A stretch of DNA of 64,000 nt from Parvibaculaceae bacterium PLY_AMNH_Bact1 (GTDB taxonomy: Bacteria; Pseudomonadota; Alphaproteobacteria; Parvibaculales; Parvibaculaceae), in assembly GCA_032881465.1 (NCBI GenBank), contig CP126168.1, positions 372,001-436,000 on the forward strand. Direction: 5' to 3'. Shown here piece by piece: positions 1-64,000 of the stretch; positions within the stretch are counted from its first letter, which is position 1; each line of letters opens with the position of its first letter. Position numbers and translations under genes: made by a program. The notes beneath the pieces are model-generated. The model saw only the letters and a program-made list of their open reading frames with translations. It was not told the origin of the DNA and did not search any database.

Positions 1-926
1 ACCTGAACGACATTACGCTTTACCGAGAAATGATCCGCCAAGGCGTGAACGAGTACTTGGTGGCGCCGCTGCAGCCAATCCAGATTGTTGACTCCGTCGC
101 TCGGCTCTATGCCGACCCGGACGCACCACCCATTGGCCGCTCGATAGTGTTTTTGGGTGCGCGCGGTGGCGTTGGCTCCAGCACGCTTGCCCATAATGTC
201 AGCTGGTGCATCGCAGAAGAGATGCACGAAGACGTGACGCTGATTGATATGGACCTTCCGTTTGGCACGGCTGGCCTCGACTTCAATCAGGACCCGGTAC
301 AGGGCGTGGCAGAAGCACTAATGCAGCCTGAACGCCTTGATGATGTTCTCCTTGATCGGCTGCTGGTGAAGTGCACGGACCGTCTGTCAATTTTCGGTGC
401 GCCAGGCACATTGGACCGTGATGAGGACTTGCTACCTGAAGCATGTGAGTCCGTCATTGAAACCGTAAGAGAGACATGCCCTTGTGTGATTGTGGATATG
501 CCTCATGTGTGGAACCGCTGGTCTCGTCAAACGCTGCTAAACGCTGATGAGATCATAATCACAGCCACGCCCGACCTTGCCAGTTTGCGGAACACGAAAA
601 ACTTCTTGGATCTTATCAAGAAGCAACGAACCAATGATGCAGCGCCCCATGTTGTGCTGAACCAGATGAGTATGCCCAAGAGGCCGGAAATCCCAGCGGA
701 TGATTTCGCTGAAGCAATTGAGCAGGAACCGACCTTACTTCTGCCCTTCAATCCGGTTTTGTTCGGCACGGCTTCCAATAATGGTCAGATGTTGCAAGAG
801 ATTGACCCCAAAAACAAAACAACCGCTGCCGTTCGACATTTGTCCACATTGGTCACTGGCCGGCACGCGGTCGTCGAGAAGAAAAAGGGTTTGCTTTCCT
901 CGCTGCTCGGCGGAAAGAAGGGATAG
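1..926 (+). CDS. cpaE: Tad/Flp pilus assembly protein CpaE/TadZ, 5' end cut by window edge
   Basis: The reading frame is open from the first bases, so the start lies outside the window. The visible start (LNDITLYREM..., then GVNEYLVAPLQP) reads like the end of the atypical receiver domain found at the N terminus of CpaE. A ParA/MinD-type domain follows with a deviant Walker A, GARGGVGSS, and the aspartate stretch LIDMDLPFG. CpaE/TadZ positions the pilus machinery at the cell pole. The C terminus is lysine/glycine rich (GLLSSLLGGKKG). cpaF begins 3 bp after the stop and tadB and tadC follow, so this is the usual Tad operon order. The family call is firm. Polar localisation is inferred from family knowledge. 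Confidence 0.93.
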   Translation, partial: LNDITLYREMIRQGVNEYLVAPLQPIQIVDSVARLYADPDAPPIGRSIVFLGARGGVGSSTLAHNVSWCIAEEMHEDVTLIDMDLPFGTAGLDFNQDPVQGVAEALMQPERLDDVLLDRLLVKCTDRLSIFGAPGTLDRDEDLLPEACESVIETVRETCPCVIVDMPHVWNRWSRQTLLNADEIIITATPDLASLRNTKNFLDLIKKQRTNDAAPHVVLNQMSMPKRPEIPADDFAEAIEQEPTLLLPFNPVLFGTASNNGQMLQEIDPKNKTTAAVRHLSTLVTGRHAVVEKKKGLLSSLLGGKKG

Positions 927-929
927 ACA

Positions 930-2396
930 ATGTTCGGCCGACGCGATGCTGCAACCGGGCGCTCACCTTCTGCGCCCGCTGAAGGAAAGGCACCACCGCC
1001 CCCTCCTGCGCAGTCGGCTGTGCCGAAAGCCGCCGCGCCCGAACCAGCCAAACAAAAAATATCGGCACCAAAGCCGACGGCACCTCAGCCAGCGCCGGCG
1101 CATGTGGGCGCTGACGTGCGGTCTCCTGAATATTTTCAGACCAAGACAACGATCTTCAATGCGCTGATTGATACAATCGACCTGACCCAACTGGCACAAC
1201 TCGATACTGAGAGTGCACGGGAAGAGATCCGCGACATTGTTAGTGAGATCATTGCGATCAAAAATGTCGTTATGTCCATCTCTGAGCAGGAAGATCTGCT
1301 GCAGGACATTTGCAATGACGTCTTGGGGTATGGTCCGCTGGAGCCGTTGCTCGCGCGCGATGACATTGCAGATATCATGGTCAACGGTGCTGGCCTTACC
1401 TTTATTGAGGTGGAAGGGCGTGTCGAGCCGACGAATGTTAAATTCCGCGACAACTCGCAATTGCTCAACATCTGTCAGCGTATTGTGAGCCAAGTGGGCA
1501 GGCGCGTCGATGAATCAAGCCCGATCTGTGACGCCCGCCTGGCAGATGGTAGCCGCGTCAATGTGATCGCGCCGCCTCTGGCACTGGATGGGCCCACCCT
1601 CACCATTCGTAAGTTCCGCAAAGACAAGTTGACGATGAATGATCTGGTGAGCTTTCAGTCCATCTCTCCGGAGGGGGCTGATGTGCTGGCAGTTGTTGGC
1701 AATGTGCGCTGTAACGTTCTTATCTCCGGCGGAACGGGTTCGGGTAAGACGACATTGCTCAACTGTATGACGGGCTTTATTGATACCGACGAGCGGATCA
1801 TCACCTGCGAGGACGCGGCTGAGCTGCAGCTTCAACAGCCACATGTGGTCCGGCTTGAAACGCGCCCACCTAATCTGGAAGGCCAGGGTGAGGTGACGAT
1901 GCGCGATCTCGTCAAAAACTGCCTACGTATGCGCCCGGAGCGGATCATTGTCGGTGAGGTGCGTGGACCAGAGGCCTTTGATTTGTTGCAAGCAATGAAC
2001 ACTGGCCATGACGGATCAATGGGCACCCTTCACGCAAACTCGCCACGCGAAGCGCTGTCGCGTTTAGAGAGTATGATTACGATGGGAGGCTTTGCACTCC
2101 CGTCAAAGACGATCAGAGAAATGATTGTTGGCTCTGTCGATGTGATTGTTCAAGCCGCGCGTCTGCGAGATGGTTCACGACGGATTACGCATGTTACTGA
2201 AGTGCTCGGCACCGAAGGCGACGTGATTACGACGCAAGATATCTTTGTCTACGACATGGACGGTGAAGACGATCAGGGAAAGATCATCGGACGCCACAAG
2301 TCTACTGGAATTGCGCGGCCAGCATTTTGGGATAAGGCCCGATACTACAATCAGCATCACAAGCTCTCGCAAGCGCTTGATCGGGCGCAGGACTGA
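930..2396 (+). CDS. cpaF: Tad pilus secretion ATPase CpaF/TadA
   Basis: This is a 488-residue hexameric secretion ATPase that powers Tad/Flp pilus assembly at the cytoplasmic face of the inner membrane. The first 65 or so residues are a Pro/Ala-rich linker of low complexity. The conserved part has Walker [10 protein letters not shown] at about 267-275, the Walker B region RIIVGEVRG at about 338-346, and the His box [13 protein letters not shown] at about 358-370, all diagnostic of the GspE/VirB11 superfamily. Length fits CpaF. It starts 3 bp after cpaE and ends 8 bp before tadB, so translation within the operon is probably coupled. Confidence 0.96.
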
Positions 2397-2404
2397 GGCT
2401 CGCG

Positions 2405-3403
2405 ATGGACCAAACGACATTTGCAATAGTTGGTGTGTCGCTGCTCGTCGCCATCTGCATTGGTGCGATAGGGTTCCTATTTGTAGGTTCCAAGGCGGAC
2501 AAGTCGAACCAGAGGATGGCAAGGGTCGCACGCGGCAATGCAAGAGGGTCCGTTGCTGATGACGATGATGAGACACAAGCGGACAATTCAGGTCCGCGGC
2601 GAAAGCAGGTTCAGGAAACGCTGAAGGAAATCGAAGCAAAGCAAAAGGCTGAAAAAGAAAAGCTGACGATCCGCCTTCGTCTGCAGCGCGCTGGTCTCGA
2701 GGTTACACCGAAAACATTCTATATTGCGAGCGCGGTAACCGGTCTATTCGTCGCGATGGGGGTTTCTCTCTCCGGCCTTCCTATTGGTGCGGCAGTCCTT
2801 GGCGGTTTTGCAGGTGGCTTCGGTGTTCCACGCTGGTTTGTCAATTTCAAAACAAAAAGGCGCCAAAAAGCATTTGTCGAGGAGTTTGCGAATTCACTGG
2901 ATGTAATCGTTCGCGGCGTGAAAGCCGGCCTTCCCATCAATGACTGTCTGAAGATTATCGCCAACGAAAGCCCAGAGCCGGTGGGCAGCGAGTTCAGAGA
3001 GCTGGTGGATGGGATGGCCATGGGTGTGACGGTTGAGCAGGGCTTGCTGAAGGTTTATGAGCGCATCCCGCTTTCAGAGGTCAACTTCTTCATGATCGTG
3101 TTGGCGATCCAGGCGCAGGCTGGGGGTAACCTATCAGAAGCGCTCGGAAATCTATCCAACGTCCTCCGTGATCGAAAAAAGATGCGCGCAAAAATCCAGG
3201 CAATGTCTCAAGAAGCAAAAGCCTCTGCAGGGATCATTGGGGTTTTGCCGCCTGGCGTGATGGCGCTTATCTACCTCACGACACCTGACTATATCAGTCT
3301 GCTGTTTACGACCACGGCGGGAAATCTGATCATTTTTGGGGGGCTGATGTGGATGGGCATCGGCATATTGGTGATGCGCAAAATGGTCAATTTCAACTTC
3401 TAG
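2405..3403 (+). CDS. tadB: Tad pilus inner-membrane platform protein TadB
   Basis: This 332-residue protein has an N-terminal transmembrane helix, a charged stretch at about 40-85 (KAEKEKLTIRLRLQ), a further membrane hairpin, and a T2SSF/GspF-type helical domain (EEFANSLDVIVRGVKAGLPI). Two C-terminal hydrophobic segments follow. TadB and TadC form the inner-membrane platform on which CpaF acts. It lies between cpaF and tadC, separated by 8 and 15 bp, as in other tad loci. The assignment to TadB rather than TadC rests on gene order and the first-position T2SSF domain. Confidence 0.93.
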   Translation: MDQTTFAIVGVSLLVAICIGAIGFLFVGSKADKSNQRMARVARGNARGSVADDDDETQADNSGPRRKQVQETLKEIEAKQKAEKEKLTIRLRLQRAGLEVTPKTFYIASAVTGLFVAMGVSLSGLPIGAAVLGGFAGGFGVPRWFVNFKTKRRQKAFVEEFANSLDVIVRGVKAGLPINDCLKIIANESPEPVGSEFRELVDGMAMGVTVEQGLLKVYERIPLSEVNFFMIVLAIQAQAGGNLSEALGNLSNVLRDRKKMRAKIQAMSQEAKASAGIIGVLPPGVMALIYLTTPDYISLLFTTTAGNLIIFGGLMWMGIGILVMRKMVNFNF

Positions 3404-3418
3404 AACGGGAAGCGATGA

Positions 3419-4387
3419 ATGTTTGGTGTCATTGAAAGCCTGTTCAGTATTGAGAACATCGTCACGATGTTGATGGCCTTGGCTGCGTTCGCGACAGTGC
3501 TGACGCTCGCAACACCCTTATTGTCGACGGACAAATTGTCGACCCGTATGAAATCTGTTTCCAGTGAGCGGGAAGCTCTGCGTCGCGCCCATAGAGAACA
3601 ACTGGAACGGGAACGTGACGGTAAGAAGCTGAGGCAGGACCCGAAGACTTTCATCAAACAGTTTGTCGACAAGCTGAACCTGATGGAGTTGATGGAAAGC
3701 GATGCTATTCGGGGCAAATTGAAGAAAGCGGGTTTCCGGGGCCAGGCACCAGTTTACTCCTTCATGTTCTTCCGCTTTTTTATGCCGATCATTCTGTTCA
3801 TTGTGACAATCTTCTATCTGTTCGTCGCCAACTCATTTGGTTTGGAGCCACTAGCACGCGTTGCGGCGTCCTTTGGGGCGGCATTTATCGGCTTCTACCT
3901 GCCTAATGTTTTTGTGGAAAACATGATTGCCCGCCGCCAGGAGTCGATCAAAAAGGCGTTCCCGGACGCTCTGGATTTGCTTTTGATCTGTGTCGAGTCT
4001 GGCATGTCGGTCGAAGCAGCCTTCCATAAGGTTGCCGGCGAAATAGGCACGCAATCCGTCGAGCTCGCAGAGGAACTTAGTCTCACCACTGCCGAGCTTT
4101 CTTACATCCAGGACCGACGTCTGGCCTATGAAAATCTTGCGACTCGAACCGGCCTTGATGGGGTGAAAGCAGTCACCATGAGCTTGATCCAGGCGGAGCG
4201 TTACGGGACGCCACTGGGAACAGCTCTTCGGGTGATGGCGCAGGAAAACCGCGATATGCGCATGGCTGCAGCTGAGAAAAAAGCCGCAGGCCTGCCACCA
4301 AAACTGACTGTGCCAATGATTACGTTTTTCCTGCCGGTCCTCTTCTTTGTGATCCTCGGGCCAGCGGTTATCAAATTCTACCAGTAA
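3419..4387 (+). CDS. tadC: Tad pilus inner-membrane platform protein TadC
   Basis: This 322-residue second T2SSF-domain protein has an N-terminal helix, a central membrane pair around residues 115-165, and the domain motif DALDLLLICVESGMSVEAAF. The C-terminal hydrophobic segment ends in VIKFYQ. It pairs with TadB in the pilus platform. A GGGAAG ribosome-binding site precedes the ATG at 3419. It is the last gene of the forward tad run: a strong hairpin with a T-run follows 47 bp downstream. Confidence 0.93.
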   Translation: MFGVIESLFSIENIVTMLMALAAFATVLTLATPLLSTDKLSTRMKSVSSEREALRRAHREQLERERDGKKLRQDPKTFIKQFVDKLNLMELMESDAIRGKLKKAGFRGQAPVYSFMFFRFFMPIILFIVTIFYLFVANSFGLEPLARVAASFGAAFIGFYLPNVFVENMIARRQESIKKAFPDALDLLLICVESGMSVEAAFHKVAGEIGTQSVELAEELSLTTAELSYIQDRRLAYENLATRTGLDGVKAVTMSLIQAERYGTPLGTALRVMAQENRDMRMAAAEKKAAGLPPKLTVPMITFFLPVLFFVILGPAVIKFYQ

Positions 4388-4433
4388 AAGCGTCGATCTG
4401 CAGGACGCTGGGAACCAGAGGCACAAAAAAGAA

Positions 4434-4469
4434 GGGCCGCAGCCGGTATTTGCCGCTGCGGCCCCTTTT
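4434..4469 (+). terminator. Rho-independent terminator after tadC
   Basis: A GC-rich stem (GGGCCGCAGC... pairing with ...GCTGCGGCCC) with a short TATTTG loop is followed by CTTTTG. An A-rich run (AAAAAAGAAG) precedes it, so it could also end transcription of the convergent TPR gene. Confidence 0.85.
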
Positions 4470-4508
4470 GATTCATTCTTTTGGAAGAGCTGAGATAGCT
4501 CCGCCCAT

Positions 4509-5360
4509 TCAAGGCATGTCTATGGGAGCGTCCAGCGCTTCCATTTCTTGCCACAGGGCTGGCTGAGCCAACATGGAGCGGATTGTCGTAATGTTGTTGG
4601 ACGCAAGGCTGGGGGGAAGGTCAGCACGTGCAAGGCGCTCAGCTTCTTCAAAGTCACCCTTAAGTCCCAAGACCAGAGATAGGTTTTGGCGCGCATGCGC
4701 TCCAGCAGATGGATTGGCAACGGCTCTGCGAAGTGTCGTTTCGGCGGAAACGAGATCACCTGAAAGCGCATAAGAAAGACCAAGATTGGTCAGAATAGTT
4801 GGATGGTTCGGAGCCAGCCGGAGCGCCCGGTTATACTGATCCTTGGCTTGGTCATGCTCACCCATTTCATCCAGGGCGACGCCAGCGGCGGACAAAATGC
4901 TCCAGTCCGTTGGGTTCAATACAGCGGCTTTCGCCAGCAGTGCGGATGCCTGGTCTGGCTTCCCGCTGGCAGCGAGGGTTTTGCCATACTCTGAGAGAAC
5001 GGCCGGATCGTTGGCGTGAAGTGCATTGGCCTGATTGAGCACGCTGAGTGCTTGGGCAAGAGACCCAAGGTGACGGAGGCTGCGCCCATATTTGGCTGCC
5101 GCTTCAGCATTCGTGGGATCTTGCTCATAAATGCCACCCCAATAAGCAGCTGAGGCGACAAAGTCCCGCGGTTCAGAGAGGTGTACAGGAAGATCAGGAG
5201 AGGCGCCCAACCCAGGGCGCTCTGGTTCTGCATTTGTTGCGCAGCCGCCAAGCATCAAAGCGCCGAGCGCTGTGCCCAGAATAGACCGAGCAAGTATAGA
5301 TCGACCAGGTACAGACCGCGTAGGGCCAGACGATGAACGAAGGAACGTTGGATAATCCAT
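4509..5360 (-). CDS. TPR-repeat lipoprotein, TadD-like
   Basis: About 283 residues from the ATG at 5360. Upstream in-frame ATGs exist at 5408 and 5372, but only this one has a GGAAA-type site at the right distance and gives a short signal. A basic, Ser-rich leader precedes a hydrophobic stretch and a lipobox LMLGGC (Cys about 40), so the mature protein is probably an outer-membrane lipoprotein facing the periplasm. The body contains consecutive tetratricopeptide repeats (AAAKYGRSLRHLG, LSEYGKTLAASG, LSAAGVALDEMG, LTNLGLSYALSG). Placed convergently after the tad genes, it matches TadD, the TPR lipoprotein needed for Tad pilus biogenesis. That specific role is inferred from context. Confidence 0.8.
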   Translation of the reverse strand: MDYPTFLRSSSGPTRSVPGRSILARSILGTALGALMLGGCATNAEPERPGLGASPDLPVHLSEPRDFVASAAYWGGIYEQDPTNAEAAAKYGRSLRHLGSLAQALSVLNQANALHANDPAVLSEYGKTLAASGKPDQASALLAKAAVLNPTDWSILSAAGVALDEMGEHDQAKDQYNRALRLAPNHPTILTNLGLSYALSGDLVSAETTLRRAVANPSAGAHARQNLSLVLGLKGDFEEAERLARADLPPSLASNNITTIRSMLAQPALWQEMEALDAPIDMP

Positions 5361-5386
5361 TGGTTTCCACATTTCATAGCAAATCG

Positions 5387-5408
5387 GTGGACACATGCAT
5401 TTGTCCAC
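5387..5408. promoter_or_regulatory. Perfect inverted repeat upstream of the TPR gene, possible operator
   Basis: GTGGACA - 8 bp - TGTCCAC is a perfect 7-bp dyad with an ATGCAT-containing centre. It lies 27 bp upstream of the TPR lipoprotein start. No T-run follows, so it is more likely a protein-binding site than a terminator. No regulator can be assigned. Confidence 0.35.
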
Positions 5409-5512
5409 GCACCATCCTCTCTTACAGGTCTCAAGAAAGGTTTAAGCATAAACTTGGTCTCAAATTGCCTGTACCTCTTTCGGCAGGTGCCGGCATGTTT
5501 GTATAGTGGGCC

Positions 5513-6607
5513 ATGGCGTCAGATCATTTCAGAAACTTCATTTTAACAATCCGTAAAGGAATAGACCGGCTGGGCTTTGACCGGGTCTTGCTGTTTGTGC
5601 TGGGTGCCGCAGTTTTGGGGCTTTTGGCTTTGGGTATGGGAAAGAGCTTGTTTGGCGGAGATGAAAATGATGCCCGGGTCACATTTTTCCAGATTGGAAC
5701 TGGATCTACCGGCGGCACCTACTTCCCCATGGGCGAAGCGCTAGCAGCCGTGATTAGCAGACCACCGGGTTCAGACCCTTGCATACCCGGCAGCCGGTGT
5801 GGCGTTCCTGGCCTTGTGGCGATCTCCAAAGGATCTGCCGGGTCTGTTGCCAATGCCAGGGCGGTCGCCGCCGGCCGACTGGACTCAGCGCTTGTTCAGG
5901 CAAATGTGCTCGAAGATGCCTTTCTGGGACGAGGGGCTTTTGAAGGAGAACCGCCGCGAGAAAATCTGCGGGTTATAGCCAATCTCTATGTGGAGGCGAT
6001 CCACCTTGTTACCGCTCGCGGGCTCGACATCAAAGGTGTTGAGGACTTGAAAGGTCTGCGGGTGTCCATCGGGTCCGAAGGATCGGGCACCCGGGCAGAT
6101 GCCATTGCCATCCTGAAAGCCTTTGGTGTGTCACTGACTGATATTGAGCCAGTCAGTGCAGATGCTTCTCGGTCCGCGGAAATGATCCTGTCAGGAAATC
6201 TTGATGCCTATTTTCTGGTGGCGGGTGCGCCTGCGCGCTCTATTGAGGATCTTGCTGTCAGAGGAGCCATCGATATCGTGCCGATTGAAGGTGAACCAGC
6301 CGATCGCTTACGGATTGACCGCACCTTCTACAGCAATTTCATCATCCCCGAGAACACCTATCGATTTGTGGAAGATGTAAAAACCATCGGTATCGGGGCG
6401 CTCTGGATTACCAGATCGACCACTGACACGGACCTTGTCCATGCCATCACCCGCGCCTTGTTCGATGGCCGCAATAGAGAAACGCTGGTCACCGCCAATG
6501 CAAATGGACGTCACGTCAACCTCAATGCAGCGGTCCAGGGGGTGCCCATCCTTTTGCATCCAGGCGCAGAACTCTTCTATTTCGAGAAGGGCATTTTGGA
6601 ACGCTGA
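5513..6607 (+). CDS. TAXI-family TRAP transporter solute-binding protein
   Basis: This 364-residue protein has one N-terminal membrane helix (about 25-48) that anchors the protein or acts as an uncleaved signal. The TAXI-family domain follows: GTGSTGGTYFPMG near the start, then KGSAGSVANARAVAAGRLDSALVQ, LKGLRVSIGSEGSGT and NLDAYFLVAGAPARS. TAXI proteins bind substrates (often glutamate-like or aromatic carboxylates) for a fused-membrane TRAP permease. No TRAP membrane component is present nearby, so it is an orphan binding protein whose partner must be elsewhere, if it has one. A Cys pair in the extended loop (CIPGSRCG) could form a disulfide. Confidence 0.88.
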   Translation: MASDHFRNFILTIRKGIDRLGFDRVLLFVLGAAVLGLLALGMGKSLFGGDENDARVTFFQIGTGSTGGTYFPMGEALAAVISRPPGSDPCIPGSRCGVPGLVAISKGSAGSVANARAVAAGRLDSALVQANVLEDAFLGRGAFEGEPPRENLRVIANLYVEAIHLVTARGLDIKGVEDLKGLRVSIGSEGSGTRADAIAILKAFGVSLTDIEPVSADASRSAEMILSGNLDAYFLVAGAPARSIEDLAVRGAIDIVPIEGEPADRLRIDRTFYSNFIIPENTYRFVEDVKTIGIGALWITRSTTDTDLVHAITRALFDGRNRETLVTANANGRHVNLNAAVQGVPILLHPGAELFYFEKGILER

Positions 6608-6613
6608 TATCTA

Positions 6614-6793
6614 TTAGCTCTCTTGCTCAGCTGAGTCCCAGACAACCGCCTGTGCAACAATTGCCCGCTCACCGTTGAAGGTGATCGCCGGTGACCCGTG
6701 CAGACGGTAGCCGTCATCAAGCGCCTTTGAAACACGCTCACAAAATGCATGGTCATCTGGGCCGGTAAGCAATCGATATTTCAGATCAGACAT
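6614..6793 (-). CDS. DUF1737 small protein
   Basis: 59 residues from the ATG at 6793, chosen over a longer upstream frame because an AAAGGAG site lies just before it. The sequence YRLLTGPDDHAFCERVSKAL...GYRLHGSPAITFNG...VAQAV covers the whole DUF1737 domain, a small widespread family of unknown function. It converges with the TAXI gene, with 6 bp between the stops. Confidence 0.85.
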   Translation of the reverse strand: MSDLKYRLLTGPDDHAFCERVSKALDDGYRLHGSPAITFNGERAIVAQAVVWDSAEQES

Positions 6794-6904
6794 GGGGGCT
6801 CCTTTTAGGTGGCCGATGAGGTAGGCAGGCACTGGGATTGCAGGCCATTCAGACCCTCTATACTGTTTGCGGGCGTTTGAGCAAATTCAAAAGAGGTCGC
6901 ACCC

Positions 6905-8290
6905 GTGGTAGATGTGTTTGTAACCGATAAAGATGCCGTCGCCTTGCCGGTCTGGCCGGTACGGTCAGGCGATATTCAGACCTGGTGCGATGCACATGCG
7001 GGATCAGGGGCAGCTTGGGTCGGAACGTCAGGATTTACCGGCGAAGCTGGCCGCGTTCTGATGCTGCCAGATGAATCCGGCAGTCTTGCCGGTGCTCTCT
7101 TGGGGATTGGCAAGGCAGACGATCCCTTTATCTTTGCAGCTCTGTCCGAAAATCTGCCTGAGGGGACCTACAGGCTTGCCGGAATGGAGGACCTGGACAA
7201 TGCTCAGGCGGCGCTGGGCTGGGCGCTGGGGACCTATAGTTTTAACAAATATAAGTCCCGCGACCGAGGCCTGCCGAAGCTCGTGGTTCCAGAAGATGTT
7301 GATCTCGGCGAATTGACGGACATTACCGACGCGGTGTTTCTCACACGTGATCTCGTCAACACACCGACAAGCGATCTAGGACCGGCTGAGTTGGAAACGG
7401 CGGTCCGGCAGGTGGCCGACGGCTTTGGCGTTTCCTGTTCTGTGATCACTGGTGACGACCTTCTGGCGCAAAACTATCCCATGGTACATGCGGTCGGCCG
7501 CGCCGCAGCGGAGAGCGCCGCACCTCGTCTGATAGACTTTACATGGGGGGATGAGGCGGCTCCCAAGGTGACATTGGTCGGTAAAGGGGTGTGCTTTGAT
7601 ACAGGTGGGCTCAATCTGAAACCCGGCAATTCGATGGCGCTGATGAAGAAGGATATGGGCGGTGCCGCGCATGTCCTCGCCCTCGCGCAACTGATCATGG
7701 CCGCCAACCTAAAGGTCCGCCTACGCGTGTTAATCCCGGCGGTTGAAAACGCCGTCGCGGGCAACGCATTTCGCCCAGGCGATGTTTTGTCCAGCCGCAA
7801 AGGCCTGAGTGTGGAAATCGGCAACACAGACGCCGAGGGACGGTTGATCCTGGCGGATGCCCTGGCTGAAGCTGACAGTGAGGAACCGGATCTGCTGATT
7901 GATATGGCAACGCTCACCGGTGCTGCTCGTGTGGCGTTGGGGCCGGATCTCCCGCCCTTCTACACAAATGACGAGGCGTTTGCTGCAGGCCTAAACGAAG
8001 CAGCAAAACAGAATGCTGACCCTTTGTGGCGAATGCCGCTATGGCAGGCCTATGACGGATGGCTAAGCAGCAAGATTGCCGACGTCAATCACATCTCAGA
8101 TGGCGGCTTTGCAGGGTCCATCACCGCGGCGCTCTTCCTCGCGCGTTTCGTGGAGAAGGCCAAAACCTTCGCGCATTTTGACGTCTTTGCCTGGGCACCA
8201 CGAGCCAAGCCCGGACGGCCCATCGGTGGCGAAGCGCAGGGCATTCGGGCGCTTTTCGCCTATCTCAAAAAGACATATGGCCAGCGCTGA
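6905..8290 (+). CDS. M17 leucyl aminopeptidase family protein
   Basis: 461 residues from a GTG start preceded by AGAGGT. The N-terminal half is the variable M17 macro-like domain. The catalytic half carries GKGVCFDTGGLNLKP (about 226-240) and NTDAEGRL (about 307-314). K227, D232, D250, D309 and E311 match the two-metal site residues of leucyl aminopeptidases. It hydrolyses N-terminal residues from peptides in the cytoplasm. The compact form differs from longer E. coli-type PepA, so no symbol is given. Together with the downstream NlpC/P60 gene this is a recurrent alphaproteobacterial arrangement. The role in peptide turnover next to the yej importer is an inference. Confidence 0.93.
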   Translation: MVDVFVTDKDAVALPVWPVRSGDIQTWCDAHAGSGAAWVGTSGFTGEAGRVLMLPDESGSLAGALLGIGKADDPFIFAALSENLPEGTYRLAGMEDLDNAQAALGWALGTYSFNKYKSRDRGLPKLVVPEDVDLGELTDITDAVFLTRDLVNTPTSDLGPAELETAVRQVADGFGVSCSVITGDDLLAQNYPMVHAVGRAAAESAAPRLIDFTWGDEAAPKVTLVGKGVCFDTGGLNLKPGNSMALMKKDMGGAAHVLALAQLIMAANLKVRLRVLIPAVENAVAGNAFRPGDVLSSRKGLSVEIGNTDAEGRLILADALAEADSEEPDLLIDMATLTGAARVALGPDLPPFYTNDEAFAAGLNEAAKQNADPLWRMPLWQAYDGWLSSKIADVNHISDGGFAGSITAALFLARFVEKAKTFAHFDVFAWAPRAKPGRPIGGEAQGIRALFAYLKKTYGQR

Positions 8291-8376
8291 AACCCTTGGC
8301 GCGGAGCGGGGAGGCAGGTAGACTGATCCGGCTCCGAAACGGAATACGAGCCTCTGATTCTGAACCCGGGAACCCG

Positions 8377-8721
8377 ATGGACCTAAAGCCGCTTGATGCG
8401 CTGAAGCTATGGCATGACGTCGTGCTTGATACGGTACGCCGTGACGTGCCGGATCTTTCAGCACGGCAGCTTGCAATTCTGCTCACTGTTTATCTGGAGC
8501 CGCCGCCGCACACAGTGCGAGGTCTGGCAGCGAAACTTGATGTGTCTAAGCCCGCGATTACCCGTGCGCTTGACACGATGGGTCAAAAAGATCTGCTCAA
8601 GCGTAAGCGCGACGACACGGACAAACGCAATGTGCTGGTTCAACGAACCGTAGCGGGCTCTGTCTATCTCAGTGAGCTTTCAGACACGATTATATCCAAG
8701 GCAAAGGATCACCTGGCGTGA
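8377..8721 (+). CDS. MarR-type winged-helix regulator (short)
   Basis: 114 residues from the ATG at 8377 (MDLKPLDALKLW). The winged helix is clear: LSARQLAILLTVYLE, VRGLAAKLDVSKPAITRALDTMGQKDLLKRKRDDTDKRNVLVQ, the MarR recognition helix plus the DTDKR wing. It is shorter than typical MarR proteins, with reduced dimerisation helices at both ends. The stop overlaps the GTG start of the NlpC/P60 gene (GTGA), so the two are translationally coupled. Its target is unknown; the flanking peptidase genes are candidates. Confidence 0.8.
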   Translation: MDLKPLDALKLWHDVVLDTVRRDVPDLSARQLAILLTVYLEPPPHTVRGLAAKLDVSKPAITRALDTMGQKDLLKRKRDDTDKRNVLVQRTVAGSVYLSELSDTIISKAKDHLA

Positions 8722-9587
8722 CAACCAAGAATGGTCTCGACAAACGGTTGAACCCTTACCGGGCAGACCTTGCGGCTGCCTACCTTCGCGGGGAGGTTGA
8801 CGCTGACCGGTTTGTGGAGAGCGAGGACTTTCAGGTGGCAGCGCCGCGGGCGCCTCTGCTCCGCCGGGCGGAAAGCAACGCGCCCATGGATACAGAATTG
8901 CTCTTTGGTGAAACATTTCGCGTTTATGAGACAGAGGGGGACTGGTGTTGGGGGCAGTCCGCTCAAGACGACTATGTTGGCTATGTCTCGGCAGACCTGC
9001 TTCGGTCAGCACAGGGCGCTGTCACCCACCGGGTTGCGGCCCTTCGAACCTTTATCTATCCCGAACCAGACATTAAATCGCGCCCCGCCACCCCATTGTC
9101 CATGAACGCGAAACTGGATGTAGTGGGTGCTGCTGGGAAATTTGTTGAATTGGCAGGTGGTGGCTATGTCGTTTCCTCCCACCTGTCGAAAATTGACACC
9201 TATGCATCGGACTATGTAGCGGTAGCTGAGGAATTCCTCGGCGTGCCCTATCTGTGGGGCGGTCGTGATGCGCGCGGCCTGGATTGCTCAGGACTTGTTC
9301 AGATGAGTATGGAGAGATGCGGCATCGCCTGCCTGCGCGACACAGACCTGCAGGAAGCGACTCTAGGCGAAGCACTAAGTGATCCACAGGACTTGTCTGT
9401 CCTGCAGCGGGGCGATCTCGTTTTCTGGAGGGGGCACGTGGGCATCATGGTGGATGGGCATACTCTGCTCCATGCCAACGCAACCCACATGCGCACGGTG
9501 AAAGAACCGATTGCCGAAGCAGTCCACCGGATCGACAAAAGCGATGGGCCGGTCACGAGCATTAGAAGACTCAAAGCCTCAGGCTAA
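8718..9587 (+). CDS. NlpC/P60 peptidase with SH3-like N-terminal region
   Basis: 289 residues from GTG 8718. The first 155 or so residues resemble bacterial SH3 domains of the dipeptidyl-peptidase VI type (FRVYETEGDWCWGQSAQDDYVGYV). The C-terminal NlpC/P60 domain has catalytic Cys190 in RGLDCSGLVQ, His240 in WRGHVGIMVDG and a downstream His in LLHANATH. Such enzymes cut gamma-D-Glu-diamino-acid bonds in murein peptides. There is no signal peptide, so a cytoplasmic role in recycling imported murein peptides fits, with the M17 peptidase upstream and the yej importer downstream. That link is inferred. Confidence 0.9.
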   Translation: MTTKNGLDKRLNPYRADLAAAYLRGEVDADRFVESEDFQVAAPRAPLLRRAESNAPMDTELLFGETFRVYETEGDWCWGQSAQDDYVGYVSADLLRSAQGAVTHRVAALRTFIYPEPDIKSRPATPLSMNAKLDVVGAAGKFVELAGGGYVVSSHLSKIDTYASDYVAVAEEFLGVPYLWGGRDARGLDCSGLVQMSMERCGIACLRDTDLQEATLGEALSDPQDLSVLQRGDLVFWRGHVGIMVDGHTLLHANATHMRTVKEPIAEAVHRIDKSDGPVTSIRRLKASG

Positions 9588-9603
9588 TGCCTCCGAAGCT
9601 GCC

Positions 9604-11271
9604 TCAGGATGATGCCTCTCCGGGCCCGGTTTCCAGGTCGAAGGCCGCTGCCATGAGCGTTTTCGTATAGTCGGTTTCGGGTGCATCAAAAATTGTGTCA
9701 GCAGGACCCTGTTCTACGACTTTGCCAGCCCGCATGACGATCACCTGATCGGCGAGCGCACGGACCACCTTCAAGTCATGGCTGATAAAGAGATAGGCGA
9801 GATTGTATTTCTTTTGCAACGTGCGAAGCAGGTCAACAATCTGAGCCTGCACAGACATATCAAGTGCACTTGTCGGCTCATCCAGCATCACAAATTTCGG
9901 TTGTAACGCCATGGCACGTGCGATGGCGATGCGCTGTCGTTGGCCACCAGAAAACTCGTGCGGGTAGCGGTCTTGCATGGCCGGGTCAATGCCCACTTCC
10001 TGAAGGGCTGACGACACCCGCGCGCGCCGCTCAGTAGATGAGAGGCCTCGGTTTTGAACGATCAGACCTTCTTCTACAATTTGTGAGATAGAGAGGCGAG
10101 GCGAGAGAGACCCGAACGGGTCCTGAAAAACGATCTGCATATGCTCACGAAGAGGGCGCACATCCTTTTCGGTCAGCCCGTCAATCTGATCCCCTTCAAA
10201 GCGGATTGGGCCCTCACTGGAAATGAGCCGAAGCAGCGCAAGACCAAGGGTGGTCTTGCCAGACCCAGACTCACCGACAATGCCAACGGTCTGGCCTTCC
10301 TGGACGCGCACGCTGATCCCATCCACGGCCTTCACGTGATCAACTGTCTTGCGCAGAAGACCCTTCTTGATCGGAAACCAGACTTTGAGATCATCGGCTT
10401 CCATCACCACCGGTGCGTCGCTGCGGGGGGCTTCCGGGCGACCCTTTGGTTCGGCAGCGAGCAGATGCCTTGTGTAGTCATGCTGTGGGTCGGAGAAAAT
10501 CTTCTCTGTCTCGCCCGTCTCAACGACTTCGCCGCCCGTCATGACATAGGTGCGGTCAGCCATTTTCCGGACAATGCCAAGGTCATGGGTGATGAGCAAC
10601 ATAGCCATGCCCATCTCGCGTTGCAGGTCTTTAAGAAGCGCAAGGATTTGGGCCTGCACCGTCACATCAAGGGCGGTGGTGGGTTCATCTGCGATCAGCA
10701 GGTCCGGCTCGTTGGCGAGCGCCATGGCGATCATGACCCTTTGTCTCTGGCCACCAGAGAGCTGATGCGGATAGGCACCAAGACGACCTTCTGCGTCCCG
10801 AATACCGACCTTTTCGAGCAATGTGAGCACTTCCGCTCGGGCGGCCTCGTTGCTCAGGCCCTTGTGGCGGATCAGAACCTCACCCACCTGCCGTTCAATC
10901 GTGTGCAGCGGGTTGAGTGACGTCATGGGCTCTTGGAAAACCATGGAGATCTGGTTGCCGCGTACAGACCGCAGAGCACTTTCGTCGGTGCTCATAAGGT
11001 TCTTGCCGCGATAGCGAATAACCCCATGAGGGTGTGATGCCTGCGGATAGGGCAGAAGTTTCAGGATCGACAGCGCGGTGACCGATTTGCCAGACCCAGA
11101 CTCCCCGACCAGCGCGACAGTCTCGCCCGCATCGATGCTGAGAGAGACGCCCTTCACCGCATGGGTCACTTCCTCGCCCTGGCGAAAATCCACGTGAAGA
11201 TTGTCGATCTCGATCAGCGGCGCATCAGCGCGACTGTCCTTGGTATCGTCGGTCATGCCCCCGTTCGTCAT
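9604..11271 (-). CDS. yejF: Peptide ABC importer ATPase with two nucleotide-binding domains
   Basis: 555 residues with two complete ABC cassettes. Walker A occurs twice (GESGSGKS and GESGSGKT), as do the [16 protein letters not shown] signatures and Walker B ([11 protein letters not shown] and [11 protein letters not shown]). The fused DppD-DppF layout is characteristic of YejF. The start overlaps the yejE stop by 4 bp. It energises oligopeptide uptake through YejB/YejE. The last gene of the minus-strand yej operon, it converges with the NlpC/P60 gene 16 bp away. Confidence 0.93.
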
Positions 11272-12335
11272 GTGAGTGTCTTTCTGGGATCAAACGCATC
11301 CCGCACCGCTTCACCGATGAAAATCAGCAAGCTCAACATGATCGCGATGGTGAAGAAGCCGGAAAAGCCGAGCCAGGGCGCCTGCAGATTGGCTTTTCCC
11401 TGGGCAAGCAGTTCGCCAAGCGACGGAGACCCCGGAGGCAGGCCAAAACCCAGAAAGTCGAGCGAGGTGAGGGTGGTAATCGACGCGTTCAGGATAAACG
11501 GCATGAAGGTGAGTGTGGCGACCATCGCATTGGGCAGCAGGTGCTTGTAGATGATGGTGCCGTTGGAGACGCCGAGTGCGCGGGCTGCATTCACATATTC
11601 AAAGTTACGTCCCCGCAGGAATTCAGCCCGCACGACACCCACTAGGGCGACCCAACTGAAAAGCAGGAGAATGCAGAGCAAGATCCAGAAATTGGGTTCG
11701 ATGATCGCAGCTATGATAATCAGAAGATAAAGCTGCGGGACACTCGTCCATATCTCGATGAAGCGTTGGAATATGAGATCGAGCCAGCCACCAAAATACC
11801 CCTGAACGGCTCCGGCAGCGACGCCGATGATGGACGAGAAGACAGTAAGCGTCAGACCAAAGAGCACAGAGATACGGAACCCATAGATGAGCCGGGCCAC
11901 CACATCGCGTCCCTGATCGTCGGTACCGAGCCAGTTCTCCGCGCTCGGCGGCGCGGGCGCAGGCACTGGCAGGTTGCGATTGATCGTATCGTAGCTATAG
12001 CGAATGAGCGGCCAGATCATCGTTCCGTTGGCGTCCGCAATCAGTTCCTGGACAAACGGATCTCGATAGTCCGCCTCTGTCGCAAAATCACCGCCGAATG
12101 TTGTCTCTGCATAGGTGTTGAACGCAGGGAAATAGAGGGAGCCGTCATAGGTCAGGACGAGCGGCTTGTCGTTGGCGATGAGCGGAGCAAAGAGTGTGAG
12201 GAAAAACAACACTAGGAAAATCTGCAGCGACCAGAAACCGCGCCGATTTGCTTTGAAGTTCCGCCAGCGCCGTTCATTGAGTGGCGTCATCTGTGGAATG
12301 GTGATGTTGAAACGCGCGAGCAAGGAACGAAGCAT
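11268..12335 (-). CDS. yejE: Peptide ABC importer permease YejE
   Basis: 355 residues with an N-terminal transmembrane helix after a basic leader, a large periplasmic loop (residues about 60-140, ENWLGTDDQGRDVVARL), and five further membrane helices with the permease EAA-type loop (EYVNAARALGVSNGTIIYKHLLPNA). The C terminus GEAVRDAFDPRK is typical of DppC/YejE. Its start overlaps the yejB stop by one base (TGATG). Confidence 0.93.
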   Translation of the reverse strand: MLRSLLARFNITIPQMTPLNERRWRNFKANRRGFWSLQIFLVLFFLTLFAPLIANDKPLVLTYDGSLYFPAFNTYAETTFGGDFATEADYRDPFVQELIADANGTMIWPLIRYSYDTINRNLPVPAPAPPSAENWLGTDDQGRDVVARLIYGFRISVLFGLTLTVFSSIIGVAAGAVQGYFGGWLDLIFQRFIEIWTSVPQLYLLIIIAAIIEPNFWILLCILLLFSWVALVGVVRAEFLRGRNFEYVNAARALGVSNGTIIYKHLLPNAMVATLTFMPFILNASITTLTSLDFLGFGLPPGSPSLGELLAQGKANLQAPWLGFSGFFTIAIMLSLLIFIGEAVRDAFDPRKTLT

Positions 12336-13435
12336 CAGACCTCCCGCGTTTCAAAGTCGATACGCGGATCAATCCACGTATAGGTGAGGTCGCTGATGAG
12401 CGTGATCACGAGGCCCAACAGTCCAAAAATGTAGAGCGTGCCGAACACGACCGGATAGTCCCGGTTGATGATGCTTTCGAAGGACAGAAGGCCAAGCCCG
12501 TCGAGAGAGAAGATCGTCTCAATGAGAAGCGAGCCTGTGAAAAACACGCCCACAAAAGCGCCTGGGAAGCCTGCGATAACGATCAGCATGGCGTTCCGAA
12601 ACACATGACCATAAAGAACTTCGCGCTCAGTGAGCCCCTTTGCGCGCGCGGTGACGACATATTGCTTTTTGATTTCATCAAGAAACGAGTTCTTGGTGAG
12701 CAGCGTCGTGGTTGCAAATCCGCTAATGACCATGGCCGTAATGGGAAGCGCCAGGTGCCACATATAGTCGGTGACCTTGCCGATGAGGGACAAATCTTCC
12801 CAATTATCAGAGGTGAGCCCTCTGAGCGGGAAGACATCGAAGTAAGACCCGCCGGCAAATAGCACGATCAGCACAACGGCAAACAGGAAGCCCGGAATGG
12901 CATAGCCGACGATAATCACCGCACTCGTCCAAACATCCAGGCTTGAACCGTCGCGAACCGCCTTCATGACACCGAGCGGGATTGAGATCATGTAGGTGAT
13001 AAGTGTGGTCCAAAGCCCGAGCGAGATGGAAACCGGCATTTTTTCGACAATGAGATCGATGACCTGCACGTCGCGGAAATAGCTTTCGCCGAAATCAAAC
13101 CAGGCATAGTTCCAGACCATCAGGCCAAAGCGTTCATAGACCGGCTTGTCGAAGCCAAACTGTTTTTCCAGGCTCGCGATAAACTCCGGATCAAGTCCCT
13201 GGGCACCGCGATACTTGGCAGTGACCTCGCTGGCTGCGGCCCCGCCGCCGGAAAAATCGCTGCCCGCAGTGCCGCCGACCCGCGCAGTGGCCGAAACTTC
13301 TGTACCCTGGATCTGCGCAATGATCCGCTCAATCGGACCACCAGGTGCAAACTGGACGATCGTGAAGCTCACCAGCATGATGCCCAAAATTGTTGGGATC
13401 ATCAGAAGAAGCCGTCGAATAATATAGGCGGCCAT
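12335..13435 (-). CDS. yejB: Peptide ABC importer permease YejB
   Basis: 366 residues that start with the classical MAAYIIRRLLLMIPTILGIMLVSF first helix of DppB/YejB permeases. A long Gly/Ala-rich periplasmic insertion follows (about 45-70), then five more helices and the coupling loop (YVVTARAKGLTEREVLYGHVFRNA). Ninety bases separate it from the preceding yejA stop, so it belongs to the same transcript. Confidence 0.93.
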   Translation of the reverse strand: MAAYIIRRLLLMIPTILGIMLVSFTIVQFAPGGPIERIIAQIQGTEVSATARVGGTAGSDFSGGGAAASEVTAKYRGAQGLDPEFIASLEKQFGFDKPVYERFGLMVWNYAWFDFGESYFRDVQVIDLIVEKMPVSISLGLWTTLITYMISIPLGVMKAVRDGSSLDVWTSAVIIVGYAIPGFLFAVVLIVLFAGGSYFDVFPLRGLTSDNWEDLSLIGKVTDYMWHLALPITAMVISGFATTTLLTKNSFLDEIKKQYVVTARAKGLTEREVLYGHVFRNAMLIVIAGFPGAFVGVFFTGSLLIETIFSLDGLGLLSFESIINRDYPVVFGTLYIFGLLGLVITLISDLTYTWIDPRIDFETREV

Positions 13436-13524
13436 GGTCTAGGTCCGGTCTCGTTGGAAGGAAGTGGGCGGAATTGCCCTCGAAATGAAGCGTGAGTCTA
13501 ACTGAATCGCTACCATGTCCCAAA

Positions 13525-15399
13525 TCACTCAGATTGCGCCGCCTGTGGGGCATTCTGGGCCTGTGCAGGATCAATCCACCAAGTGTCGAGAACACCGCGT
13601 TTGTCGATTACGGCGCTTCCGCGAGAATAACGGGGCGCTTTTTCAGGTCGCGCAAACACGTCCCAAAAGGCCAGCGTGTGGGACGCTTTGTACCAATGGG
13701 GCACCCAGTAGAAGCCAGCGCGCAAAACCCGGTCGATGGCGCGTGCTGCCTGGACCTGTTCGTCGCGACCCGCAGCATTGATGATCTTGTCCATCAAAGC
13801 GTCAATCACAGGATCGCTCATGCCCGAAAGGTTGAAGCTGCCTGGAGTCTCGGCCGCCTCTGAGCTCCAATAGTTGCTGATCTCGACGCCGGGCGTTGCG
13901 GAAATGGAGAAGCGCCGGGTCATCACGTCAAAGTCGAAGACTTTCACGCGCTCTTGATATTCCGCAGAATTGACGGGTTTGATGCTGGTCTCAATGCCAA
14001 GCTGGGTGAGGTTGGCTTGAAATGCGGAGATCACCCGCTCAAAGGTCGGCGCATCACTGAGAAATTCCACGGTAAGAACTTCCCCTGCAGCGTTTCGTCT
14101 TTTGCCGTCCTGTATCGTCCAGCCTGCCGCATCAAGCAGTTTGCTTGCCTGCAGCAGAAGGCGACGATCCTTGCCTGAACCGTCTGACACCGGAGGCTCG
14201 ATCGCTTCATCAAATACTCGGGCGGGCAATTGATCACGATAGGGCTCAAGCAATTCGAGCTCACCGGGGCCTGGCATGCCCTCAGCTCGCATCTCCGAAT
14301 TCTCAAAATAGCTGCCGCTACGTTGGTATAGATCAAAGAAGTGATTGCGATTGGTCCATTCAAAATCGAAGGCGAGTCCGAGTGCTTCGCGAACACGCAC
14401 ATCTGAAAACTGCTCGCGGCGTGTATTGAGGAACCAGCCCTGAGCGCCAGACGGCGTTTCATCCTGCATGGTCAGAAGAGCAACCCGCCCATCTTCGACA
14501 GCAGGGAAGTTGTATTCTGTTGCCCAGACTTTTGAGGTGAATTCTTCGCGGAGAAGATACTCCCCGGCTTTGAACGCTTCAAACTGCGCAGTGCGATCCC
14601 GGTAAAACTCATATCGGACTGTGTCGAAGTTCCAGCGGCCGACATTCACATTAAGGTCGCGCGCCCAATAATCCTCGACCCGCTCATAGGTGATGTACCG
14701 GCCTTGCTCGAACTCTTTCACCCGATAAGGACCGCTCCCCAAGGGCGCGTCGAGTGTTGTCTCCTCGAAATTATGGACCGAGTAATAAGCTTTTGAAAAA
14801 ATCGGCAGTCCGGTGATGAGGAGTGCAAGGTCTCGGGTCTGGTTGCCTGTAAACGTGACTTTGAGCGTTTGGGACCCGAGCGCTTCGGCTTCTGCCATCT
14901 CCCGGATCGTCAACGAAATCAGAGGATGCCCCTTTTCTTTGAGGAGCATGAGGGAGAAGGCGGCATCTTCTGCAGTAAGTGGTGTTCCATCATGGAACCG
15001 CGCTTCTGGGTGCAGCTCAAAAACAATGCTGTTGCCGTCCTCTGCCATGTCCGCCGTTTTGGCGACGAGGCCATAAACAGCATCCGGTTCATCGCCAGAA
15101 CGGGTCATGAGCGTATCGAAGGTGAGCTCCGCACCCATCGCACCATTGCCTTTGAGGATATAGCTGTTGAGGCTATCGAACGTGAGCGGCGATTGATTGA
15201 GTGTCCAGGTAGGGCCGATCTGGCTGAATTCGCCCCCTTTGGGCGCATCCGGGTTCACGTAGGAGAAGTGCGAAAAGTCTTCCTCATAGAGAAGATCGCC
15301 AAAGATCGACAGGCCGTGGCGCGGCTCCGCCAACGCGCTGGCCCAAGAAAGGGCAAAGGTCACTGCTGCGATCGCCGTTCCCGCCCCAATACGCCGCAT
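13525..15399 (-). CDS. yejA: Periplasmic oligopeptide-binding protein YejA (copy adjacent to permeases)
   Basis: 624 residues. The signal peptide MRRIGAGTAIAAVTFALSWASALAEP ends in an Ala-x-Ala site. The SBP_bac_5 domain carries HGLSIFGDLLYEEDFSHFSYVNPDAPKGGEF, the YejA hallmark of the family-5 proteins that bind oligopeptides such as microcin-type substrates. Its ATG overlaps the stop of the upstream paralogue in TGATG, implying translational coupling. The C terminus has an extra Gln/Ala tail (QAQNAPQAAQSE). Confidence 0.9.
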   Translation of the reverse strand: MRRIGAGTAIAAVTFALSWASALAEPRHGLSIFGDLLYEEDFSHFSYVNPDAPKGGEFSQIGPTWTLNQSPLTFDSLNSYILKGNGAMGAELTFDTLMTRSGDEPDAVYGLVAKTADMAEDGNSIVFELHPEARFHDGTPLTAEDAAFSLMLLKEKGHPLISLTIREMAEAEALGSQTLKVTFTGNQTRDLALLITGLPIFSKAYYSVHNFEETTLDAPLGSGPYRVKEFEQGRYITYERVEDYWARDLNVNVGRWNFDTVRYEFYRDRTAQFEAFKAGEYLLREEFTSKVWATEYNFPAVEDGRVALLTMQDETPSGAQGWFLNTRREQFSDVRVREALGLAFDFEWTNRNHFFDLYQRSGSYFENSEMRAEGMPGPGELELLEPYRDQLPARVFDEAIEPPVSDGSGKDRRLLLQASKLLDAAGWTIQDGKRRNAAGEVLTVEFLSDAPTFERVISAFQANLTQLGIETSIKPVNSAEYQERVKVFDFDVMTRRFSISATPGVEISNYWSSEAAETPGSFNLSGMSDPVIDALMDKIINAAGRDEQVQAARAIDRVLRAGFYWVPHWYKASHTLAFWDVFARPEKAPRYSRGSAVIDKRGVLDTWWIDPAQAQNAPQAAQSE

Positions 15400-17210
15400 C
15401 AGTTCGCGGCCTCATCACCTGAGTGCCACCAGATGGTGGGAAACCCCGGATTGAACGCAGGTGTTGGGTCGGGATGTGCGATGTGAGACCAGACCGCGGC
15501 GCGGGTAAAAGGGATATGCCATTGCGGCACGATATAGTGGCGCCAGAGAAGCACTCGGTCGAGCGCATGACTTGCCGTCACCAGTGCTTCCCTATCCTTG
15601 GCAAGAATGATTTCATCGATCAGCGCTTCGACAACCGGATCACAAATACCGATCACGTTGCGGCTGCCGTTGCGTTCAGCGGCCTCACAACCCCAGAACT
15701 CGCGTTGCTCATTGCCGGGCGAAAGAGATTGGCCAGCACTATGAATGATCATGTCGAAGTCGAAACTGTCCAGCCGGTTCTGATACTGGGATGTGTCGAC
15801 AATGCGAATGCTTCCATCAATGCCAAGCTTCTTCAGCGCTTGAATGTAAGGTTGCACGACCCGTTCGAAGGTCGGCGAGACCAGCAAGAACTCAATATCA
15901 AAAGTCCCGCCACTCTCATTATTGACCAGAACGCCGTCCTCATTGACCGACCATCCGGCATCGCGAAGCAGCTTGGTGGCAGCGCGCAAACTACGCCGGT
16001 TGTCACCGCTGCCGTCGGTCGTGGGCACGCTGAAGGCCTCTGTGAAAAGGGAGGCTGGCAGCTGATCGCGGAAAGGTTCGAGCAGGGCAAGCTCTGCACC
16101 TTCAGGCACGCCACTTGCAGCGAGTTCTGAATTCTCGAAATAGCTGTCGGTCCGCGTGTACTGGCCATAGAAAAGTGTTTTGTTCGCCCACTCGAAATCG
16201 AAGGCGAGGCTGATTGCTTCGCGAACACGGACGTCTGTGAACTTGTCGCGACGCAGGTTCATGGCAAAGCCTTGCATCGGTTCAGGGTTGGACGTGTAGA
16301 GTTCCTGTTTGTGTACGAGTCCCTCGCGGGCCGCTGGGAAGTCATAGGCCGTTGCCCAGTTCTTAGCGGAATTCTCGAGGCGGACGTCAATTTGACCGCC
16401 CTTAAATGCTTCAAGAGCGATGGTGCTGTCGCCGAAATAGCTGAAGCGAATCTCATCAAAATTATGAGCACCGACATTCACATTGAGGCCCTCTGCCCAA
16501 TAGTCGGGCACACGCTCAAAAGTGATGGATGTTGGTGCATCAACGTTTGAAACCCGGTAGGGACCGCTACCCAGCGGAGGTACCAGTGTAGTTTCGTTGA
16601 AGTCGCGGGTCTCCCAATAGTGTTTGGGCAGCACGGGTAGCTGCCCAACGATCTGTGGCAGTTCGCGATTGCCCGAAACGGAAAAATTGAATCGCACTTC
16701 AAGCGGGGAGAGCTTCTCCACGCTTTCAACATCCGCATAGTATGCGTTGTAGAAAGGCAGGTTCGTCTTCAGTGTTTCAAGAGACCAGATAACGTCTTCT
16801 GGCGTCACCCGCTTCCCATCGTGCCACGTCGCGTTTGGGCGCAGTTTGAAGGTGACGGAGGAATAGTCCTCTGGATGCGATACGCTTTCAGCTAACAGTC
16901 CATATTCGCTGGCAGGTTCGTCCAAAGACTGAGCCATCAATGTGTCGTAGAGAAAGGCTGAGATGCCGGCGGCTGATCGACCTTTGACAATGAAAGGGTT
17001 GAGGCTGTCGAAGCTGCCAATGCTCGCATAGCGCAGTGTCCCGCCTTTGGGCGCATCCGGGTTCACATAGTCAAAACGCTCAAAGCCCGCAGGATATTTG
17101 AGGGAGCCAAAAAGGGAGAGGCCATGGTGTTCAATGTCTTCTGCAAAGGCGCCGCCGACGCCGATCATCAGAGCAAAACCCGCACCCGCAACACGTCCAA
17201 TCCACGCCAA
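15399..17210 (-). CDS. Second, paralogous YejA-type oligopeptide-binding protein
   Basis: 603 residues from a TTG at 17210. I choose this start because GAGGGAGA lies 6 nt upstream and the product then begins with a good signal peptide (MAWIGRVAGAGFALMIGVGGAFAED). An ATG further out (17285) would add an unlikely 25-residue leader. It is clearly homologous along its length to the next gene (shared HGLSLFG.., YVNPDAPKGG, LGSGPYRV, RVREA.SLAFDFEW, SYFENSE). The two have diverged well beyond a recent duplication. First gene of the yej operon. It probably widens the peptide range delivered to one permease. Confidence 0.9.
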   Translation of the reverse strand: MAWIGRVAGAGFALMIGVGGAFAEDIEHHGLSLFGSLKYPAGFERFDYVNPDAPKGGTLRYASIGSFDSLNPFIVKGRSAAGISAFLYDTLMAQSLDEPASEYGLLAESVSHPEDYSSVTFKLRPNATWHDGKRVTPEDVIWSLETLKTNLPFYNAYYADVESVEKLSPLEVRFNFSVSGNRELPQIVGQLPVLPKHYWETRDFNETTLVPPLGSGPYRVSNVDAPTSITFERVPDYWAEGLNVNVGAHNFDEIRFSYFGDSTIALEAFKGGQIDVRLENSAKNWATAYDFPAAREGLVHKQELYTSNPEPMQGFAMNLRRDKFTDVRVREAISLAFDFEWANKTLFYGQYTRTDSYFENSELAASGVPEGAELALLEPFRDQLPASLFTEAFSVPTTDGSGDNRRSLRAATKLLRDAGWSVNEDGVLVNNESGGTFDIEFLLVSPTFERVVQPYIQALKKLGIDGSIRIVDTSQYQNRLDSFDFDMIIHSAGQSLSPGNEQREFWGCEAAERNGSRNVIGICDPVVEALIDEIILAKDREALVTASHALDRVLLWRHYIVPQWHIPFTRAAVWSHIAHPDPTPAFNPGFPTIWWHSGDEAAN

Positions 17211-17308
17211 ACCAATCTCTCCCTCTAGAACCGCATGACAACTTGCACATTCCAGAAGAGGAATGTGGCGAGACTGCGATCTCAACCATCAGAGATTAGC
17301 ATGAAAAA

Positions 17309-17347
17309 AGGCGCTAATCCTCGCCAAACTGGGCAGGGACAGCGCCT
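17309..17347 (-). terminator. Terminator of the cytochrome c gene
   Basis: AGGCGCT and AGCGCCT form the outer stem, with a partly paired inner CCTCGCC/GGGCAGG region. On the minus strand the stem is followed by TTTTTTC. It lies 24 bp beyond the cytochrome c stop. Confidence 0.65.
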
Positions 17348-17370
17348 CTTAAGAAACTTTAATGTGAGCC

Positions 17371-17919
17371 TTACTCAGCAGCAGGCAGCGGCACGTTAGA
17401 ACCAAGCGAGTTCAAATAGGCAATGATGTTTGCCCGGTCAGTTGGTTTGCGCAGTCCCGCAAACGACATGGACGTGCCAGGAGCGTAGCGACCTGGTTTT
17501 TCAAGAAACGCATTCATCGTTTCAAAGTCCCATGTGCCCCCCATGCCAGACAGAGCGCCGGAATAGTTAAAGCCATCAACCTGGGCTTTTGCCCGGCTAA
17601 CAACACCATAGAGGTTAGGGCCAACCTTGTTGGCGCCGCCTTCATCAAACGTGTGGCAAGCCGCACATTTCTTGGCGACCTTTTCGCCTTTGCCAATGTC
17701 GGCGCTGGCAAGCAGCGTGGCGAGGCTTGGGCCTTCATCTGCGACCGCGCCAGCGTCACCTCCAGCAGGCGCGCCGCTGTCAGCGACTTCTACGGGATAA
17801 GAGGCAGGGTTTGCCGCTTCAGGCGAAAACATCACGGAGGTCAATTCCCGCACGCCCATCAGAAGCAGGATCGAAAAAAGGAATGCACCTGCGATTTTGT
17901 TGAATTCAAAACTATCCAT
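17371..17919 (-). CDS. Membrane-anchored class I c-type cytochrome
   Basis: 182 residues. An N-terminal membrane anchor (about 10-30), an Ala/Gly/Pro-rich linker, then a cytochrome c fold with CAACH at 85-89, GPNLYGVV, and the axial Met in GTSMSFAGL (Met151). The C-terminal helix is RANIIAYLNSLG. It resembles CycM-type cytochromes that pass electrons from the bc1 complex to the terminal oxidase on the periplasmic face. It is divergent from kdsB, as in many alphaproteobacteria. The physiological partner is inferred. Confidence 0.92.
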   Translation of the reverse strand: MDSFEFNKIAGAFLFSILLLMGVRELTSVMFSPEAANPASYPVEVADSGAPAGGDAGAVADEGPSLATLLASADIGKGEKVAKKCAACHTFDEGGANKVGPNLYGVVSRAKAQVDGFNYSGALSGMGGTWDFETMNAFLEKPGRYAPGTSMSFAGLRKPTDRANIIAYLNSLGSNVPLPAAE

Positions 17920-18165
17920 GGAAAAGCGGCTCCGGCCTTAAAAAGTCTCTGGGAAGGGTCTCGGCGATCACAAACAGCCCCGCAAAGCCCCCACCCGCTG
18001 GTTGGCGCGGAGATTACCCGCTTCCGTGAGGGCCCTGCAACCCGTATAACAGCCCAAAACATGCGGCGCTCTGCCGCCCTTTTAGAGCCGATCCGGGCTG
18101 AAGTGCAGGTCGGGCGGGTTTTGAGAGGCCGAATCACCCGTTTTTTCCTCATCTGACCGGATTTC

Positions 18166-18903
18166 ATGGCTACTTCTCCAATTATTCTCATTCCGGCCCG
18201 TTTGGCCTCCACCCGCCTGCCGAACAAGCCTTTGGCTGATATCGCAGGCGCGCCGATGATTGTGCAGGTCATGCGCCGCTCAGAAGAGGCCGGAATCGGC
18301 CGGGTGGTGATCGCCGCTGCCGAGCAGGAGATCGTGGATGCGGTAGCAGCGGCTGGCGGAGAAGCGGTTCTGACGGACCCCGGCCTGCCGTCTGGGTCAG
18401 ACCGGGTATATGCGGCACTGACCGCGGTTGATCCGGAGGGGGCTCATGATGTGATTCTGAACGTCCAGGGAGACCTGCCGACCCTTGATCCGACCATCAT
18501 TAAGGCAGCACTCGATGTGCTGGATACGACGCCGGCCGATATCTCGACCCTGGTGACAGAGATCACTGATGAGGACGAACGCACAAACCCGGATGTGCCA
18601 AGAGCGATCCTGGCTCTGGAACCAGGCGCTGAGGTTGGCCGGGCGCTCTATTTTACGAGAGGGCAGGCGCCTTATGGTGAGGGGCCGGACTATCACCACA
18701 TCGGGCTTTATGGGTTCCGTCGTGAGGCCTTAGCGCGCTTTGTAACGCTGCCGCCCTCGCCGCTCGAAGTTCGTGAGAAATTGGAGCAGCTGCGTGCGCT
18801 GGAAGCGGGCATGCGCATTGATGCGGCCCTCGTTGACACTGTTCCGCTCGGTGTCGATACTCCCGCCGACTTGGAAAAAGCCCGCGCGGAATTGGCCGTT
18901 TAG
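18166..18903 (+). CDS. kdsB: 3-deoxy-manno-octulosonate cytidylyltransferase
   Basis: 245 residues. The N-terminal nucleotide-binding segment [23 protein letters not shown] and the substrate loop [12 protein letters not shown] are diagnostic for Kds[15 protein letters not shown] and [15 protein letters not shown] are also conserved. The enzyme activates KDO as CMP-KDO for lipopolysaccharide core synthesis in the cytoplasm. It has LP in place of the common EP after NVQGD, a minor variation. pheA follows 36 bp downstream, as in other alphaproteobacteria. Confidence 0.96.
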
Positions 18904-18939
18904 TGGCATTTAAGAAGGGCGGTTTGCACCGCTGACCAG

Positions 18940-19809
18940 ATGGCAAAGCCAGCATCTCCAGAAAACACAATCGCCTTTCAGGGTGAATTGGGAGCAAACT
19001 CCCACATCGCCTGTCAGCAGGCCTATCCAGACATGGATGTGCTGCCCTGCGACACGTTTGAAGATGCCTTTGCAGCGCTGACTGAAGGTCACGCGCGTCT
19101 CGCCATGATCGCGATTGAGAACTCACTCGCGGGCCGTGTGGCTGACGTGCACCATTTGCTGCCGCAATCAAATGCTTATGTGATTGGCGAGCACTTCCTT
19201 CCCATTCGCCATCAATTGCTGGGCACAAAAGGTTCGAGTCTTGAGGGTTTGAAAACCGTGCAGTCTCACGTCATGGCGCTCGGCCAATGCCGCACGCTCA
19301 TTCGCGATATGAAACTGAAAGCGATTGTGGGGGCCGACACTGCAGGCTCTGCGCGCCAGATTGCCGAAGCAGGCGACCCGAGTCGCGCGGCCATCGCGAC
19401 CAAGCTTGCCGCAGACGTCTATGGTCTTGATATTCTGAAAGAGGATATTGAAGACGCCGCCCACAACACCACGCGCTTCCTGGTGATGGCCACAGAACCC
19501 GATGACGCCGAGCCTGAAGAAGAACCGGTGGTTACGAGTTTCATTTTCCGGGTCCGCAACGTGCCAGCCGCGCTTTACAAAGCCATGGGCGGCTTCGCGA
19601 CCAATGGCGTCAACATGACCAAGCTGGAAAGCTATCAGTTGGGTGGTTCCTTCAACGCGACCCAGTTCTACGCAGACGTGGAAGGGCACCCATCCTCGCG
19701 CAATGTGCGCCTGGCACTGGAAGAGCTAGAGTTCTTCTGTTCAGAACTCAAAATCCTCGGCGTCTATAAGGCAAGTCCCTTCCGCGCGGACATGCCGGCG
19801 AGCGACTAG
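18940..19809 (+). CDS. pheA: Prephenate dehydratase
   Basis: 289 residues with a periplasmic-binding-protein-like catalytic domain (IAFQGELGANSHIA at the start, AIENSLAGRV, and HNTTRFLVM with the catalytic Thr-Arg-Phe). A C-terminal ACT domain has GGFATNGVNMTKLESYQ, the phenylalanine-sensing ESRP-like region. Converts prephenate to phenylpyruvate in phenylalanine synthesis, with feedback control through ACT. This is the monofunctional form without a chorismate mutase domain, usual for this class. Confidence 0.96.
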   Translation: MAKPASPENTIAFQGELGANSHIACQQAYPDMDVLPCDTFEDAFAALTEGHARLAMIAIENSLAGRVADVHHLLPQSNAYVIGEHFLPIRHQLLGTKGSSLEGLKTVQSHVMALGQCRTLIRDMKLKAIVGADTAGSARQIAEAGDPSRAAIATKLAADVYGLDILKEDIEDAAHNTTRFLVMATEPDDAEPEEEPVVTSFIFRVRNVPAALYKAMGGFATNGVNMTKLESYQLGGSFNATQFYADVEGHPSSRNVRLALEELEFFCSELKILGVYKASPFRADMPASD

Positions 19810-19866
19810 CGCATTCCGAAATGTGTAAGGCGGTTTTTGGTCACAATGCGCGAGACCAGAATGTCC

Positions 19867-19923
19867 TCACCAGCCCTCAACGAACGCTTTCACCAGATAA
19901 TGGGCGATAGCACAGGCAGGCGG
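19867..19923 (-). pseudogene. Orphan copy of the nudC 3' end (19 codons with stop)
   Basis: On the minus strand this encodes PPACAIAHYLVKAFVEGW and a stop. The intact nudC 2.1 kb away ends PPAFAIAHHLVKAFVEGW. The 57-bp segments share 46 identical bases. Nine of the 11 differences, including the stop codon (TGA versus TAA), are silent, so the fragment diverged while still part of a selected gene. It lies 57 bp after pheA in the position where nudC's end would be expected next to pheA. This suggests it is the original 3' end, displaced when the araC-mmuM block arrived. Confidence 0.85.
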
Positions 19924-19928
19924 CTCTT

Positions 19929-20894
19929 TCAACGCGCCGCCTCCTGCTTCGCCTTGCGAAAAGCGGCGGGTCCTGTATCAAAGGCGCGTTTAAAGGCGCG
20001 GTGGAATGCGGACTCTGATGCGTACCCGGCTGCATAGGCAATGTCAGAAATTGGGTCATGGCCAAAGGTGAGTTAGTCAGCAGCGCGTACTAAGCGCCGG
20101 TGACTGACATAGCGTATCGGTGACATGCCAATGTGCCGGACAAATCGATCCGCTAGTGCGGAGCGGGCCAGGCCGACGTCGGCCGCAAGCTGATCAAGTG
20201 TCCAGGTGTCCGATAAACGAGTGTGAATGAGTGCGAGTGCACGCGCGACATGTCTGTCGCGCAGGCCGCCGAGCCAGTTGTCTTCTGTCTCAGGCAGTTG
20301 GTTGGTGTAGGTTCGCACGGCTTCGGAAAAAAGCAGCTCTGCGATCCGGGCGAGAGAGTTACTTGCACCCGTAGCATCACTCTGCAACTTCTGCATGGCA
20401 TAGCCGATCGAACCTTCAATCCAGGATGCTGATATGGCATCTGAATGGGTCAGCTTGATGGTGGGCGGCAGACTGTGCAGGAGTGGATGGCTGGGGTCAT
20501 CACATCCCAGATATCCGCAGAAAAGGCGCGTTGGAGCACCGCCGCCCCCCGCACGGATGCTTCCCACATGATTGCCTTGCCCGGTCTCAATGAGCGCGCC
20601 GACGTCCAATGGGGAGATTTGCAGTTCGCTCCCCAGCAGATGCGCATGATTTCTCGGCATGATCAGGATATCCCCTGGGTAGGCCGACACAGGCCCCTCC
20701 CCTGCGATCTGCATAAGCAGTGTACCTTCCATGACATAGTGATAGGCGATCACCTGTCGCGGAAGGGGCATGAAGGGGCTGCAGTCTTCCGGTGCAACCT
20801 GAGAGTTGATGCACCAGGGTGCCGTCAGCTCTGCATCCAAAAAGACACCGCCGGACAGGCGCATCTCATGCAATATGTCCGTTAGTGGGTCCAT
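19929..20894 (-). pseudogene. AraC-family regulator interrupted by an in-frame TAA in the DNA-binding domain
   Basis: Start taken at ATG 20894 (MDPLTDILHEMRLSGGVFLDAE), the usual start of cupin_6/AraC proteins. An AraC-binding cupin region precedes the first helix-turn-helix (WTLDQLAADVGLARSALADRF). A TAA at 20073-20075 cuts the frame after RRLVRAAD. The same frame then stays open for 47 more sense codons that read as the missing second HTH (PISDIAYAAGYASESAFHRAFKRAF) and ends at 19929. A single base change from a leucine TTA would explain it. The product lacks half of its DNA-binding unit unless the stop is read through. Divergent from mmuM, its likely former target. Confidence 0.85.
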
Positions 20895-21050
20895 GTCATT
20901 GAGCAAAGGTGGTCCTGGAAAATCGGTCACTAAGTACGGTAGGGCGGTTATTGATGATCGGTTTGGGGGACCATAGGGTCCGGCCAAATCTAAGGATCAA
21001 CCATCGGACGCTTATGAGAGCTTGTCCACATCAAATCAATAAGGCCCCAA

Positions 21051-21995
21051 ATGTCCCAGTACCGAGAGAATTTGCCCCAAAACACCGGTCGTCTGTTCCT
21101 GACGGACGGAGGGCTCGAAACGACTCTTATTTTCCATGACGGTCTCGACCTGCTGCATTTTGCAGCATTTGATTTGCTGAAGCAGCAGGCGGGCCGAAAA
21201 ACGCTCGACGGCTATTTCCGGCGCTACGCGTCTATTGCTGTCGCTAACGGAGTGGGGTTTATCCTCGAAAGTGCAACCTGGCGCGCAAACGCAGACTGGG
21301 CCGCCGAGCTTGGGTATACCAAACAGGAGCTGACAGCCGCGAACAAGGCAGCGATCGACCTGCTTGTGGAGGTACGGCGGGATCTGGAAACAGAGCGCAC
21401 ACCGATGGTCATCAGTGGATGTATCGGTCCGCGCGGTGACGGGTATGATCCTGGCACGGCAATGACCGCCAACGAAGCGCGAGACTATCATGCTGAACAG
21501 ATCGGCACCTTCGCCAGCACAGAGGCTGATTTGGTTACTGCCATCACAATGACCAACGTCAATGAAGCGATCGGCCTAACCAAGGCCGCGCAACAGGCGG
21601 GGATGCCAGTGGTGATTTCGTTCACTGTTGAGACAGACGGTCATCTTCCCACGGGGCAATCACTCAAAGATGCAATCCAGGAGGTCGACGCGACAACAGG
21701 AAATGGTCCTGTTTACTACATGATCAATTGTGCGCATCCCACGCATTTTGACGGCGTACTGAAAGGGGAGGCGTGGGTTGAACGTCTTCGGGGAGTGCGT
21801 GCCAATGCGTCAAGTTGCAGCCATGCGGAACTTGACGAGGCGGAAAAACTGGATGATGGCAATCCCGAGGAACTCGGCCGACAATTCGCGGATATCCGTG
21901 GGCGCTTGCCTCATATCAATGTGGTCGGCGGGTGCTGTGGCACAGATCACCGCCACATTGAGCAGATTTGTAGCGAATGTGCGGTCGCTGCTTGA
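21051..21995 (+). CDS. Homocysteine S-methyltransferase family protein
   Basis: 314 residues with the homocysteine-binding barrel (TDGGLETTLIFHDGLDL, ESATWRAN, INCAHPTHF, VVGGCCGTDHRHI). Cys227 and the CysCys pair 295-296 match the zinc ligands of the family. Members move a methyl group from S-methylmethionine or betaine-like donors to homocysteine in the cytoplasm; the donor cannot be read from sequence. Divergently transcribed from the disrupted araC gene, 156 bp from that gene's chosen start, and convergent with nudC. Part of the inserted block. Confidence 0.9.
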   Translation: MSQYRENLPQNTGRLFLTDGGLETTLIFHDGLDLLHFAAFDLLKQQAGRKTLDGYFRRYASIAVANGVGFILESATWRANADWAAELGYTKQELTAANKAAIDLLVEVRRDLETERTPMVISGCIGPRGDGYDPGTAMTANEARDYHAEQIGTFASTEADLVTAITMTNVNEAIGLTKAAQQAGMPVVISFTVETDGHLPTGQSLKDAIQEVDATTGNGPVYYMINCAHPTHFDGVLKGEAWVERLRGVRANASSCSHAELDEAEKLDDGNPEELGRQFADIRGRLPHINVVGGCCGTDHRHIEQICSECAVAA

Positions 21996-22013
21996 TTGCA
22001 TAACGCGAGGGGA

Positions 22014-22070
22014 TTACCACCCTTCGACGAACGCCTTCACCAGATGGTGCGCGATAGCAAAAGCTGGCGG
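22014..22070 (-). repeat. Intact-gene copy of the 57-bp nudC 3'-end repeat
   Basis: Direct repeat partner of 19867-19923 (46 of 57 bases identical, same orientation). Together they bracket the 2.1-kb araC-mmuM block. Homology begins exactly at the stop codon and extends 18 codons into nudC. Confidence 0.85.
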
Positions 22071-22955
22071 CACAAAGAACCCGTCCGCTTTGCCATCAAG
22101 AGCCGCGGCGAGTTCGTCACGGGTGAACCAGCGGCCTTCGGAGAGTTCAATTCCGTCGATTTCGAAGTCTTCGCTGGTCGCTTCTGCAATGCAGCCGATC
22201 ATGAGGCTGGACGGGAAGGGCCAGGGCTGGGTTGAGTGGTAGCGCACCGACTTCACGTCGATCTTGGCTTCTTCATCAAGCTCGCGGGCAACCGCTTCCT
22301 CAATGCTCTCGCCAGGTTCTACAAATCCGGCAGCGGCTGAGAACATGCCCTTCGGGAAGATCTTCTGACGCCCAAGAAAGGCCTTGTCGCCGTAAGTCGC
22401 CAACATAATGACAACAGGATCTGTCCGCGGGAAGTGCTCAGCCTTACAAGACGGGCAGGCGCGCTTGTAGCCAGCCTCAGCAACTTCCGTCGGCGCACCA
22501 CATACCGCGCAATGTCCATGGCGGGCATGCCAGTCGATCATCGCTTTCGCCTGCGCGAGGATTGCCAGTTCTGTGTTGGGCAGCTCGCCCATCATGCCCA
22601 CAGCACGAAGGTCTTCAAATCCCCCCATGCCCTTGAAAGGACCATCACCCTCTGGATCTTTGAGGCTGGACACATCATGGGCAAAGAGAGGTTTCCCTCG
22701 CCGGTTAATGCCCAGAAAAACCGTCGTACCGCCAGGAGCAGCAGCCTGAACCATGCCGACCGGCAGCCAACCCACATCTTTCCCGGCACCCGGCTGTTCT
22801 TCAGGGAGGATCAGAGGCTTCAAATTCCACAAAGGCACCGCAAGGCTGGCGCTGTCAGCGAGCTTCTCAGCGATCCAATCGGGATTCGTGCGGAAATGTC
22901 CCGCTCGGTCCAGGGGATTATTGGCAAAAATGTTGGGATTGGCTTCCAGCGCCAT
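22014..22955 (-). CDS. nudC: NAD+ diphosphatase / NAD-cap hydrolase
   Basis: 313 residues from ATG 22955, chosen because GGAGG lies 7 nt upstream. An outer in-frame ATG at 23057 has no such site. It has a NUDIX-like N-terminal domain, a four-Cys zinc ribbon (CAVCGAP ... CPSCKAEHFPR), then the Nudix box GFVEPGESIEEAVARELDEE and a C-terminal SQPWPFPxS-type motif (TQPWPFPSSLMIG) diagnostic for NudC. It cleaves NADH/NAD+ to NMN(H) and AMP and removes NAD caps from RNA. It lies between pheA and the SRP RNA, as in related genomes, but separated from pheA by the inserted araC-mmuM block. Confidence 0.95.
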   Translation of the reverse strand: MALEANPNIFANNPLDRAGHFRTNPDWIAEKLADSASLAVPLWNLKPLILPEEQPGAGKDVGWLPVGMVQAAAPGGTTVFLGINRRGKPLFAHDVSSLKDPEGDGPFKGMGGFEDLRAVGMMGELPNTELAILAQAKAMIDWHARHGHCAVCGAPTEVAEAGYKRACPSCKAEHFPRTDPVVIMLATYGDKAFLGRQKIFPKGMFSAAAGFVEPGESIEEAVARELDEEAKIDVKSVRYHSTQPWPFPSSLMIGCIAEATSEDFEIDGIELSEGRWFTRDELAAALDGKADGFFVPPAFAIAHHLVKAFVEGW

Positions 22956-23064
22956 GGGCCTGCCTCCAATGTCGGGGATTCTCGGATTTTTTGTTGCGGC
23001 AAGGTGGCATGGCGCCTCCTGAAATGCAAAACCCTCGAGATCGGCGGGATTCAGCATCCAATTC

Positions 23065-23095
23065 TTGCCAATTCCCCTGGGAACCCTGATATAGT
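23065..23095 (+). promoter_or_regulatory. Putative promoter of the SRP RNA
   Basis: TTGCCA (23065-23070) and TATAGT (23090-23095) with a 19-bp spacer. The expected start, about 7 nt on, coincides with the first G of the RNA stem at 23102. The spacer is longer than ideal. Confidence 0.5.
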
Positions 23096-23101
23096 GCTTC
23101 C

Positions 23102-23197
23102 GGGAGGTTGGCGGTGGACGAGTTTCTCGCCAACCCGGTCAGGTCCGGAAGGAAGCAGCCGTAACGAGCCCTACTCGGGTCTCTGTTCCAGCCTCCC
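23102..23197 (+). ncRNA. ffs: Small signal recognition particle RNA (4.5S)
   Basis: The outer stem GGGAGGTTGG pairs with CCAGCCTCCC. The apical region carries GGTCAGGTCCGGAAGGAAGCAGCC in two parts (GGTCAGG and GGAAGGAAGCAGCC), the invariant Ffh-binding domain with its GGAA tetraloop and symmetric loop. About 96 nt, the usual bacterial 4.5S size. Ends are set by the stem and may be off by a few bases. It lies just before dnaX, the standard alphaproteobacterial location. Confidence 0.95.
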
Positions 23198-23286
23198 ACT
23201 AAAGAATTCCAGCCCATGCGTCGGAGATAAAGGCGAAAAGCCCCTCAGGCGTCAGGCCTGCCAACCGGGGAGCGGCAAACCGCCAG

Positions 23287-25119
23287 ATGGATGACGTCGC
23301 TGACAGTGCACCTGAACAGGAGCCCACTCCGGACCTGAGGCCCGATCCGGCAACTGAGCCCGGATTCGACCTGGGTGGTTCTGGGGGCGGTGCACCGGCC
23401 GCCGCATCCGATACGGGCTACCGTGTTCTTGCTCGGAAATACCGTCCCACCACTTTCGATGACCTGGTTGGTCAGGAAGCCATGGTGCGCACCCTCTCAA
23501 ATGCTTTTGAGAGTGGTCGGATCGCCCATGCCTTCATGCTGACCGGCGTCCGCGGCGTGGGGAAAACAACGACCGCTCGTATTCTTGCCCGCGCACTGAA
23601 CTACACGAAGGCCGATGGCGATAAGCCGACCATTGAACTCCATGATTTTGGCGAGCATTGCGAAGCCATTATGGAATCGCGCCACCAGGACGTGCTGGAA
23701 ATGGATGCGGCATCGCGCACTGGCATTGACGACATTCGCGAGATCATTGAGAGCGTGCGCTACAACCCCGTGAGCGCCCGCTACAAAGTCTATATTATCG
23801 ACGAAGTGCACATGCTCTCAAAAGCAGCCTTCAACGGGCTGCTGAAGACGCTGGAAGAACCGCCAGAGCATGTGAAGTTCATCTTCGCGACGACGGAGAT
23901 TCGGAAAGTCCCGGTAACGGTCCTCTCTCGTTGTCAGCGCTTTGACCTGCGCCGTCTGAGCGCGGAAGAGCTAATGGGCCTCCTGAAAAAAGTGGCCGAC
24001 AAGGAAAGCGTGGCCATTGAAGACGCCGCCCTTGGGTTGCTCGCGCGCGCCGCAGAAGGTTCCGCCCGCGATGGTCTATCGCTGTTGGATCAGGGCATTG
24101 CCCATGGTGCCGGCGCCATTAAAGAAGAAGATGTGCGCGACATGTTGGGGCTGGCTGACCGCGCCCGCGTCTTTGATCTGTTCGACCTGGTGATGAAGGG
24201 CGAAATTGCCCCGGCACTAGCAGAGCTGCGGGATCAATATGATGCAGGGGCTGACCCGGCTGTTGTTCTCTCCGACCTGGCCGAACTTACTCATTGGCTG
24301 ACACGCCTTAAGCTCGCAGAAAGCGCTGCCGATGATCTGACGGTCACCGAAACGGAGCGTGTGCGTGGTCAGGAAATGGCGAAAGCGTTGCCGGTGCGCG
24401 TCCTGTCGCGAACCTGGCAGATGCTCCTGAAAGGAATTGGCGAAGTGCAGGGCGCGGCAAAGCCCATTGCAGCGGCAGAGATGATCCTGGTCCGCTTGGC
24501 TTACGTAGCAGACCAACCCTCGCCTGAAGAACTGGTTGCCAAACTCAAGGATCAGCCTGTCGGTGCGGGTGCTGGGGGCAGCGCTCCGAATATGGGCGGC
24601 GGACCGAGTGGCGGAGCACGCGCCAGCATGGGGGCCGGTGGAGCGGCTCAGGCGGTCGGCCAGCCTCAAGCAACGCCGCAGGGACAGCCGGAACCTGCCC
24701 GCGCACCTGAATTCCGTGCCTATGCGGATGTGATTGCCTATGCCCAGTCGCAGCGCGACATTAAACTCGCGCACCTCATGGAATCTGGGTTGCGTCTGGT
24801 GCATTTCGAAAAGGGCCGCATTGAAGTCAATGTTGTCCATGGCGATAACTCCGTTGCGGGGCAGCTTGCAGAGAAGCTGCGGCAATGGACGGGTGAGCGC
24901 TGGCTCGTGTCTATCTCCAAGGCGGAAGGCGCGCCGACCCTTCGGCAGCAGAAAGAAACCCGCCGGGACGAATTGCATCTCGAAGTGCAGGAGGACCCGC
25001 TGGTGAAGGCGGCGCTGGAAGCCTTTCCTGGGGCCAAAATAAAAAATGTTGTGGAGCCGGAACTTCTGGGTCCTGCGCCTGCCGAAGGCGAGAGTACAAA
25101 AGACGAGGATGCAGATTGA
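23287..25119 (+). CDS. dnaX: DNA polymerase III subunit tau/gamma
   Basis: 610 residues. An acidic, low-complexity N-terminal extension (about 1-44) precedes the AAA+ clamp-loader domain: YRPTTFDDLVGQ, Walker A GVRGVGKTTTA (about 87-97), Walker B IIDEVHML (about 170-177) and sensor 1 FATTEIRKVP. The zinc-binding Cys module of E. coli DnaX is reduced to a single Cys (FGEHCEAI), as I recall for related alphaproteobacteria. A Gly/Ala/Gln-rich linker (about 430-475) leads to the tau C-terminal domain. ybaB overlaps its stop. No canonical slippery site for a gamma product is evident. Confidence 0.95.
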   Translation: MDDVADSAPEQEPTPDLRPDPATEPGFDLGGSGGGAPAAASDTGYRVLARKYRPTTFDDLVGQEAMVRTLSNAFESGRIAHAFMLTGVRGVGKTTTARILARALNYTKADGDKPTIELHDFGEHCEAIMESRHQDVLEMDAASRTGIDDIREIIESVRYNPVSARYKVYIIDEVHMLSKAAFNGLLKTLEEPPEHVKFIFATTEIRKVPVTVLSRCQRFDLRRLSAEELMGLLKKVADKESVAIEDAALGLLARAAEGSARDGLSLLDQGIAHGAGAIKEEDVRDMLGLADRARVFDLFDLVMKGEIAPALAELRDQYDAGADPAVVLSDLAELTHWLTRLKLAESAADDLTVTETERVRGQEMAKALPVRVLSRTWQMLLKGIGEVQGAAKPIAAAEMILVRLAYVADQPSPEELVAKLKDQPVGAGAGGSAPNMGGGPSGGARASMGAGGAAQAVGQPQATPQGQPEPARAPEFRAYADVIAYAQSQRDIKLAHLMESGLRLVHFEKGRIEVNVVHGDNSVAGQLAEKLRQWTGERWLVSISKAEGAPTLRQQKETRRDELHLEVQEDPLVKAALEAFPGAKIKNVVEPELLGPAPAEGESTKDEDAD

Positions 25120-25439
25120 AAAACCTGACCGACATGATGAAGCAGGCGCGGGAGCTGCAATCAAAGCTTGCCGATACCCAGGCTGAACTTGAAAACGCTG
25201 AAGTGGAAGGCTCAAGCGGCGCGGGGCTTGTCAAAGTGACTTTGTCGGGCAAAGGCACCATGAAGCGCTTGCATGTGGATCCGTCTCTCATGAAACCGGA
25301 TGAAGCAGAAATCCTGGAAGACCTGATTGTGGCGGCCTTCAACGACGGCAAAACAAAAGCCGAAGCACTGGTGGCCGAGCGGATGAAAGAACTCACCGGT
25401 GGTCTGCCTCTCCCGCCTGGCATGAATTTTGGGCTCTAA
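25116..25439 (+). CDS. ybaB: YbaB/EbfC nucleoid-associated protein
   Basis: 107 residues from a TTG at 25116 that overlaps the dnaX TGA. MKQARELQSKLADTQAELENAEVEGSSGAGLVKVTLSGKGTMKRL is the helix-strand core of the YbaB dimer and GGLPLPPGM is the conserved C terminus. Binds DNA as a dimer. The dnaX-ybaB-recR order is widely conserved. Confidence 0.94.
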   Translation: MKNLTDMMKQARELQSKLADTQAELENAEVEGSSGAGLVKVTLSGKGTMKRLHVDPSLMKPDEAEILEDLIVAAFNDGKTKAEALVAERMKELTGGLPLPPGMNFGL

Positions 25440-25445
25440 TTTCAG

Positions 25446-26048
25446 ATGAGTAGCCTTTCTGGCCCTGAAATAGAGCGGTTGATTCAGCTGCTCGGAAAAT
25501 TGCCCGGTCTAGGCCCGCGCTCTGCGCGCCGCGCCGTCCTGCATCTGGTGAAGAAAAAGCAGACTCTGCTGGAGCCCTTGGCGATTGCCATGGCGGATGC
25601 CGCAGAAAAGGCTGTGATCTGCACCACCTGCGGAAATGTGGACACGCAGGACCCGTGCATGATTTGCATTGATCCACGTCGGGAACCCAAAAGCCTCTGC
25701 GTTGTGGAAGATGTGGGTGACCTCTGGGCGCTGGAACGCGCAGGCGCGCACAAGGGCCGCTACCACGTGCTTGGTGGCACGCTCTCAGCGCTCGACGGCA
25801 TCGGCCCGGAAGACCTGACCATCGGCTCCTTGTTGGAACGCGCGTCAGGCGAGGAGGTCACCGAAGTGATCCTTGCCACCAACGCCACTGTCGACGGCCA
25901 GACCACGGCGCACTACATCACCGACCGCCTGGCGTCATCTGGTGTCTCGGTCACGCGTCTGGCCCATGGTGTGCCCGTGGGCGGAGAGCTGGATTACCTT
26001 GACGATGGCACGCTTGCTGCGGCCATGAAGTCCCGCCGCCCTGTCTGA
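25446..26048 (+). CDS. recR: Recombination mediator RecR
   Basis: 200 residues: N-terminal helix-hairpin-helix ([24 protein letters not shown]), four-Cys zinc finger ([16 protein letters not shown]), TOPRIM core ([17 protein letters not shown] ... [16 protein letters not shown]) and the C-terminal ARGVPxGxxLEY-like motif [19 protein letters not shown]. Works with RecF and RecO to load RecA at gaps. Starts 6 bp after ybaB. Confidence 0.96.
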
Positions 26049-26134
26049 AAGCTCCCCGAAACGAAATTTTCATTGCAAGCCGCGGTTCAATACCGCAATT
26101 TCTCCACGAATATTTCCATTTGTAGGGGGTGGTT

Positions 26135-26638
26135 TTGAGTAAGAGCATTTTACGCGCAGGCATTGTCCTGTTGTCACTGACTGTCGCTGCATGCAGTTCA
26201 TCTGGGACACTTCAGCGAACACAATCATCAAATGAACCAATTCGGTCAAACAGCGTCGCCGCGCTAACGGTCACTTCAGCCAGCGATACGGAATCACTGG
26301 AGGCCGCTGAAGAACTTCGGTCACGTCTCTTTGGAAGTCTGGTCAGCCAGGGCTTGTTTGATCAGGTCGTGCCGCCGAGCAAACCAGCGGATTATGAGCT
26401 TTCTGTCGCGCTTTCAGGTATCAGTGAAGTGTCGCAGGGGGCCCGCATTTTTCTTGGGGTCCTTGCTGGCTCCAACAAGCTGAGCGCCAATGTAAAGCTT
26501 GTCGACAAGGCTGATGGTTCTGTCACGCGCGCCTTTATCGTTGGCGGTGAGTCAGCCTCACACCCCATGTCCTCAGAGAATGGAATGGGAGATGCGATAC
26601 GTGAAGCATCATCCAAAATCGTTCAGGCATTGCGATAA
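26135..26638 (+). CDS. DUF4410-like lipoprotein
   Basis: 167 residues from a TTG at 26135, preferred because GGGGG sits 5 nt before it. A GTG at 26129 is the alternative. Lipobox LTVAACS shows a lipoprotein with Ser next to the Cys, favouring outer-membrane sorting. The body (AAEELRSRLFGSLVSQGLFDQV, DYELSVALSGISEVSQGARIFLGVLAGSNKLSANVKLVDKADG) resembles DUF4410, periplasmic lipoproteins of unknown function. Stand-alone gene after recR. Confidence 0.78.
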   Translation: MSKSILRAGIVLLSLTVAACSSSGTLQRTQSSNEPIRSNSVAALTVTSASDTESLEAAEELRSRLFGSLVSQGLFDQVVPPSKPADYELSVALSGISEVSQGARIFLGVLAGSNKLSANVKLVDKADGSVTRAFIVGGESASHPMSSENGMGDAIREASSKIVQALR

Positions 26639-26676
26639 ACTAAGATGTGGGTCGGGGAGCGGAAGCTTTTCGACCC

Positions 26677-26815
26677 TCACACCACTTTATTGATGGCAGT
26701 GCCCTTCATCTGCTCCAGACGCATCCCCCGCAGATAGAGAAACATCGGCAGCCCACACGACACGCCGACGAGCAAGGTGCCCGCAACAGGCATCCAGAGC
26801 CGCGTCATGCTGAGC
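26677..26815 (-). pseudogene. Orphan copy of the DUF2834-gene 3' end
   Basis: These 139 bp match 28026-28164 at 132 positions and end at the same stop codon. The seven differences fall in six codons and all change the amino acid (V to I, E to G, F to L, S to G, M to T, G to S). That is what neutral drift after duplication looks like. The segment has no start or membrane N terminus and cannot make a working protein. The methyltransferase stop lies 4 bp from its inner edge. Confidence 0.9.
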
Positions 26816-26818
26816 TTA

Positions 26819-27514
26819 TCACGCGTAGCCGACCCAGCCATGCCACGCGAAGCCGGAGTAGAACGACTCTACGTTTTTCAAACCAGCGCTTTGCAACAAC
26901 GCGACATTCTGTTCCGGACCGATACGCGGCAGTTCTGATGACACTGCATTTCGAGCTCGGTCAGCCATCTCAGGATCGACACCGGATGCTGATGCAAACG
27001 CCGAATAGCGTGAAAGGCAAACCTCCCGATCATGGCCGCTCTCTGGGAAGCTCGAATGAACGGCGATAAAGGGAGCACCAGGGTTCAAACGCCGCACAAT
27101 TTCCTTGACCGTTTTTTTGTATTCATCCGCATCAAGGAAATGAAGTGTGAGGAGGCTGGTCGCAGCGTTGAACGGCCCTTCTGGAGCATCGTAGATGTAG
27201 CCATGGTGGAGCTGAATGCGCTCCATCAAGGGGCCTAAGCGTTTTCCAGCTGCATCAAGCATCGGCTTTGCTGGATCAACACCAAGGAATGTCCAGCTCG
27301 GGTTCGCTAGCGCAAAAGCTTCAAGTTCAAGGCCGCCGCCTGCTCCATGCACCAGTATGCGAGCGTTTTTCGACGCCCGTTCATTGATCAAGACACCAAC
27401 CATGCGGTGGATGTCAGAGAAACCTGGTACAAATTTGATGGGACCTTCGCTATATCGTGCAGCTTGGGCTGGATCTTTGAAGATCTCCATGATGGGACTT
27501 GGTGAGTCAGTCAA
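26819..27514 (-). CDS. Class I SAM-dependent methyltransferase
   Basis: 231 residues from a TTG at 27514 with AAAGAGA upstream; ATG 27490 is an alternative without a site. Motif I is ILVHGAGGGLELEAFAL, with the acidic residue of motif II in LGVDPAKPMLDAA and motif IV around ATSLLTLHFLD. The C-terminal part (SSFPESGHDREVCLSRY, SAGLKNVESFYSGF) is seen in small-molecule methyltransferases. Substrate unknown. It overlaps the Rrf2 regulator by 8 bp and is almost certainly controlled by it. Cargo of the 1.2-kb cassette bounded by the DUF2834 3'-end repeats. Confidence 0.85.
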   Translation of the reverse strand: MTDSPSPIMEIFKDPAQAARYSEGPIKFVPGFSDIHRMVGVLINERASKNARILVHGAGGGLELEAFALANPSWTFLGVDPAKPMLDAAGKRLGPLMERIQLHHGYIYDAPEGPFNAATSLLTLHFLDADEYKKTVKEIVRRLNPGAPFIAVHSSFPESGHDREVCLSRYSAFASASGVDPEMADRARNAVSSELPRIGPEQNVALLQSAGLKNVESFYSGFAWHGWVGYA

Positions 27515-27965
27515 GGGATGTCTCTTTCTTCCGATTTTGGAGCGCGGTGAACCGGGTGTGGAAGTCAGCGCTCAGCTCCGCCAGTGTTGTGTGTTCAAAA
27601 TGTCTGAGCAGAAGTGCCTCAGCCTCCGCGAAGGCATCCCCAAGCGCAGCGTTTACGGTTTGCTCCACAAGACAAGAGGGGGCTTCATTGCGGTGAGTGA
27701 GAGCGATGCAATCAGGAGCACCGAGCGCATCATAAATATCTCTTAGGCTGGTCGCCTCGAGATCACAGGAAAGACGCCAACCTCCCCCATGTCCTTTCGT
27801 CGACGCGACGAAACCACGTCCACGTAAACTGGCCATGACCCGACGCACCACAACTGGGTTGGTGTTCATTGTCCGAGCAAGTCGCTCGGATGTCACAGGC
27901 TCCTTTGCCTCAGCAAGGTGCAGGATGATGTGGAGTATGCCCGATAGGCGCCCATCTTTTTTCAT
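27507..27965 (-). CDS. Rrf2-family transcriptional regulator
   Basis: 152 residues from ATG 27965. The winged helix is LHIILHLAEAKEPVTSERLARTMNTNPVVVRRVMASLRGRGFVASTKGHGGGWRLS, a good Rrf2/BadM match. Three Cys follow, but the spacing does not match the Fe-S cluster triad of IscR/NsrR, so it is more likely a YwnA-like member using another signal, perhaps thiol oxidation. An inverted repeat overlaps the start, suggesting autoregulation. Upstream of and coupled to the methyltransferase. Confidence 0.88.
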   Translation of the reverse strand: MKKDGRLSGILHIILHLAEAKEPVTSERLARTMNTNPVVVRRVMASLRGRGFVASTKGHGGGWRLSCDLEATSLRDIYDALGAPDCIALTHRNEAPSCLVEQTVNAALGDAFAEAEALLLRHFEHTTLAELSADFHTRFTALQNRKKETSLD

Positions 27966-27983
27966 GTAACTTATTGTGTTGCA
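27965..27983. promoter_or_regulatory. Inverted repeat at the rrf2 start, putative operator
   Basis: TGTAAC - 7 bp - GTTGCA, a dyad with five of six matching arm positions. It abuts the rrf2 start codon and lies in a 60-bp gap to the upstream gene, the expected place for an autoregulatory operator. Confidence 0.4.
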
Positions 27984-28025
27984 TGAAAGGTCGTGATGCA
28001 AGGGTAGATGAGATTAAAGCCTGTT

Positions 28026-28164
28026 TCACACCACTTTATTGACGGCAGTGCCCTTCATCTGCTCCAGACGCATCTCCCGCAGATAGAGAAACATCGGCAG
28101 CCCACACGACACGCCGACGAGGAAGGTGCTCGCAACAGGCATCCAGAGCCGCATCATACCGAGC
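28026..28164 (-). repeat. Intact-gene copy of the 139-bp DUF2834 3'-end repeat
   Basis: Direct repeat partner of 26677-26815 (132 of 139 identical). The pair brackets the Rrf2-methyltransferase cassette at 26816-28025. Confidence 0.9.
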
Positions 28165-28370
28165 CGCTTTCCTTCGATCAGAATGAAGGGAATGAGCACG
28201 AGGGCGGAAATGATGACATCCCACCCAAAAAAGCCGCCAATGCGAGTGGAAAACAGCTCACTGAAGAAAAGGGGGATGTCGAGACCATGTGTCGATAGCC
28301 AGGGCAGGAATTGCGACAGCGGCAGGAGCGTACCCGCCACCATCGTGCCAAAATAGAACCATCGAAGCAT
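28026..28370 (-). CDS. DUF2834 small membrane protein
   Basis: 114 residues with three hydrophobic segments: about 7-27, 45-65 and 74-95. The C-terminal basic helix is YLREMRLEQMKG. The pattern and sequence (FFSELFSTRIGGFFGWDVIISALVLIPFILIEGKRLGM in parts) match DUF2834, of unknown function. It lies 15 bp downstream of the alanine symporter and is probably cotranscribed with it. Its last 46 codons are repeated at 26677-26815. Confidence 0.85.
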   Translation of the reverse strand: MLRWFYFGTMVAGTLLPLSQFLPWLSTHGLDIPLFFSELFSTRIGGFFGWDVIISALVLIPFILIEGKRLGMMRLWMPVASTFLVGVSCGLPMFLYLREMRLEQMKGTAVNKVV

Positions 28371-28385
28371 GTGCGCGCTCCAGCG

Positions 28386-29753
28386 TCAGTCTGCGCTCTG
28401 GGGCGTGGTTGCTCTCTTTTCCCAATAGGTCTTCGTCGCCTTAAAGACCATCGGACCCAGAATGATGAGGCCGATAAGGTTCGGGATCGCCATCATGGCA
28501 TTGAGCGTATCTGCCAAGAGCCAGATGAAACCGAGATTAAGAGTTGCCCCGACAGGTATTGCAACAATCCAGATGACCCGATAGGGCAGGATCGCAAGAT
28601 CGCCAAAGAGATATTGCACAGACCGCTCACCATAATAGGACCAGCCGAGAATGGTGGTGAAGGCAAAGACGGCAAGCGCCACGGACACAATTTCTGCGCC
28701 CCCTGGTAGGGCCATTGCAAAGCTTGCACTCGTAAGCGCAGCCCCTGTGTCTCCAGATGTCCAGAGGCCCGAAGTAATAATCACCAGGCCGGTCATGGTG
28801 CAGACAATGATCGTGTCGATGAACGTGCCGAGCATGGCAATGTGCCCCTGACGAACGGGATCGTTTGTCTTCGCAGCAGCATGCGCGATAGCGGCAGATC
28901 CAAGCCCTGCCTCGTTGGAGAAGACGCCCCGCGCAATCCCGAAACGAATGGCTGCAGCGACAGTCGCACCAGCAAAGCCGCCTGCGGCAGAGACGGGCTC
29001 AAACGCGTGGGTGAAGATGAGGGCAAAAGCATCTGGAATGGCAGCCGCGTTGATCACGAGGATGACAATGGCGCTGCCCACATAGAGAACAATCATGAGG
29101 GGGACGAGGGCACCTGCCACATCAGCGATACGTCGAATGCCGCCGAGCAGAACCGCCGCTACGATGGCCATCATGACAAGGCCCGTTGCGATGTGAGGGA
29201 TACCGAAACTTGAGCTCATGGCATCTGCAACCGAGTTGGCCTGTACGCCGTTCCCAATGCCGAAGGCGGCGATAGCCGCAAAAAGGGCAAAGAGCGGCGC
29301 CAGAAGCTTGCCAAGTGTCGGGTATTTTCCACCGACACCGTTCTTGAGGTAATACATCGGACCGCCGACATGATTGCCTTTGGCGTCTGTCTCTCTAAAC
29401 GTCACCGCACACACAGCTTCTGCATATTTCGTTGCCATGCCGATCAGGGCGATGAGCCACATGTAGAAAAGCGCGCCAGGGCCACCCAGGAATATGGCTG
29501 TTGCGACACCGGCAATATTCCCCGTACCCACTGTGGCAGACAGTGCCGTCATGAGCGCCTTGAAGGGAGGAATATCGCCTTCGCCAGGTGTTGAAGAAGA
29601 GAGCAAGAGTTTGAAACCATGGGCGAGCTTCCGAAGGGGCATGAACAAAAGGCCTGCCATCAGAAAGACCCCGGTCGCGCCGATCAGGATGAGCATGGGT
29701 ACACCCCAGACAATGCTGTTCACCTGACCCACAAACGCTTCAATCATTTCCAT
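28386..29753 (-). CDS. Sodium:alanine symporter family protein
   Basis: 455 residues with about 11 hydrophobic segments. The AGCS signature GTGNIAGVATAIFLGGPGALFYMW lies near residue 97, with GGPMYYLKNGVGGKYP and SNEAGLGSAAIAHAAAK further on. Imports alanine or glycine with Na+. First gene of a short minus-strand unit with the DUF2834 gene. Substrate specificity is not readable from the sequence. Confidence 0.93.
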   Translation of the reverse strand: MEMIEAFVGQVNSIVWGVPMLILIGATGVFLMAGLLFMPLRKLAHGFKLLLSSSTPGEGDIPPFKALMTALSATVGTGNIAGVATAIFLGGPGALFYMWLIALIGMATKYAEAVCAVTFRETDAKGNHVGGPMYYLKNGVGGKYPTLGKLLAPLFALFAAIAAFGIGNGVQANSVADAMSSSFGIPHIATGLVMMAIVAAVLLGGIRRIADVAGALVPLMIVLYVGSAIVILVINAAAIPDAFALIFTHAFEPVSAAGGFAGATVAAAIRFGIARGVFSNEAGLGSAAIAHAAAKTNDPVRQGHIAMLGTFIDTIIVCTMTGLVIITSGLWTSGDTGAALTSASFAMALPGGAEIVSVALAVFAFTTILGWSYYGERSVQYLFGDLAILPYRVIWIVAIPVGATLNLGFIWLLADTLNAMMAIPNLIGLIILGPMVFKATKTYWEKRATTPQSAD

Positions 29754-29789
29754 GTGCCGTCCCCCAGACGTGTTGTATCAAGACGTGTT

Positions 29790-31031
29790 CTATTCACCGG
29801 CAAGCAGGTCCGGCTGGTTTCCAGCCGTTTTGCCACTTGATTGTAATTTGGTTTCAGAAGGCGGGGATAACTCGGCCGGGTCTTCCAGCTCGACTTCCTT
29901 AATCCGCTCGCCTTTCCGCGTGATTTTCGACGTGGATGTCTCGATGTCGCGAATATCTTTCTCCGCTTGCGCGAAATGTCCTTTGAGCTTGTCAACACGG
30001 GCATCCAGCCGCCCGACATCTTCCAACAGCTTGCCCACTTCCGCCTGTATGACATGGGCCTGCTCGCGCATTTGTGCATCTTTAAGCACTGCACGCACCG
30101 TATTGAGTGTCGCCATCAAGGTGGTGGGCGATACGATCCAGACCCGTGCTTTGTACCCCTGGTCCACCACATCGGCAAAGCGCGCATGCAGCTCTGCATA
30201 GACGGCCTCCGACGGCAGGAACATGAGTGCCGACTCTGCCGTTTCGCCGGGAATGATGTATTTCTCGGAAATGTCTTTGATGTGCTTCTGCACGTCTGCG
30301 CGTAACTGGCGGGTCGCGGCGACTTTTGCGGTCTCGTCTGTCGCATCAACCAACCGCCGGTAGCTGTCGAGCGGAAATTTACTGTCGACAGCAATGGAAC
30401 CTGGTGGGTTCGGCAGCTTGATCAGACAGTCTGGACGGCTGTTGTTGGAGAGCGGGGTCTGGAACGAATAGGCGGATGGTGGCAGGGCACTCGTTACCAG
30501 GTCATTCAGTTGAATTTCACCAAAGGCACCGCGGGCTTGTTTATTCCCAAGAACTTCCTGCAGCCCGACGACTTCGGTCGTCAAACTGTCGAGTTTCTTC
30601 TGTGCTTCGCCGATGACAGCAAGGCGGGTGTTGAGCATGCCTAATTGCTCTCCCAGCTGCTCCCGGTTCTTCAAGGACGTTTCAGTGAGGTTTTTACTCA
30701 CCTTCTCCAGACGCTCATTGAGTGTCTGGTTGGTCTTCTGTGTGTTCTCCGTCAGACTTTGATTGAGCCGCTGGCTCACCGTGTCAAGCCGCTCATTGAG
30801 CGCCTGATTGAGCGTTTGTTGGCTTGTCGTCTGGCCTTCCTGAAGCGTCGCCAGCCGGCCGGCCAACTGGTTCTGCATATCTGCAAGCTGTGCCAGCTGC
30901 TGTTCAACTGGATCTGGCCCCGCTGGCTCATCTGTCGATGTGCCTTTTTGCAGGCGCAGCATGAGGAGGGCGGTCACCACAACCGCAGTGACCACCGCCG
31001 AAACCAGATAGGGAAGAAAAGAAGCGTCCAT
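29790..31031 (-). CDS. rmuC: DNA recombination protein RmuC
   Basis: 413 residues: an N-terminal membrane helix (about 7-25), a long coiled coil with repeated NQALNERLDTVSQRLNQSL / NQTLNERLEKVSKNL heptads (about 40-150), then the RmuC nuclease-like domain (LPNPPGSIAVDSKFPLDSYRRLVDA, IPGETAESALMFLPSEAVYAELH, WIVSPTTLMATLNTVRAVLKD). Implicated in limiting rearrangements at inverted repeats. The C-terminal tail is Glu/Ser rich. Single gene, 36 bp from the symporter start. Confidence 0.94.
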   Translation of the reverse strand: MDASFLPYLVSAVVTAVVVTALLMLRLQKGTSTDEPAGPDPVEQQLAQLADMQNQLAGRLATLQEGQTTSQQTLNQALNERLDTVSQRLNQSLTENTQKTNQTLNERLEKVSKNLTETSLKNREQLGEQLGMLNTRLAVIGEAQKKLDSLTTEVVGLQEVLGNKQARGAFGEIQLNDLVTSALPPSAYSFQTPLSNNSRPDCLIKLPNPPGSIAVDSKFPLDSYRRLVDATDETAKVAATRQLRADVQKHIKDISEKYIIPGETAESALMFLPSEAVYAELHARFADVVDQGYKARVWIVSPTTLMATLNTVRAVLKDAQMREQAHVIQAEVGKLLEDVGRLDARVDKLKGHFAQAEKDIRDIETSTSKITRKGERIKEVELEDPAELSPPSETKLQSSGKTAGNQPDLLAGE

Positions 31032-31103
31032 CGAATCTCACTTTTTTGCGGGCACACCAACTATACCCGAAATCGCGAGGCGCGCAGCGCCCCAGCTTGG
31101 ATC

Positions 31104-31133
31104 TTGACCTCAAGTGCAGGCCCCAGCCATAAA
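31104..31133 (+). promoter_or_regulatory. Putative sigma-70 promoter for the Cys-rich lipoprotein
   Basis: TTGACC (31104-31109), 18-bp spacer, CATAAA (31128-31133), about 42 bp upstream of the ATG at 31175. Both boxes are one or two bases from consensus. Confidence 0.5.
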
Positions 31134-31174
31134 AGAGCGGGGTGAGTCTTTAGTCCTAAGGACGAGGGGATGTG

Positions 31175-31624
31175 ATGAAAATTCTCAGAGAATTTGGCCG
31201 TTTTGCAGGTCTTTCGGTAGTAGCTCTTGGTTTAGCGGCCTGCGGGCCGGTGATCGAAACCCATTATGACTACGCACCGCCAGCAAGTCAGGCAGGCATG
31301 CAGTGTCTGACCGCATGCCAGCAGGGCCAGAACCAATGCAATCGCGATGCGGCTGAGGCCGTTCAGCAATGCCGATACAACGAAGAACGCCGCGTCGAAG
31401 ATGAGTACTACGAGGCACGGGAGCAGTATGATGAAGATCGACTTCTGTACGCTGCTGCGCCGGAGAAGTTCAGTAAACCGACTGAGCCAACCAAAGGCTA
31501 CCCCTCCTACTACCATTGCGACAATCAGGGGTCGCAGTGCCAGGCTAATTTCAACATATGCTATCGCTCCTGTGGTGGTCAGGTGCGGGAGCGCCAAGTT
31601 TGCGTCGCAAACTGTGATCAATAG
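31175..31624 (+). CDS. Cysteine-rich lipoprotein of unknown function
   Basis: 149 residues from ATG 31175 (AGGGG site); GTG 31172 is an alternative. Lipobox LGLAAC with Cys23. The mature part has ten more Cys in two clusters: CLTACQQGQNQC...QQC and YHCDNQGSQC...NICYRSCGG...VCVANC. An acidic Tyr-rich helix separates them (RRVEDEYYEAREQYDEDR). An even number of mature Cys in paired spacing suggests disulfides in the periplasm. I recognise no family. The 3' end is tandemly repeated just after the stop. Confidence 0.78.
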   Translation: MKILREFGRFAGLSVVALGLAACGPVIETHYDYAPPASQAGMQCLTACQQGQNQCNRDAAEAVQQCRYNEERRVEDEYYEAREQYDEDRLLYAAAPEKFSKPTEPTKGYPSYYHCDNQGSQCQANFNICYRSCGGQVRERQVCVANCDQ

Positions 31625-31652
31625 CAATTGCGTCGCAAACTGCGAAGAATAG
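31601..31652 (+). repeat. Tandem copy of the lipoprotein 3' end
   Basis: 31601-31624 encodes CVANCDQ and a stop. 31629-31652 matches it at 21 of 24 bases and would read CVANCEE and a stop, 28 bp later and therefore out of frame with the gene. It is a ghost C terminus left outside the gene. Confidence 0.8.
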
Positions 31653-31741
31653 AGATTTGCCGCCCTTTTTCTCATGTTAGGTAGCGCTGTGACCTGGTTC
31701 CGAGGCTTGACGCCAGATCGCTGGCGGCCTATCTCGTCCCC

Positions 31742-32269
31742 ATGACCATTCGCCCCATAGTGACAGCCCCGGATAGACGCCTGAAACAGGTCTCAAAACC
31801 TGTGGAAAAGGTGGACGATGAGCTGCGCGCGCTCATGGATGACATGCTGGAAACCATGTATGATGCGCCGGGCATCGGCCTTGCCGCCATCCAGGTGGGC
31901 GTGTCCAAACGCGTGATTGTCATGGACCTCGCTCGCGACGGCGAAGAGCCAGAGCCTCGCTATTTTGTGAACCCGGAAATCATCTGGACCGATGACAGCG
32001 AGACCCGTGTCTACGAAGAAGGCTGCCTTTCGGTGCCGGAATTTTATGATGAGGTTGAGCGTCCTGCGAAGTGTCGCGTCCGCTTTCTCGACTATCAGGG
32101 CGAAATTCGCGAGCTGGACTGCGACGAGATGTTGGCAACCTGCCTTCAGCATGAAATGGACCACCTGGAAGGGGTGCTGTTCATCGATCATCTCTCCAAG
32201 CTGAAGCGCGATCGGGTCCTGAAAAAGCTTCTGAAAGAACGGCGCTTGAAAGAAAAAGAGCTGGCCTGA
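31742..32269 (+). CDS. def: Peptide deformylase
   Basis: 175 residues with all three deformylase motifs: [18 protein letters not shown] (metal Cys) and QHEMDHLEG (two His and the catalytic Glu). Removes the formyl group from new polypeptides using Fe2+. C-terminal basic helix as in other class members. fmt follows 27 bp downstream: def-fmt-truA operon. Confidence 0.97.
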
Positions 32270-32296
32270 CCGGTTCCAAACACGCACCCTTACTCC

Positions 32297-33241
32297 ATGA
32301 CAATCTCAAAACCTCTCCGTATCGCGTTCATGGGAACGCCCGACTTTTCAGTGGGCGTTCTGGCAGCACTGGTCGAAGCCGGACACGATGTCGTTGCCGT
32401 CTACTCACAACCACCGCGAAAAGCGGGCCGGGGAATGGACCTGAAGAAGTCCCCGGTGCATGAATTTGCGGAGACAAAAGGCATTGAAGTCCGCACGCCC
32501 AAAAGCCTGAAGGGCGAAGAAGAGCAACAGTCATTCGCTGATCTGGATTTGGACGTAGCTATTGTGGTGGCCTACGGGCTTCTGCTCCCTGCCGCTATTC
32601 TTGAGGCCCCGCGTCTGGGGTGCCTTAACCTTCACGCCTCGCTCTTGCCGCGTTGGCGCGGTGCCGCCCCAATTCAGCGGGCGATTATGGCGGGTGATAG
32701 CGAGACCGGCGTGATGGTCATGCAGATGGACGAAGGTCTTGATACAGGCCCGGTGCTTGGCACCGCACGGATTGCGATCACCAGCGACATGACGTCGTCA
32801 CTCCTCCACGACGAACTGGCCAAGTTTGGCGCGCCTTTGATGGTGGAAACACTGGCGAAGCTTGCAGCAGGTGAGGTCACCCCCGCGGAGCAATCAGAAG
32901 AGGGCATCACCTACGCCAAGAAAATAGACAAGGCGGAAGCGCGCATCGATTGGACGCGGCCCGCCAAGGAACTCGATTGCCACATTCGGGGTCTCTCTCC
33001 ATTTCCAGGTGCCTATTTTGAAATGCTCCGCAAGGGGAAACCGGAGCGGGTGAAGGTTCTGTGGGCTGAAGCGGTTATTGGGAGTGGTGATCCAGGCACA
33101 GCAATTGACGACGCGCTCACCATCGCTTGCGGTGAAGGAGCGCTTCGTTTGCTTGAGGTTCAGCGGGCAGGCAAAGGACGGGCAACAGCCGACGAGTTCC
33201 TTCGCGGCTTCCCGCTGGCGAAGGGTGAAAAAGTAGGATAA
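32297..33241 (+). CDS. fmt: Methionyl-tRNA formyltransferase
   Basis: 314 residues: [40 protein letters not shown] at the start (two parts), the catalytic [20 protein letters not shown] (Asn/His/Asp triad region), [10 protein letters not shown], and a C-terminal OB-like domain ([11 protein letters not shown]). Formylates initiator Met-tRNA. Its stop TAA overlaps the truA start by one base. Confidence 0.97.
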
Positions 33242-33981
33242 TGCCGCGTTACAAACTCACCATTGAATATGATGGCGGCCCTTACAATGGCTGGCAGTCT
33301 CAGACCAATGGTCTGGCCGTGCAGGACCAGGTGACCAAAGCGGTCCGCGCCTATAGCGGTGAAGACGCAGACGTGTTTGCAGCGGGGCGGACGGACACAG
33401 GCGTGCATGCGCTGGGTCAGGTGGTACATTTGGATCTGGAGCGCGGCGACAAGGCCGACAAGGTGAAGGACGCGGTCAATTATCATTTGAAACCCGCACC
33501 GATCTCTATCGTGGCATCAGAAATTGTCAGTGATGAGTTTCATGCGCGCTTTGATGCTACAAAGCGGCACTATCTATACCGCATCATCAACCGGCGCGCG
33601 CCGCTCACGCTTGATCTCGGACAGGCGTGGGCTGTACCCGTACCCCTTGATGCAGACGCTATGCACAAAGCAGCACAGGCGCTTATCGGAAAACATGACT
33701 TTACGACCTTCCGGTCGGTTCATTGCCAGGCAAAGTCCCCGGTGCGAACAATGGATGAGATCACTGTGTCGCGCTATGGCGAAGAGATTGAGGTGATCTG
33801 CCGCGCCCGCTCCTTTCTGCACAACCAAGTGCGTTCCATCGTTGGCTCACTCAAATGTGTCGGCGAAGGCAAATGGCGCCCAAGAGAAATGGAGGCTGCC
33901 TTAAAGGCGGCGGATCGCTCCCGCTGTGGACCGGTCGCTCCTCCAGATGGTCTTTATCTGACGGCTGTGGATTACGACTAA
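33241..33981 (+). CDS. truA: tRNA pseudouridine(38-40) synthase
   Basis: 246 residues with the catalytic Asp in [28 protein letters not shown], and [14 protein letters not shown] near the C terminus. Isomerises uridines in the anticodon arm. Overlaps the fmt stop, closing the def-fmt-truA unit. Confidence 0.97.
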
Positions 33982-34045
33982 GCGCAAGCATTTTCAGCAA
34001 AGACTGTGAGACTTTTGCGGTTCGGAAATGCGACAGAAAAACCTG

Positions 34046-34873
34046 CTAGGAAAGTTGTAGATCCACCAGCTCAACAGCATCTGTAGCAATTTCAGACCCA
34101 AAAAAGAGACCACCGACACGCGCAAATCGCTCTGGAGCATCCGTTGCAAGGAACCGCTCGGACCCGTTCGATGAGGCATCAGTCGCAAGGTCGTTTTTGG
34201 CGAGTGCAGCAGCGACGCTCTCAGCGGTTGTCGCAGCACTGTCCACAAGGGTCACCCTGTCTCCAAGAACCCTGGATATCGCAGGCGCGAGCACTGGAAA
34301 GTGGGTACATCCTAGAACCAGCGTGTCAGGCGCTGTTTCTGGATCGTCAAAAAGAGGTTTCAGGTAGCGTGATGCCGCTGCTTCGGCGATCGCATCATTT
34401 CCCCAGCCTTCCTCTGCCAGGGCCACAAACAGCGCGCACGCCTGTTGGCGAACATGGACGTCTGGCGCAAGTGCGGAGATTGCGCGGGCATAAGCACCGC
34501 CTTTGACCGTACTTTCTGTTGCGAGCACGCCGATCCGGTTTGTTTGGGTGGCTGCAACCCCTGCGCGGGCCCCTGGTTCTACGACGCCGAGGACAGGCAG
34601 CGGAGCATGCTGGTCGGCCAGCGGCTCAATCGCCACGGCACTTGCCGTGTTGCAGGCAATCACGACGATCTTCACATCATGAGCGAGCAATTGTTTGGTG
34701 GCCTGCAGGGCATAGGCGGTCACTGTATCGGCGCTTTTGGTGCCGTAGGGAAGGCGGGCGGTGTCGCCCAGATAGACCAGGTCTTCGTAGGGGAGCGCGT
34801 CGCGTAATGCGCGCAGGACGGTGAGCCCGCCCATGCCAGAATCGAAGACCCCGATTGCACGCCGATCACCCAT
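34046..34873 (-). CDS. murI: Glutamate racemase
   Basis: 275 residues. IGVFDSGMGGLTVLRAL at the N terminus, the first catalytic Cys in VIACNTASAVA and the second in LGCTHFPVLAP, LGDTARLPYG also conserved. Supplies D-glutamate for peptidoglycan. The start immediately follows the stop of the membrane-protein gene. Last gene of a minus-strand run from dapD. Confidence 0.96.
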   Translation of the reverse strand: MGDRRAIGVFDSGMGGLTVLRALRDALPYEDLVYLGDTARLPYGTKSADTVTAYALQATKQLLAHDVKIVVIACNTASAVAIEPLADQHAPLPVLGVVEPGARAGVAATQTNRIGVLATESTVKGGAYARAISALAPDVHVRQQACALFVALAEEGWGNDAIAEAAASRYLKPLFDDPETAPDTLVLGCTHFPVLAPAISRVLGDRVTLVDSAATTAESVAAALAKNDLATDASSNGSERFLATDAPERFARVGGLFFGSEIATDAVELVDLQLS

Positions 34874-35470
34874 CTATTGAGGTCCAATCCCTAAAAACGA
34901 GCTGGCAACGAAATTGATCAGGAAGCCCAGTACCAGCTCAAACGCAACAATGCCGGCGGCGATCGCCGGTGTGGTGCGGAAAACTGTAACGGCGATTTGC
35001 CAGCGATAAAGAAGGGCGGTGACAAAAACGAGCAGAATAAGAAACGCCGCCGTCTCAATAGAAGCAACGCCAAAGCTATAGAGAACATAGGGCGGAGCGA
35101 GGAGAACAGCTACCAGGACCGATGACCAATTGTAAGCAATGATGTAGGGCGCGAAATTTTGCGTCAGGTTCGCCGCCCGACAGACGAATACCATCGAAAC
35201 TGGGTAGAGAATCCAGAATGCCACATAGGACAGAAATTCTATTGTTGTGTAGCCGAGCAGCGTATTGGTAACGACAACATTGGCTTCCCCGATCATGCGC
35301 CATTCCGCACTGATAAAGACCAGATAAAAGGGCATCGCAAAGATAAAAGCTGCGAAGGATCGCCAGAAGGCATCGGCACTGAAATCGAAATGCGACAATG
35401 CCGTCGGATCGCGCCGGGCAATTTTCCAGGCGCCGATAAAGGCATTGATGATTTCTGTGCTTGTCGGCAT
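34874..35470 (-). CDS. Five-helix membrane protein, Yip1-like
   Basis: 198 residues with five hydrophobic segments (about 36-54, 66-88, 108-128, 136-155 and 163-185). An N-terminal amphipathic part (AFIGAWKIARRDPTALSHFDFS) precedes the first. The arrangement recalls Yip1/YIP1-like proteins common in alphaproteobacteria, a weak resemblance. It lies between dapE (5 bp) and murI (0 bp), so it is cotranscribed with cell-wall precursor genes. Function unknown. Confidence 0.72.
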   Translation of the reverse strand: MPTSTEIINAFIGAWKIARRDPTALSHFDFSADAFWRSFAAFIFAMPFYLVFISAEWRMIGEANVVVTNTLLGYTTIEFLSYVAFWILYPVSMVFVCRAANLTQNFAPYIIAYNWSSVLVAVLLAPPYVLYSFGVASIETAAFLILLVFVTALLYRWQIAVTVFRTTPAIAAGIVAFELVLGFLINFVASSFLGIGPQ

Positions 35471-35475
35471 GGGTG

Positions 35476-36654
35476 CTACCTAAAATAGCCTCTGAGAACA
35501 GTTTCATAGATGTTGGCAAGGGCGACAATATCGTCGACCTTCGCGTGTTCGTCCACCTTGTGCATGGATTGGCTGACCAAACCAAACTCCACAACCCGTG
35601 CATAGTTCTTGATAAACCGCGCGTCAGAGGTGCCACCACTAGTAGAAAGTTCCGGCGTGTGCCCGGTCGCTATCGTTGTGGCGTCGGAAATCAGCGTGCT
35701 TAGTTTTCCAGGTTCGGTCAGAAAAGCATCGCCACTGGCAATCATCTCAAGCTCGTAAGCCCCTCCCATCTCAGCGGTGACCGCATCCAGATGAGCCCGC
35801 ACCCGGGCTTCCAGCCCGTCTGGTGTATGCAGATCGTTGAAGCGAATGTTGAAACGCGCTTTGGCCTCTGCAGGGATCACATTGGTCGCTTCGTTATCGA
35901 CGGTGACCTGCGTGATCTCAAGGTTGGATGGCTGAAAATGTTCAGTCCCTTCGTCCAGCAAATCATTCGTCAGGCGTTGAAGCATGGCGACGAGACGTGG
36001 CGTTGGATTGTCAGCAAGGTGCGGATAGGCGACATGGCCTTGGGCGCCAAACGCAGTAATCCAGCCGTTCGTGCTGCCGCGGCGACCGATCTTGATCATA
36101 TCCCCAAGTTCTTGCGGGTTTGTGGGTTCGCCCACGAGACAATCATCAATGATCTCACCCTGGGCCTCCAGCCATTCCAGCACTTTCCGCGTGCCGTTAA
36201 TGGCAGGACCTTCTTCATCACCGGTGATGAGGAAGCTGATGGAGCCCTTAACGCCGCCGTCTGCCACAAGCCGCGACACCGCGGAGGTAAAGGCTGCGAT
36301 TGAGCCTTTCATATCCGTCGCGCCGCGTCCGAGCAGAAGGCCGTCTTTGATGGCCGCGTCAAAGGGATCAACGCTCCAGGCTTTCGCATCGCCCACCGGG
36401 ACAACGTCGGTGTGCCCGGCAAAGCAGAAATTGGGGGCTTGCGTCCCAAGGCGGGCATAGAGATTGTCGACGTCAGGCGTGTCTTTGTCGCTGAAAGGAA
36501 GGCGTGTGCATTGAAACCCAAGCTCCGAAAGACGGGCTTCCAGCAAATCAAGAGCGCCGCCCTCTTCGGGGGTGACGCTCTGACAGCGGATCAGATCTTG
36601 AGCGAGTGAGACTGGGTCAATCAGACCAGCAGCTGTGGGGGTATCAGTTTCCAT
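35476..36654 (-). CDS. dapE: Succinyl-diaminopimelate desuccinylase
   Basis: 392 residues of the M20 family. Metal and catalytic residues lie in [39 protein letters not shown] and the C-terminal [13 protein letters not shown]. It makes LL-diaminopimelate from the succinylated form for lysine and peptidoglycan. Lies in the same run as dapD, 78 bp downstream of it. Confidence 0.95.
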
Positions 36655-36732
36655 GACCCCGGTTTAGCCGGTTGTGCCCAGGAGGGTCAAACAAACCGGT
36701 CAAACCTGTGCGACTTTAGCTCTATATGGCCT

Positions 36733-37578
36733 CTAGTCCCGAAGGAGCTCGTTTACAGATGTTTTGGATCGGGTGCGCTCATCCACGGTTTTGACGATCA
36801 CGGCGCAGGCGAGGCTTGGGCCAGGCGTGCCGTCGGGCAGTGGCTTGCCAGGCAGAGCGCCAGGGACAACAACTGAATAAGGCGGCACATAGCCAACATG
36901 AACTTCGCCGGTTTCGCGGTTTACGACCTTGGTGGTCGATGTAATGAACACGCCCATGGAGAGCACAGCGCCAGTGCCGACAATCACGCCCTCAGCAACT
37001 TCTGAGCGGGCTCCGATAAAGCAGTTATCTTCAATGATGACGGGTCCAGCCTGCAGCGGTTCAAGAACGCCGCCAATGCCTGCACCACCGGAAATATGCA
37101 CATTTTTACCGATTTGAGCGCAGGACCCGACTGTTGCCCAGGTGTCGACCATTGTGCCGCTATCGACGCGTGCCCCCAGATTGACAAAGGACGGCATCAG
37201 CACAGCACCTGGCGCGATATAGGCGGATCGACGCACAATGGCACCTGGTACCGCCCGGAAGCCGGCAGCAGAAAATTCCTGCGGACCCCAGCCTTCAAAC
37301 TTTGACGGAACCTTGTCCCACCAGTTGGTGCTGTTGCCGGGACCACCCGCGATTGTCTCCATGTCATTCAGACGGAAAGACAGGAGTACAGCCTTTTTCA
37401 GCCATTGATTGACCACCCAGCCCTTGTCACCCTTTTCGGCAACCCGAGCTTCTCCATTGTCCAGGAGCGTCAGGGCCTCATTGACCGCGTCGCGCACCTC
37501 ACCAGTCGTTTTGGTGTCTATGGCGTCCACATTGTCGAAAGCCGTGTCGATGATGGATTGAAGCTCTGCTGGGGTCAT
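36733..37578 (-). CDS. dapD: Tetrahydrodipicolinate N-succinyltransferase
   Basis: 281 residues. N-terminal helical domain, then a left-handed beta helix built of hexapeptide repeats ([35 protein letters not shown] in parts; [20 protein letters not shown]). [13 protein letters not shown] is the conserved active-site loop. First step of the succinylase branch of lysine synthesis, with dapE next downstream. Confidence 0.96.
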
Positions 37579-37660
37579 CTTGGGAATCCTTATTTATCGG
37601 CGCTTTGGCATGGGTTTTGAGCGCCGCGGCACCATAGCGGGGGGCAGGGGGTTGTCAACC

Positions 37661-37691
37661 AGAGCATTTCCAGCTGAAGTTGAAACGCTCT
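37661..37691. repeat. Intergenic imperfect palindrome
   Basis: AGAGCATTTC and GAAACGCTCT (nine of ten complementary) around an 11-bp loop, between dapD and the HAD gene. It recalls the short palindromic intergenic repeats beginning AGAGCATTT common in Hyphomicrobiales genomes. I see no second clear copy in this window. Confidence 0.4.
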
Positions 37692-37734
37692 AGCGTCTGG
37701 GAGTGCGACAAAACAAGAGTATTGAAGGCTCAGG

Positions 37735-38439
37735 CTAGAGGCTCTGGAGAAATTCCGTCAGATCGTCGGTCACATGGTGTACATGATCCCCATCGGCACC
37801 TTCGTGGGACATTTGCTGATGCTTTTCCGGGCCTGGCTCTCCGGGGCGTACCCAGACGGTCGTCATACCCATGTCGTGGGGGGCGAGCAGGTTCCGGGCG
37901 ATATCCTCAAACATTGCCGACCGGGTAGGGTCAATGCCCGTGCCTGAAACGAACCGCGCATAGGCTTGAGGTGCCGGTTTGGGCGTGTAGTCGACGGCCA
38001 CAATGTCATAGACCTCGTCGAAATGGTGCGTGATCCCCAGCTGCTCCGTCACGTTTTCTGCGTGAGCAACAGTCCCATTGGTGAAGATGACTTTGCGGCC
38101 GGGCAGCCGCTCGATCGCCCGGTTGAGATCATTCGCGGGTGCGATATGGCTCACATCGATTTGGTGCACATAATCCAGGAAGGCCTTAGGCGCGAGATCA
38201 TGCACTTTCATGAGGCCGCTAAGCGTGGTGCCGTGTTCAACGTAATAGTGCTTCTGCAGGCGACGGGCTTCTTCTGGATCAACGTTTAAATAGTCTGAAA
38301 TGAAGTCCCGCATTCGCACATCGACCTGGGAAAACAGATCGCATTCAGGGGGATAAAGCGTGTTGTCCAGATCAAAAACCCAGGTCTCAATGTGGAGGAA
38401 ATCGGGGTTTTTCAGGCTTTGTTCGGGTTCGTCAGACAT
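37735..38439 (-). CDS. HAD-family pyrimidine 5'-nucleotidase
   Basis: 234 residues from ATG 38439 (MSDEPEQSL). HAD motif I is WVFDLDNTLYPP, motif II IFTNGT, motif III around KPAPQAYARF and motif IV MFEDIARN. The SDT1-like cap between residues 40 and 110 and this motif I are those of bacterial pyrimidine 5'-nucleotidases that dephosphorylate UMP/CMP-type substrates. Divergent from the diguanylate cyclase. Confidence 0.88.
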   Translation of the reverse strand: MSDEPEQSLKNPDFLHIETWVFDLDNTLYPPECDLFSQVDVRMRDFISDYLNVDPEEARRLQKHYYVEHGTTLSGLMKVHDLAPKAFLDYVHQIDVSHIAPANDLNRAIERLPGRKVIFTNGTVAHAENVTEQLGITHHFDEVYDIVAVDYTPKPAPQAYARFVSGTGIDPTRSAMFEDIARNLLAPHDMGMTTVWVRPGEPGPEKHQQMSHEGADGDHVHHVTDDLTEFLQSL

Positions 38440-38514
38440 GCTCAACGCTACTCGTGGTTCGAAGCCGCACTCTGCCGAGGCATTCACTAATTAGCAACCA
38501 ACTTAAATCACTGC

Positions 38515-38529
38515 TTAAAGGCCCATTAA
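38515..38529. promoter_or_regulatory. Candidate CtrA box upstream of the diguanylate cyclase
   Basis: TTAA-AGGCCCA-TTAA matches the alphaproteobacterial CtrA consensus TTAA-N7-TTAA exactly and lies 56 bp before the cyclase ATG. A third TTAA lies 8 bp upstream (38503-38506). Confidence 0.45.
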
Positions 38530-38584
38530 GAGCCAATTGCTAGATTTGAACTCTGGCTTTTTGAGTTCAAAGGTTCCTGGTTTG

Positions 38585-40402
38585 ATGTCTGCCGCGCAGA
38601 ATGATGTTTTTTCACCGGAGCTCGTTGATGATGTTGCATCAATCGCGCCGCGTGAGCTGTTGCAGCGCTTCCGTGGGCCGGGCTTGCTGCTGGCGCAGGA
38701 AGGCGCAGTGCTGGCGAAAAACGATGCGGGTGATGAACTCATGCGCCTTATGGGGACAACGCCGGGACAGGCGCTGGATAAAATCAGCGAAACCGCGAGC
38801 GCGTTCCTGACTGTTGGCCAGACAGGCGTGCCTCTCTCCAAGCGCATTATCGTGCCGGCAGCAGCGCGGGATGAAGGTAATTTGACCTATGACATCACCG
38901 CACTTCCAGTGGACCTTCCAATGAGTAGCGGGACCAGCGTCCTTTTGCTGGCCCGCAACGTCTCTCTTGAAGGCAACCTGGTAGAGGCGCTTGTGAGCTC
39001 CCGCGCCCTGTATCGGGATCTTGCGGATTGTTCCGGCGACTTTGTTTGGGAAGTCGATGCGTCGTCGAGATTCTCCTTTGTCAGTCCGCAAGGTATTGTT
39101 GGTTATTTACCGCTGGCATTGAACGGTGCGTCACCTGCAGGCCTTGCTATGGACCCGCACGAGGCGGGCCACCTTGTGGCGCTGTTCGCGGCACGAGAAG
39201 CGATTACAGAAACCGAAGTTTGGATCCGCGGAGAAGACGGTAACGCGGCCTGCCTTATCGCCTCTGTTCGGCCTCTTACCGATGATCAGGGTGAATGGTG
39301 CGGTGCGCGGGGTGTCGCGCGCGATGTGACAGCGGAACGTCGCCGCGCGCGCGAACTGGATGAGCAGCGTGACGATGACGCGCTTATCTCAGCAATTGCG
39401 CGAGCAATACAGCAGGAGATGCAACCTCACAACATGTTGCGTGCAGCTGCCCGTGTTCTGGTGACATCATTTCAGGCCGCCGGCGCGTGGGTCGTGCCGC
39501 TCCAGGCAGATGGCACGCCGTTGAAACCGGCAGCCCGTCACATTGACTCCACTATGTCAACGGATCTTCCCGACCCCGATTTTGGGGTTTTGATGGACAC
39601 TGCCATTCCCTCAGATGAGCAGGCGCAGGCATACCAGATATGGCGGGAGGGACCTTTTCTGTGCCTTCTGACCCATCATTGGGACGTCATGAACGGGTTC
39701 GTCGTGCTGTTGGATACGGCCGGTCGCGCAGAGGCCATGCTTGCCCACGCGGCTGACCACCTTTCAAACGCGATTGAACATGCGCGTCAACTGCGCGAAC
39801 TGGATCGATTGTCCAGGACAGATGAGCTGACGGGGCTCTTGAACAGGCGTGCCTTCATTGCGGGCGTGAGCGAAAGCTTGGCCCTACATGTTGGCGAAGA
39901 AACTGCGGGCAATCTCATGTTCATCGATATGGACAATTTCAAATCGGTCAATGACACCTATGGTCATCCCGTTGGTGATGCGTTGCTGACCTCTCTCTCT
40001 ACCTTGATGGGTGAGGCGATTGCAGACCTGCCGAGAGGGGACCATCTCGCAGCCCGTTTGGGAGGCGATGAGTTCGCCATGTGGATTGGTTCTTGTGGGG
40101 AAGCGCCAGGCGCCCTTTCGGCTCTGACGGCAGAACGACTGGTCCGCGCCTTTAATCTCATCGCGGCTGAATATGGCGAGGAGGTTCTGCCTGGCCTATC
40201 TATCGGAATCGCAAGCGCAGAGCCCGGTGAAGAACTTCAGAGCCTGATGGCGCGTGCTGACCATACGCTTTACGAGGTGAAACGGTCCGGCAAGGGAACC
40301 TGGAGGATGGCATCTGAGAACAGCATCTCGAATGTTGAGCCGGTAGTACAAACGACAATCGGCAATGGGATAACTGGGGAATTGTCCGAGGGGACATCAT
40401 GA
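38585..40402 (+). CDS. Diguanylate cyclase with PAS-like and GAF-like sensing regions
   Basis: 605 residues from ATG 38585. An N-terminal PAS-like region (about 20-125), a PAS domain (LYRDLADCSGDFVWEVDASSRFSFVS) ending in a PAC-like segment, a GAF-like region (about 275-410), and a GGDEF domain with FIDMDNFKSVNDTYGHPVGD and the active motif RLGGDEFAMW (motif near residue 493). The inhibitory RxxD site is RGDH here, so product feedback is probably lost. No membrane segment: a cytoplasmic c-di-GMP synthase. It overlaps the DUF2336 gene by 4 bp. Confidence 0.92.
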   Translation: MSAAQNDVFSPELVDDVASIAPRELLQRFRGPGLLLAQEGAVLAKNDAGDELMRLMGTTPGQALDKISETASAFLTVGQTGVPLSKRIIVPAAARDEGNLTYDITALPVDLPMSSGTSVLLLARNVSLEGNLVEALVSSRALYRDLADCSGDFVWEVDASSRFSFVSPQGIVGYLPLALNGASPAGLAMDPHEAGHLVALFAAREAITETEVWIRGEDGNAACLIASVRPLTDDQGEWCGARGVARDVTAERRRARELDEQRDDDALISAIARAIQQEMQPHNMLRAAARVLVTSFQAAGAWVVPLQADGTPLKPAARHIDSTMSTDLPDPDFGVLMDTAIPSDEQAQAYQIWREGPFLCLLTHHWDVMNGFVVLLDTAGRAEAMLAHAADHLSNAIEHARQLRELDRLSRTDELTGLLNRRAFIAGVSESLALHVGEETAGNLMFIDMDNFKSVNDTYGHPVGDALLTSLSTLMGEAIADLPRGDHLAARLGGDEFAMWIGSCGEAPGALSALTAERLVRAFNLIAAEYGEEVLPGLSIGIASAEPGEELQSLMARADHTLYEVKRSGKGTWRMASENSISNVEPVVQTTIGNGITGELSEGTS

Positions 40403-41667
40403 AGAACCTGTTGAAAAGAATGTTTACCTGGCGGCGGTTGCCCAGTGACTTGAGCTATGAGGACGCGCGCGCTGTGTTGGAGAAGCATTCTCGGGCGGCA
40501 AAACGCGAACTTGCCTCCCGGACAGATGCACCCGGTGAGGTGCTCTATTACCTGTCGGAAGACGAGATGCTGGATGTGCGCGTTGCGGTTGCAGCAAACC
40601 CGTCGACACCCATTCAGGCAAGCGAGATATTGGCGGACGACCCTGAAGAGCTTGTCCGCGTGGAGCTTGCGCGGCGGATATCGAGGTTGGTTCCTGGCGC
40701 CGATGAACATATGCAGGGAGATTTGTTGGAGCGGGTCATTGCGCTCGTTGAAAAACTTGCCGCAGACAAACTTCCGCGTGTGCGTGCCATTGTCGCTGAA
40801 GAGATAAAGGCGAGTGATAATGTGCCCCCACGCATCGTTCAAAGGCTCGCCAGGGACGTTGAGATATCGGTCGCGGCTCCGGTGCTTGAATATTCACCCC
40901 TTCTGTCTGATGCAGACTTGATGGAACTGATCGCCGGAAGTGCAGTGGACGGTGCTGCGGAGGCCATCGCGCGCCGCGAGAACATGGGCGAAGAGATTGT
41001 CGAGAAGGTTGCGCAGTCTCTCGACATCCCTGCTGTCACGGCGCTACTCGCCAATCCCAATGTCCAGATTAGAGAAGACACACTTGATCTCCTGATCACC
41101 AAAGCGATTGATATCGAAGCGCTTCACGAACCGCTTGTGATGCGGCCAAACCTGTCCATTCGTGCGATCAAACGGATCGCGAGCTTTGTCGCCAGGTCTC
41201 TACTGGAAGATCTGCTGGTGCAAGAAGGGCTGGACGAAGAAACGCAGAAAGAACTGCGTGATCGTGTAATGGAACGCGTCGCCGATGAAGATGGCACAGA
41301 AAAGCTGGATGCGACTCTTGCATCTGTTCGCAAGGCCTATGAAGCAGGCAAGCTGGACAATGCCGCGGTCACCACGCTTGCCGATACGGGTCAAAAGGAA
41401 TGCCTGTGCATGGCACTCTCGCTCTTGATTGAGGTGCCTGTGAAAAAAATCACAGAGATTATGGATGCTAAATCACCAGAAGCGATTGCATCTGTCTGCT
41501 GGAAGGCGGAACTCAGTATGAGAACGGCGCTGGCCGTTCAAAAGGCGCTGCATATAAAGCACACGGACCTTCTTCTTCCTAAAAACGGGTTTGAATATCC
41601 GCTTGAAGATAAGAAGATGAACCTGCAATTGGCGTTCTTTGAACTAGCGCCTAAGGGAGAGAGCTAG
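40399..41667 (+). CDS. DUF2336 HEAT-like repeat protein
   Basis: 422 residues starting in ATGA over the cyclase stop. Repeated helical pairs of the HEAT type: VRVAVAANPSTPIQASEILADD, VRVELARRISRLVPG, PRVRAIVAEEIKAS, IREDTLDLLITKA. The C-terminal part is DUF2336, an alphaproteobacterial family without known activity. Coupling to a diguanylate cyclase suggests a scaffold or effector for that signalling route, an inference. Confidence 0.85.
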   Translation: MKNLLKRMFTWRRLPSDLSYEDARAVLEKHSRAAKRELASRTDAPGEVLYYLSEDEMLDVRVAVAANPSTPIQASEILADDPEELVRVELARRISRLVPGADEHMQGDLLERVIALVEKLAADKLPRVRAIVAEEIKASDNVPPRIVQRLARDVEISVAAPVLEYSPLLSDADLMELIAGSAVDGAAEAIARRENMGEEIVEKVAQSLDIPAVTALLANPNVQIREDTLDLLITKAIDIEALHEPLVMRPNLSIRAIKRIASFVARSLLEDLLVQEGLDEETQKELRDRVMERVADEDGTEKLDATLASVRKAYEAGKLDNAAVTTLADTGQKECLCMALSLLIEVPVKKITEIMDAKSPEAIASVCWKAELSMRTALAVQKALHIKHTDLLLPKNGFEYPLEDKKMNLQLAFFELAPKGES

Positions 41668-41676
41668 AGCGGTTCG

Positions 41677-42711
41677 CTATTTAAGCGTTTCTGTCCAAAC
41701 AAGCGCTTCGCCGGTATCAATCCGTTTAAATCCGGTGTCATCAAAACCGCGCTCTGGGCACCCTTCGCGGCCCTCAATTTCAAACCGAGTGCCTTTTGTG
41801 CAAAAGGTGTGATTGCCCGCCCAGACAAGGTCTTGCCCGGCGCGGCGCGCGACCAGCCCACCCCCGTCAACAGCTTCCGCGTAGGTGTAATAGTACTGCT
41901 CTTTCAACTCACCTTTGATGGCTTTTTCACAGCGATCCGGTTCGATGCGGATCCAACCGCTGGATGCGAAATCCTCACCGCTTTGATAGCCAACGGCCGC
42001 CCAGACGAGGAAATCTGTTGTATTGCAGATCGACAAGCCCGTGCCAGCCTGACGCTGATCTGCGCTTTCGATAAGGGCGTTAAATAGCGCGGGTGTAACT
42101 TTGCCGTCTGCCCGAAGGTTGATCGATTGTTGGAAGTTCTTGATCGCGGTGGTTGTGCGCCGACCGCTTAGTCCATCGATCTGGGAAATCGAGGCACCGG
42201 TATCCCGCAGCAATCTCTGGGCTCCTGCGATTTCGGCCCGGTTCAGCGTGTAATTGCTGGGTTCTGAAAACGTCGTCGTCCATTTATTGCCACTGCGCGT
42301 TTCAACGCGGGTGAAATCGAACCCATCAAAGCCACGCGTGGCACAATTCGTCCGGTCATTGACGAGAAAATCCCCAGGCGCGGTGCAGAAGCGGTCAGAG
42401 CCACTGAAATATTTTGTGCCCCCTTCATGCGCATCTATCGACCGGGCAAAAACATAATATTCGTCATGTTCTATGCGCCCGGGAAGAACGGCGTTGCAGG
42501 CGCCGGGAAGGATGCGAAACCATCCCTGGCTTTGCCACCCGTCGGCGGTTTCGTACCCAATTGCTGCATCCAGGACATAGGTGGTTGTGTTGCAGAAGCG
42601 ATATTCTGCTTTCGCGGGTGTGCTTAGTAAAAAGAATGCGGCGCAGAAAATGGCGGCCGCTAAGGCATTGTGCTGAGCGGACCAGCGCTGCCCGCTGCTA
42701 ACTTCGTTCAT
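41677..42711 (-). CDS. Secreted protein with two DUF1036 domains around a peptidoglycan-binding domain
   Basis: 344 residues. A hydrophobic leader ends AFFLLSTPAKAEY (signal peptide). The first DUF1036 is YRFCNTTTYVLDAAIGYETADGWQSQGWFRI..., followed by a PG_binding_1-like unit (AEIAGAQRLLRDTGASISQIDGLSGRRTTTAIKNFQ, about 163-205), then a second DUF1036 (LSICNTTDFLVWAAVGYQSGEDFASSGWIRI). Cys residues are conserved between the two copies. DUF1036 is known in alphaproteobacteria as small periplasmic proteins of unknown role. The internal duplication and murein-binding unit suggest a wall-attached protein. Confidence 0.82.
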   Translation of the reverse strand: MNEVSSGQRWSAQHNALAAAIFCAAFFLLSTPAKAEYRFCNTTTYVLDAAIGYETADGWQSQGWFRILPGACNAVLPGRIEHDEYYVFARSIDAHEGGTKYFSGSDRFCTAPGDFLVNDRTNCATRGFDGFDFTRVETRSGNKWTTTFSEPSNYTLNRAEIAGAQRLLRDTGASISQIDGLSGRRTTTAIKNFQQSINLRADGKVTPALFNALIESADQRQAGTGLSICNTTDFLVWAAVGYQSGEDFASSGWIRIEPDRCEKAIKGELKEQYYYTYAEAVDGGGLVARRAGQDLVWAGNHTFCTKGTRFEIEGREGCPERGFDDTGFKRIDTGEALVWTETLK

Positions 42712-42824
42712 ATTTCTCGATCCAAAACACGTGCCCCACCAAGCGTCTTTGGAGACAATAGCATTCTGGCGAGTGCTGCCAAGTGCTCTAAGCCCTCTGC
42801 TGTATGTTTGTCGCGGTACAGGTG

Positions 42825-43727
42825 CTAACCGTCTTTGATAAGTGTCCCGACACCATGTTCAGTAAAGAGTTCCAGCAACACGGCATGGGGCACCCGACCG
42901 TCCAGAATGACCACCGCTTCAACGCCGTCATTCACAGCATCAATGCAGGTCTCCAGCTTTGGGATCATTCCGCCAGAAATTGTCCCGTCTTCCATCAGAG
43001 TGTTCGCTTCCGCGATAGTAAGGCCGGTGACGAGCGTCCCTTCTTTGTCGAGAACACCGCTCACATCGGTGAGAAGGAGGAGACGTTTGGCACTTGTGGC
43101 CGCAGCGATTGCACCTGCAGCGGTATCTGCGTTGATATTATAGGTGTCCCCGGTCTCTGATACACCAAGAGGTGCGATCACCGGAATAATGTCAGAGGCA
43201 ATCATGGTTTCCAGAATTTCCGGGTTTACCTTCTGAGGCTCTCCTACGAACCCGAGATCAACCGCTTTTTCCACATTGGAATCCGGGTCATGTTTCTGCG
43301 TGACTTTCCGGGCAATAAGGAGGTTGCCGTCTTTGCCTGAAAGCCCAACAGCCCGTCCGCCCGCCTGATTGAGCGCGCCGACAATCTGTTTATTGATGGA
43401 GCCTGCAAGCACCATCTCCACAATTTCCACCGTATTTTTATCGGTGACACGCAGGCCGTCGGAAAACGTGCTTTCAATATTGAGTTTTTTCAGCATGGCG
43501 CCGATTTGCGGGCCACCACCGTGGACCACAATCGGATTGATGCCGGATTGCTTTAGAAGCACGACGTCTCGGGCGAACTGCGCTGACAGTTCTGCATTGC
43601 CCATGGCATGCCCGCCATATTTGACGACGATTGTGCGCTTGTCGTAGCGCTGCATGTAAGGCAGTGCTTCAGAGAGGATTTTGGCCCGGTCGATACCGGT
43701 TTCCGGGTCGTTTTCTTGGTCGATCAT
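42825..43727 (-). CDS. argB: Acetylglutamate kinase
   Basis: 300 residues of the amino-acid kinase family: [40 protein letters not shown] and [28 protein letters not shown] (in parts). The N-terminal helix ([19 protein letters not shown]) is that of arginine-sensitive hexameric forms. Phosphorylates N-acetylglutamate in arginine synthesis. Last gene in the rpmH-rnpA-yidC-engB-argB order. Confidence 0.96.
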
Positions 43728-43808
43728 CGCTGCTGTCTGATGGGCGCGCCATACTTGCGCAAGCGCACTCCTGCCCCCTGCATTGTGAGCCTGGTGTTGT
43801 GTCAGGCT

Positions 43809-44492
43809 TTACGTGCCAGCTTTATATCCCATGGGAGCAAGCTCTGCCAGTTCGGCAATATGGGCGCGGAGTTCAGGAATGCCTGTGCCCTTTTCAGATG
43901 ACGTAACCGCGATCTCAGGGAACGCCGCGACGTGTTTGCGAAGCTGAGCTTTGGTTGTTTCCAGCCGCTTTTCAATTTCGCCCTTTTTGAGCTTGTCAGC
44001 TTTGGTGAGCACGATGAGGTAGGAAACAGCAGCTTTGTCCAGCATGGCCATCACTTCTTCATCATTCTTTTTGATGCCGTGACGCGCATCAATCAGCAGC
44101 AGGACGCGGCGCAGTGTGGCGCGGCCCTGCAGATAGGTCATCACCAGATCGGTCCAGGTCGCGATCCGGTCCTTGGACTCCCGAGCATAACCATAGCCGG
44201 GCAGGTCTACCAGAAAGAGGCCTTCACGACCCGGTTGGCCGAGGGTGAAATAGTTTACCTCCTGGGTACGTCCGGGCGTGTTGGATGTGCGCGCGAGGGT
44301 CTTGCGGCCCGTCATGGCATTGACGAGGCTTGACTTGCCCACATTGGACCGCCCTGCAAAGGCGATCTCAGGGAGTGCGTCGTTGGGAAGCCCATCCAGT
44401 TTGACGACACCCTTCACGAAAGTGCATGGCTGTGCAAAGAGCCAATGCCCTTTCTCCAGCTCTGCCTTCTGCTCAGGAGTATCGCCGTCCAT
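43809..44492 (-). CDS. engB: Ribosome-biogenesis GTPase EngB (YsxC/YihA)
   Basis: 227 residues: G1 [15 protein letters not shown]2/switch [15 protein letters not shown]3 [11 protein letters not shown]4 LTKADKLK and G5 near TSSEKGTGI. Needed for 50S assembly. Six bases separate it from yidC upstream. Confidence 0.96.
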
Positions 44493-44498
44493 CGGGAG

Positions 44499-46310
44499 TC
44501 AGGTTTCGTCTTTACTGGCGGAACGCTTGAACAGTTTCTCGATCCCCAGATTTGAGAAAAGCTCAATTGGCACGCCTTGACGCCGCATGATCACACCCTG
44601 CTGAAGAACAGAGAGCAGGTTGTTCCACGCCCAGTAGATGACGAGACCCGCAGGGAAGCTTGCCAGAATAAAGACGAAGAAGAGCGGCATCCAGGTGAAG
44701 ATCATCTGTTGCGTTGGGTCCGACGGAGCAGGGTTCATGCGCTGCTGCACAAACATGGTGATGCCCATGAGAAGCGGCCAGACACCAACCATCAGAAGCG
44801 ATGGAGGGTCCCAGGGAATGAGGCCAAACAGGTTGAACAGTGTCGTGGGATCGGGGGCAGACAGGTCCTGGATCCAGCCATAGAAGGGCGCATGGCGCAT
44901 TTCGATGGTGACAAAGAGGACTTTGTAGAGCGCAAAGAAGACAGGGATCTGGATCACCACCGGCAAACAACCAGCAAGCGGGTTCACCTTCTCCTTCTTG
45001 TAGAGCTCCATGATTTCTTGCTGCTGCTTCATCTTGTCATCAGCATATTGATCGCGCAGCTTTTCCATGTCGGGCTGCAGCTTCTTCATCTTACTCATCG
45101 CTTCGTAAGAACGGTTGGCGAGCGGGAAAAAGAAAAGCTTGATGATGACTGTGACGATCAGAATGGCGATCCCGAAATTGCCGACAATATCGAACACATA
45201 GTCAAGCCCCAGAAAAAGAGGCTTGGTGAGGAAGTAGAACCATCCCCAGTCGATCATCAGCTCAAAGCGGAAGATGCCTTCCTCATCATAAGCATCGATC
45301 ATGTCGACCACTTTGGCACCTGCATAAAGCCGGGCGGTGTGATTAAGCGACGCACCGGGGGCGGCTGTCAGGCCATCAACAACCAGGTAATCCGTCTGAT
45401 AGACATTCTTCCGCGGATTGGGCCCTTCAGAAAAACGGGCATCAAAATTGGCGCCCTGTTCAGGGATTAGAACCGTCGCCCAATACTTATCGGTAATGCC
45501 GAGCCAGCCTTCATTGGCTGTGTATTTGATCTCGCGATCTTCGAGGATCTCGTCATAGTCAATTTCGACAAGCCCTTCTTCTTCGCCCAATACGCCAATC
45601 ATGCCTTCATGCAGAATGAAGAAACCTTCAATCTCCGGCGTGCCCGTCCGCGACACCAGGCCGTAGGGGTAAAGCGTGATAGGTGTCCCCGTATTGTTCA
45701 CGACATTCTGCTCGACGGTGAACATGTAATTCTCGTCGATCGTGATGGTGCGGTTGAAGACGAGGCCTTCGCCATTGTCATAGGTGAGCGTGACCGAGCC
45801 GTTGGCCGCCAGTGATGCACCGGCAGGCGCTGTCCAGATCGTGTCTCGTGTAGGAAGTTTCAGGCCCGCAGAGGCAGGTGCTGACCATCCAAATTCAGCG
45901 AAATAGGGTGAGATGGAGTTGGCAGGCGAGAAGAGAACAATCTCCGGTGACGTTGGATCAACAGTCTCGCGATAAGTATGCAGTTGCAGATCGTCAATCC
46001 GTGCGCCGGTGAGTGAGATCGAGCCTGCGACAAGGTCCGTGTCGATTTGCACCCGCTTGCTCTGGGTGAGAGCCAGGTCCCGTGGCAGGCCTGTAAGCAG
46101 TGTGCCGTCGCCAAGATCGGCGGGGCTATTAGGTCGGCTCTCAAGCACCTGTGGGATTGCTGATTCAGCTGCTTCTTCCTGGGCCGCCGCGATTTCAGCC
46201 TGCACTGCGCGCTCGGCCTCCATCTTCGGCTCAATAAAGAAGTACTGCCATCCTGCAAGAACGGCCATCGATAGGACGGCGGCAAGAAGTAAGTTCTTAT
46301 TGTCAGACAT
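44499..46310 (-). CDS. yidC: Membrane protein insertase YidC
   Basis: 603 residues. N-terminal signal-anchor (NLLLAAVLSMAVLAGWQYFF), a large periplasmic beta domain (about 60-350) and the 60KD_IMP insertase core with five helices (YVFDIVGNFGIAILIVTVIIKL onward; MKKLQPDMEKLRDQY; NPLAGCLPVVIQIPVFFALYKVL). Inserts proteins into the inner membrane with or without Sec. Last helix FPAGLVIYWAWNNLLSVLQQ is conserved. Confidence 0.96.
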   Translation of the reverse strand: MSDNKNLLLAAVLSMAVLAGWQYFFIEPKMEAERAVQAEIAAAQEEAAESAIPQVLESRPNSPADLGDGTLLTGLPRDLALTQSKRVQIDTDLVAGSISLTGARIDDLQLHTYRETVDPTSPEIVLFSPANSISPYFAEFGWSAPASAGLKLPTRDTIWTAPAGASLAANGSVTLTYDNGEGLVFNRTITIDENYMFTVEQNVVNNTGTPITLYPYGLVSRTGTPEIEGFFILHEGMIGVLGEEEGLVEIDYDEILEDREIKYTANEGWLGITDKYWATVLIPEQGANFDARFSEGPNPRKNVYQTDYLVVDGLTAAPGASLNHTARLYAGAKVVDMIDAYDEEGIFRFELMIDWGWFYFLTKPLFLGLDYVFDIVGNFGIAILIVTVIIKLFFFPLANRSYEAMSKMKKLQPDMEKLRDQYADDKMKQQQEIMELYKKEKVNPLAGCLPVVIQIPVFFALYKVLFVTIEMRHAPFYGWIQDLSAPDPTTLFNLFGLIPWDPPSLLMVGVWPLLMGITMFVQQRMNPAPSDPTQQMIFTWMPLFFVFILASFPAGLVIYWAWNNLLSVLQQGVIMRRQGVPIELFSNLGIEKLFKRSASKDET

Positions 46311-46319
46311 GAACTAAGA

Positions 46320-46712
46320 TCACCCTTGTTTCTGAGATGCCTGTCGCCGCTTATGTGCGTCGCGTGTCTTTTGTGCGTGCACTTTGGCGAGAGCCGTTTC
46401 AAGATCCCTTGTGAGATCGGTGTAAGAGCGGGAAATGGTTCCCGCGCGCCCAATGAGGACGTAGTCGTACCCCGGACGGGCGGCAAGTGCCAGAACGTCA
46501 GATGCGACAGAACGCAGCCGACGTTTCGCCCGGTTTCTGATATGGGCTTTGCCCACTTTTTTTGTAACGGTAAAGCCGACACGAGCCTCTGCTTGGGGCT
46601 CGGTCTGTGTCTGTGTTTGCTTCTGGGCCTGAAGCACAAGCCCTGGGGCCGCCCATTTGTGGCCTTTGGCAGCTTTCAGGAAATCGCGGCGGGCCTTGAG
46701 GCGCTCCATCAT
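46320..46712 (-). CDS. rnpA: Ribonuclease P protein component
   Basis: 130 residues. RNR motif KVGKAHIRNRAKRRLRS and N-terminal RLKARRDFLKA are diagnostic. A Gln/Thr/Glu insertion (QKQTQTQTEPQAEA) lies between beta strands at about 30-45; insertions here are common in this class. Ends 9 bp before yidC. 87 bp separate it from rpmH. Confidence 0.94.
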   Translation of the reverse strand: MMERLKARRDFLKAAKGHKWAAPGLVLQAQKQTQTQTEPQAEARVGFTVTKKVGKAHIRNRAKRRLRSVASDVLALAARPGYDYVLIGRAGTISRSYTDLTRDLETALAKVHAQKTRDAHKRRQASQKQG

Positions 46713-46799
46713 TGGATCCCCTTGGGTCTTCGAAAAGAAAAGGGGCTCTCCGCCTCCAGAAACCCTGCAAAGAGGGTTTTCTCGCCCAATAGGAGAGTT

Positions 46800-46934
46800 T
46801 TAAGCGGAAAGCTTCTTGCGGCCTTTTGAGCGGCGCGCAGACAGGATCGCGCGGCCAGCTTTTGTCGCTTTGCGGGCGCGGAAACCATGACGGCGTTTGC
46901 GAACGAGTGCGCTTGGTTGGTATGTCCGTTTCAC
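46800..46934 (-). CDS. rpmH: 50S ribosomal protein L34
   Basis: 44 residues from a GTG at 46934 (reads [20 protein letters not shown], then [23 protein letters not shown]). The complete, near-invariant L34 sequence. A longer in-frame extension to 47057 is ruled out by the family length and by the promoter inside it. Confidence 0.97.
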
Positions 46935-47326
46935 GGGTCTTCTCCGACTAGGGCTCCTGACCAGACCATCGACTGGTGTGCCCCCATAACAATAGAAGCC
47001 GCGGGCGGATGCCCAACGGCCAGACTGGCCGCGTGTATAAGCAATGGTGGGGGGCAAGTCAACGACTGTCCGGGGGTGTTTTGCAGGTAAACGCCGCAGA
47101 AATCAGCCGATTTTGGACTGAAATCGCGCAGGGGATGTGAAAAGTCGCAGATTCCGGCACTTCTGTTGCGATCACCTGAGCCTCACCAGCGCTAACGCTC
47201 TCTCACAAGCAGGTGAGTTTTGCGGGTTTTTTCGCATGGACACCCCACCTTCCGCTACACACGAAAGCATTGCGCCCAGAAAACAGACCTGGAAAGCACA
47301 GCAGTCTGGCGCAAGAAGGAGGCGAT
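46935..47326. other. Intergenic region between divergent rpmH and the DUF547 gene
   Basis: 392 bp without a convincing gene. It holds the rpmH promoter and leader on the minus side. On the plus side, towards the DUF547 gene, I see an AAGGAGG ribosome site directly before ATG 47327 but no clear promoter. A frame open from 47213 has no family support upstream of that ATG. Confidence 0.6.
47034..47062 (-). promoter_or_regulatory. rpmH promoter
   Basis: On the minus strand TTGACT (47062-47057), exactly 17 bp, then TATACA (47039-47034). Start of transcription expected near 47027, giving a leader of about 90 nt before the GTG. Confidence 0.65.
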
Positions 47327-48235
47327 ATGGTCCTGACAGTGACAGAACGGCATTATCAGCGCCTTGGGGGCGCGAAGCGGCGATCCAGGCGGTCTCGACC
47401 CATTGGGTTGTTCTTTCTAGGGGTAATCGCCCTAGTTTGGCTTTTGATTGGCGCGACCCAGGTTCCAGCCGCTGATGCCTGGACCAGATGGAGCGCTTTT
47501 GAGGAGAGTTCGACCGTGACCATAGATCATTCCGACTGGCAGGCGCTTTTGGACACCTATCTCGTGCCTGGCGCGGACGGTGAGGCCAACAAGGTCGACT
47601 ATGCGAGCCTGGCTGCAAGTGAAGAAGACCGCGACAGGCTGGAACTCTACATCACCAGCCTTGAAGCAGTAGAAGTGGATGCGCTGGGTAAGAATGAGCA
47701 ATTCGCCTTCTGGGCGAACCTTTACAACGCCGCAACTGTCCGGGTGATCCTTGATCATTATCCGGTCAGCTCCATCCGCAAGATCAATATCTCCCCGGGT
47801 TTTTTCTCAACTGGGCCTTGGGGCGCGAAGCTCGTGTCCGTTGATGGCGAACGATTGACACTGGATGATATTGAGCACCGTATCTTGCGCCCGATCTGGA
47901 AGGACCCCCGTGTCCACTATGCAGTGAATTGTGCATCCATCGGATGTCCCAACCTGCCGACGAAACCTTTCACGGGCAAGACCTTGGAACAGGATCTCGA
48001 AGCTGCCGCCCGCGCCTACATTAACAGCCCTCGTGGCGCGACCTTTCAGGGCAATGCTCTCCGCGTATCCAAGATATATGATTGGTACTCGGAAGATTTT
48101 GGAAAAGGGACAGCCAATCTCATTGCGCACCTGCGATCATATGCCGAAGGTGATCTTGCAGAGAAGCTCGAAAACACAACACGCGTCCAGGGATACGATT
48201 ATGATTGGTCCTTGAACGACACGTCCGGCTCGTAA
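47327..48235 (+). CDS. DUF547 domain protein with N-terminal membrane anchor
   Basis: 302 residues from ATG 47327 (AAGGAGG site). A very basic N terminus (RRSRRSRPIG) precedes one membrane helix (about 28-45). The DUF547 domain then covers the rest: FWANLYNAATVRVILDHYPVSSIRKI, HYAVNCASIGCPNL, YINSPRGATF, IYDWYSEDF. The Cys/His pattern in VHYAVNCASIGCP resembles a papain-like or transglutaminase-like active site, but no activity is established. It faces the periplasm. It shares a direction with the VTT protein and flavoprotein next to it. Confidence 0.85.
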   Translation: MVLTVTERHYQRLGGAKRRSRRSRPIGLFFLGVIALVWLLIGATQVPAADAWTRWSAFEESSTVTIDHSDWQALLDTYLVPGADGEANKVDYASLAASEEDRDRLELYITSLEAVEVDALGKNEQFAFWANLYNAATVRVILDHYPVSSIRKINISPGFFSTGPWGAKLVSVDGERLTLDDIEHRILRPIWKDPRVHYAVNCASIGCPNLPTKPFTGKTLEQDLEAAARAYINSPRGATFQGNALRVSKIYDWYSEDFGKGTANLIAHLRSYAEGDLAEKLENTTRVQGYDYDWSLNDTSGS

Positions 48236-48258
48236 AAAGCCGACAGGGAGGAATAGAT

Positions 48259-48990
48259 ATGAGCGATGAAAATTCGGACGTGCAGCAATCGGGGTTCAGC
48301 CTCGGCAGGCTGATACCCTTGGTAGTTCTCGCTGCGGGGCTTGTAGCCTTCTTTGTGCTGGATCTCGGGCAATATGTCACCCTTGATGCTCTGAAAGAGA
48401 ACCGAGAATTTTTGCAGACCTTCGTCACCGAAAACACTGCGCTGGCGTTCACGGTTTATATGGCGATCTACACAGTCATGGTCGCTTTCTCATTGCCGGG
48501 CGCGCTCATCGCAACCCTGACAGGCGGCTTTCTGTTTGGCACGCTGTTTGGTGGACTGGCAACTGTTGTTGCAGCAACCATCGGCGCGACCGTGGTGTTT
48601 CTGATCGCCAAGACGGCACTTGGCGACACGTTGCGCGCAAAAGCGGGGCCCGGCATTCAAAAGATGGAAGCAGGCTTTCAAAAGAACGCGTTCTCCTACC
48701 TGATGGTGCTGCGCCTGGTGCCTCTCTTTCCGTTCTTTCTTGTGAACCTGGCCCCAGCCTTCCTGGGCGTGAAACTGCGCACCTTTGTGGTGGCGACCTT
48801 TTTTGGCATCATTCCAGGCACCTTTGTGTTCGCGAGCGTTGGCAATGGTCTGGGCGCGATCTTTGATGAAGGTGGGGAGCCCAATCTCGGCATTATTTTT
48901 CAGCCGGAAGTATTGGGCCCGATCCTGGCGCTTGCAGCGCTGTCACTGGTGCCTGTTATCTACAAACGTTTTTCAAAAGAAGAAGCATAA
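48259..48990 (+). CDS. TVP38/TMEM64-family (VTT domain) membrane protein
   Basis: 243 residues from ATG 48259 with a GGGAGGA site. Hydrophobic segments at about 20-40, 57-78, 85-110, 150-170, 177-195 and 215-233. The VTT/SNARE-assoc region is FSLPGALIATLTGGFLFGTLFGGLATVVAATIGATVVFLIAKTALG (in parts), with RLVPLFPFFLVNLAPAFLGV after it. DedA-superfamily proteins are linked to lipid translocation and membrane stress. 34 bp before the flavoprotein gene. Confidence 0.88.
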   Translation: MSDENSDVQQSGFSLGRLIPLVVLAAGLVAFFVLDLGQYVTLDALKENREFLQTFVTENTALAFTVYMAIYTVMVAFSLPGALIATLTGGFLFGTLFGGLATVVAATIGATVVFLIAKTALGDTLRAKAGPGIQKMEAGFQKNAFSYLMVLRLVPLFPFFLVNLAPAFLGVKLRTFVVATFFGIIPGTFVFASVGNGLGAIFDEGGEPNLGIIFQPEVLGPILALAALSLVPVIYKRFSKEEA

Positions 48991-49024
48991 GGGCCTCCTC
49001 TATCTGGGAGTGTGAGGAAACATC

Positions 49025-50449
49025 ATGAGCAATGTGATTGAAGCGGACATTTGTGTCATCGGAGGCGGATCTGGCGGTCTCTCTGTTGCGGCGGGAGCCG
49101 TACAGATGGGGGCGAAAGTGGTTCTTGTCGAAAAGGGTAAGATGGGCGGGGACTGCCTGAACTATGGCTGTGTTCCGTCCAAAGCGTTGATTGCAGCGGC
49201 CAAGCATGCACATGGCATGGGGGACGGCGAAGCCTTTGGTGTGAAGCCACAAGCGCTGGAAGTCGATTTTGGTCGTGTTCATGATCACATACATGAGGTG
49301 ATCGCAGGGATCGCGCCCGTGGACAGCGTTGAACGCTTCGAAGGTTTGGGCGTTCAGGTCATACAAGCTGCTGCACGATTTGCGAGCCCTCAAACTGTGC
49401 AGGCAGGTGATCAGACGATCAAGGCGCGCCGCTTTGTGATCGCAACTGGGTCATCTCCGGCGGTGCCGCCGATACCCGGCCTCGACACCGTGCCGTTCCT
49501 CACCAACGAAACCATGTTTGATCTGAAAGAACGCCCGGATCATCTGATCATCGTGGGGGGCGGTCCCATCGGGATGGAGCTCGCCCAGGCGCATCGACGT
49601 CTTGGTGCAAAGGTGACCGTTCTTGAAGGTCTGAAGGCGCTCGGCAAGGACGACCCGGAACTGACCTCGCTGGTGCTTGACGCCATTCGCGAAGATGGTG
49701 TCGATATCCGCGAGGGCGCGAAAGTGACCTCCGTCGCCAAAGAAGGTGACGGTGTCAGCGTCTCCATCGAGACAGATGCTGGTGAAGAAACGGTGTCCGG
49801 ATCACATCTGCTGCTTGCAGTGGGCAGGCGTCCAAATATCGATGGGCTCGACCTTGAAAATGCAGGCATCAAATATGAGCGCACTGGCATCACAGTGGAT
49901 GCGCGGCTCAGAACCACAAACAAGAAGATTTTCGCAATTGGAGATGTGGCCGGTGGCCTTCAGTTCACCCACGTTGCCGGTTATCACGCAGGCATTGTGA
50001 TCCGAAACATCCTGTTCCGCATTCCGGCAAAAGCGGACCATTCTGCTATTCCTTGGGCGACCTACACTGATCCGGAACTGGCCCATGTCGGCGAGACGGA
50101 AGAAGAAGCCCGCAAAAAGCACGGCAAGATCGAGGTGCTGCGTTGGCCGCTTGCGGAAAATGACCGCGCACAAGCCGAGCGGCGGACACGCGGGCTCGTC
50201 AAAGTCGTGACCGACAGTCACGGCCGCATCTTGGGCGCAAGCATTGTTGGGCCACATGCCGGTGATCTGTTGCAGCCCTGGGTGCTTGCAAAGTCTCAGG
50301 GGCTCAAAATCGGGGCCATGGCCGGTGCGGTTGCGCCATACCCGACCTTGACGGAAATCAGCAAACGGGCCGCAGGTTCTTACTACACACCGACACTCTT
50401 TAGTTGGAAGACAAGGGCAATTGTGAAGTTCCTTGGCCTGTTCGGATAG
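49025..50449 (+). CDS. FAD-dependent pyridine-nucleotide disulfide oxidoreductase, mercuric-reductase-like
   Basis: 474 residues. FAD site IGGGSGGLSVAAGAVQMGAKVVLVEKG (in parts), redox-active disulfide GGDCLNYGCVPSKALI, NAD site IIVGGGPIGMELAQAHRRLG, second FAD site IFAIGDVAGG and dimerisation domain (PWATYTDPELAHVGETEEEARKKHG). The catalytic His-Glu pair usual in lipoamide dehydrogenase is not evident near the C terminus (APYPTLTEISKRAAG, as in MerA-like/SthA-like members). No N-terminal heavy-metal domain. Frequently paired with VTT proteins. Substrate unknown. Confidence 0.88.
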   Translation: MSNVIEADICVIGGGSGGLSVAAGAVQMGAKVVLVEKGKMGGDCLNYGCVPSKALIAAAKHAHGMGDGEAFGVKPQALEVDFGRVHDHIHEVIAGIAPVDSVERFEGLGVQVIQAAARFASPQTVQAGDQTIKARRFVIATGSSPAVPPIPGLDTVPFLTNETMFDLKERPDHLIIVGGGPIGMELAQAHRRLGAKVTVLEGLKALGKDDPELTSLVLDAIREDGVDIREGAKVTSVAKEGDGVSVSIETDAGEETVSGSHLLLAVGRRPNIDGLDLENAGIKYERTGITVDARLRTTNKKIFAIGDVAGGLQFTHVAGYHAGIVIRNILFRIPAKADHSAIPWATYTDPELAHVGETEEEARKKHGKIEVLRWPLAENDRAQAERRTRGLVKVVTDSHGRILGASIVGPHAGDLLQPWVLAKSQGLKIGAMAGAVAPYPTLTEISKRAAGSYYTPTLFSWKTRAIVKFLGLFG

Positions 50450-50514
50450 CATCCCTTTCCGCTATACTCCTAGGAGCAGCGCATAAGCGCCGCGCGACGG
50501 AAAACAGGCGGAAC

Positions 50515-51996
50515 ATGGATCGCGAGATCAGCGATGTGACGGACGCAGATAAGGATACCGGGCCACGGGGTGCCGCGGCACCGGTCGTCCGTCTTGTGGC
50601 TCCCTTGCGCCGCAGTCTGTCGGCACAGCTCCTTGTCCTCACGGTCCTTTTTGTGATGCTGGCAGAGGTGTTGATCTATGTACCCTCACTCTCCAATTTC
50701 AGGGACAGCTGGATCAAACAGCGCCTGGCGCGAGCGCAGATCGCAACCCTCGCCCTTGAAGCGACCCCAGACAATATGGTGGCTAATACGCTCCGCGATG
50801 AACTTCTGACCAACGCGGAAGCCTTTGCCGTCGTCTTGCATAGAAACGCGGCGCGTCGACTAATCCTCAGAGACGACATGCCGCCAGCGATTGATGCGAC
50901 CTACGATCTGCGCGACGCGACCTTCCTTGACATCATCATGGACATGTTCGACTGCCTGATGGCGGAAGATGGCCGCACCATTCGGGTAATTGGCAAGCCT
51001 CGGTTCGAAGGCGGCGACTTTATCGAAATCGTTTTTGACGAAACACCGTTACGTCAGGCCATGCTCGACTTTTCGACCAACATTCTCAATCTGTCGATCT
51101 TGATCTCCATTATTACGGCGTCTCTTGTCTTTTTTGCCCTGAACTTTTTTCTGGTCCGGCCCATGCGGCGCATTACGGAAAACATGGTGGCCTTCAGCGA
51201 AAAGCCAGATGATGCGTCCCGTGTCATCGAACCATCAACGCGGCTGGATGAAATTGGTGTTGCCGAGCGTGAATTGGCCGACCTCCAAACACAGGTGCGC
51301 TCAACATTGAACCAGCAGGCGAGACTCGCATCGCTGGGAACAGCAATCAGCAAGATCAATCATGATCTGCGGAATATATTGGCGAGCACACAGCTGATCT
51401 CTGACAGGTTGGGTGGTGTGGATGACCCGACTGTGCAGAGCTTGGCGCCGCGCCTTTTTGCCTCCATTGATCGTGCCATTCAGCTATGCACCAACACGCT
51501 TAAATTCGGCAGCAGCGAGGAAGCACCGCCCGCCCGCCGTGCAGTCGCACTGAAAGGTCTCGCGGCGGAGGCGATGGAGGCTATCGGCCTGGAAGAGAAT
51601 AGCCCCGTCGCTATTCGGATAGAAATTGCCGACGAGTTGGAAGTTGACGCTGATCCGGATCATTTGTTTCGAGTTCTGCTCAATCTTGGAAGAAATGCGG
51701 CTCAAGCCATGGAAGCAGGCGGCGAGATTTCTGTTTCGGCCTTCAATGATGTAGAATCTGTCACCATTGAACTGGCGGACACCGGGCCAGGTATTCCAGA
51801 TGCCGCCCGCGAACGTCTTTTCCAGCCGTTTGGCGGTACCACGCGCCAGGGCGGCACCGGACTTGGCCTTGCGATTTCCGCAGATCTGGTTCGGGCGCAT
51901 GGCGGTACACTGGAGCTTGTTGAAACCGGCGCCACCGGGACCCGGTTCAGAATATGGATACCTCACCGCAAGGATATGATCCGCGCAGCGCAGTAG
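50515..51996 (+). CDS. Membrane sensor histidine kinase
   Basis: 494 residues from ATG 50515. Two membrane helices (about 40-62 and 186-208) enclose a periplasmic sensor of about 120 residues. HAMP linker (RPMRRITENMVAFSEKP), a DHp-like region with His283 in KINHDLRNILAS, and HATPase_c with N box NLGRNAAQAM, G1 DTGPGIP and G2 GGTGLGLAIS. The H-box reads HDLRN rather than the common HELRTP. No response regulator is adjacent, so it is an orphan kinase. Follows the flavoprotein by 65 bp. Confidence 0.9.
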   Translation: MDREISDVTDADKDTGPRGAAAPVVRLVAPLRRSLSAQLLVLTVLFVMLAEVLIYVPSLSNFRDSWIKQRLARAQIATLALEATPDNMVANTLRDELLTNAEAFAVVLHRNAARRLILRDDMPPAIDATYDLRDATFLDIIMDMFDCLMAEDGRTIRVIGKPRFEGGDFIEIVFDETPLRQAMLDFSTNILNLSILISIITASLVFFALNFFLVRPMRRITENMVAFSEKPDDASRVIEPSTRLDEIGVAERELADLQTQVRSTLNQQARLASLGTAISKINHDLRNILASTQLISDRLGGVDDPTVQSLAPRLFASIDRAIQLCTNTLKFGSSEEAPPARRAVALKGLAAEAMEAIGLEENSPVAIRIEIADELEVDADPDHLFRVLLNLGRNAAQAMEAGGEISVSAFNDVESVTIELADTGPGIPDAARERLFQPFGGTTRQGGTGLGLAISADLVRAHGGTLELVETGATGTRFRIWIPHRKDMIRAAQ

Positions 51997-52035
51997 AGGC
52001 CGAACGCGAAAAGAGAAACTGGATTTTCGGTCGCA

Positions 52036-52057
52036 CGCATGACCAAACGGTCATGCG
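52036..52057. promoter_or_regulatory. Perfect 9-bp hairpin between histidine kinase and glucokinase
   Basis: CGCATGACC-AAAC-GGTCATGCG. No T-run follows, so it is either a factor-dependent transcript end for the kinase or an operator for glk, 55 bp downstream. Confidence 0.45.
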
Positions 52058-52111
52058 GTAGTGAAGCCATATGCCTAGTTTGCTGACGGCTTCAAACCTA
52101 GGAGGTGTACC

Positions 52112-53122
52112 GTGGAATATATTGAAGATGGTGTGCGACTTTTCGTGGCGGATATTGGGGGGACCTATGCCCGCTTCGCCTACGCAGATGCCTCGGTCGG
52201 TGCAGAGAGCCTCACGACTCCGATCGTTCTCGAGACAGAAGACTTCAAGACCTTTGGCGATGTTGTGCAAGAGGCGTTGGATGAGAGCGGTGCGCCTGAA
52301 ATCAACGCCGCTGCCGTATGCGGTGCGGGACCTTTGGTGCAGACTGAATCTGGCCCGACTATCGATATGACCAATTGTCCCTGGCAATTGGCGGAGTCTG
52401 AACTGAAAACAAGGCTCGGCACCGCCAACGTCAGCCTGGTGAATGACTTTGTGGCCATCGCTCATGCATTGCCCCTGTTTGATGATGATGAGTTTTTACA
52501 GATTGGGGGTGGCAGCGCTGACCCAGCAGGCCCTATGGCAGTACTCGGTGCCGGAACGGGCCTAGGCGTCGCCGGGCTAGTCCCTGATGGGGCGGGCCAG
52601 TTTGCGTTGATTGATGGTGAAGGGGGGCATGCTGACATTGCACCTGCGAACACCCGCGAGCTGGCAATCTATGAACGCCTCCTTCGGCGTTTCGGGCATG
52701 TGAATGCAGAAACCATTCTGTCAGGCGCAGGTCTGGAAGCGCTTCATGATGTGTTGTGCGAGATGGCTGGTCTTGAATGCGAACCTGTGAGTGCGGCAGA
52801 GATTTCAGCGCGCGCCGCAACGGGCGGGGAGCCGATCAGTGCAGAGGCCGTTCACTGTTTTACAACCTGGCTCGGTGCCGCGGCCGCGAATGTTGCTCTG
52901 ACATTGGGGGCAACAGGCGGGGTGTATGTTGCGGGAGGTATCGTCCAGCGTTGGGGTGGTTTATTCGAGACAGACCGTTTTCGAAGCCGGTTTGAGGATC
53001 GTGGGAAAATAGGAAGCTATACAAAATCCATTCCGACCTATCTGGTGACTGCGCCGGATCCCGCTCTCAAGGGACTGGTCAAGATTTCAGAGGATTTGCT
53101 CAATGGGAAAAAAGCGTCCTAG
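52112..53122 (+). CDS. glk: Glucokinase
   Basis: 336 residues from GTG 52112, preceded by AGGAGGT. ATP site FVADIGGTYARFAYAD, NDFVAIAHALP, VLGAGTGLGVAGL, the sugar-binding EGGHADIAP and YVAGGIVQRW match the E. coli-type glucokinase family. Phosphorylates glucose to glucose-6-phosphate in the cytoplasm. Convergent with ggt, the stop codons overlapping. Confidence 0.94.
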   Translation: MEYIEDGVRLFVADIGGTYARFAYADASVGAESLTTPIVLETEDFKTFGDVVQEALDESGAPEINAAAVCGAGPLVQTESGPTIDMTNCPWQLAESELKTRLGTANVSLVNDFVAIAHALPLFDDDEFLQIGGGSADPAGPMAVLGAGTGLGVAGLVPDGAGQFALIDGEGGHADIAPANTRELAIYERLLRRFGHVNAETILSGAGLEALHDVLCEMAGLECEPVSAAEISARAATGGEPISAEAVHCFTTWLGAAAANVALTLGATGGVYVAGGIVQRWGGLFETDRFRSRFEDRGKIGSYTKSIPTYLVTAPDPALKGLVKISEDLLNGKKAS

Positions 53123-54870
53123 AGCCGCCCACTCAGGACAATGCCTTCACGGCGCGTGTCCGCCCCTCCTTCAAGTCCGCCCTCCAACCGGCGGATACCA
53201 TGCAGCCCGCTGGTGATTTCCTTCACCACGACCTCATGGCCGAGCTGCTCCAGTTCTTCCTTTAAGTCCGCAATCGTGGTGCTTTCTTCAATCTCAAGCG
53301 GGCCATTGCGGTTCACATGCCGGGGCTGATTGATCGCCTCCTGCATGGGCATGTGATGATCAAGAAGAGCAACAAGCGTCTGTGTCACAAAAGCAATGAT
53401 GCGACTGCCCCCAGGAGACCCGATCGCCAGATAAAAATCACCTTGCGCATCAAACACCATGCTCGGCGTCATAGAGGAGCGAGGCCGCTTACCAGGCGCC
53501 ACAGCATTGGCGACGGGTTTCCCGTCTATCACCGGGCGAAAGGAGAAGTCGGTGAGTTGGTTATTGAGGAAGAACCCGCCTACCATCAGGTGGCTGCCAA
53601 ACGGCGCCTCAATGGACGTCGTCATGGAGACAACATTGCCTTGCGCGTCCACAATACTGAAGTGGCTGGTCGAAGGGCGAGACCGGGACTCGTTCGGCGC
53701 GTAGAGAGACCCCAGATCACCGGCGGCTTCAGGCACGCCTGCCTCCGCTCTTCCGATGCTGCTGGAGAGATCGATCAGGCGCGCACGCGACGCGAGATAG
53801 TCTTCATCAAGCATCGCCTCGACCGGAACGTCGACAAAGTCCGTGTCACCGATATAGAGATCGCGATCAGCATAGGCGAGGCGGCTTGCTTCTGTGATGA
53901 GATGCACCGCCTCTAGGGACCCGGGCTTGAGTGCACCCATATCAAATGATTCAAGAATGCCAAGGGTCTGCAGGCTTGTGAGACCGCCCGAGGTTGACGG
54001 CGGCATGCCGCAGACATTGTAAGTGCGGTAGGCAAGACAGATTGGATCGCGCTTGACGGGTTCGTAGGCCGCCATGTCCGCCATGCTGAGGGTGCCGGGA
54101 CGGATGGGAGCGTTTTGGGAGACTGCAACGATGGCTTCGGCAATTTCCCCTTTGTAAAAGACATCGGGGCCTTGCTCTGCGATGAGCCGCAGGCTTTTTG
54201 CATAGGCGGGGTTTTTAAGGCGCGTCCCCACGGTCAGCGGGACCGCATTTCCATTCTCGTCTTCGGTGAAGAAATAGGCGCGCGACCAGGGCAGACGCGG
54301 CAGTGCAGGCGACCAGGCGATCAGCTTATTGAGGCGTGGTGTGACAAGAAACCCCTCTTCGGCGAGGCGGATGGCGGGCTGAAAAAGATCCGCCCAAGGC
54401 AATTTTCCATGTTCCCGGTGTGCGAGATGAAGCATGGCAATGGCACCGGGAACGCCATTTGATTGGCCGGTGACCACGGCATCAAAAAAGGAAAGAGGCT
54501 GACCCGCTTCATCCAGAAACAGTCGTGGTGTGGCACCAGTCGGTGCCGTTTCACGTCCGTCATACGCTTCCAGCAGACGGGCACGCTCATCCCAATGCAG
54601 CATGTAGGCGCCGCCTCCAATGCCCGACGATTGCGGTTCGACAAGCGTCAGAACCAGCTGTACCGCAATGGCCGCGTCAACCGCTGAGCCGCCACGTGCC
54701 AGCATTTCCTGACCCGCTTTGCTGGCCTCTGGATGGGCAGACGAGACCATATATTCTCCCGCGCCATGAGGACTTGTGTCGGGTGTGCCGGAATGGCCCC
54801 ACCAGATACCAAGCGGGGTAGAGATAACGGCAAGGCCGATCAGCACAAGCAGAGCGCGGGAAAGTTTCAT
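53119..54870 (-). CDS. ggt: Gamma-glutamyltransferase
   Basis: 583 residues from ATG 54870 (GGAGG site 5 nt before; the frame extends further but without support). Signal-like N terminus (MKLSRALLVLIGLAVISTPLGIW). N-nucleophile hydrolase: large-subunit signature (SGIGGGAYMLHWD) and the self-cleavage/catalytic Thr401 in RPSTSHFSIVDAQGNVVSMTTSI, then SSMTPSMVFD and GSPGGSRI. Cleaves gamma-glutamyl bonds of glutathione in the periplasm. Confidence 0.94.
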   Translation of the reverse strand: MKLSRALLVLIGLAVISTPLGIWWGHSGTPDTSPHGAGEYMVSSAHPEASKAGQEMLARGGSAVDAAIAVQLVLTLVEPQSSGIGGGAYMLHWDERARLLEAYDGRETAPTGATPRLFLDEAGQPLSFFDAVVTGQSNGVPGAIAMLHLAHREHGKLPWADLFQPAIRLAEEGFLVTPRLNKLIAWSPALPRLPWSRAYFFTEDENGNAVPLTVGTRLKNPAYAKSLRLIAEQGPDVFYKGEIAEAIVAVSQNAPIRPGTLSMADMAAYEPVKRDPICLAYRTYNVCGMPPSTSGGLTSLQTLGILESFDMGALKPGSLEAVHLITEASRLAYADRDLYIGDTDFVDVPVEAMLDEDYLASRARLIDLSSSIGRAEAGVPEAAGDLGSLYAPNESRSRPSTSHFSIVDAQGNVVSMTTSIEAPFGSHLMVGGFFLNNQLTDFSFRPVIDGKPVANAVAPGKRPRSSMTPSMVFDAQGDFYLAIGSPGGSRIIAFVTQTLVALLDHHMPMQEAINQPRHVNRNGPLEIEESTTIADLKEELEQLGHEVVVKEITSGLHGIRRLEGGLEGGADTRREGIVLSGRL

Positions 54871-55031
54871 CAAGTCCTCCATGTGAGGGAAAACCCCTCT
54901 TAGGCTCCATGCAAACTGGTTAGACCCCAGCATACCCAATTTGACCGGTGTTTGACCCGGCGCTAGCAGATCGTTAGCGTCCGCCACCAACGGCACGTCT
55001 ATTCTGCGTGCCATAGTGTTCGAGGAAAACC

Positions 55032-56072
55032 ATGGTCACACCGTTCGCCTCAGGTGGTATTCAAACCGGCCCCCGTAACTTGATCACGGATGTCGATGGG
55101 ATCAAGGTCGGTCAGGCAGAAGATGTGGACGCCTGCACGGGCGCAACGGTCATCCTACCCGATAGCCCTGTAACCGCAGCGGTGAATGTGATGGGCGGTG
55201 CGCCGGGGACGCGGGAGACAGATGCGCTTGACCCGAGCAGATTGCTCGGCGGCGTCATAGATGCCGTGACACTCTCTGGTGGGTCGGTTTATGGCCTCGA
55301 CACCGGATCAGGCGTCACAGCCTGGCTCGGAGCACGGGGCCGCGGTTTTGAAATCGCTGGCAGTGAAGTGCGTGCACCCATCGTGCCCGGTGCGATCCTC
55401 TTCGACCTCTCGAACGGGGGCGACAAAGGCTGGGGCGAGGAACCTCCATACCGGCGCTTAGGCGCTGAGGCCGCCGCCGCGGCCGCAGAGAGTTTTAGGC
55501 TGGGAAATGCAGGCGCAGGATTCGGCGCACGTGCTGGGAGCATTAAGGGCGGTACAGGGTCCGCCTCGCTCATATCCAGCGATGGTTTGCAAATTGGCGC
55601 ACTGATGGCCGTCAATTCTTATGGCTCGGCAGTTGTGCCGGGCACAAGTGCCTTCTGGGCAGCACCCTTTGAGCGTGATGGTGAGTTTGGTGGCGTTGCC
55701 CCTATGGGGTTGGCACCAGATGCCGAGTGGCTTGAAGGAACGAAGGCCGGCAACCCGGGGCTCCGGCAGAACACGACCATTGGCATTGTGGCCACCAATG
55801 CGGATCTCACCGCCGCAGAGTGCAACCGTGTCGCCGTAATGGCCCATGATGGTCTCGCCCGCGCACTCCGTCCCGCCCATGCGCCGGTAGATGGCGATGT
55901 CATCTTTGTCATCGCAACAGGCGCGCATGCCTTGGGAGATGATATGCGGGTACGTCACCTGTCAGAGATCGGCACCCATGCGGGAGATTGCGTGGCGCGC
56001 GCCATTGCCCGTGGTGTTTACGAGGCCAAGACGCTTGGCGAGATGATCGGCTACGGGGATGCGCTGGTCTGA
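55032..56072 (+). CDS. P1-family (S58) self-processing peptidase
   Basis: 346 residues: NLITDVDGIKVGQAED at the start, GGSVYGLDTGSGVTAWL, IGALMAVNSYGSAVVP and QNTTIGIVATNADLT. The Asn247-Thr248 junction matches the autocleavage point and nucleophile of DmpA/NylC-like Ntn hydrolases that split oligoamides or N-terminal residues of peptides. There is no signal peptide. Divergent from ggt across 161 bp and convergent with merR (3 bp between stops). Natural substrate unknown. Confidence 0.9.
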   Translation: MVTPFASGGIQTGPRNLITDVDGIKVGQAEDVDACTGATVILPDSPVTAAVNVMGGAPGTRETDALDPSRLLGGVIDAVTLSGGSVYGLDTGSGVTAWLGARGRGFEIAGSEVRAPIVPGAILFDLSNGGDKGWGEEPPYRRLGAEAAAAAAESFRLGNAGAGFGARAGSIKGGTGSASLISSDGLQIGALMAVNSYGSAVVPGTSAFWAAPFERDGEFGGVAPMGLAPDAEWLEGTKAGNPGLRQNTTIGIVATNADLTAAECNRVAVMAHDGLARALRPAHAPVDGDVIFVIATGAHALGDDMRVRHLSEIGTHAGDCVARAIARGVYEAKTLGEMIGYGDALV

Positions 56073-56075
56073 GCA

Positions 56076-56861
56076 TCAGGCCTCAAATCCAAGGTGTTTA
56101 GCGTGGGCTTTCATCGCCGCAGTCAGCCAGACTGAAAACTTGAGGCTCAGTTTTTCATATCGGGCGACAAAGTCTGGATGAGATAGATACATGTCCGCGA
56201 GCCCAGAAAAACCTTCTGCTGAACAAGGCTGACCCCACATCGTGGCGACAAAGTGCCTATGTCGCTCAAGCAGGGTGTGAAGTGTATCAGACGTCTCTGT
56301 AGTGCCGTCTTCGTAGGCTGCAACCAGATCCTGCTCAATGGTCTTTAATTCTTCTAGTGCCCCTTCCATACCTTGCGGCAATTTTTTGATGGCGTGTTTC
56401 GATGTTGCGATCTGGTCCGCCATGGTCTCACCATAGGTTTCCACCAGCCACGCTTCGTTGGCTGTTTGTTGCTCTTCAGTAAAGGGCTTGTAGAGCTCAT
56501 CCGTTGTCATGCCGCGTTCTCCTTTCAGGTGAGCGATCGTAGCGTTCAGGGTCTCGATCACCTGTGCCGTGTGACCTGCTTCACGGCACAATCGGTCGAG
56601 ATGTACGGTCAGGCGAACAACCGCATCGGCTGGCCCGTCTAGCACCTCTTTGATCTCTGCGAGGGGCATGCCGATGTCGCGGTAGAAGAGGATTTCCTGC
56701 AAGCGAAATGTTTCCGGGCGGCCATAGATTCGGTACCCGTTTGCCGCCACATGTGCCGGTTTAAGAAGGTCGATCGCATCATAATGATGCAGAGTCCTGA
56801 CCGACACGCCGGTAAGCGCAGCGAGTTGACCCACAGAATATTCTTCGCGTTCATTTGCCAT
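56076..56861 (-). CDS. MerR-family regulator with TipAS antibiotic-binding domain
   Basis: 261 residues from ATG 56861. MerR winged helix YSVGQLAALTGVSVRTLHHYDAIDLLKP and YRIYGRPETFRLQEILFYRDIGMPLAEIKEVLD. After the coiled coil comes a TipAS-like domain (MTTDELYKPFTEEQQTANEAWLVETYGETM, CSAEGFSGLADMYLSHPDFVARYE). TipAL-type proteins bind hydrophobic or thiopeptide antibiotics. An ATG further out (56882) lies upstream of the -10 box, so it cannot be used from this promoter. The promoter places the transcript start at about the ATG: a leaderless message. Confidence 0.9.
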   Translation of the reverse strand: MANEREEYSVGQLAALTGVSVRTLHHYDAIDLLKPAHVAANGYRIYGRPETFRLQEILFYRDIGMPLAEIKEVLDGPADAVVRLTVHLDRLCREAGHTAQVIETLNATIAHLKGERGMTTDELYKPFTEEQQTANEAWLVETYGETMADQIATSKHAIKKLPQGMEGALEELKTIEQDLVAAYEDGTTETSDTLHTLLERHRHFVATMWGQPCSAEGFSGLADMYLSHPDFVARYEKLSLKFSVWLTAAMKAHAKHLGFEA

Positions 56862-56867
56862 GACGCT

Positions 56868-56898
56868 TTTATGAGACCTCACGCGGCGTGAGGGTCAA
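56868..56898 (-). promoter_or_regulatory. MerR-type promoter with 19-bp spacer and palindromic operator
   Basis: On the minus strand TTGACC (56898-56893), 19 bp, CATAAA (56873-56868). The spacer is filled by the perfect palindrome CCTCACGCGGCGTGAGG (56877-56893, overlapping the -35 edge). Over-long 19-bp spacers with a central dyad are the hallmark of MerR-activated promoters. Confidence 0.82.
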
Positions 56899-56912
56899 GG
56901 CCTTTCAGCATC

Positions 56913-56946
56913 AAAAAAGCCCTGCTCGTTACGAAGCAGGGCTTTT
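56913..56946. terminator. Bidirectional hairpin terminator
   Basis: AAAAAAGCCCTGCT - CGTTACGA - AGCAGGGCTTTT: a strong stem with A-run on one side and T-run on the other. Ends the minus-strand lipoprotein gene 20 bp away. Confidence 0.85.
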
Positions 56947-56966
56947 GGAAACTTATGTGGTGTTTC

Positions 56967-58076
56967 TCAGCGAACGTAGATGCGCACTTCATTTGAAGAC
57001 ACACCAGCACTTGTGGTCGCTGAAAGCTGAACCCGGTCAGGCGGCAGACCCATGTCGCTCATGGAACGGAAGACCCGCTCTGCATTCTCCCGAGACTGAG
57101 ATTGCGCCAGCTGAACGTTGGCGGCCGTTCCACCTGCGGGCGAAACAGCAAGAACTGTGAATTCAGCGCCAGGGCGAAGCTCAAGGGCCTGTGAAAGGGC
57201 GGTATAGAGTGAGCGCTCATATTCAACGCCAGGGCGATCAAAACGAATGGTCACAAGTGGGGGCGTGCCAGGAACTTCACCCGCTGCACGCGGCGCAGCA
57301 GCGAGGCTTGGTGCTGCGGCAGGCGTCTGCGAAACAGACAAGCCGCCACCATATACCTGTCCGCGTTTGATCGCGTTGGACAGAGTGTTGAGAGCGGCGC
57401 GCTCATTGGCGAGATAGGTTGTCTGACGTGCTGTGTCTTCGCGCAACTCGCTGAGCAGGCTGTTGATCACAACGATGGTCTGCTTGGTATTGTCCTGCAA
57501 TGTTTCGAGCTGAACATGGTCTTCATCAACCGCGCCGGAAAGGCCGAACGTCGCCTGGATCGTATCGAGCAAATAGGTCGCAGTCGACGCATCACCGGCG
57601 ATCGCGGTGGAAAGCGCCGTCATATTGTTGATGTCGCGGGCCATCTGATCAAGCTCAGCCTGGGTCTGGTTCCAGGCAGAAACAAGGTTCGGGTTTCCCG
57701 GTGTGGTCCCGACCTGCAGCTTAGCTTCAATGCCAGCCTTGCTCGCGTGATAGGCACTCGCATGGGAACTGGTCTGGGAGCGGATGCCCTCCAGCTCGGC
57801 AGAGCGGGTGTTCATGGCTGTCTGAAGCCGTCCCAGGTCGCCGCGAAGCTGGCCAACGCGAGCACCGACGGGCGTTCCAGTAGCTGCGCCGGGGGTAACT
57901 GTAAGTCCCGCAGCAGTGCTTGTGCCAAGGGCAGGGGCAGCATTTGTCCCCGTTTGAGCTTCATCACCTGCAACGGTCGGCCAGATGACCTCGTCGGCGA
58001 AGGCGCAGCCGCCGAGTGCGAGCATCGCACTAAGGGCCAGAAGGCGAAGGCTTTTAGGTCCAATCTGACTCGACAT
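56967..58076 (-). CDS. Coiled-coil lipoprotein with OmpA-like C-terminal region
   Basis: 369 residues. Lipobox ALGGC (Cys24). A Thr/Ala/Gly-rich linker (about 35-72) leads to a helical, coiled-coil region (RVGQLRGDLGRLQTAMNTRSAELEGIR; DQMARDINNMTALSTAI; about 72-240). The end (LVTIRFDRPGVEYERSLYTALSQALELRPGAEFTVLAVSP, REN.ERVFRSMSDMGLPPDRV) has the spacing of an OmpA/MotB peptidoglycan-binding domain but lacks the usual NxxLSxxRA core. Monocistronic, ended by the hairpin downstream. Function unknown. Confidence 0.75.
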   Translation of the reverse strand: MSSQIGPKSLRLLALSAMLALGGCAFADEVIWPTVAGDEAQTGTNAAPALGTSTAAGLTVTPGAATGTPVGARVGQLRGDLGRLQTAMNTRSAELEGIRSQTSSHASAYHASKAGIEAKLQVGTTPGNPNLVSAWNQTQAELDQMARDINNMTALSTAIAGDASTATYLLDTIQATFGLSGAVDEDHVQLETLQDNTKQTIVVINSLLSELREDTARQTTYLANERAALNTLSNAIKRGQVYGGGLSVSQTPAAAPSLAAAPRAAGEVPGTPPLVTIRFDRPGVEYERSLYTALSQALELRPGAEFTVLAVSPAGGTAANVQLAQSQSRENAERVFRSMSDMGLPPDRVQLSATTSAGVSSNEVRIYVR

Positions 58077-58968
58077 GATTTTTTAAATCCACACCCGTTA
58101 TATGGCCGGTTTATGAGGGAGACCCTCAAGAAGCCAGCAGTTTGGCGGCTTGGCAGCCGCACCTGTTGTTAAGGGAACATCCAACAATCAGACTGGATTT
58201 TGGGAAGAAAACCGGCCATTTGAGCCGATCACACCCCTCCAACGCACAGCCGTCAATTGGCCTCGATGCCCCTCTTGTAGCCGCCGCGCGACAATCCCAC
58301 TGCCATGCCGCATGCATGACGGTATTTCGCGGATGCGAAAGCAATTTAACCAAAGGGATTTTAGGCCGCAAGTGTCTTGGGAGAAAGGTGAATTTGCTCA
58401 TTCCGGCAGTTTTGGCCCGGATTTTTCGCGTTTTCGAGATGCCAACGCAGTTGTTGAGCGTCGGGGAGCCGAAGACTTATCAAATCGACCTCGGTAATAG
58501 CCACCCGTGTGACCGCTCCATGCGCGGGGCGTACAGGCAAGGCGGGCACGGGATTTGTGTTGAGATTGCTTGCTTCGCCCTGGTGACCTGCATTAAGTGC
58601 ATCTGCACTTCAGAGGACGCCCAGTGTGACTGACGACGTGTCATCTGTTCGCAACGCCGCTGGTGAGACCCGCATCGCTTCCGATCATGTGTTGAATGCC
58701 TCCCGTGGTTTGTCGACGGACGCAGAAACACTCGGTGGGCAGTATCGAGGTTCCTCGCAAGTGCCCAGCGTCGGTTTTTTTTTTTTTGGGGCTATCAATC
58801 GTGAAAACCCACTGCAATTCTGCGGAAATGGTGAACAATAAGGGTTCGGGACCCAGATTTCCTCTGCCCCCTTGCCTTGCGCAAAAGATCGCTATATGAG
58901 TGTCGCTCCCAAGGGCGGAAACGCTTTTGGCGAGAGGATGTGGGACGTGTGTCCCGCTGCCTAAATGC
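58077..58968. other. Non-coding or decayed region before the tRNA
   Basis: About 890 bp with no convincing intact gene on either strand; the open frames here show no family features. It contains the chemoreceptor C-terminal remnant at 58626-58745 and a 13-T homopolymer at 58775-58787. Confidence 0.65.
58626..58745 (+). pseudogene. C-terminal remnant of a methyl-accepting chemotaxis protein
   Basis: The frame encodes VSSVRNAAGETRIASDHVLN followed by ASRGLSTDAETLGGQ. This matches the last heptads of chemoreceptors (AAxETxxASxxVLxAAxxLSxxAExL). The frame is not supported upstream and the end runs into a poly-T tract, so only about 40 codons of an MCP survive. Confidence 0.6.
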
Positions 58969-59045
58969 GCACCGGTAGCTCAGCTGGATAGAGTACTTGA
59001 CTACGAATCAAGGGGTCGGGAGTTCGAATCTTCCCCGGTGCGCCA
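58969..59045 (+). tRNA. tRNA-Arg (anticodon ACG)
   Basis: Acceptor stem GCACCGG/CCGGTGC, D arm GCTCAGCTGGATAGAGT, anticodon stem CTTGA/TCAAG around loop CTACGAA, T arm with TTCGAAT, discriminator G and an encoded CCA. ACG is read as ICG for arginine. The 3' half overlaps the antisense end of the serine recombinase gene, marking it as the integration site. Confidence 0.95.
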
Positions 59046-60564
59046 TTCCTTTTTTGCCCTCGGAAATCATGTCTAAGGCCTTGAATGGAAAGGCCTTTTG
59101 GGGTGTTCGAAATCCTTCATTTGGGCAATAGGCTAAGCGCTCGACAAAAGCAAGTTTCAGCAGCCGTCTTCGGTCCTCAAAATTGTCTGAATGCCAGAGT
59201 TTTAAAGGGTTTGAGAAAAACGTCATGGCGTGTTCGAACTTTTTTGCAAAGGCATCACGTGGCTGGCCACTTGCGGCCAGTTTTTCCTCCAACACCAATT
59301 TGTTTGCTTCAAGCTTGGCGATACGTTTCTCGTAAGTGCTCACCACACTTGCCGTAGGCGCATCGACGATGCGGTCCAGCAATGCTTCCACTTGCTTGTC
59401 GATCTGGGCGATGTCGCGGCGGAGTTTGTCATTGCGTTCTTTTACTTGCTGCGCACCTTGATCCCACATCGTGCGGAAAATCGCCTTTAGAACGTCATAT
59501 AGCTCAGGCTGGGGCTGCATGGATTGCAGCAGCTCCGCGAACTCACTCTCCATCACATCCCGCCGTGTGGACTTACGGTAAGTTGAGCACTTCCGGTTGA
59601 AGCAGTAGTAGTAAGGATACTTCCGCCCGTTCTTGCTGGTGGAAAAAGCAGCAGTCAAAGGCTTGTCACATTCAGAGCAGCAGACGAATCCCCGTAACGG
59701 GAAATCCTCACTCATATCTTTGCGCACAGGTGCTTTGCCATCCCCGCGGGTGAGGCGGTCTTGTACCTTTTGGTAGGTCTCAAAGCTCACCAGAGGTTCA
59801 TGGTGGCCTTTACGCATGCTTACACCCCAATCGGCATGGTCCAGATAGCCCGCATAAACTTTCTGGCGCAGCAAGATAAAGACCCGTTCATTGCTCACCA
59901 GCCCGTTCTTAGGCTTGGGGAATTCAGGGCGGCTTTGCAAAAAGCGCATGACCTCCGCTTGGGCGTCGAATTTCCCTGATGCGAAGCCCTCAATCGCTTG
60001 TTTGACGATAGAAGCGACGGGTTCGTCCGGCACCAGCCAGTTCTTGTGAATCGGGTGGCGTTCGTAACGGTATCCAACCGGACGGGCAAACGGCCAATAG
60101 CCATTCATAAGCCGCGCCCGCATTCGGTTCTTGGTTTGCTCCGCGTTTTTCTGGCGATGGTGTTGGGAGACGCTGGCCAGCATGTTCTCAATGAGTTGGC
60201 TGTCTGAATCTTCCCCAAACTCGATGGAGGGGGACTCCAGCACACCGCCTGCAGACGCAATAGAGGCGCGAAGCGTTAAGTGTGCTTCCAGCCCTCGAGC
60301 CAGCCGTGAGATGTCATCAATGATCACAACATGAGTCTTTGAGCGATGCTTGCGCAGGAAAGCGAGCATTGCACTCATGCCCGGACGGCCCGCCACCTTG
60401 CCGGACATGTCATCGGTAAAGACCTCCACGACCTTGTAGCCTTTATAGGCAGCAAATTCGCGGCAACGGGTCTCTTGTGACCCTAAGCCTCCGCCTTTGG
60501 CTGATTGCTTGGTATGGGAGACACGGGCATAGATGACCGCTTCTGTTGTCGTGTGTTTTTCCAT
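59008..60564 (-). CDS. Large serine recombinase (site-specific integrase)
   Basis: 518 residues. Resolvase catalytic domain with Ser16 in YARVSHTKQ, DDMSGKVAGRPGMSAML and VVIIDDISRLARGLEAHL, then a recombinase domain (RPVGYRYE, RQKVYAGYLDH), a zinc ribbon (CCSECDKPLT ... YYYCFNRKC) and a C-terminal coiled coil (about 375-440). The last residues, HRGRFELPTP and stop, are encoded by the antisense strand of the tRNA-Arg 3' half. Directs integration and, with a partner, excision. Confidence 0.93.
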   Translation of the reverse strand: MEKHTTTEAVIYARVSHTKQSAKGGGLGSQETRCREFAAYKGYKVVEVFTDDMSGKVAGRPGMSAMLAFLRKHRSKTHVVIIDDISRLARGLEAHLTLRASIASAGGVLESPSIEFGEDSDSQLIENMLASVSQHHRQKNAEQTKNRMRARLMNGYWPFARPVGYRYERHPIHKNWLVPDEPVASIVKQAIEGFASGKFDAQAEVMRFLQSRPEFPKPKNGLVSNERVFILLRQKVYAGYLDHADWGVSMRKGHHEPLVSFETYQKVQDRLTRGDGKAPVRKDMSEDFPLRGFVCCSECDKPLTAAFSTSKNGRKYPYYYCFNRKCSTYRKSTRRDVMESEFAELLQSMQPQPELYDVLKAIFRTMWDQGAQQVKERNDKLRRDIAQIDKQVEALLDRIVDAPTASVVSTYEKRIAKLEANKLVLEEKLAASGQPRDAFAKKFEHAMTFFSNPLKLWHSDNFEDRRRLLKLAFVERLAYCPNEGFRTPQKAFPFKALDMISEGKKGMAHRGRFELPTP

Positions 60565-60845
60565 CCTGACTCATTGCGTCCCGCTGCACGGTGGAAGTCG
60601 GCGCGGGCACTTGTTTTGTGTTGTTTGTATACGGAGCATTCTACCATGGAATCGGCTGATTTGGCAGTAATTTCCTCCATCTTAGAGGCTTTTATGTGGG
60701 CAAATGCATCATCCTCCCACGCCGCATCAACCAAGGGGGAGAAGAATTCGACTGCCGCCAGAATCCATGACCGTTTTTGCTCAAGCGTGAGATCGTAGTC
60801 TTTCATGATGGGCAAGAAGTCATCAGGATCAATATTGTAGCGCAT
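60483..60845 (-). CDS. Hypothetical protein overlapping the recombinase start
   Basis: 120 residues from ATG 60845: YNIDPDDFLPIMKDYDLTLEQKRSWILAAVEFFSPLVDAAWEDDAFAHI... in parts. It is acidic and helical at the N terminus and basic at the C terminus. Its last 82 bp overlap the recombinase start in another frame. I recognise no family. The directed composition and position directly before the integrase argue for a real gene, perhaps a recombination accessory. Confidence 0.55.
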   Translation of the reverse strand: MRYNIDPDDFLPIMKDYDLTLEQKRSWILAAVEFFSPLVDAAWEDDAFAHIKASKMEEITAKSADSMVECSVYKQHKTSARADFHRAAGRNESGWKNTRQQKRSSMPVSPIPSNQPKAEA

Positions 60846-60960
60846 GCGGCGGACTCCACCCACACGCGGCAAGGCGATAAATGCCTTAGCCGCGCCGGGT
60901 CAATACAGGTTGGTTGATGCGAAAGAGTTTACGGGGCGTCAGAACGCTAAACGGGGGAAA

Positions 60961-60986
60961 GGCGGAGCCGTGTTAGTGGCTCCGCC
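60961..60986 (-). terminator. Hairpin terminator at the end of the mobile-element operon
   Basis: GGCGGAGCC - 8 bp - GGCTCCGCC, a perfect 9-bp stem followed on the minus strand by CTTTCCCC. It lies 15 bp after the stop of the last gene of the operon. Confidence 0.6.
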
Positions 60987-61000
60987 TTCCGTGTTTTCGT

Positions 61001-61285
61001 TTAGCGGCTTCGTCCAAAGTCAGCCTTTGCGTGTCCAGCTTTGGGTTTGAGAGCGAAATCTGTCTCGAACCCTTCGCGGGCGGCACCGAGGGATTGTCGC
61101 AGTTCCTTGATGCGTGTTGTGTGGCTCTCAAAGGACTGCTTGCGAATGGTGTCCATGAGGTCATCGCGCGGTTGCAAGCTCGGTTCCGGCGTCGGTTTGG
61201 GCGTATCACGCAAGCGTTGCAGCAGCTCCGCTTGCGTCTTGATCCGCGGATGCGGTGCACGCACCGCATCGAACTCCCTGCTCAA
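61001..61285 (-). CDS. Small charged protein of the mobile element
   Basis: 94 residues from a TTG at 61285 that overlaps the stop of the gene before it. Rich in Arg, Lys and Glu, mostly helical (LLQRLRDTPKPTPEP, DDLMDTIRKQSFESHTTRIKELRQSLGAAREGFETDF). No family recognised. Translationally coupled to the 109-residue gene, downstream of the coupling ATPase. Confidence 0.55.
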   Translation of the reverse strand: MSREFDAVRAPHPRIKTQAELLQRLRDTPKPTPEPSLQPRDDLMDTIRKQSFESHTTRIKELRQSLGAAREGFETDFALKPKAGHAKADFGRSR

Positions 61286-61611
61286 CGGTCATGGTCTTGC
61301 GATTGGTGCTCTTGTGCACCTTCCTGACCAGTGCGCTTGGCATCAAGGCGCTCCTTGGGAGTGCGAAGCGTGATGCGGCCATTCACTGGGGTCGCGTCAA
61401 GCGCAACATCGAAGCCGTTGCCGTCCTTGTGCTGGAAGGCAGAGCCCACGCGGTTAAAGAAGGCCTTGCCTTCGGCGTTCTCACGCACGGAATAGGCGAT
61501 GTGGCTCGGGCGCTTTTTGGGTGTCGGAGTGTCATTAATGTCTGGGGTGCTTTGATCCTCACGGCCAGCGCTTTGACGCGGCGCTGGCCCGTTCTGTTCC
61601 TTGTCTGACAT
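61282..61611 (-). CDS. Conserved small protein next to the coupling ATPase
   Basis: 109 residues: a polar N terminus, then HIAYSVRENAEGKAFFNRVGSAFQHKDGNGFDVALDATPVNGRITLRTPKERL in parts, a compact beta-rich unit that I recall from plasmid and element loci beside traG in related bacteria. Function unknown. Starts 24 bp after the ATPase stop. Confidence 0.68.
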   Translation of the reverse strand: MSDKEQNGPAPRQSAGREDQSTPDINDTPTPKKRPSHIAYSVRENAEGKAFFNRVGSAFQHKDGNGFDVALDATPVNGRITLRTPKERLDAKRTGQEGAQEHQSQDHDR

Positions 61612-61635
61612 GGGATGTCTCCAGTTTGGGAAAAG

Positions 61636-63252
61636 TTAGAGGGGATACCCCTCTACACTTAACGCCCGTCCACTCTGGTGTTGGGGGAAGTGTGCCCATT
61701 TTGCCGGGACAGGTTCATTGATGACCCGCGCCCATTTGGAGCCAAAGCGCGTCGCAATCCGTACCTTGTCCGGTGGCGGGTGGTAGGGATTGGGAAGATA
61801 GCGCCCGGCATTCTCACGTTGGGAATAGTAAGGGGCTTTATTGCCCAAAATGGGATCAAGGTTCTTGCCGGAGATGAAGAGGACTTGTTGGTCTTCGGAC
61901 AAACGCAACACTTCGTCGTCGTTGAGAAGCTGGCGTGCCTGCTTGCTGCGATGCTCGGCACTCTTGGTGTAATGGCCAAGATCATAGCTTTGCGCTAGCG
62001 GATCATTCCCGAACAAGGCCTGCTTGGCCGCCTGCCACTTCTCGCGTTTGGCGGCTTGCTGATACTCAAACCCATCATAAGAAAGCGTCTCTGATCCCAG
62101 CATCGCGGAGATGAGCCTTGCGGTCTCATAATCGCGCACCCCGAAGAACTGACGCACTTGCGCTGAGCCCATAAAGGACTGCACGGCGGAAAAATCAAAA
62201 TTTCGTGCGATCTGACCAGTGTCCTGAAACAGAGCCCAGGTGCGTACTCCGAAGCCCCGCCCATAAGTAAAAGCTGAAAGCAGGGCTTCGAAGCGTCCTA
62301 ATTGACCCGCTTCATCGACGATCATCGTGATACGGGGTGCATCCAGCGCACGGGATTTATAAAGCATCGTGATGGTGACAAAGGTACGGATCAGCGGCGA
62401 CCAGAGCTTGAGATATTCCGCAGGCACGTTCATGAACACGCTGGTGGTCACGGTAGGGTCTGAGAGCGCCGCTAGTGAGAAGTCGCTGCCTTCCAGCGAG
62501 GCGAGCAAGGCGGGATCGCTCAGGAAACTGAGATGGGCATATATCTCGCCCAGAATTGAGCCGAACTCTTTCTGGCTTTCCTGCTGTTTGGTGAGCATCT
62601 CAGCCCCGACGCGGCGCACATCTTCAAAGCGGGATGCCAGCATGTGCTCCAGCATATCCGCCCAGCCCTGCGGATTGCCTTCAATCAGATTGATCGTGCG
62701 CCACAGTACGGGGAAGCTGACTGAGCCCAGCCACTCGACAATGGCCTTGAGGATCGTATCCAGCCATTCCCGTGCCCTTAGCTCAAAATACTGACCGTTG
62801 GAGCTGCCTGAGAGCGGGATAATGCCCTCGCAGATGAATTTGGAGTCCGCATGAAGCCGGGGACTGCTCAGCGTCAGAATATCCAGTGGGTTGCAGCTAT
62901 GGCTCGGCAGGTCTGCGATCTTCATCGGATTCCAGCCATAGGCATATTCCCCGGCAGGCGCATAGGTGTGCTGACAGATGGAGAATATCTCGCCGCGTGG
63001 ATCAAGCCAGAGCATGGGTTGGCCTTTGGCGTTGATGGCGACATTGCCCAGCAAGTCCCGCAGCTTGCCGCTGCCAGCCCCGCCAATGGTGAGCAGGGGC
63101 GCATCGCCCTCTAGGTGGATAGCTTTGCGGCCAAAGAAGCCGAGCGGCAGGCCGCGCCCCTCAAACAGGCCAGCTTTGCGCAAATCATGTTCCTCAGCCC
63201 AGCGCGCAGAGCCAAAGCGATGGTCTTCATTGAATGTGTGATCACGTGTCAT
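61636..63252 (-). CDS. TraG/VirD4-type conjugative coupling ATPase without membrane anchor
   Basis: 538 residues from ATG 63252 with AAGGGA upstream. FGSARWAEEHDLRKAGLF is the usual start of the cytoplasmic part of TraG proteins. Walker A GGAGSGK at about 57-63 is followed by Leu instead of Ser/Thr/Gly; Walker B is ITMIVDEAGQLGRF (about 309-322). SYDGFEYQQAAKREKW and the C-terminal domain follow. The two N-terminal membrane helices of standard VirD4 proteins are absent, while two small membrane proteins are encoded just upstream. The frame is open further upstream, but without a start site or a membrane segment of the usual kind. Confidence 0.87.
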   Translation of the reverse strand: MTRDHTFNEDHRFGSARWAEEHDLRKAGLFEGRGLPLGFFGRKAIHLEGDAPLLTIGGAGSGKLRDLLGNVAINAKGQPMLWLDPRGEIFSICQHTYAPAGEYAYGWNPMKIADLPSHSCNPLDILTLSSPRLHADSKFICEGIIPLSGSSNGQYFELRAREWLDTILKAIVEWLGSVSFPVLWRTINLIEGNPQGWADMLEHMLASRFEDVRRVGAEMLTKQQESQKEFGSILGEIYAHLSFLSDPALLASLEGSDFSLAALSDPTVTTSVFMNVPAEYLKLWSPLIRTFVTITMLYKSRALDAPRITMIVDEAGQLGRFEALLSAFTYGRGFGVRTWALFQDTGQIARNFDFSAVQSFMGSAQVRQFFGVRDYETARLISAMLGSETLSYDGFEYQQAAKREKWQAAKQALFGNDPLAQSYDLGHYTKSAEHRSKQARQLLNDDEVLRLSEDQQVLFISGKNLDPILGNKAPYYSQRENAGRYLPNPYHPPPDKVRIATRFGSKWARVINEPVPAKWAHFPQHQSGRALSVEGYPL

Positions 63253-63285
63253 CACGAAATCCCTTTCTTCCAGATGTAAAAGGAA

Positions 63286-63315
63286 AAAGGGGCACCCGTT
63301 TCCGGATGCCCCTTT
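63286..63315 (-). terminator. Hairpin terminator after the 67-residue membrane protein
   Basis: AAAGGGGCA - 12 bp - TGCCCCTTT, followed on the minus strand by TTCC after a run of Ts within the stem. It separates the small membrane genes from the coupling ATPase, and may attenuate rather than fully stop read-through. Confidence 0.65.
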
Positions 63316-63337
63316 CAGACGGTGCTCAATGTGAGCC

Positions 63338-63541
63338 TTAGTAGGTAATGCGGGTCTTGTTCTTGAAGCGGCTGGTGATGGCGAAAATGCCAACACCAAT
63401 GCCGCCCCAGACAAAGCCCGCAGCGATAGCGCCATTGAAGAACGCGATGGCTGCGAGGAAGCAGGCAAAGCCTCCCACGAACATGAAGAAGCCTTTGATT
63501 GGTCCTTCAACGGATTCCTTTTTACCTTTTTTGATCTGCAT
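63338..63541 (-). CDS. Small two-helix membrane protein of the mobile element
   Basis: 67 residues with a good AAAGGAG site. A basic N terminus (QIKKGKKESVEG), two hydrophobic segments (about 17-35 and 38-56), basic end (SRFKNKTRITY). Glycine-rich helices. No family recognised. Possibly supplies a membrane anchor to the coupling ATPase. Confidence 0.65.
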   Translation of the reverse strand: MQIKKGKKESVEGPIKGFFMFVGGFACFLAAIAFFNGAIAAGFVWGGIGVGIFAITSRFKNKTRITY

Positions 63542-63571
63542 AACAGTTCTCCTTTGTAAGAGTTTTAGGGG

Positions 63572-63868
63572 TCAGAGAAAGCGGGCAGCGATAGCGAGCC
63601 CACCCATGGTGATCGCGAGACCGAGCGAGGCGCGTGCAACGAAGAAGGTTGTTGCCGCCACGGCGATGAACCAGCCCACAAGAGCGGGGTCCGTTAGGCC
63701 GGGGCTGTAGTGACGCGCGACGAAGCTCGCGATCCAGTCTTCAGATGCGCGGTACGCAAGCGGTGTTGCGAAGAAGGTCGCGACAACCGCCGCCGTATTT
63801 GCAAGCCCGTTGATCGAGCCCATAAATACGGAACGTCCCGCTTCGTTATGTTGTTTGTTGCCAAACAT
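63572..63868 (-). CDS. Small membrane protein of the mobile element
   Basis: 98 residues from ATG 63868 with GGAGG upstream. Hydrophobic segments at about 15-34, 60-75 and 77-95, with a soluble middle (RASEDWIASFVARHYSPGLTDP). No family recognised. First visible gene of the minus-strand element operon. Confidence 0.62.
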   Translation of the reverse strand: MFGNKQHNEAGRSVFMGSINGLANTAAVVATFFATPLAYRASEDWIASFVARHYSPGLTDPALVGWFIAVAATTFFVARASLGLAITMGGLAIAARFL

Positions 63869-64000
63869 GGGATGCCTCCAGTCTTTGGAGTTGGGCTTGG
63901 GGACCATTCCCCGAGCCGTACATCCTCAATAGAGGGGGTGAGGCGACGGACTGGGGGAATGCCCGGAAAATTTGAAGTTCGTGGCAGAAGCCGGGCGCTT

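Follow-up and report, generated by a model that had tools for sequence, protein, structure and literature searches.

The large serine recombinase described here is very likely the integrase of a mobilizable element, and it comes from a serine-integrase family that uses tRNA genes as attB. We give this explanation as a whole a probability of about 0.85. In its circular or phage form, the element carries attP within the 3′ portion of the integrase gene. The intact gene crosses a short core, TGG-Y-G in most members, and continues for about 25–45 codons into a conserved tail that comes from the element's other end. Integration leaves the tail at attR, and the integrase frame then enters the 3′ end of the antisense tRNA.

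The integrase gene and its tRNA target

The window, which is the whole stretch of 64,000 nucleotides analysed, corresponds to C1:372001-436000 in a genome of 3.74 Mb with a single contig. By the ORF list and the Pfam domains, the integrated form of the integrase gene lies on the minus strand at 59008..60564 and encodes 518 aa. The protein matches Resolvase (1.2e-24), Zn_ribbon_recom (1.7e-06) and Recombinase (4.3e-05). PF00239, PF07508 and PF13408 are all over the cut-off, so the domain set of a large serine recombinase is met. The best NCBIfam matches are the SCCmec-type Ccr recombinases, yet they stay below the curated cut-off, as with CcrB at 80 bits versus 900.

The integration target is a tRNA-Arg(ACG) gene placed by ARAGORN on the plus strand at 58969..59045. 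It is identical in 77/77 positions to the copies in G003, G006, G007 and G008, therefore integration leaves the tRNA intact. The 518-aa frame overlaps the antisense tRNA by 38 nt, taking its 3′ end (59008..59045, minus strand) from there, and the protein ends in MAHRGRFELPTP. TGGCGC at 59040..59045 of the minus strand, found by matching the tRNA with the right end of the element, is the core common to attL, attR and the reconstructed attP. The TTCGAA of the T-loop (59023..59028) begins 17 bp from the T of TGG and is proposed, by inference, as the zinc-ribbon motif of attB.

A preliminary description, made without any comparison, had the recombinase reading into the 3′ half of the opposite-strand tRNA-Arg and gaining its last residues there, which the ORF and ARAGORN coordinates uphold. 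Its statement that the integration site encodes part of the integrase also held, with attP inside the integrase gene. One point is corrected here: the tRNA-derived residues are not the native end but replace a native tail. The same gene end in relatives without an element would have spoken against that description. No close copy of the recombinase exists in the six other genomes of the genus, where G004 alone has a match, at 26% identity.

Element ends and the gene completed in the circle

The right end was at first expected as an attR copy of the tRNA 3′ end beyond position 64000. This expectation failed as stated, since the right junction has just 6 bp in common with the tRNA. Genome-wide searches by DNA and by pattern for a long copy of the tRNA 3′ end found none. 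A 24-nt tRNA pattern with up to 3 mismatches occurred in the whole genome only at the tRNA itself and at one other place (3 mismatches). The lack of any end at a plausible length would have refuted the preliminary description, but an end is located 23.6 kb away. This real right end, with the 6-bp common core TGGCGC, was located by comparison with the same-genus genomes.

In G008, the gene that sits at 464752 in the window's genome comes only a few bases after the tRNA, therefore the G008 site is empty. The G008 contig starts just before the tRNA, and the left flank is not on the same contig. The junction between two islands at genome position 454617 reads TTTAGGCGCGCCA on its left and CTTTCCATAAT on its right. 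The sequence to the right directly adjoins the tRNA in G003 and G006, and the 103 bp to the left, 86% identical, close the G003 island beside a chromosomal gene. Because the two flanks match these tRNA-adjacent and island-end sequences, the element spans genome positions 431046-454617, or 23.6 kb.

The left part of the element fills 59046..64000 of the window, and the right end falls outside at what would be coordinate 82617. At that end, comparison with the relatives places an orphan tail frame on the minus strand at genome 454490-454615. When the ends are joined in silico, the integrase frame stays open for 548 aa, and its tRNA-derived end is replaced by MARLNEESSNTLFNTLAQWEALLDPENRDTKVPVGSHAPSTP. 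The 548-aa reading frame is also preserved at the end of the G003 island. The G003 island itself, with the same right end, was set aside as a relic with no integrase among its listed ORFs.

Tandem islands at the same tRNA-Arg are seen in several genomes of the genus, namely at C1:454618-464745 here, in G003 (L049) and in G006 (L050, L056 and L059). Some tRNA-Arg islands, that of G003 for example, finish in a tail relic without a visible integrase. The island next to the present element encodes a 1483-aa autotransporter with passenger repeats (L008:571-5022, genome C1:455571-460022).

The element looks mobilizable because it carries a relaxase of the MobA/VirD2 type and a NikA-like protein (both at L007:14083-15882) and a type IV secretion coupling protein (61636..63510 of the window, minus strand; PF02534, 5.4e-41). 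Within the element and outside the window, a HerA ATPase (PADLOC E 5.5e-239) adjoins SIR2 (1.8e-126) at L007:9903-12719, equal to genome C1:444903-447719. These neighbours form an anti-phage defence pair of the SIR2-HerA type, carried as cargo.

Relatives end in tRNA genes

A recombinase profile searched against a class sample of 385 genomes matched 26 places in 20 of them. For 24 of the 26, ARAGORN called an antisense tRNA where the gene ends, with seven kinds of target: Arg 9, Val 3, Ser 3, Ala 3, Thr 3, Leu 2 and Tyr 1. The two without a call are L072, which reads tRNA sequence up to the contig end, and the frameshifted L083, which has a tRNA-end-like pattern close to the contig end. As a control, 30 other serine-recombinase loci were taken out of 65 listed matches. 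Three of these 30 had an antisense tRNA at the gene end (Fisher p 2.8e-10 against 24/26), and four further ones had it 200–500 bp past the gene end.

Among the named genomes, eight relatives were found with 46–55% identity; a ninth match of 54 residues (L023) was excluded from the counts. In six of the eight, ARAGORN called an antisense tRNA at the end of the gene. L019 reads a tRNA-like sequence, L021 is partly masked, and L022 has a frameshifted gene. The recombinase frame over TGG is identical in 31 of 32 loci, with L093 as the exception. This set holds 25 of the 26 class-sample loci (without L083) and seven of the eight named ones (without the frameshifted L022).

One alternative is that the recombinase frame enters the tRNA merely by chance and that the tail has no connection with it. 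In its favor, any frame that crosses an antisense T-loop yields FELPTP-like peptides, and 3/30 controls also enter tRNAs. Against it stand the 24/26 relatives versus 3/30 controls, the constant frame and the tail partner, and two of the three control positives belong to a second tRNA-ending clade. The chance explanation is thus all but excluded.

As separate observations, FELPTP-like peptides are indeed present in other loci with such a crossing. Two genes, L164:1594-3141 and L141, stop at the core (MAEGVS onward and a terminal MARHSE, respectively) and have neither a recognisable tRNA nor a tail.

The tail is conserved and pairs with the recombinase

A profile of ten tails matches 20 of the 385 class-sample genomes, 15 of which also have the recombinase. 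The chance of this overlap is 6e-19. Some own-family genomes had given tails to the profile; with those genomes excluded, 14 remain in common and the chance figure is unchanged. Five of the 20 recombinase genomes gave no tail at E 0.01 (G128, G146, G181, G183 and G234), and five tail genomes gave no recombinase at the cut-off (G003, G006, G199, G242 and G283). Nonetheless, G199 has a recombinase in shortened form at a tRNA-Leu (L150, G199:C1:1556489-1558280). Only about 1.7 kb separate it from its tail, and we infer a nearly collapsed element.

In the same-contig pairs, the tail is on the recombinase strand and 5′ of the recombinase, 1.7 to 37 kb apart; for the G423 pair this order assumes a circular contig. 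All 17 pairs join in frame (11, then five and L020). In the 11-pair junction set, the L098 and L105 tails were positioned by hand. The G137 and G697 recombinases have a stop elsewhere in the gene. Four matches of the first tail query (L062, L063, L066 and L067) were unrelated by eye and were dropped.

Codon diversity was compared in 21 ungapped tails (L060, L098, L105 and L113 were left out, the last for a 3-codon insert), or 19 after near-identical ones were removed. Past the proposed half-site, diversity at codon positions 1/2/3 is 0.475/0.287/0.656, and pS is 0.764 with pN at 0.396. Because third positions vary most and pS is higher than pN in 160 of 171 pairs, the tail is conserved at the protein level. 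Within the half-site, up to TTCGAA, the diversity is 0.204/0.397/0.397. A structure model predicts the tail to be a low-confidence helix without confident placement. In the model of the phage relative described below, long helices at 347-395 and 399-425 are predicted after the zinc ribbon and meet the coiled-coil criterion.

A rival view takes the conserved right end as an attP DNA half-site only, in which the frame is a by-product and the tail has no protein role. The part of the tail up to TTCGAA coincides with the proposed half-site and lacks a simple coding pattern, as this view would have it. However, past the motif position 3 is the most diverse and position 2 the least, with the same excess of pS over pN, and the frame is preserved in 17/17 pairs and in the phage gene. 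The half-site-only view is therefore very unlikely.

A natural intact form in a phage contig

The family profile found eight relatives in viral contigs. In one of them, a 27.4-kb phage contig (L166), the recombinase runs uninterrupted into the tail and ends in SVLRGFSDTNSVLVDISGESSNSFLDILRNWSDALNPYKSTLLAA. A profile built from ten of the 11 in-silico junctions (that of G172 was excluded as near-identical to that of G151) matches this gene in one piece, at positions 4-71, with E 2.5e-22 and no stop. The fused gene has a replication gene upstream of it and genes for neck, methyltransferase and terminase proteins downstream; with phage genes on both sides of the integrase, the arrangement is unintegrated.

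The related L165, 71% identical to the L166 recombinase, reads into a tRNA-Ala instead, and the ends of L160 and L162 lie in tRNA-Ala too. L159 and L161 end in tRNA-like sequence without an ARAGORN call, L163 is broken, and L164, as noted above, has neither tRNA nor tail at its end.

For every integrated element the circle is reconstructed rather than observed, and one natural intact copy is found. A fused integrase-tail copy was absent among the 26 class-sample genes and in 398 phylum-sample genomes. No intact fusion was found in plasmids with the reconstructed protein as a query (E 1e-60), in phages with the window protein (1e-20), or in viral contigs with the window protein. Scanning viral contigs with the junction profile confirmed none. 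A betaproteobacterial relative gave three plasmid matches, one of 26% identity and two partial, without an intact fusion, and the tail query gave two weak plasmid matches. Two phylum-sample candidates for junction-crossing genes, G640:C37 and G689:C60, were rejected: the first is a tail that a chance frame happens to precede, the second a degenerate end.

The preliminary description had proposed that excision gives the integrase another 3′ end. This is supported by the second end that was read and by the intact form in the phage contig. It had also proposed a switch between two protein forms. The two ends are supported, and a difference in activity is plausible, without activity data.

The phage copy also bears on the possibility that the tail does not belong to the integrase but is a small protein in its own right, encoded by the element and translated from an NTG that the core creates. 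Many attR copies of the tail do start with ATG, GTG or TTG at the core. Against this, the start base comes from the variable flanking DNA, the phage copy is one unbroken integrase-tail frame, and the integrase frame over the core is kept in the 31/32 loci. We consider a separate protein very unlikely.

How the site may be read

In attB, on the antisense tRNA, 31 of 32 loci have a TTCGAA-like motif that begins 17 bp from the T of TGG. The one locus with an offset of 16, L021, has masked sequence at which the motif was picked wrongly. In attP, the motif begins at 22 in 22 of 25 tail places by script, the 26th (G006 3692882, two rows) being excluded. The exceptions are L060 with CGG for TGG, L098 with AAG, and L105, where a wrong TGG was picked and the motif fits by eye.

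Rutherford and colleagues placed the zinc-ribbon motif at attP positions 16-24, and 5 bp nearer the centre in attB (PMC3783163). The 5-bp displacement between 22 and 17 agrees with this published model of serine integrases. As a proposed mechanism, inferred from sequence alone, the zinc ribbon would read the T-loop TTCGAA in attB, whereas in attP it would read a copy that lies among the tail codons and is 5 bp more distant. Related enzymes could then move among many tRNA genes because the TTCGAA motif is common to most tRNAs.

The attP cores follow the tRNA that each element occupies. In 11 pairs, they match their own tRNA at 55/77 positions versus a shuffled mean of 40.8, and 16 of 20000 shuffles are as good. 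The central dinucleotide of the crossover should lie in or beside TGGYG, an inference from sequence alone that does not determine its exact position.

A second tRNA-ending clade

Another serine-recombinase clade, about 22–25% identical to the window recombinase, includes two of the three control positives. In this clade (L204-L213), nine of 11 members read into antisense tRNA-Gln, Asn or Glu, and eight of the nine do so in one common frame, unlike the frame of the window family. The count takes 11 of 12 rows, without the N-terminal piece L215.

Candidate right-end tails, WLPFLNTYRTMCVAPEPDFRRLLEDIRELHIAA and WLPFIARYRTMCLAPKLEFRRVLEEIRELRLAA, were found in two of five regions (G242:C1:3444852 and L221 of G090). 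Their motif is at 22 and their cores follow their own tRNA. The two differ from each other at 9, 4 and 21 of the 33 first, second and third codon positions, and they have dissimilar sequences upstream. No tail at offset 22 was found in 43 kb of G128, and the stretches searched in G410 and G221 were short. The scan also gave seven places at other offsets, including a cargo gene common to G242 and G090. As element ends, the places of the two tails are candidates only, judged from sequence alone.

The third control positive, L189, is 23% identical and reads into an antisense tRNA-Arg, and it is absent from the second clade's matches. It may represent a third origin.

Discussion

The tail is conserved and the integrated form of the Mx8 integrase is reportedly less active, so a difference in activity between the two forms is inferred here. 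In the proposed mechanism, the tailed protein would be integration-competent. The form in the integrated element would be altered, most likely less active, and would thereby help retain the element. There are no activity data, and this step could as well be wrong as right.

A neutral economy is the main competitor to it. Here, attP in the gene keeps the enzyme and its site together, the tail is native, and both forms work equally. The lack of activity data, the replacement peptides that vary with the tRNA, and the several integrated genes that seem intact up to the junction all allow it. Against it, the tail is conserved as protein, which suggests a use, and the integrated form of Mx8 was reported less active (PMC4701971). 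We lean slightly away from the neutral economy without dismissing it.

The principle that integration changes the C-terminus of an integrase is already known from Mx8 for the tyrosine enzymes and from the rumA ICEs for the serine ones (PMC4701971, PMC6070905). The streptococcal rumA ICEs have a single serine integrase whose C-terminus is changed on integration, as in the window family (PMC4701971). However, their target is the protein gene rumA and not a tRNA gene, and the sections of PMC4701971 that bear on them mention no conserved tail or zinc-ribbon motif. Mx8 IntP likewise has attP within the integrase gene and gains a new 3′ end by integration (PMC6070905, PMC4383910, PMC4701971); its end of 112 residues gives way to one of 13, and the integrated form has lower activity (PMC4701971). 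IntP is a tyrosine integrase, though, and its mechanism is unrelated. The Mx8 target is a tRNA gene.

The criterion of the Mx8 and rumA ICE type, a frame that crosses attP and is changed by integration, is met here by the in-silico circles and one phage copy. The integrase gene also spans attP in the SSV-type archaeal elements, where it extends across the site (PMC4383910), but this is a tyrosine recombinase. The SSV-type gene is split in two, not given a new end. In the integration-dependent immunity of the mycobacteriophage BPs type, attP is inside a gene and integration changes the C-terminus of the protein. The gene spanning attP there is the repressor, not the integrase.

The integrase of Listeria phage A118 (LI integrase), likewise a large serine recombinase, shares the Recombinase and zinc-ribbon domains and the 5-bp motif shift between attP and attB (PMC3783163), and it matches the phage relative in PDB with E about 2e-06. 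It differs in its target, and only an ordinary attP is described in the sections of PMC3783163 that bear on attP. The target of A118 is comK.

Serine integrases with tRNA-gene targets were called unknown in 2015. A 2017 review assigned tRNA genes to the tyrosine recombinases and disrupted protein genes to the serine ones (PMC5704250). Later island surveys mapped both integrase types and many tRNA sites (PMC12424338, PMC12884075), so their tables may hold unremarked cases of serine integrases at tRNA genes. No description of serine integrases aimed at tRNA genes was found in the titles and opening abstract lines of the open-access literature searched. Nor did that literature yield the pairing of serine integrase and tRNA gene, the conserved tail or the T-loop reading.

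Islander restricts the term island to tyrosine integrases, and its paper counts Mx8 among the integrases crossing attP. The present element meets neither of its criteria. The enzyme is a serine recombinase and not of the tyrosine family, and instead of an intact tRNA with a displaced tRNA fragment there is an intact tRNA with only the 6-bp core at the far end. Island finders that seek a displaced tRNA fragment and a tyrosine integrase, such as Islander, would overlook such elements.

A bolder reading is that serine integrases more than once took tRNA genes as targets, their zinc ribbon reading the near-universal T-loop TTCGAA, and built attP into the last integrase codons. The enzyme would thereby sense whether it is integrated: with its tail it would integrate, and in the form ended by the antisense tRNA it would neither re-attack nor excise unaided. 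We hold this reading, both parts taken together, to be less likely than not, and that the second-clade tails are candidates only lowers its odds a little.

Serine integrases are in wide use for genome engineering. The annotated genomic gene is the integrated form, so by inference a cloned enzyme may lack its native tail. Integrases directed to tRNA gene ends via a motif that most tRNAs share would add portable landing sites to those in use. In this family, nature's own exchange of the tail is a ready-made experiment on the C-terminal control of direction.
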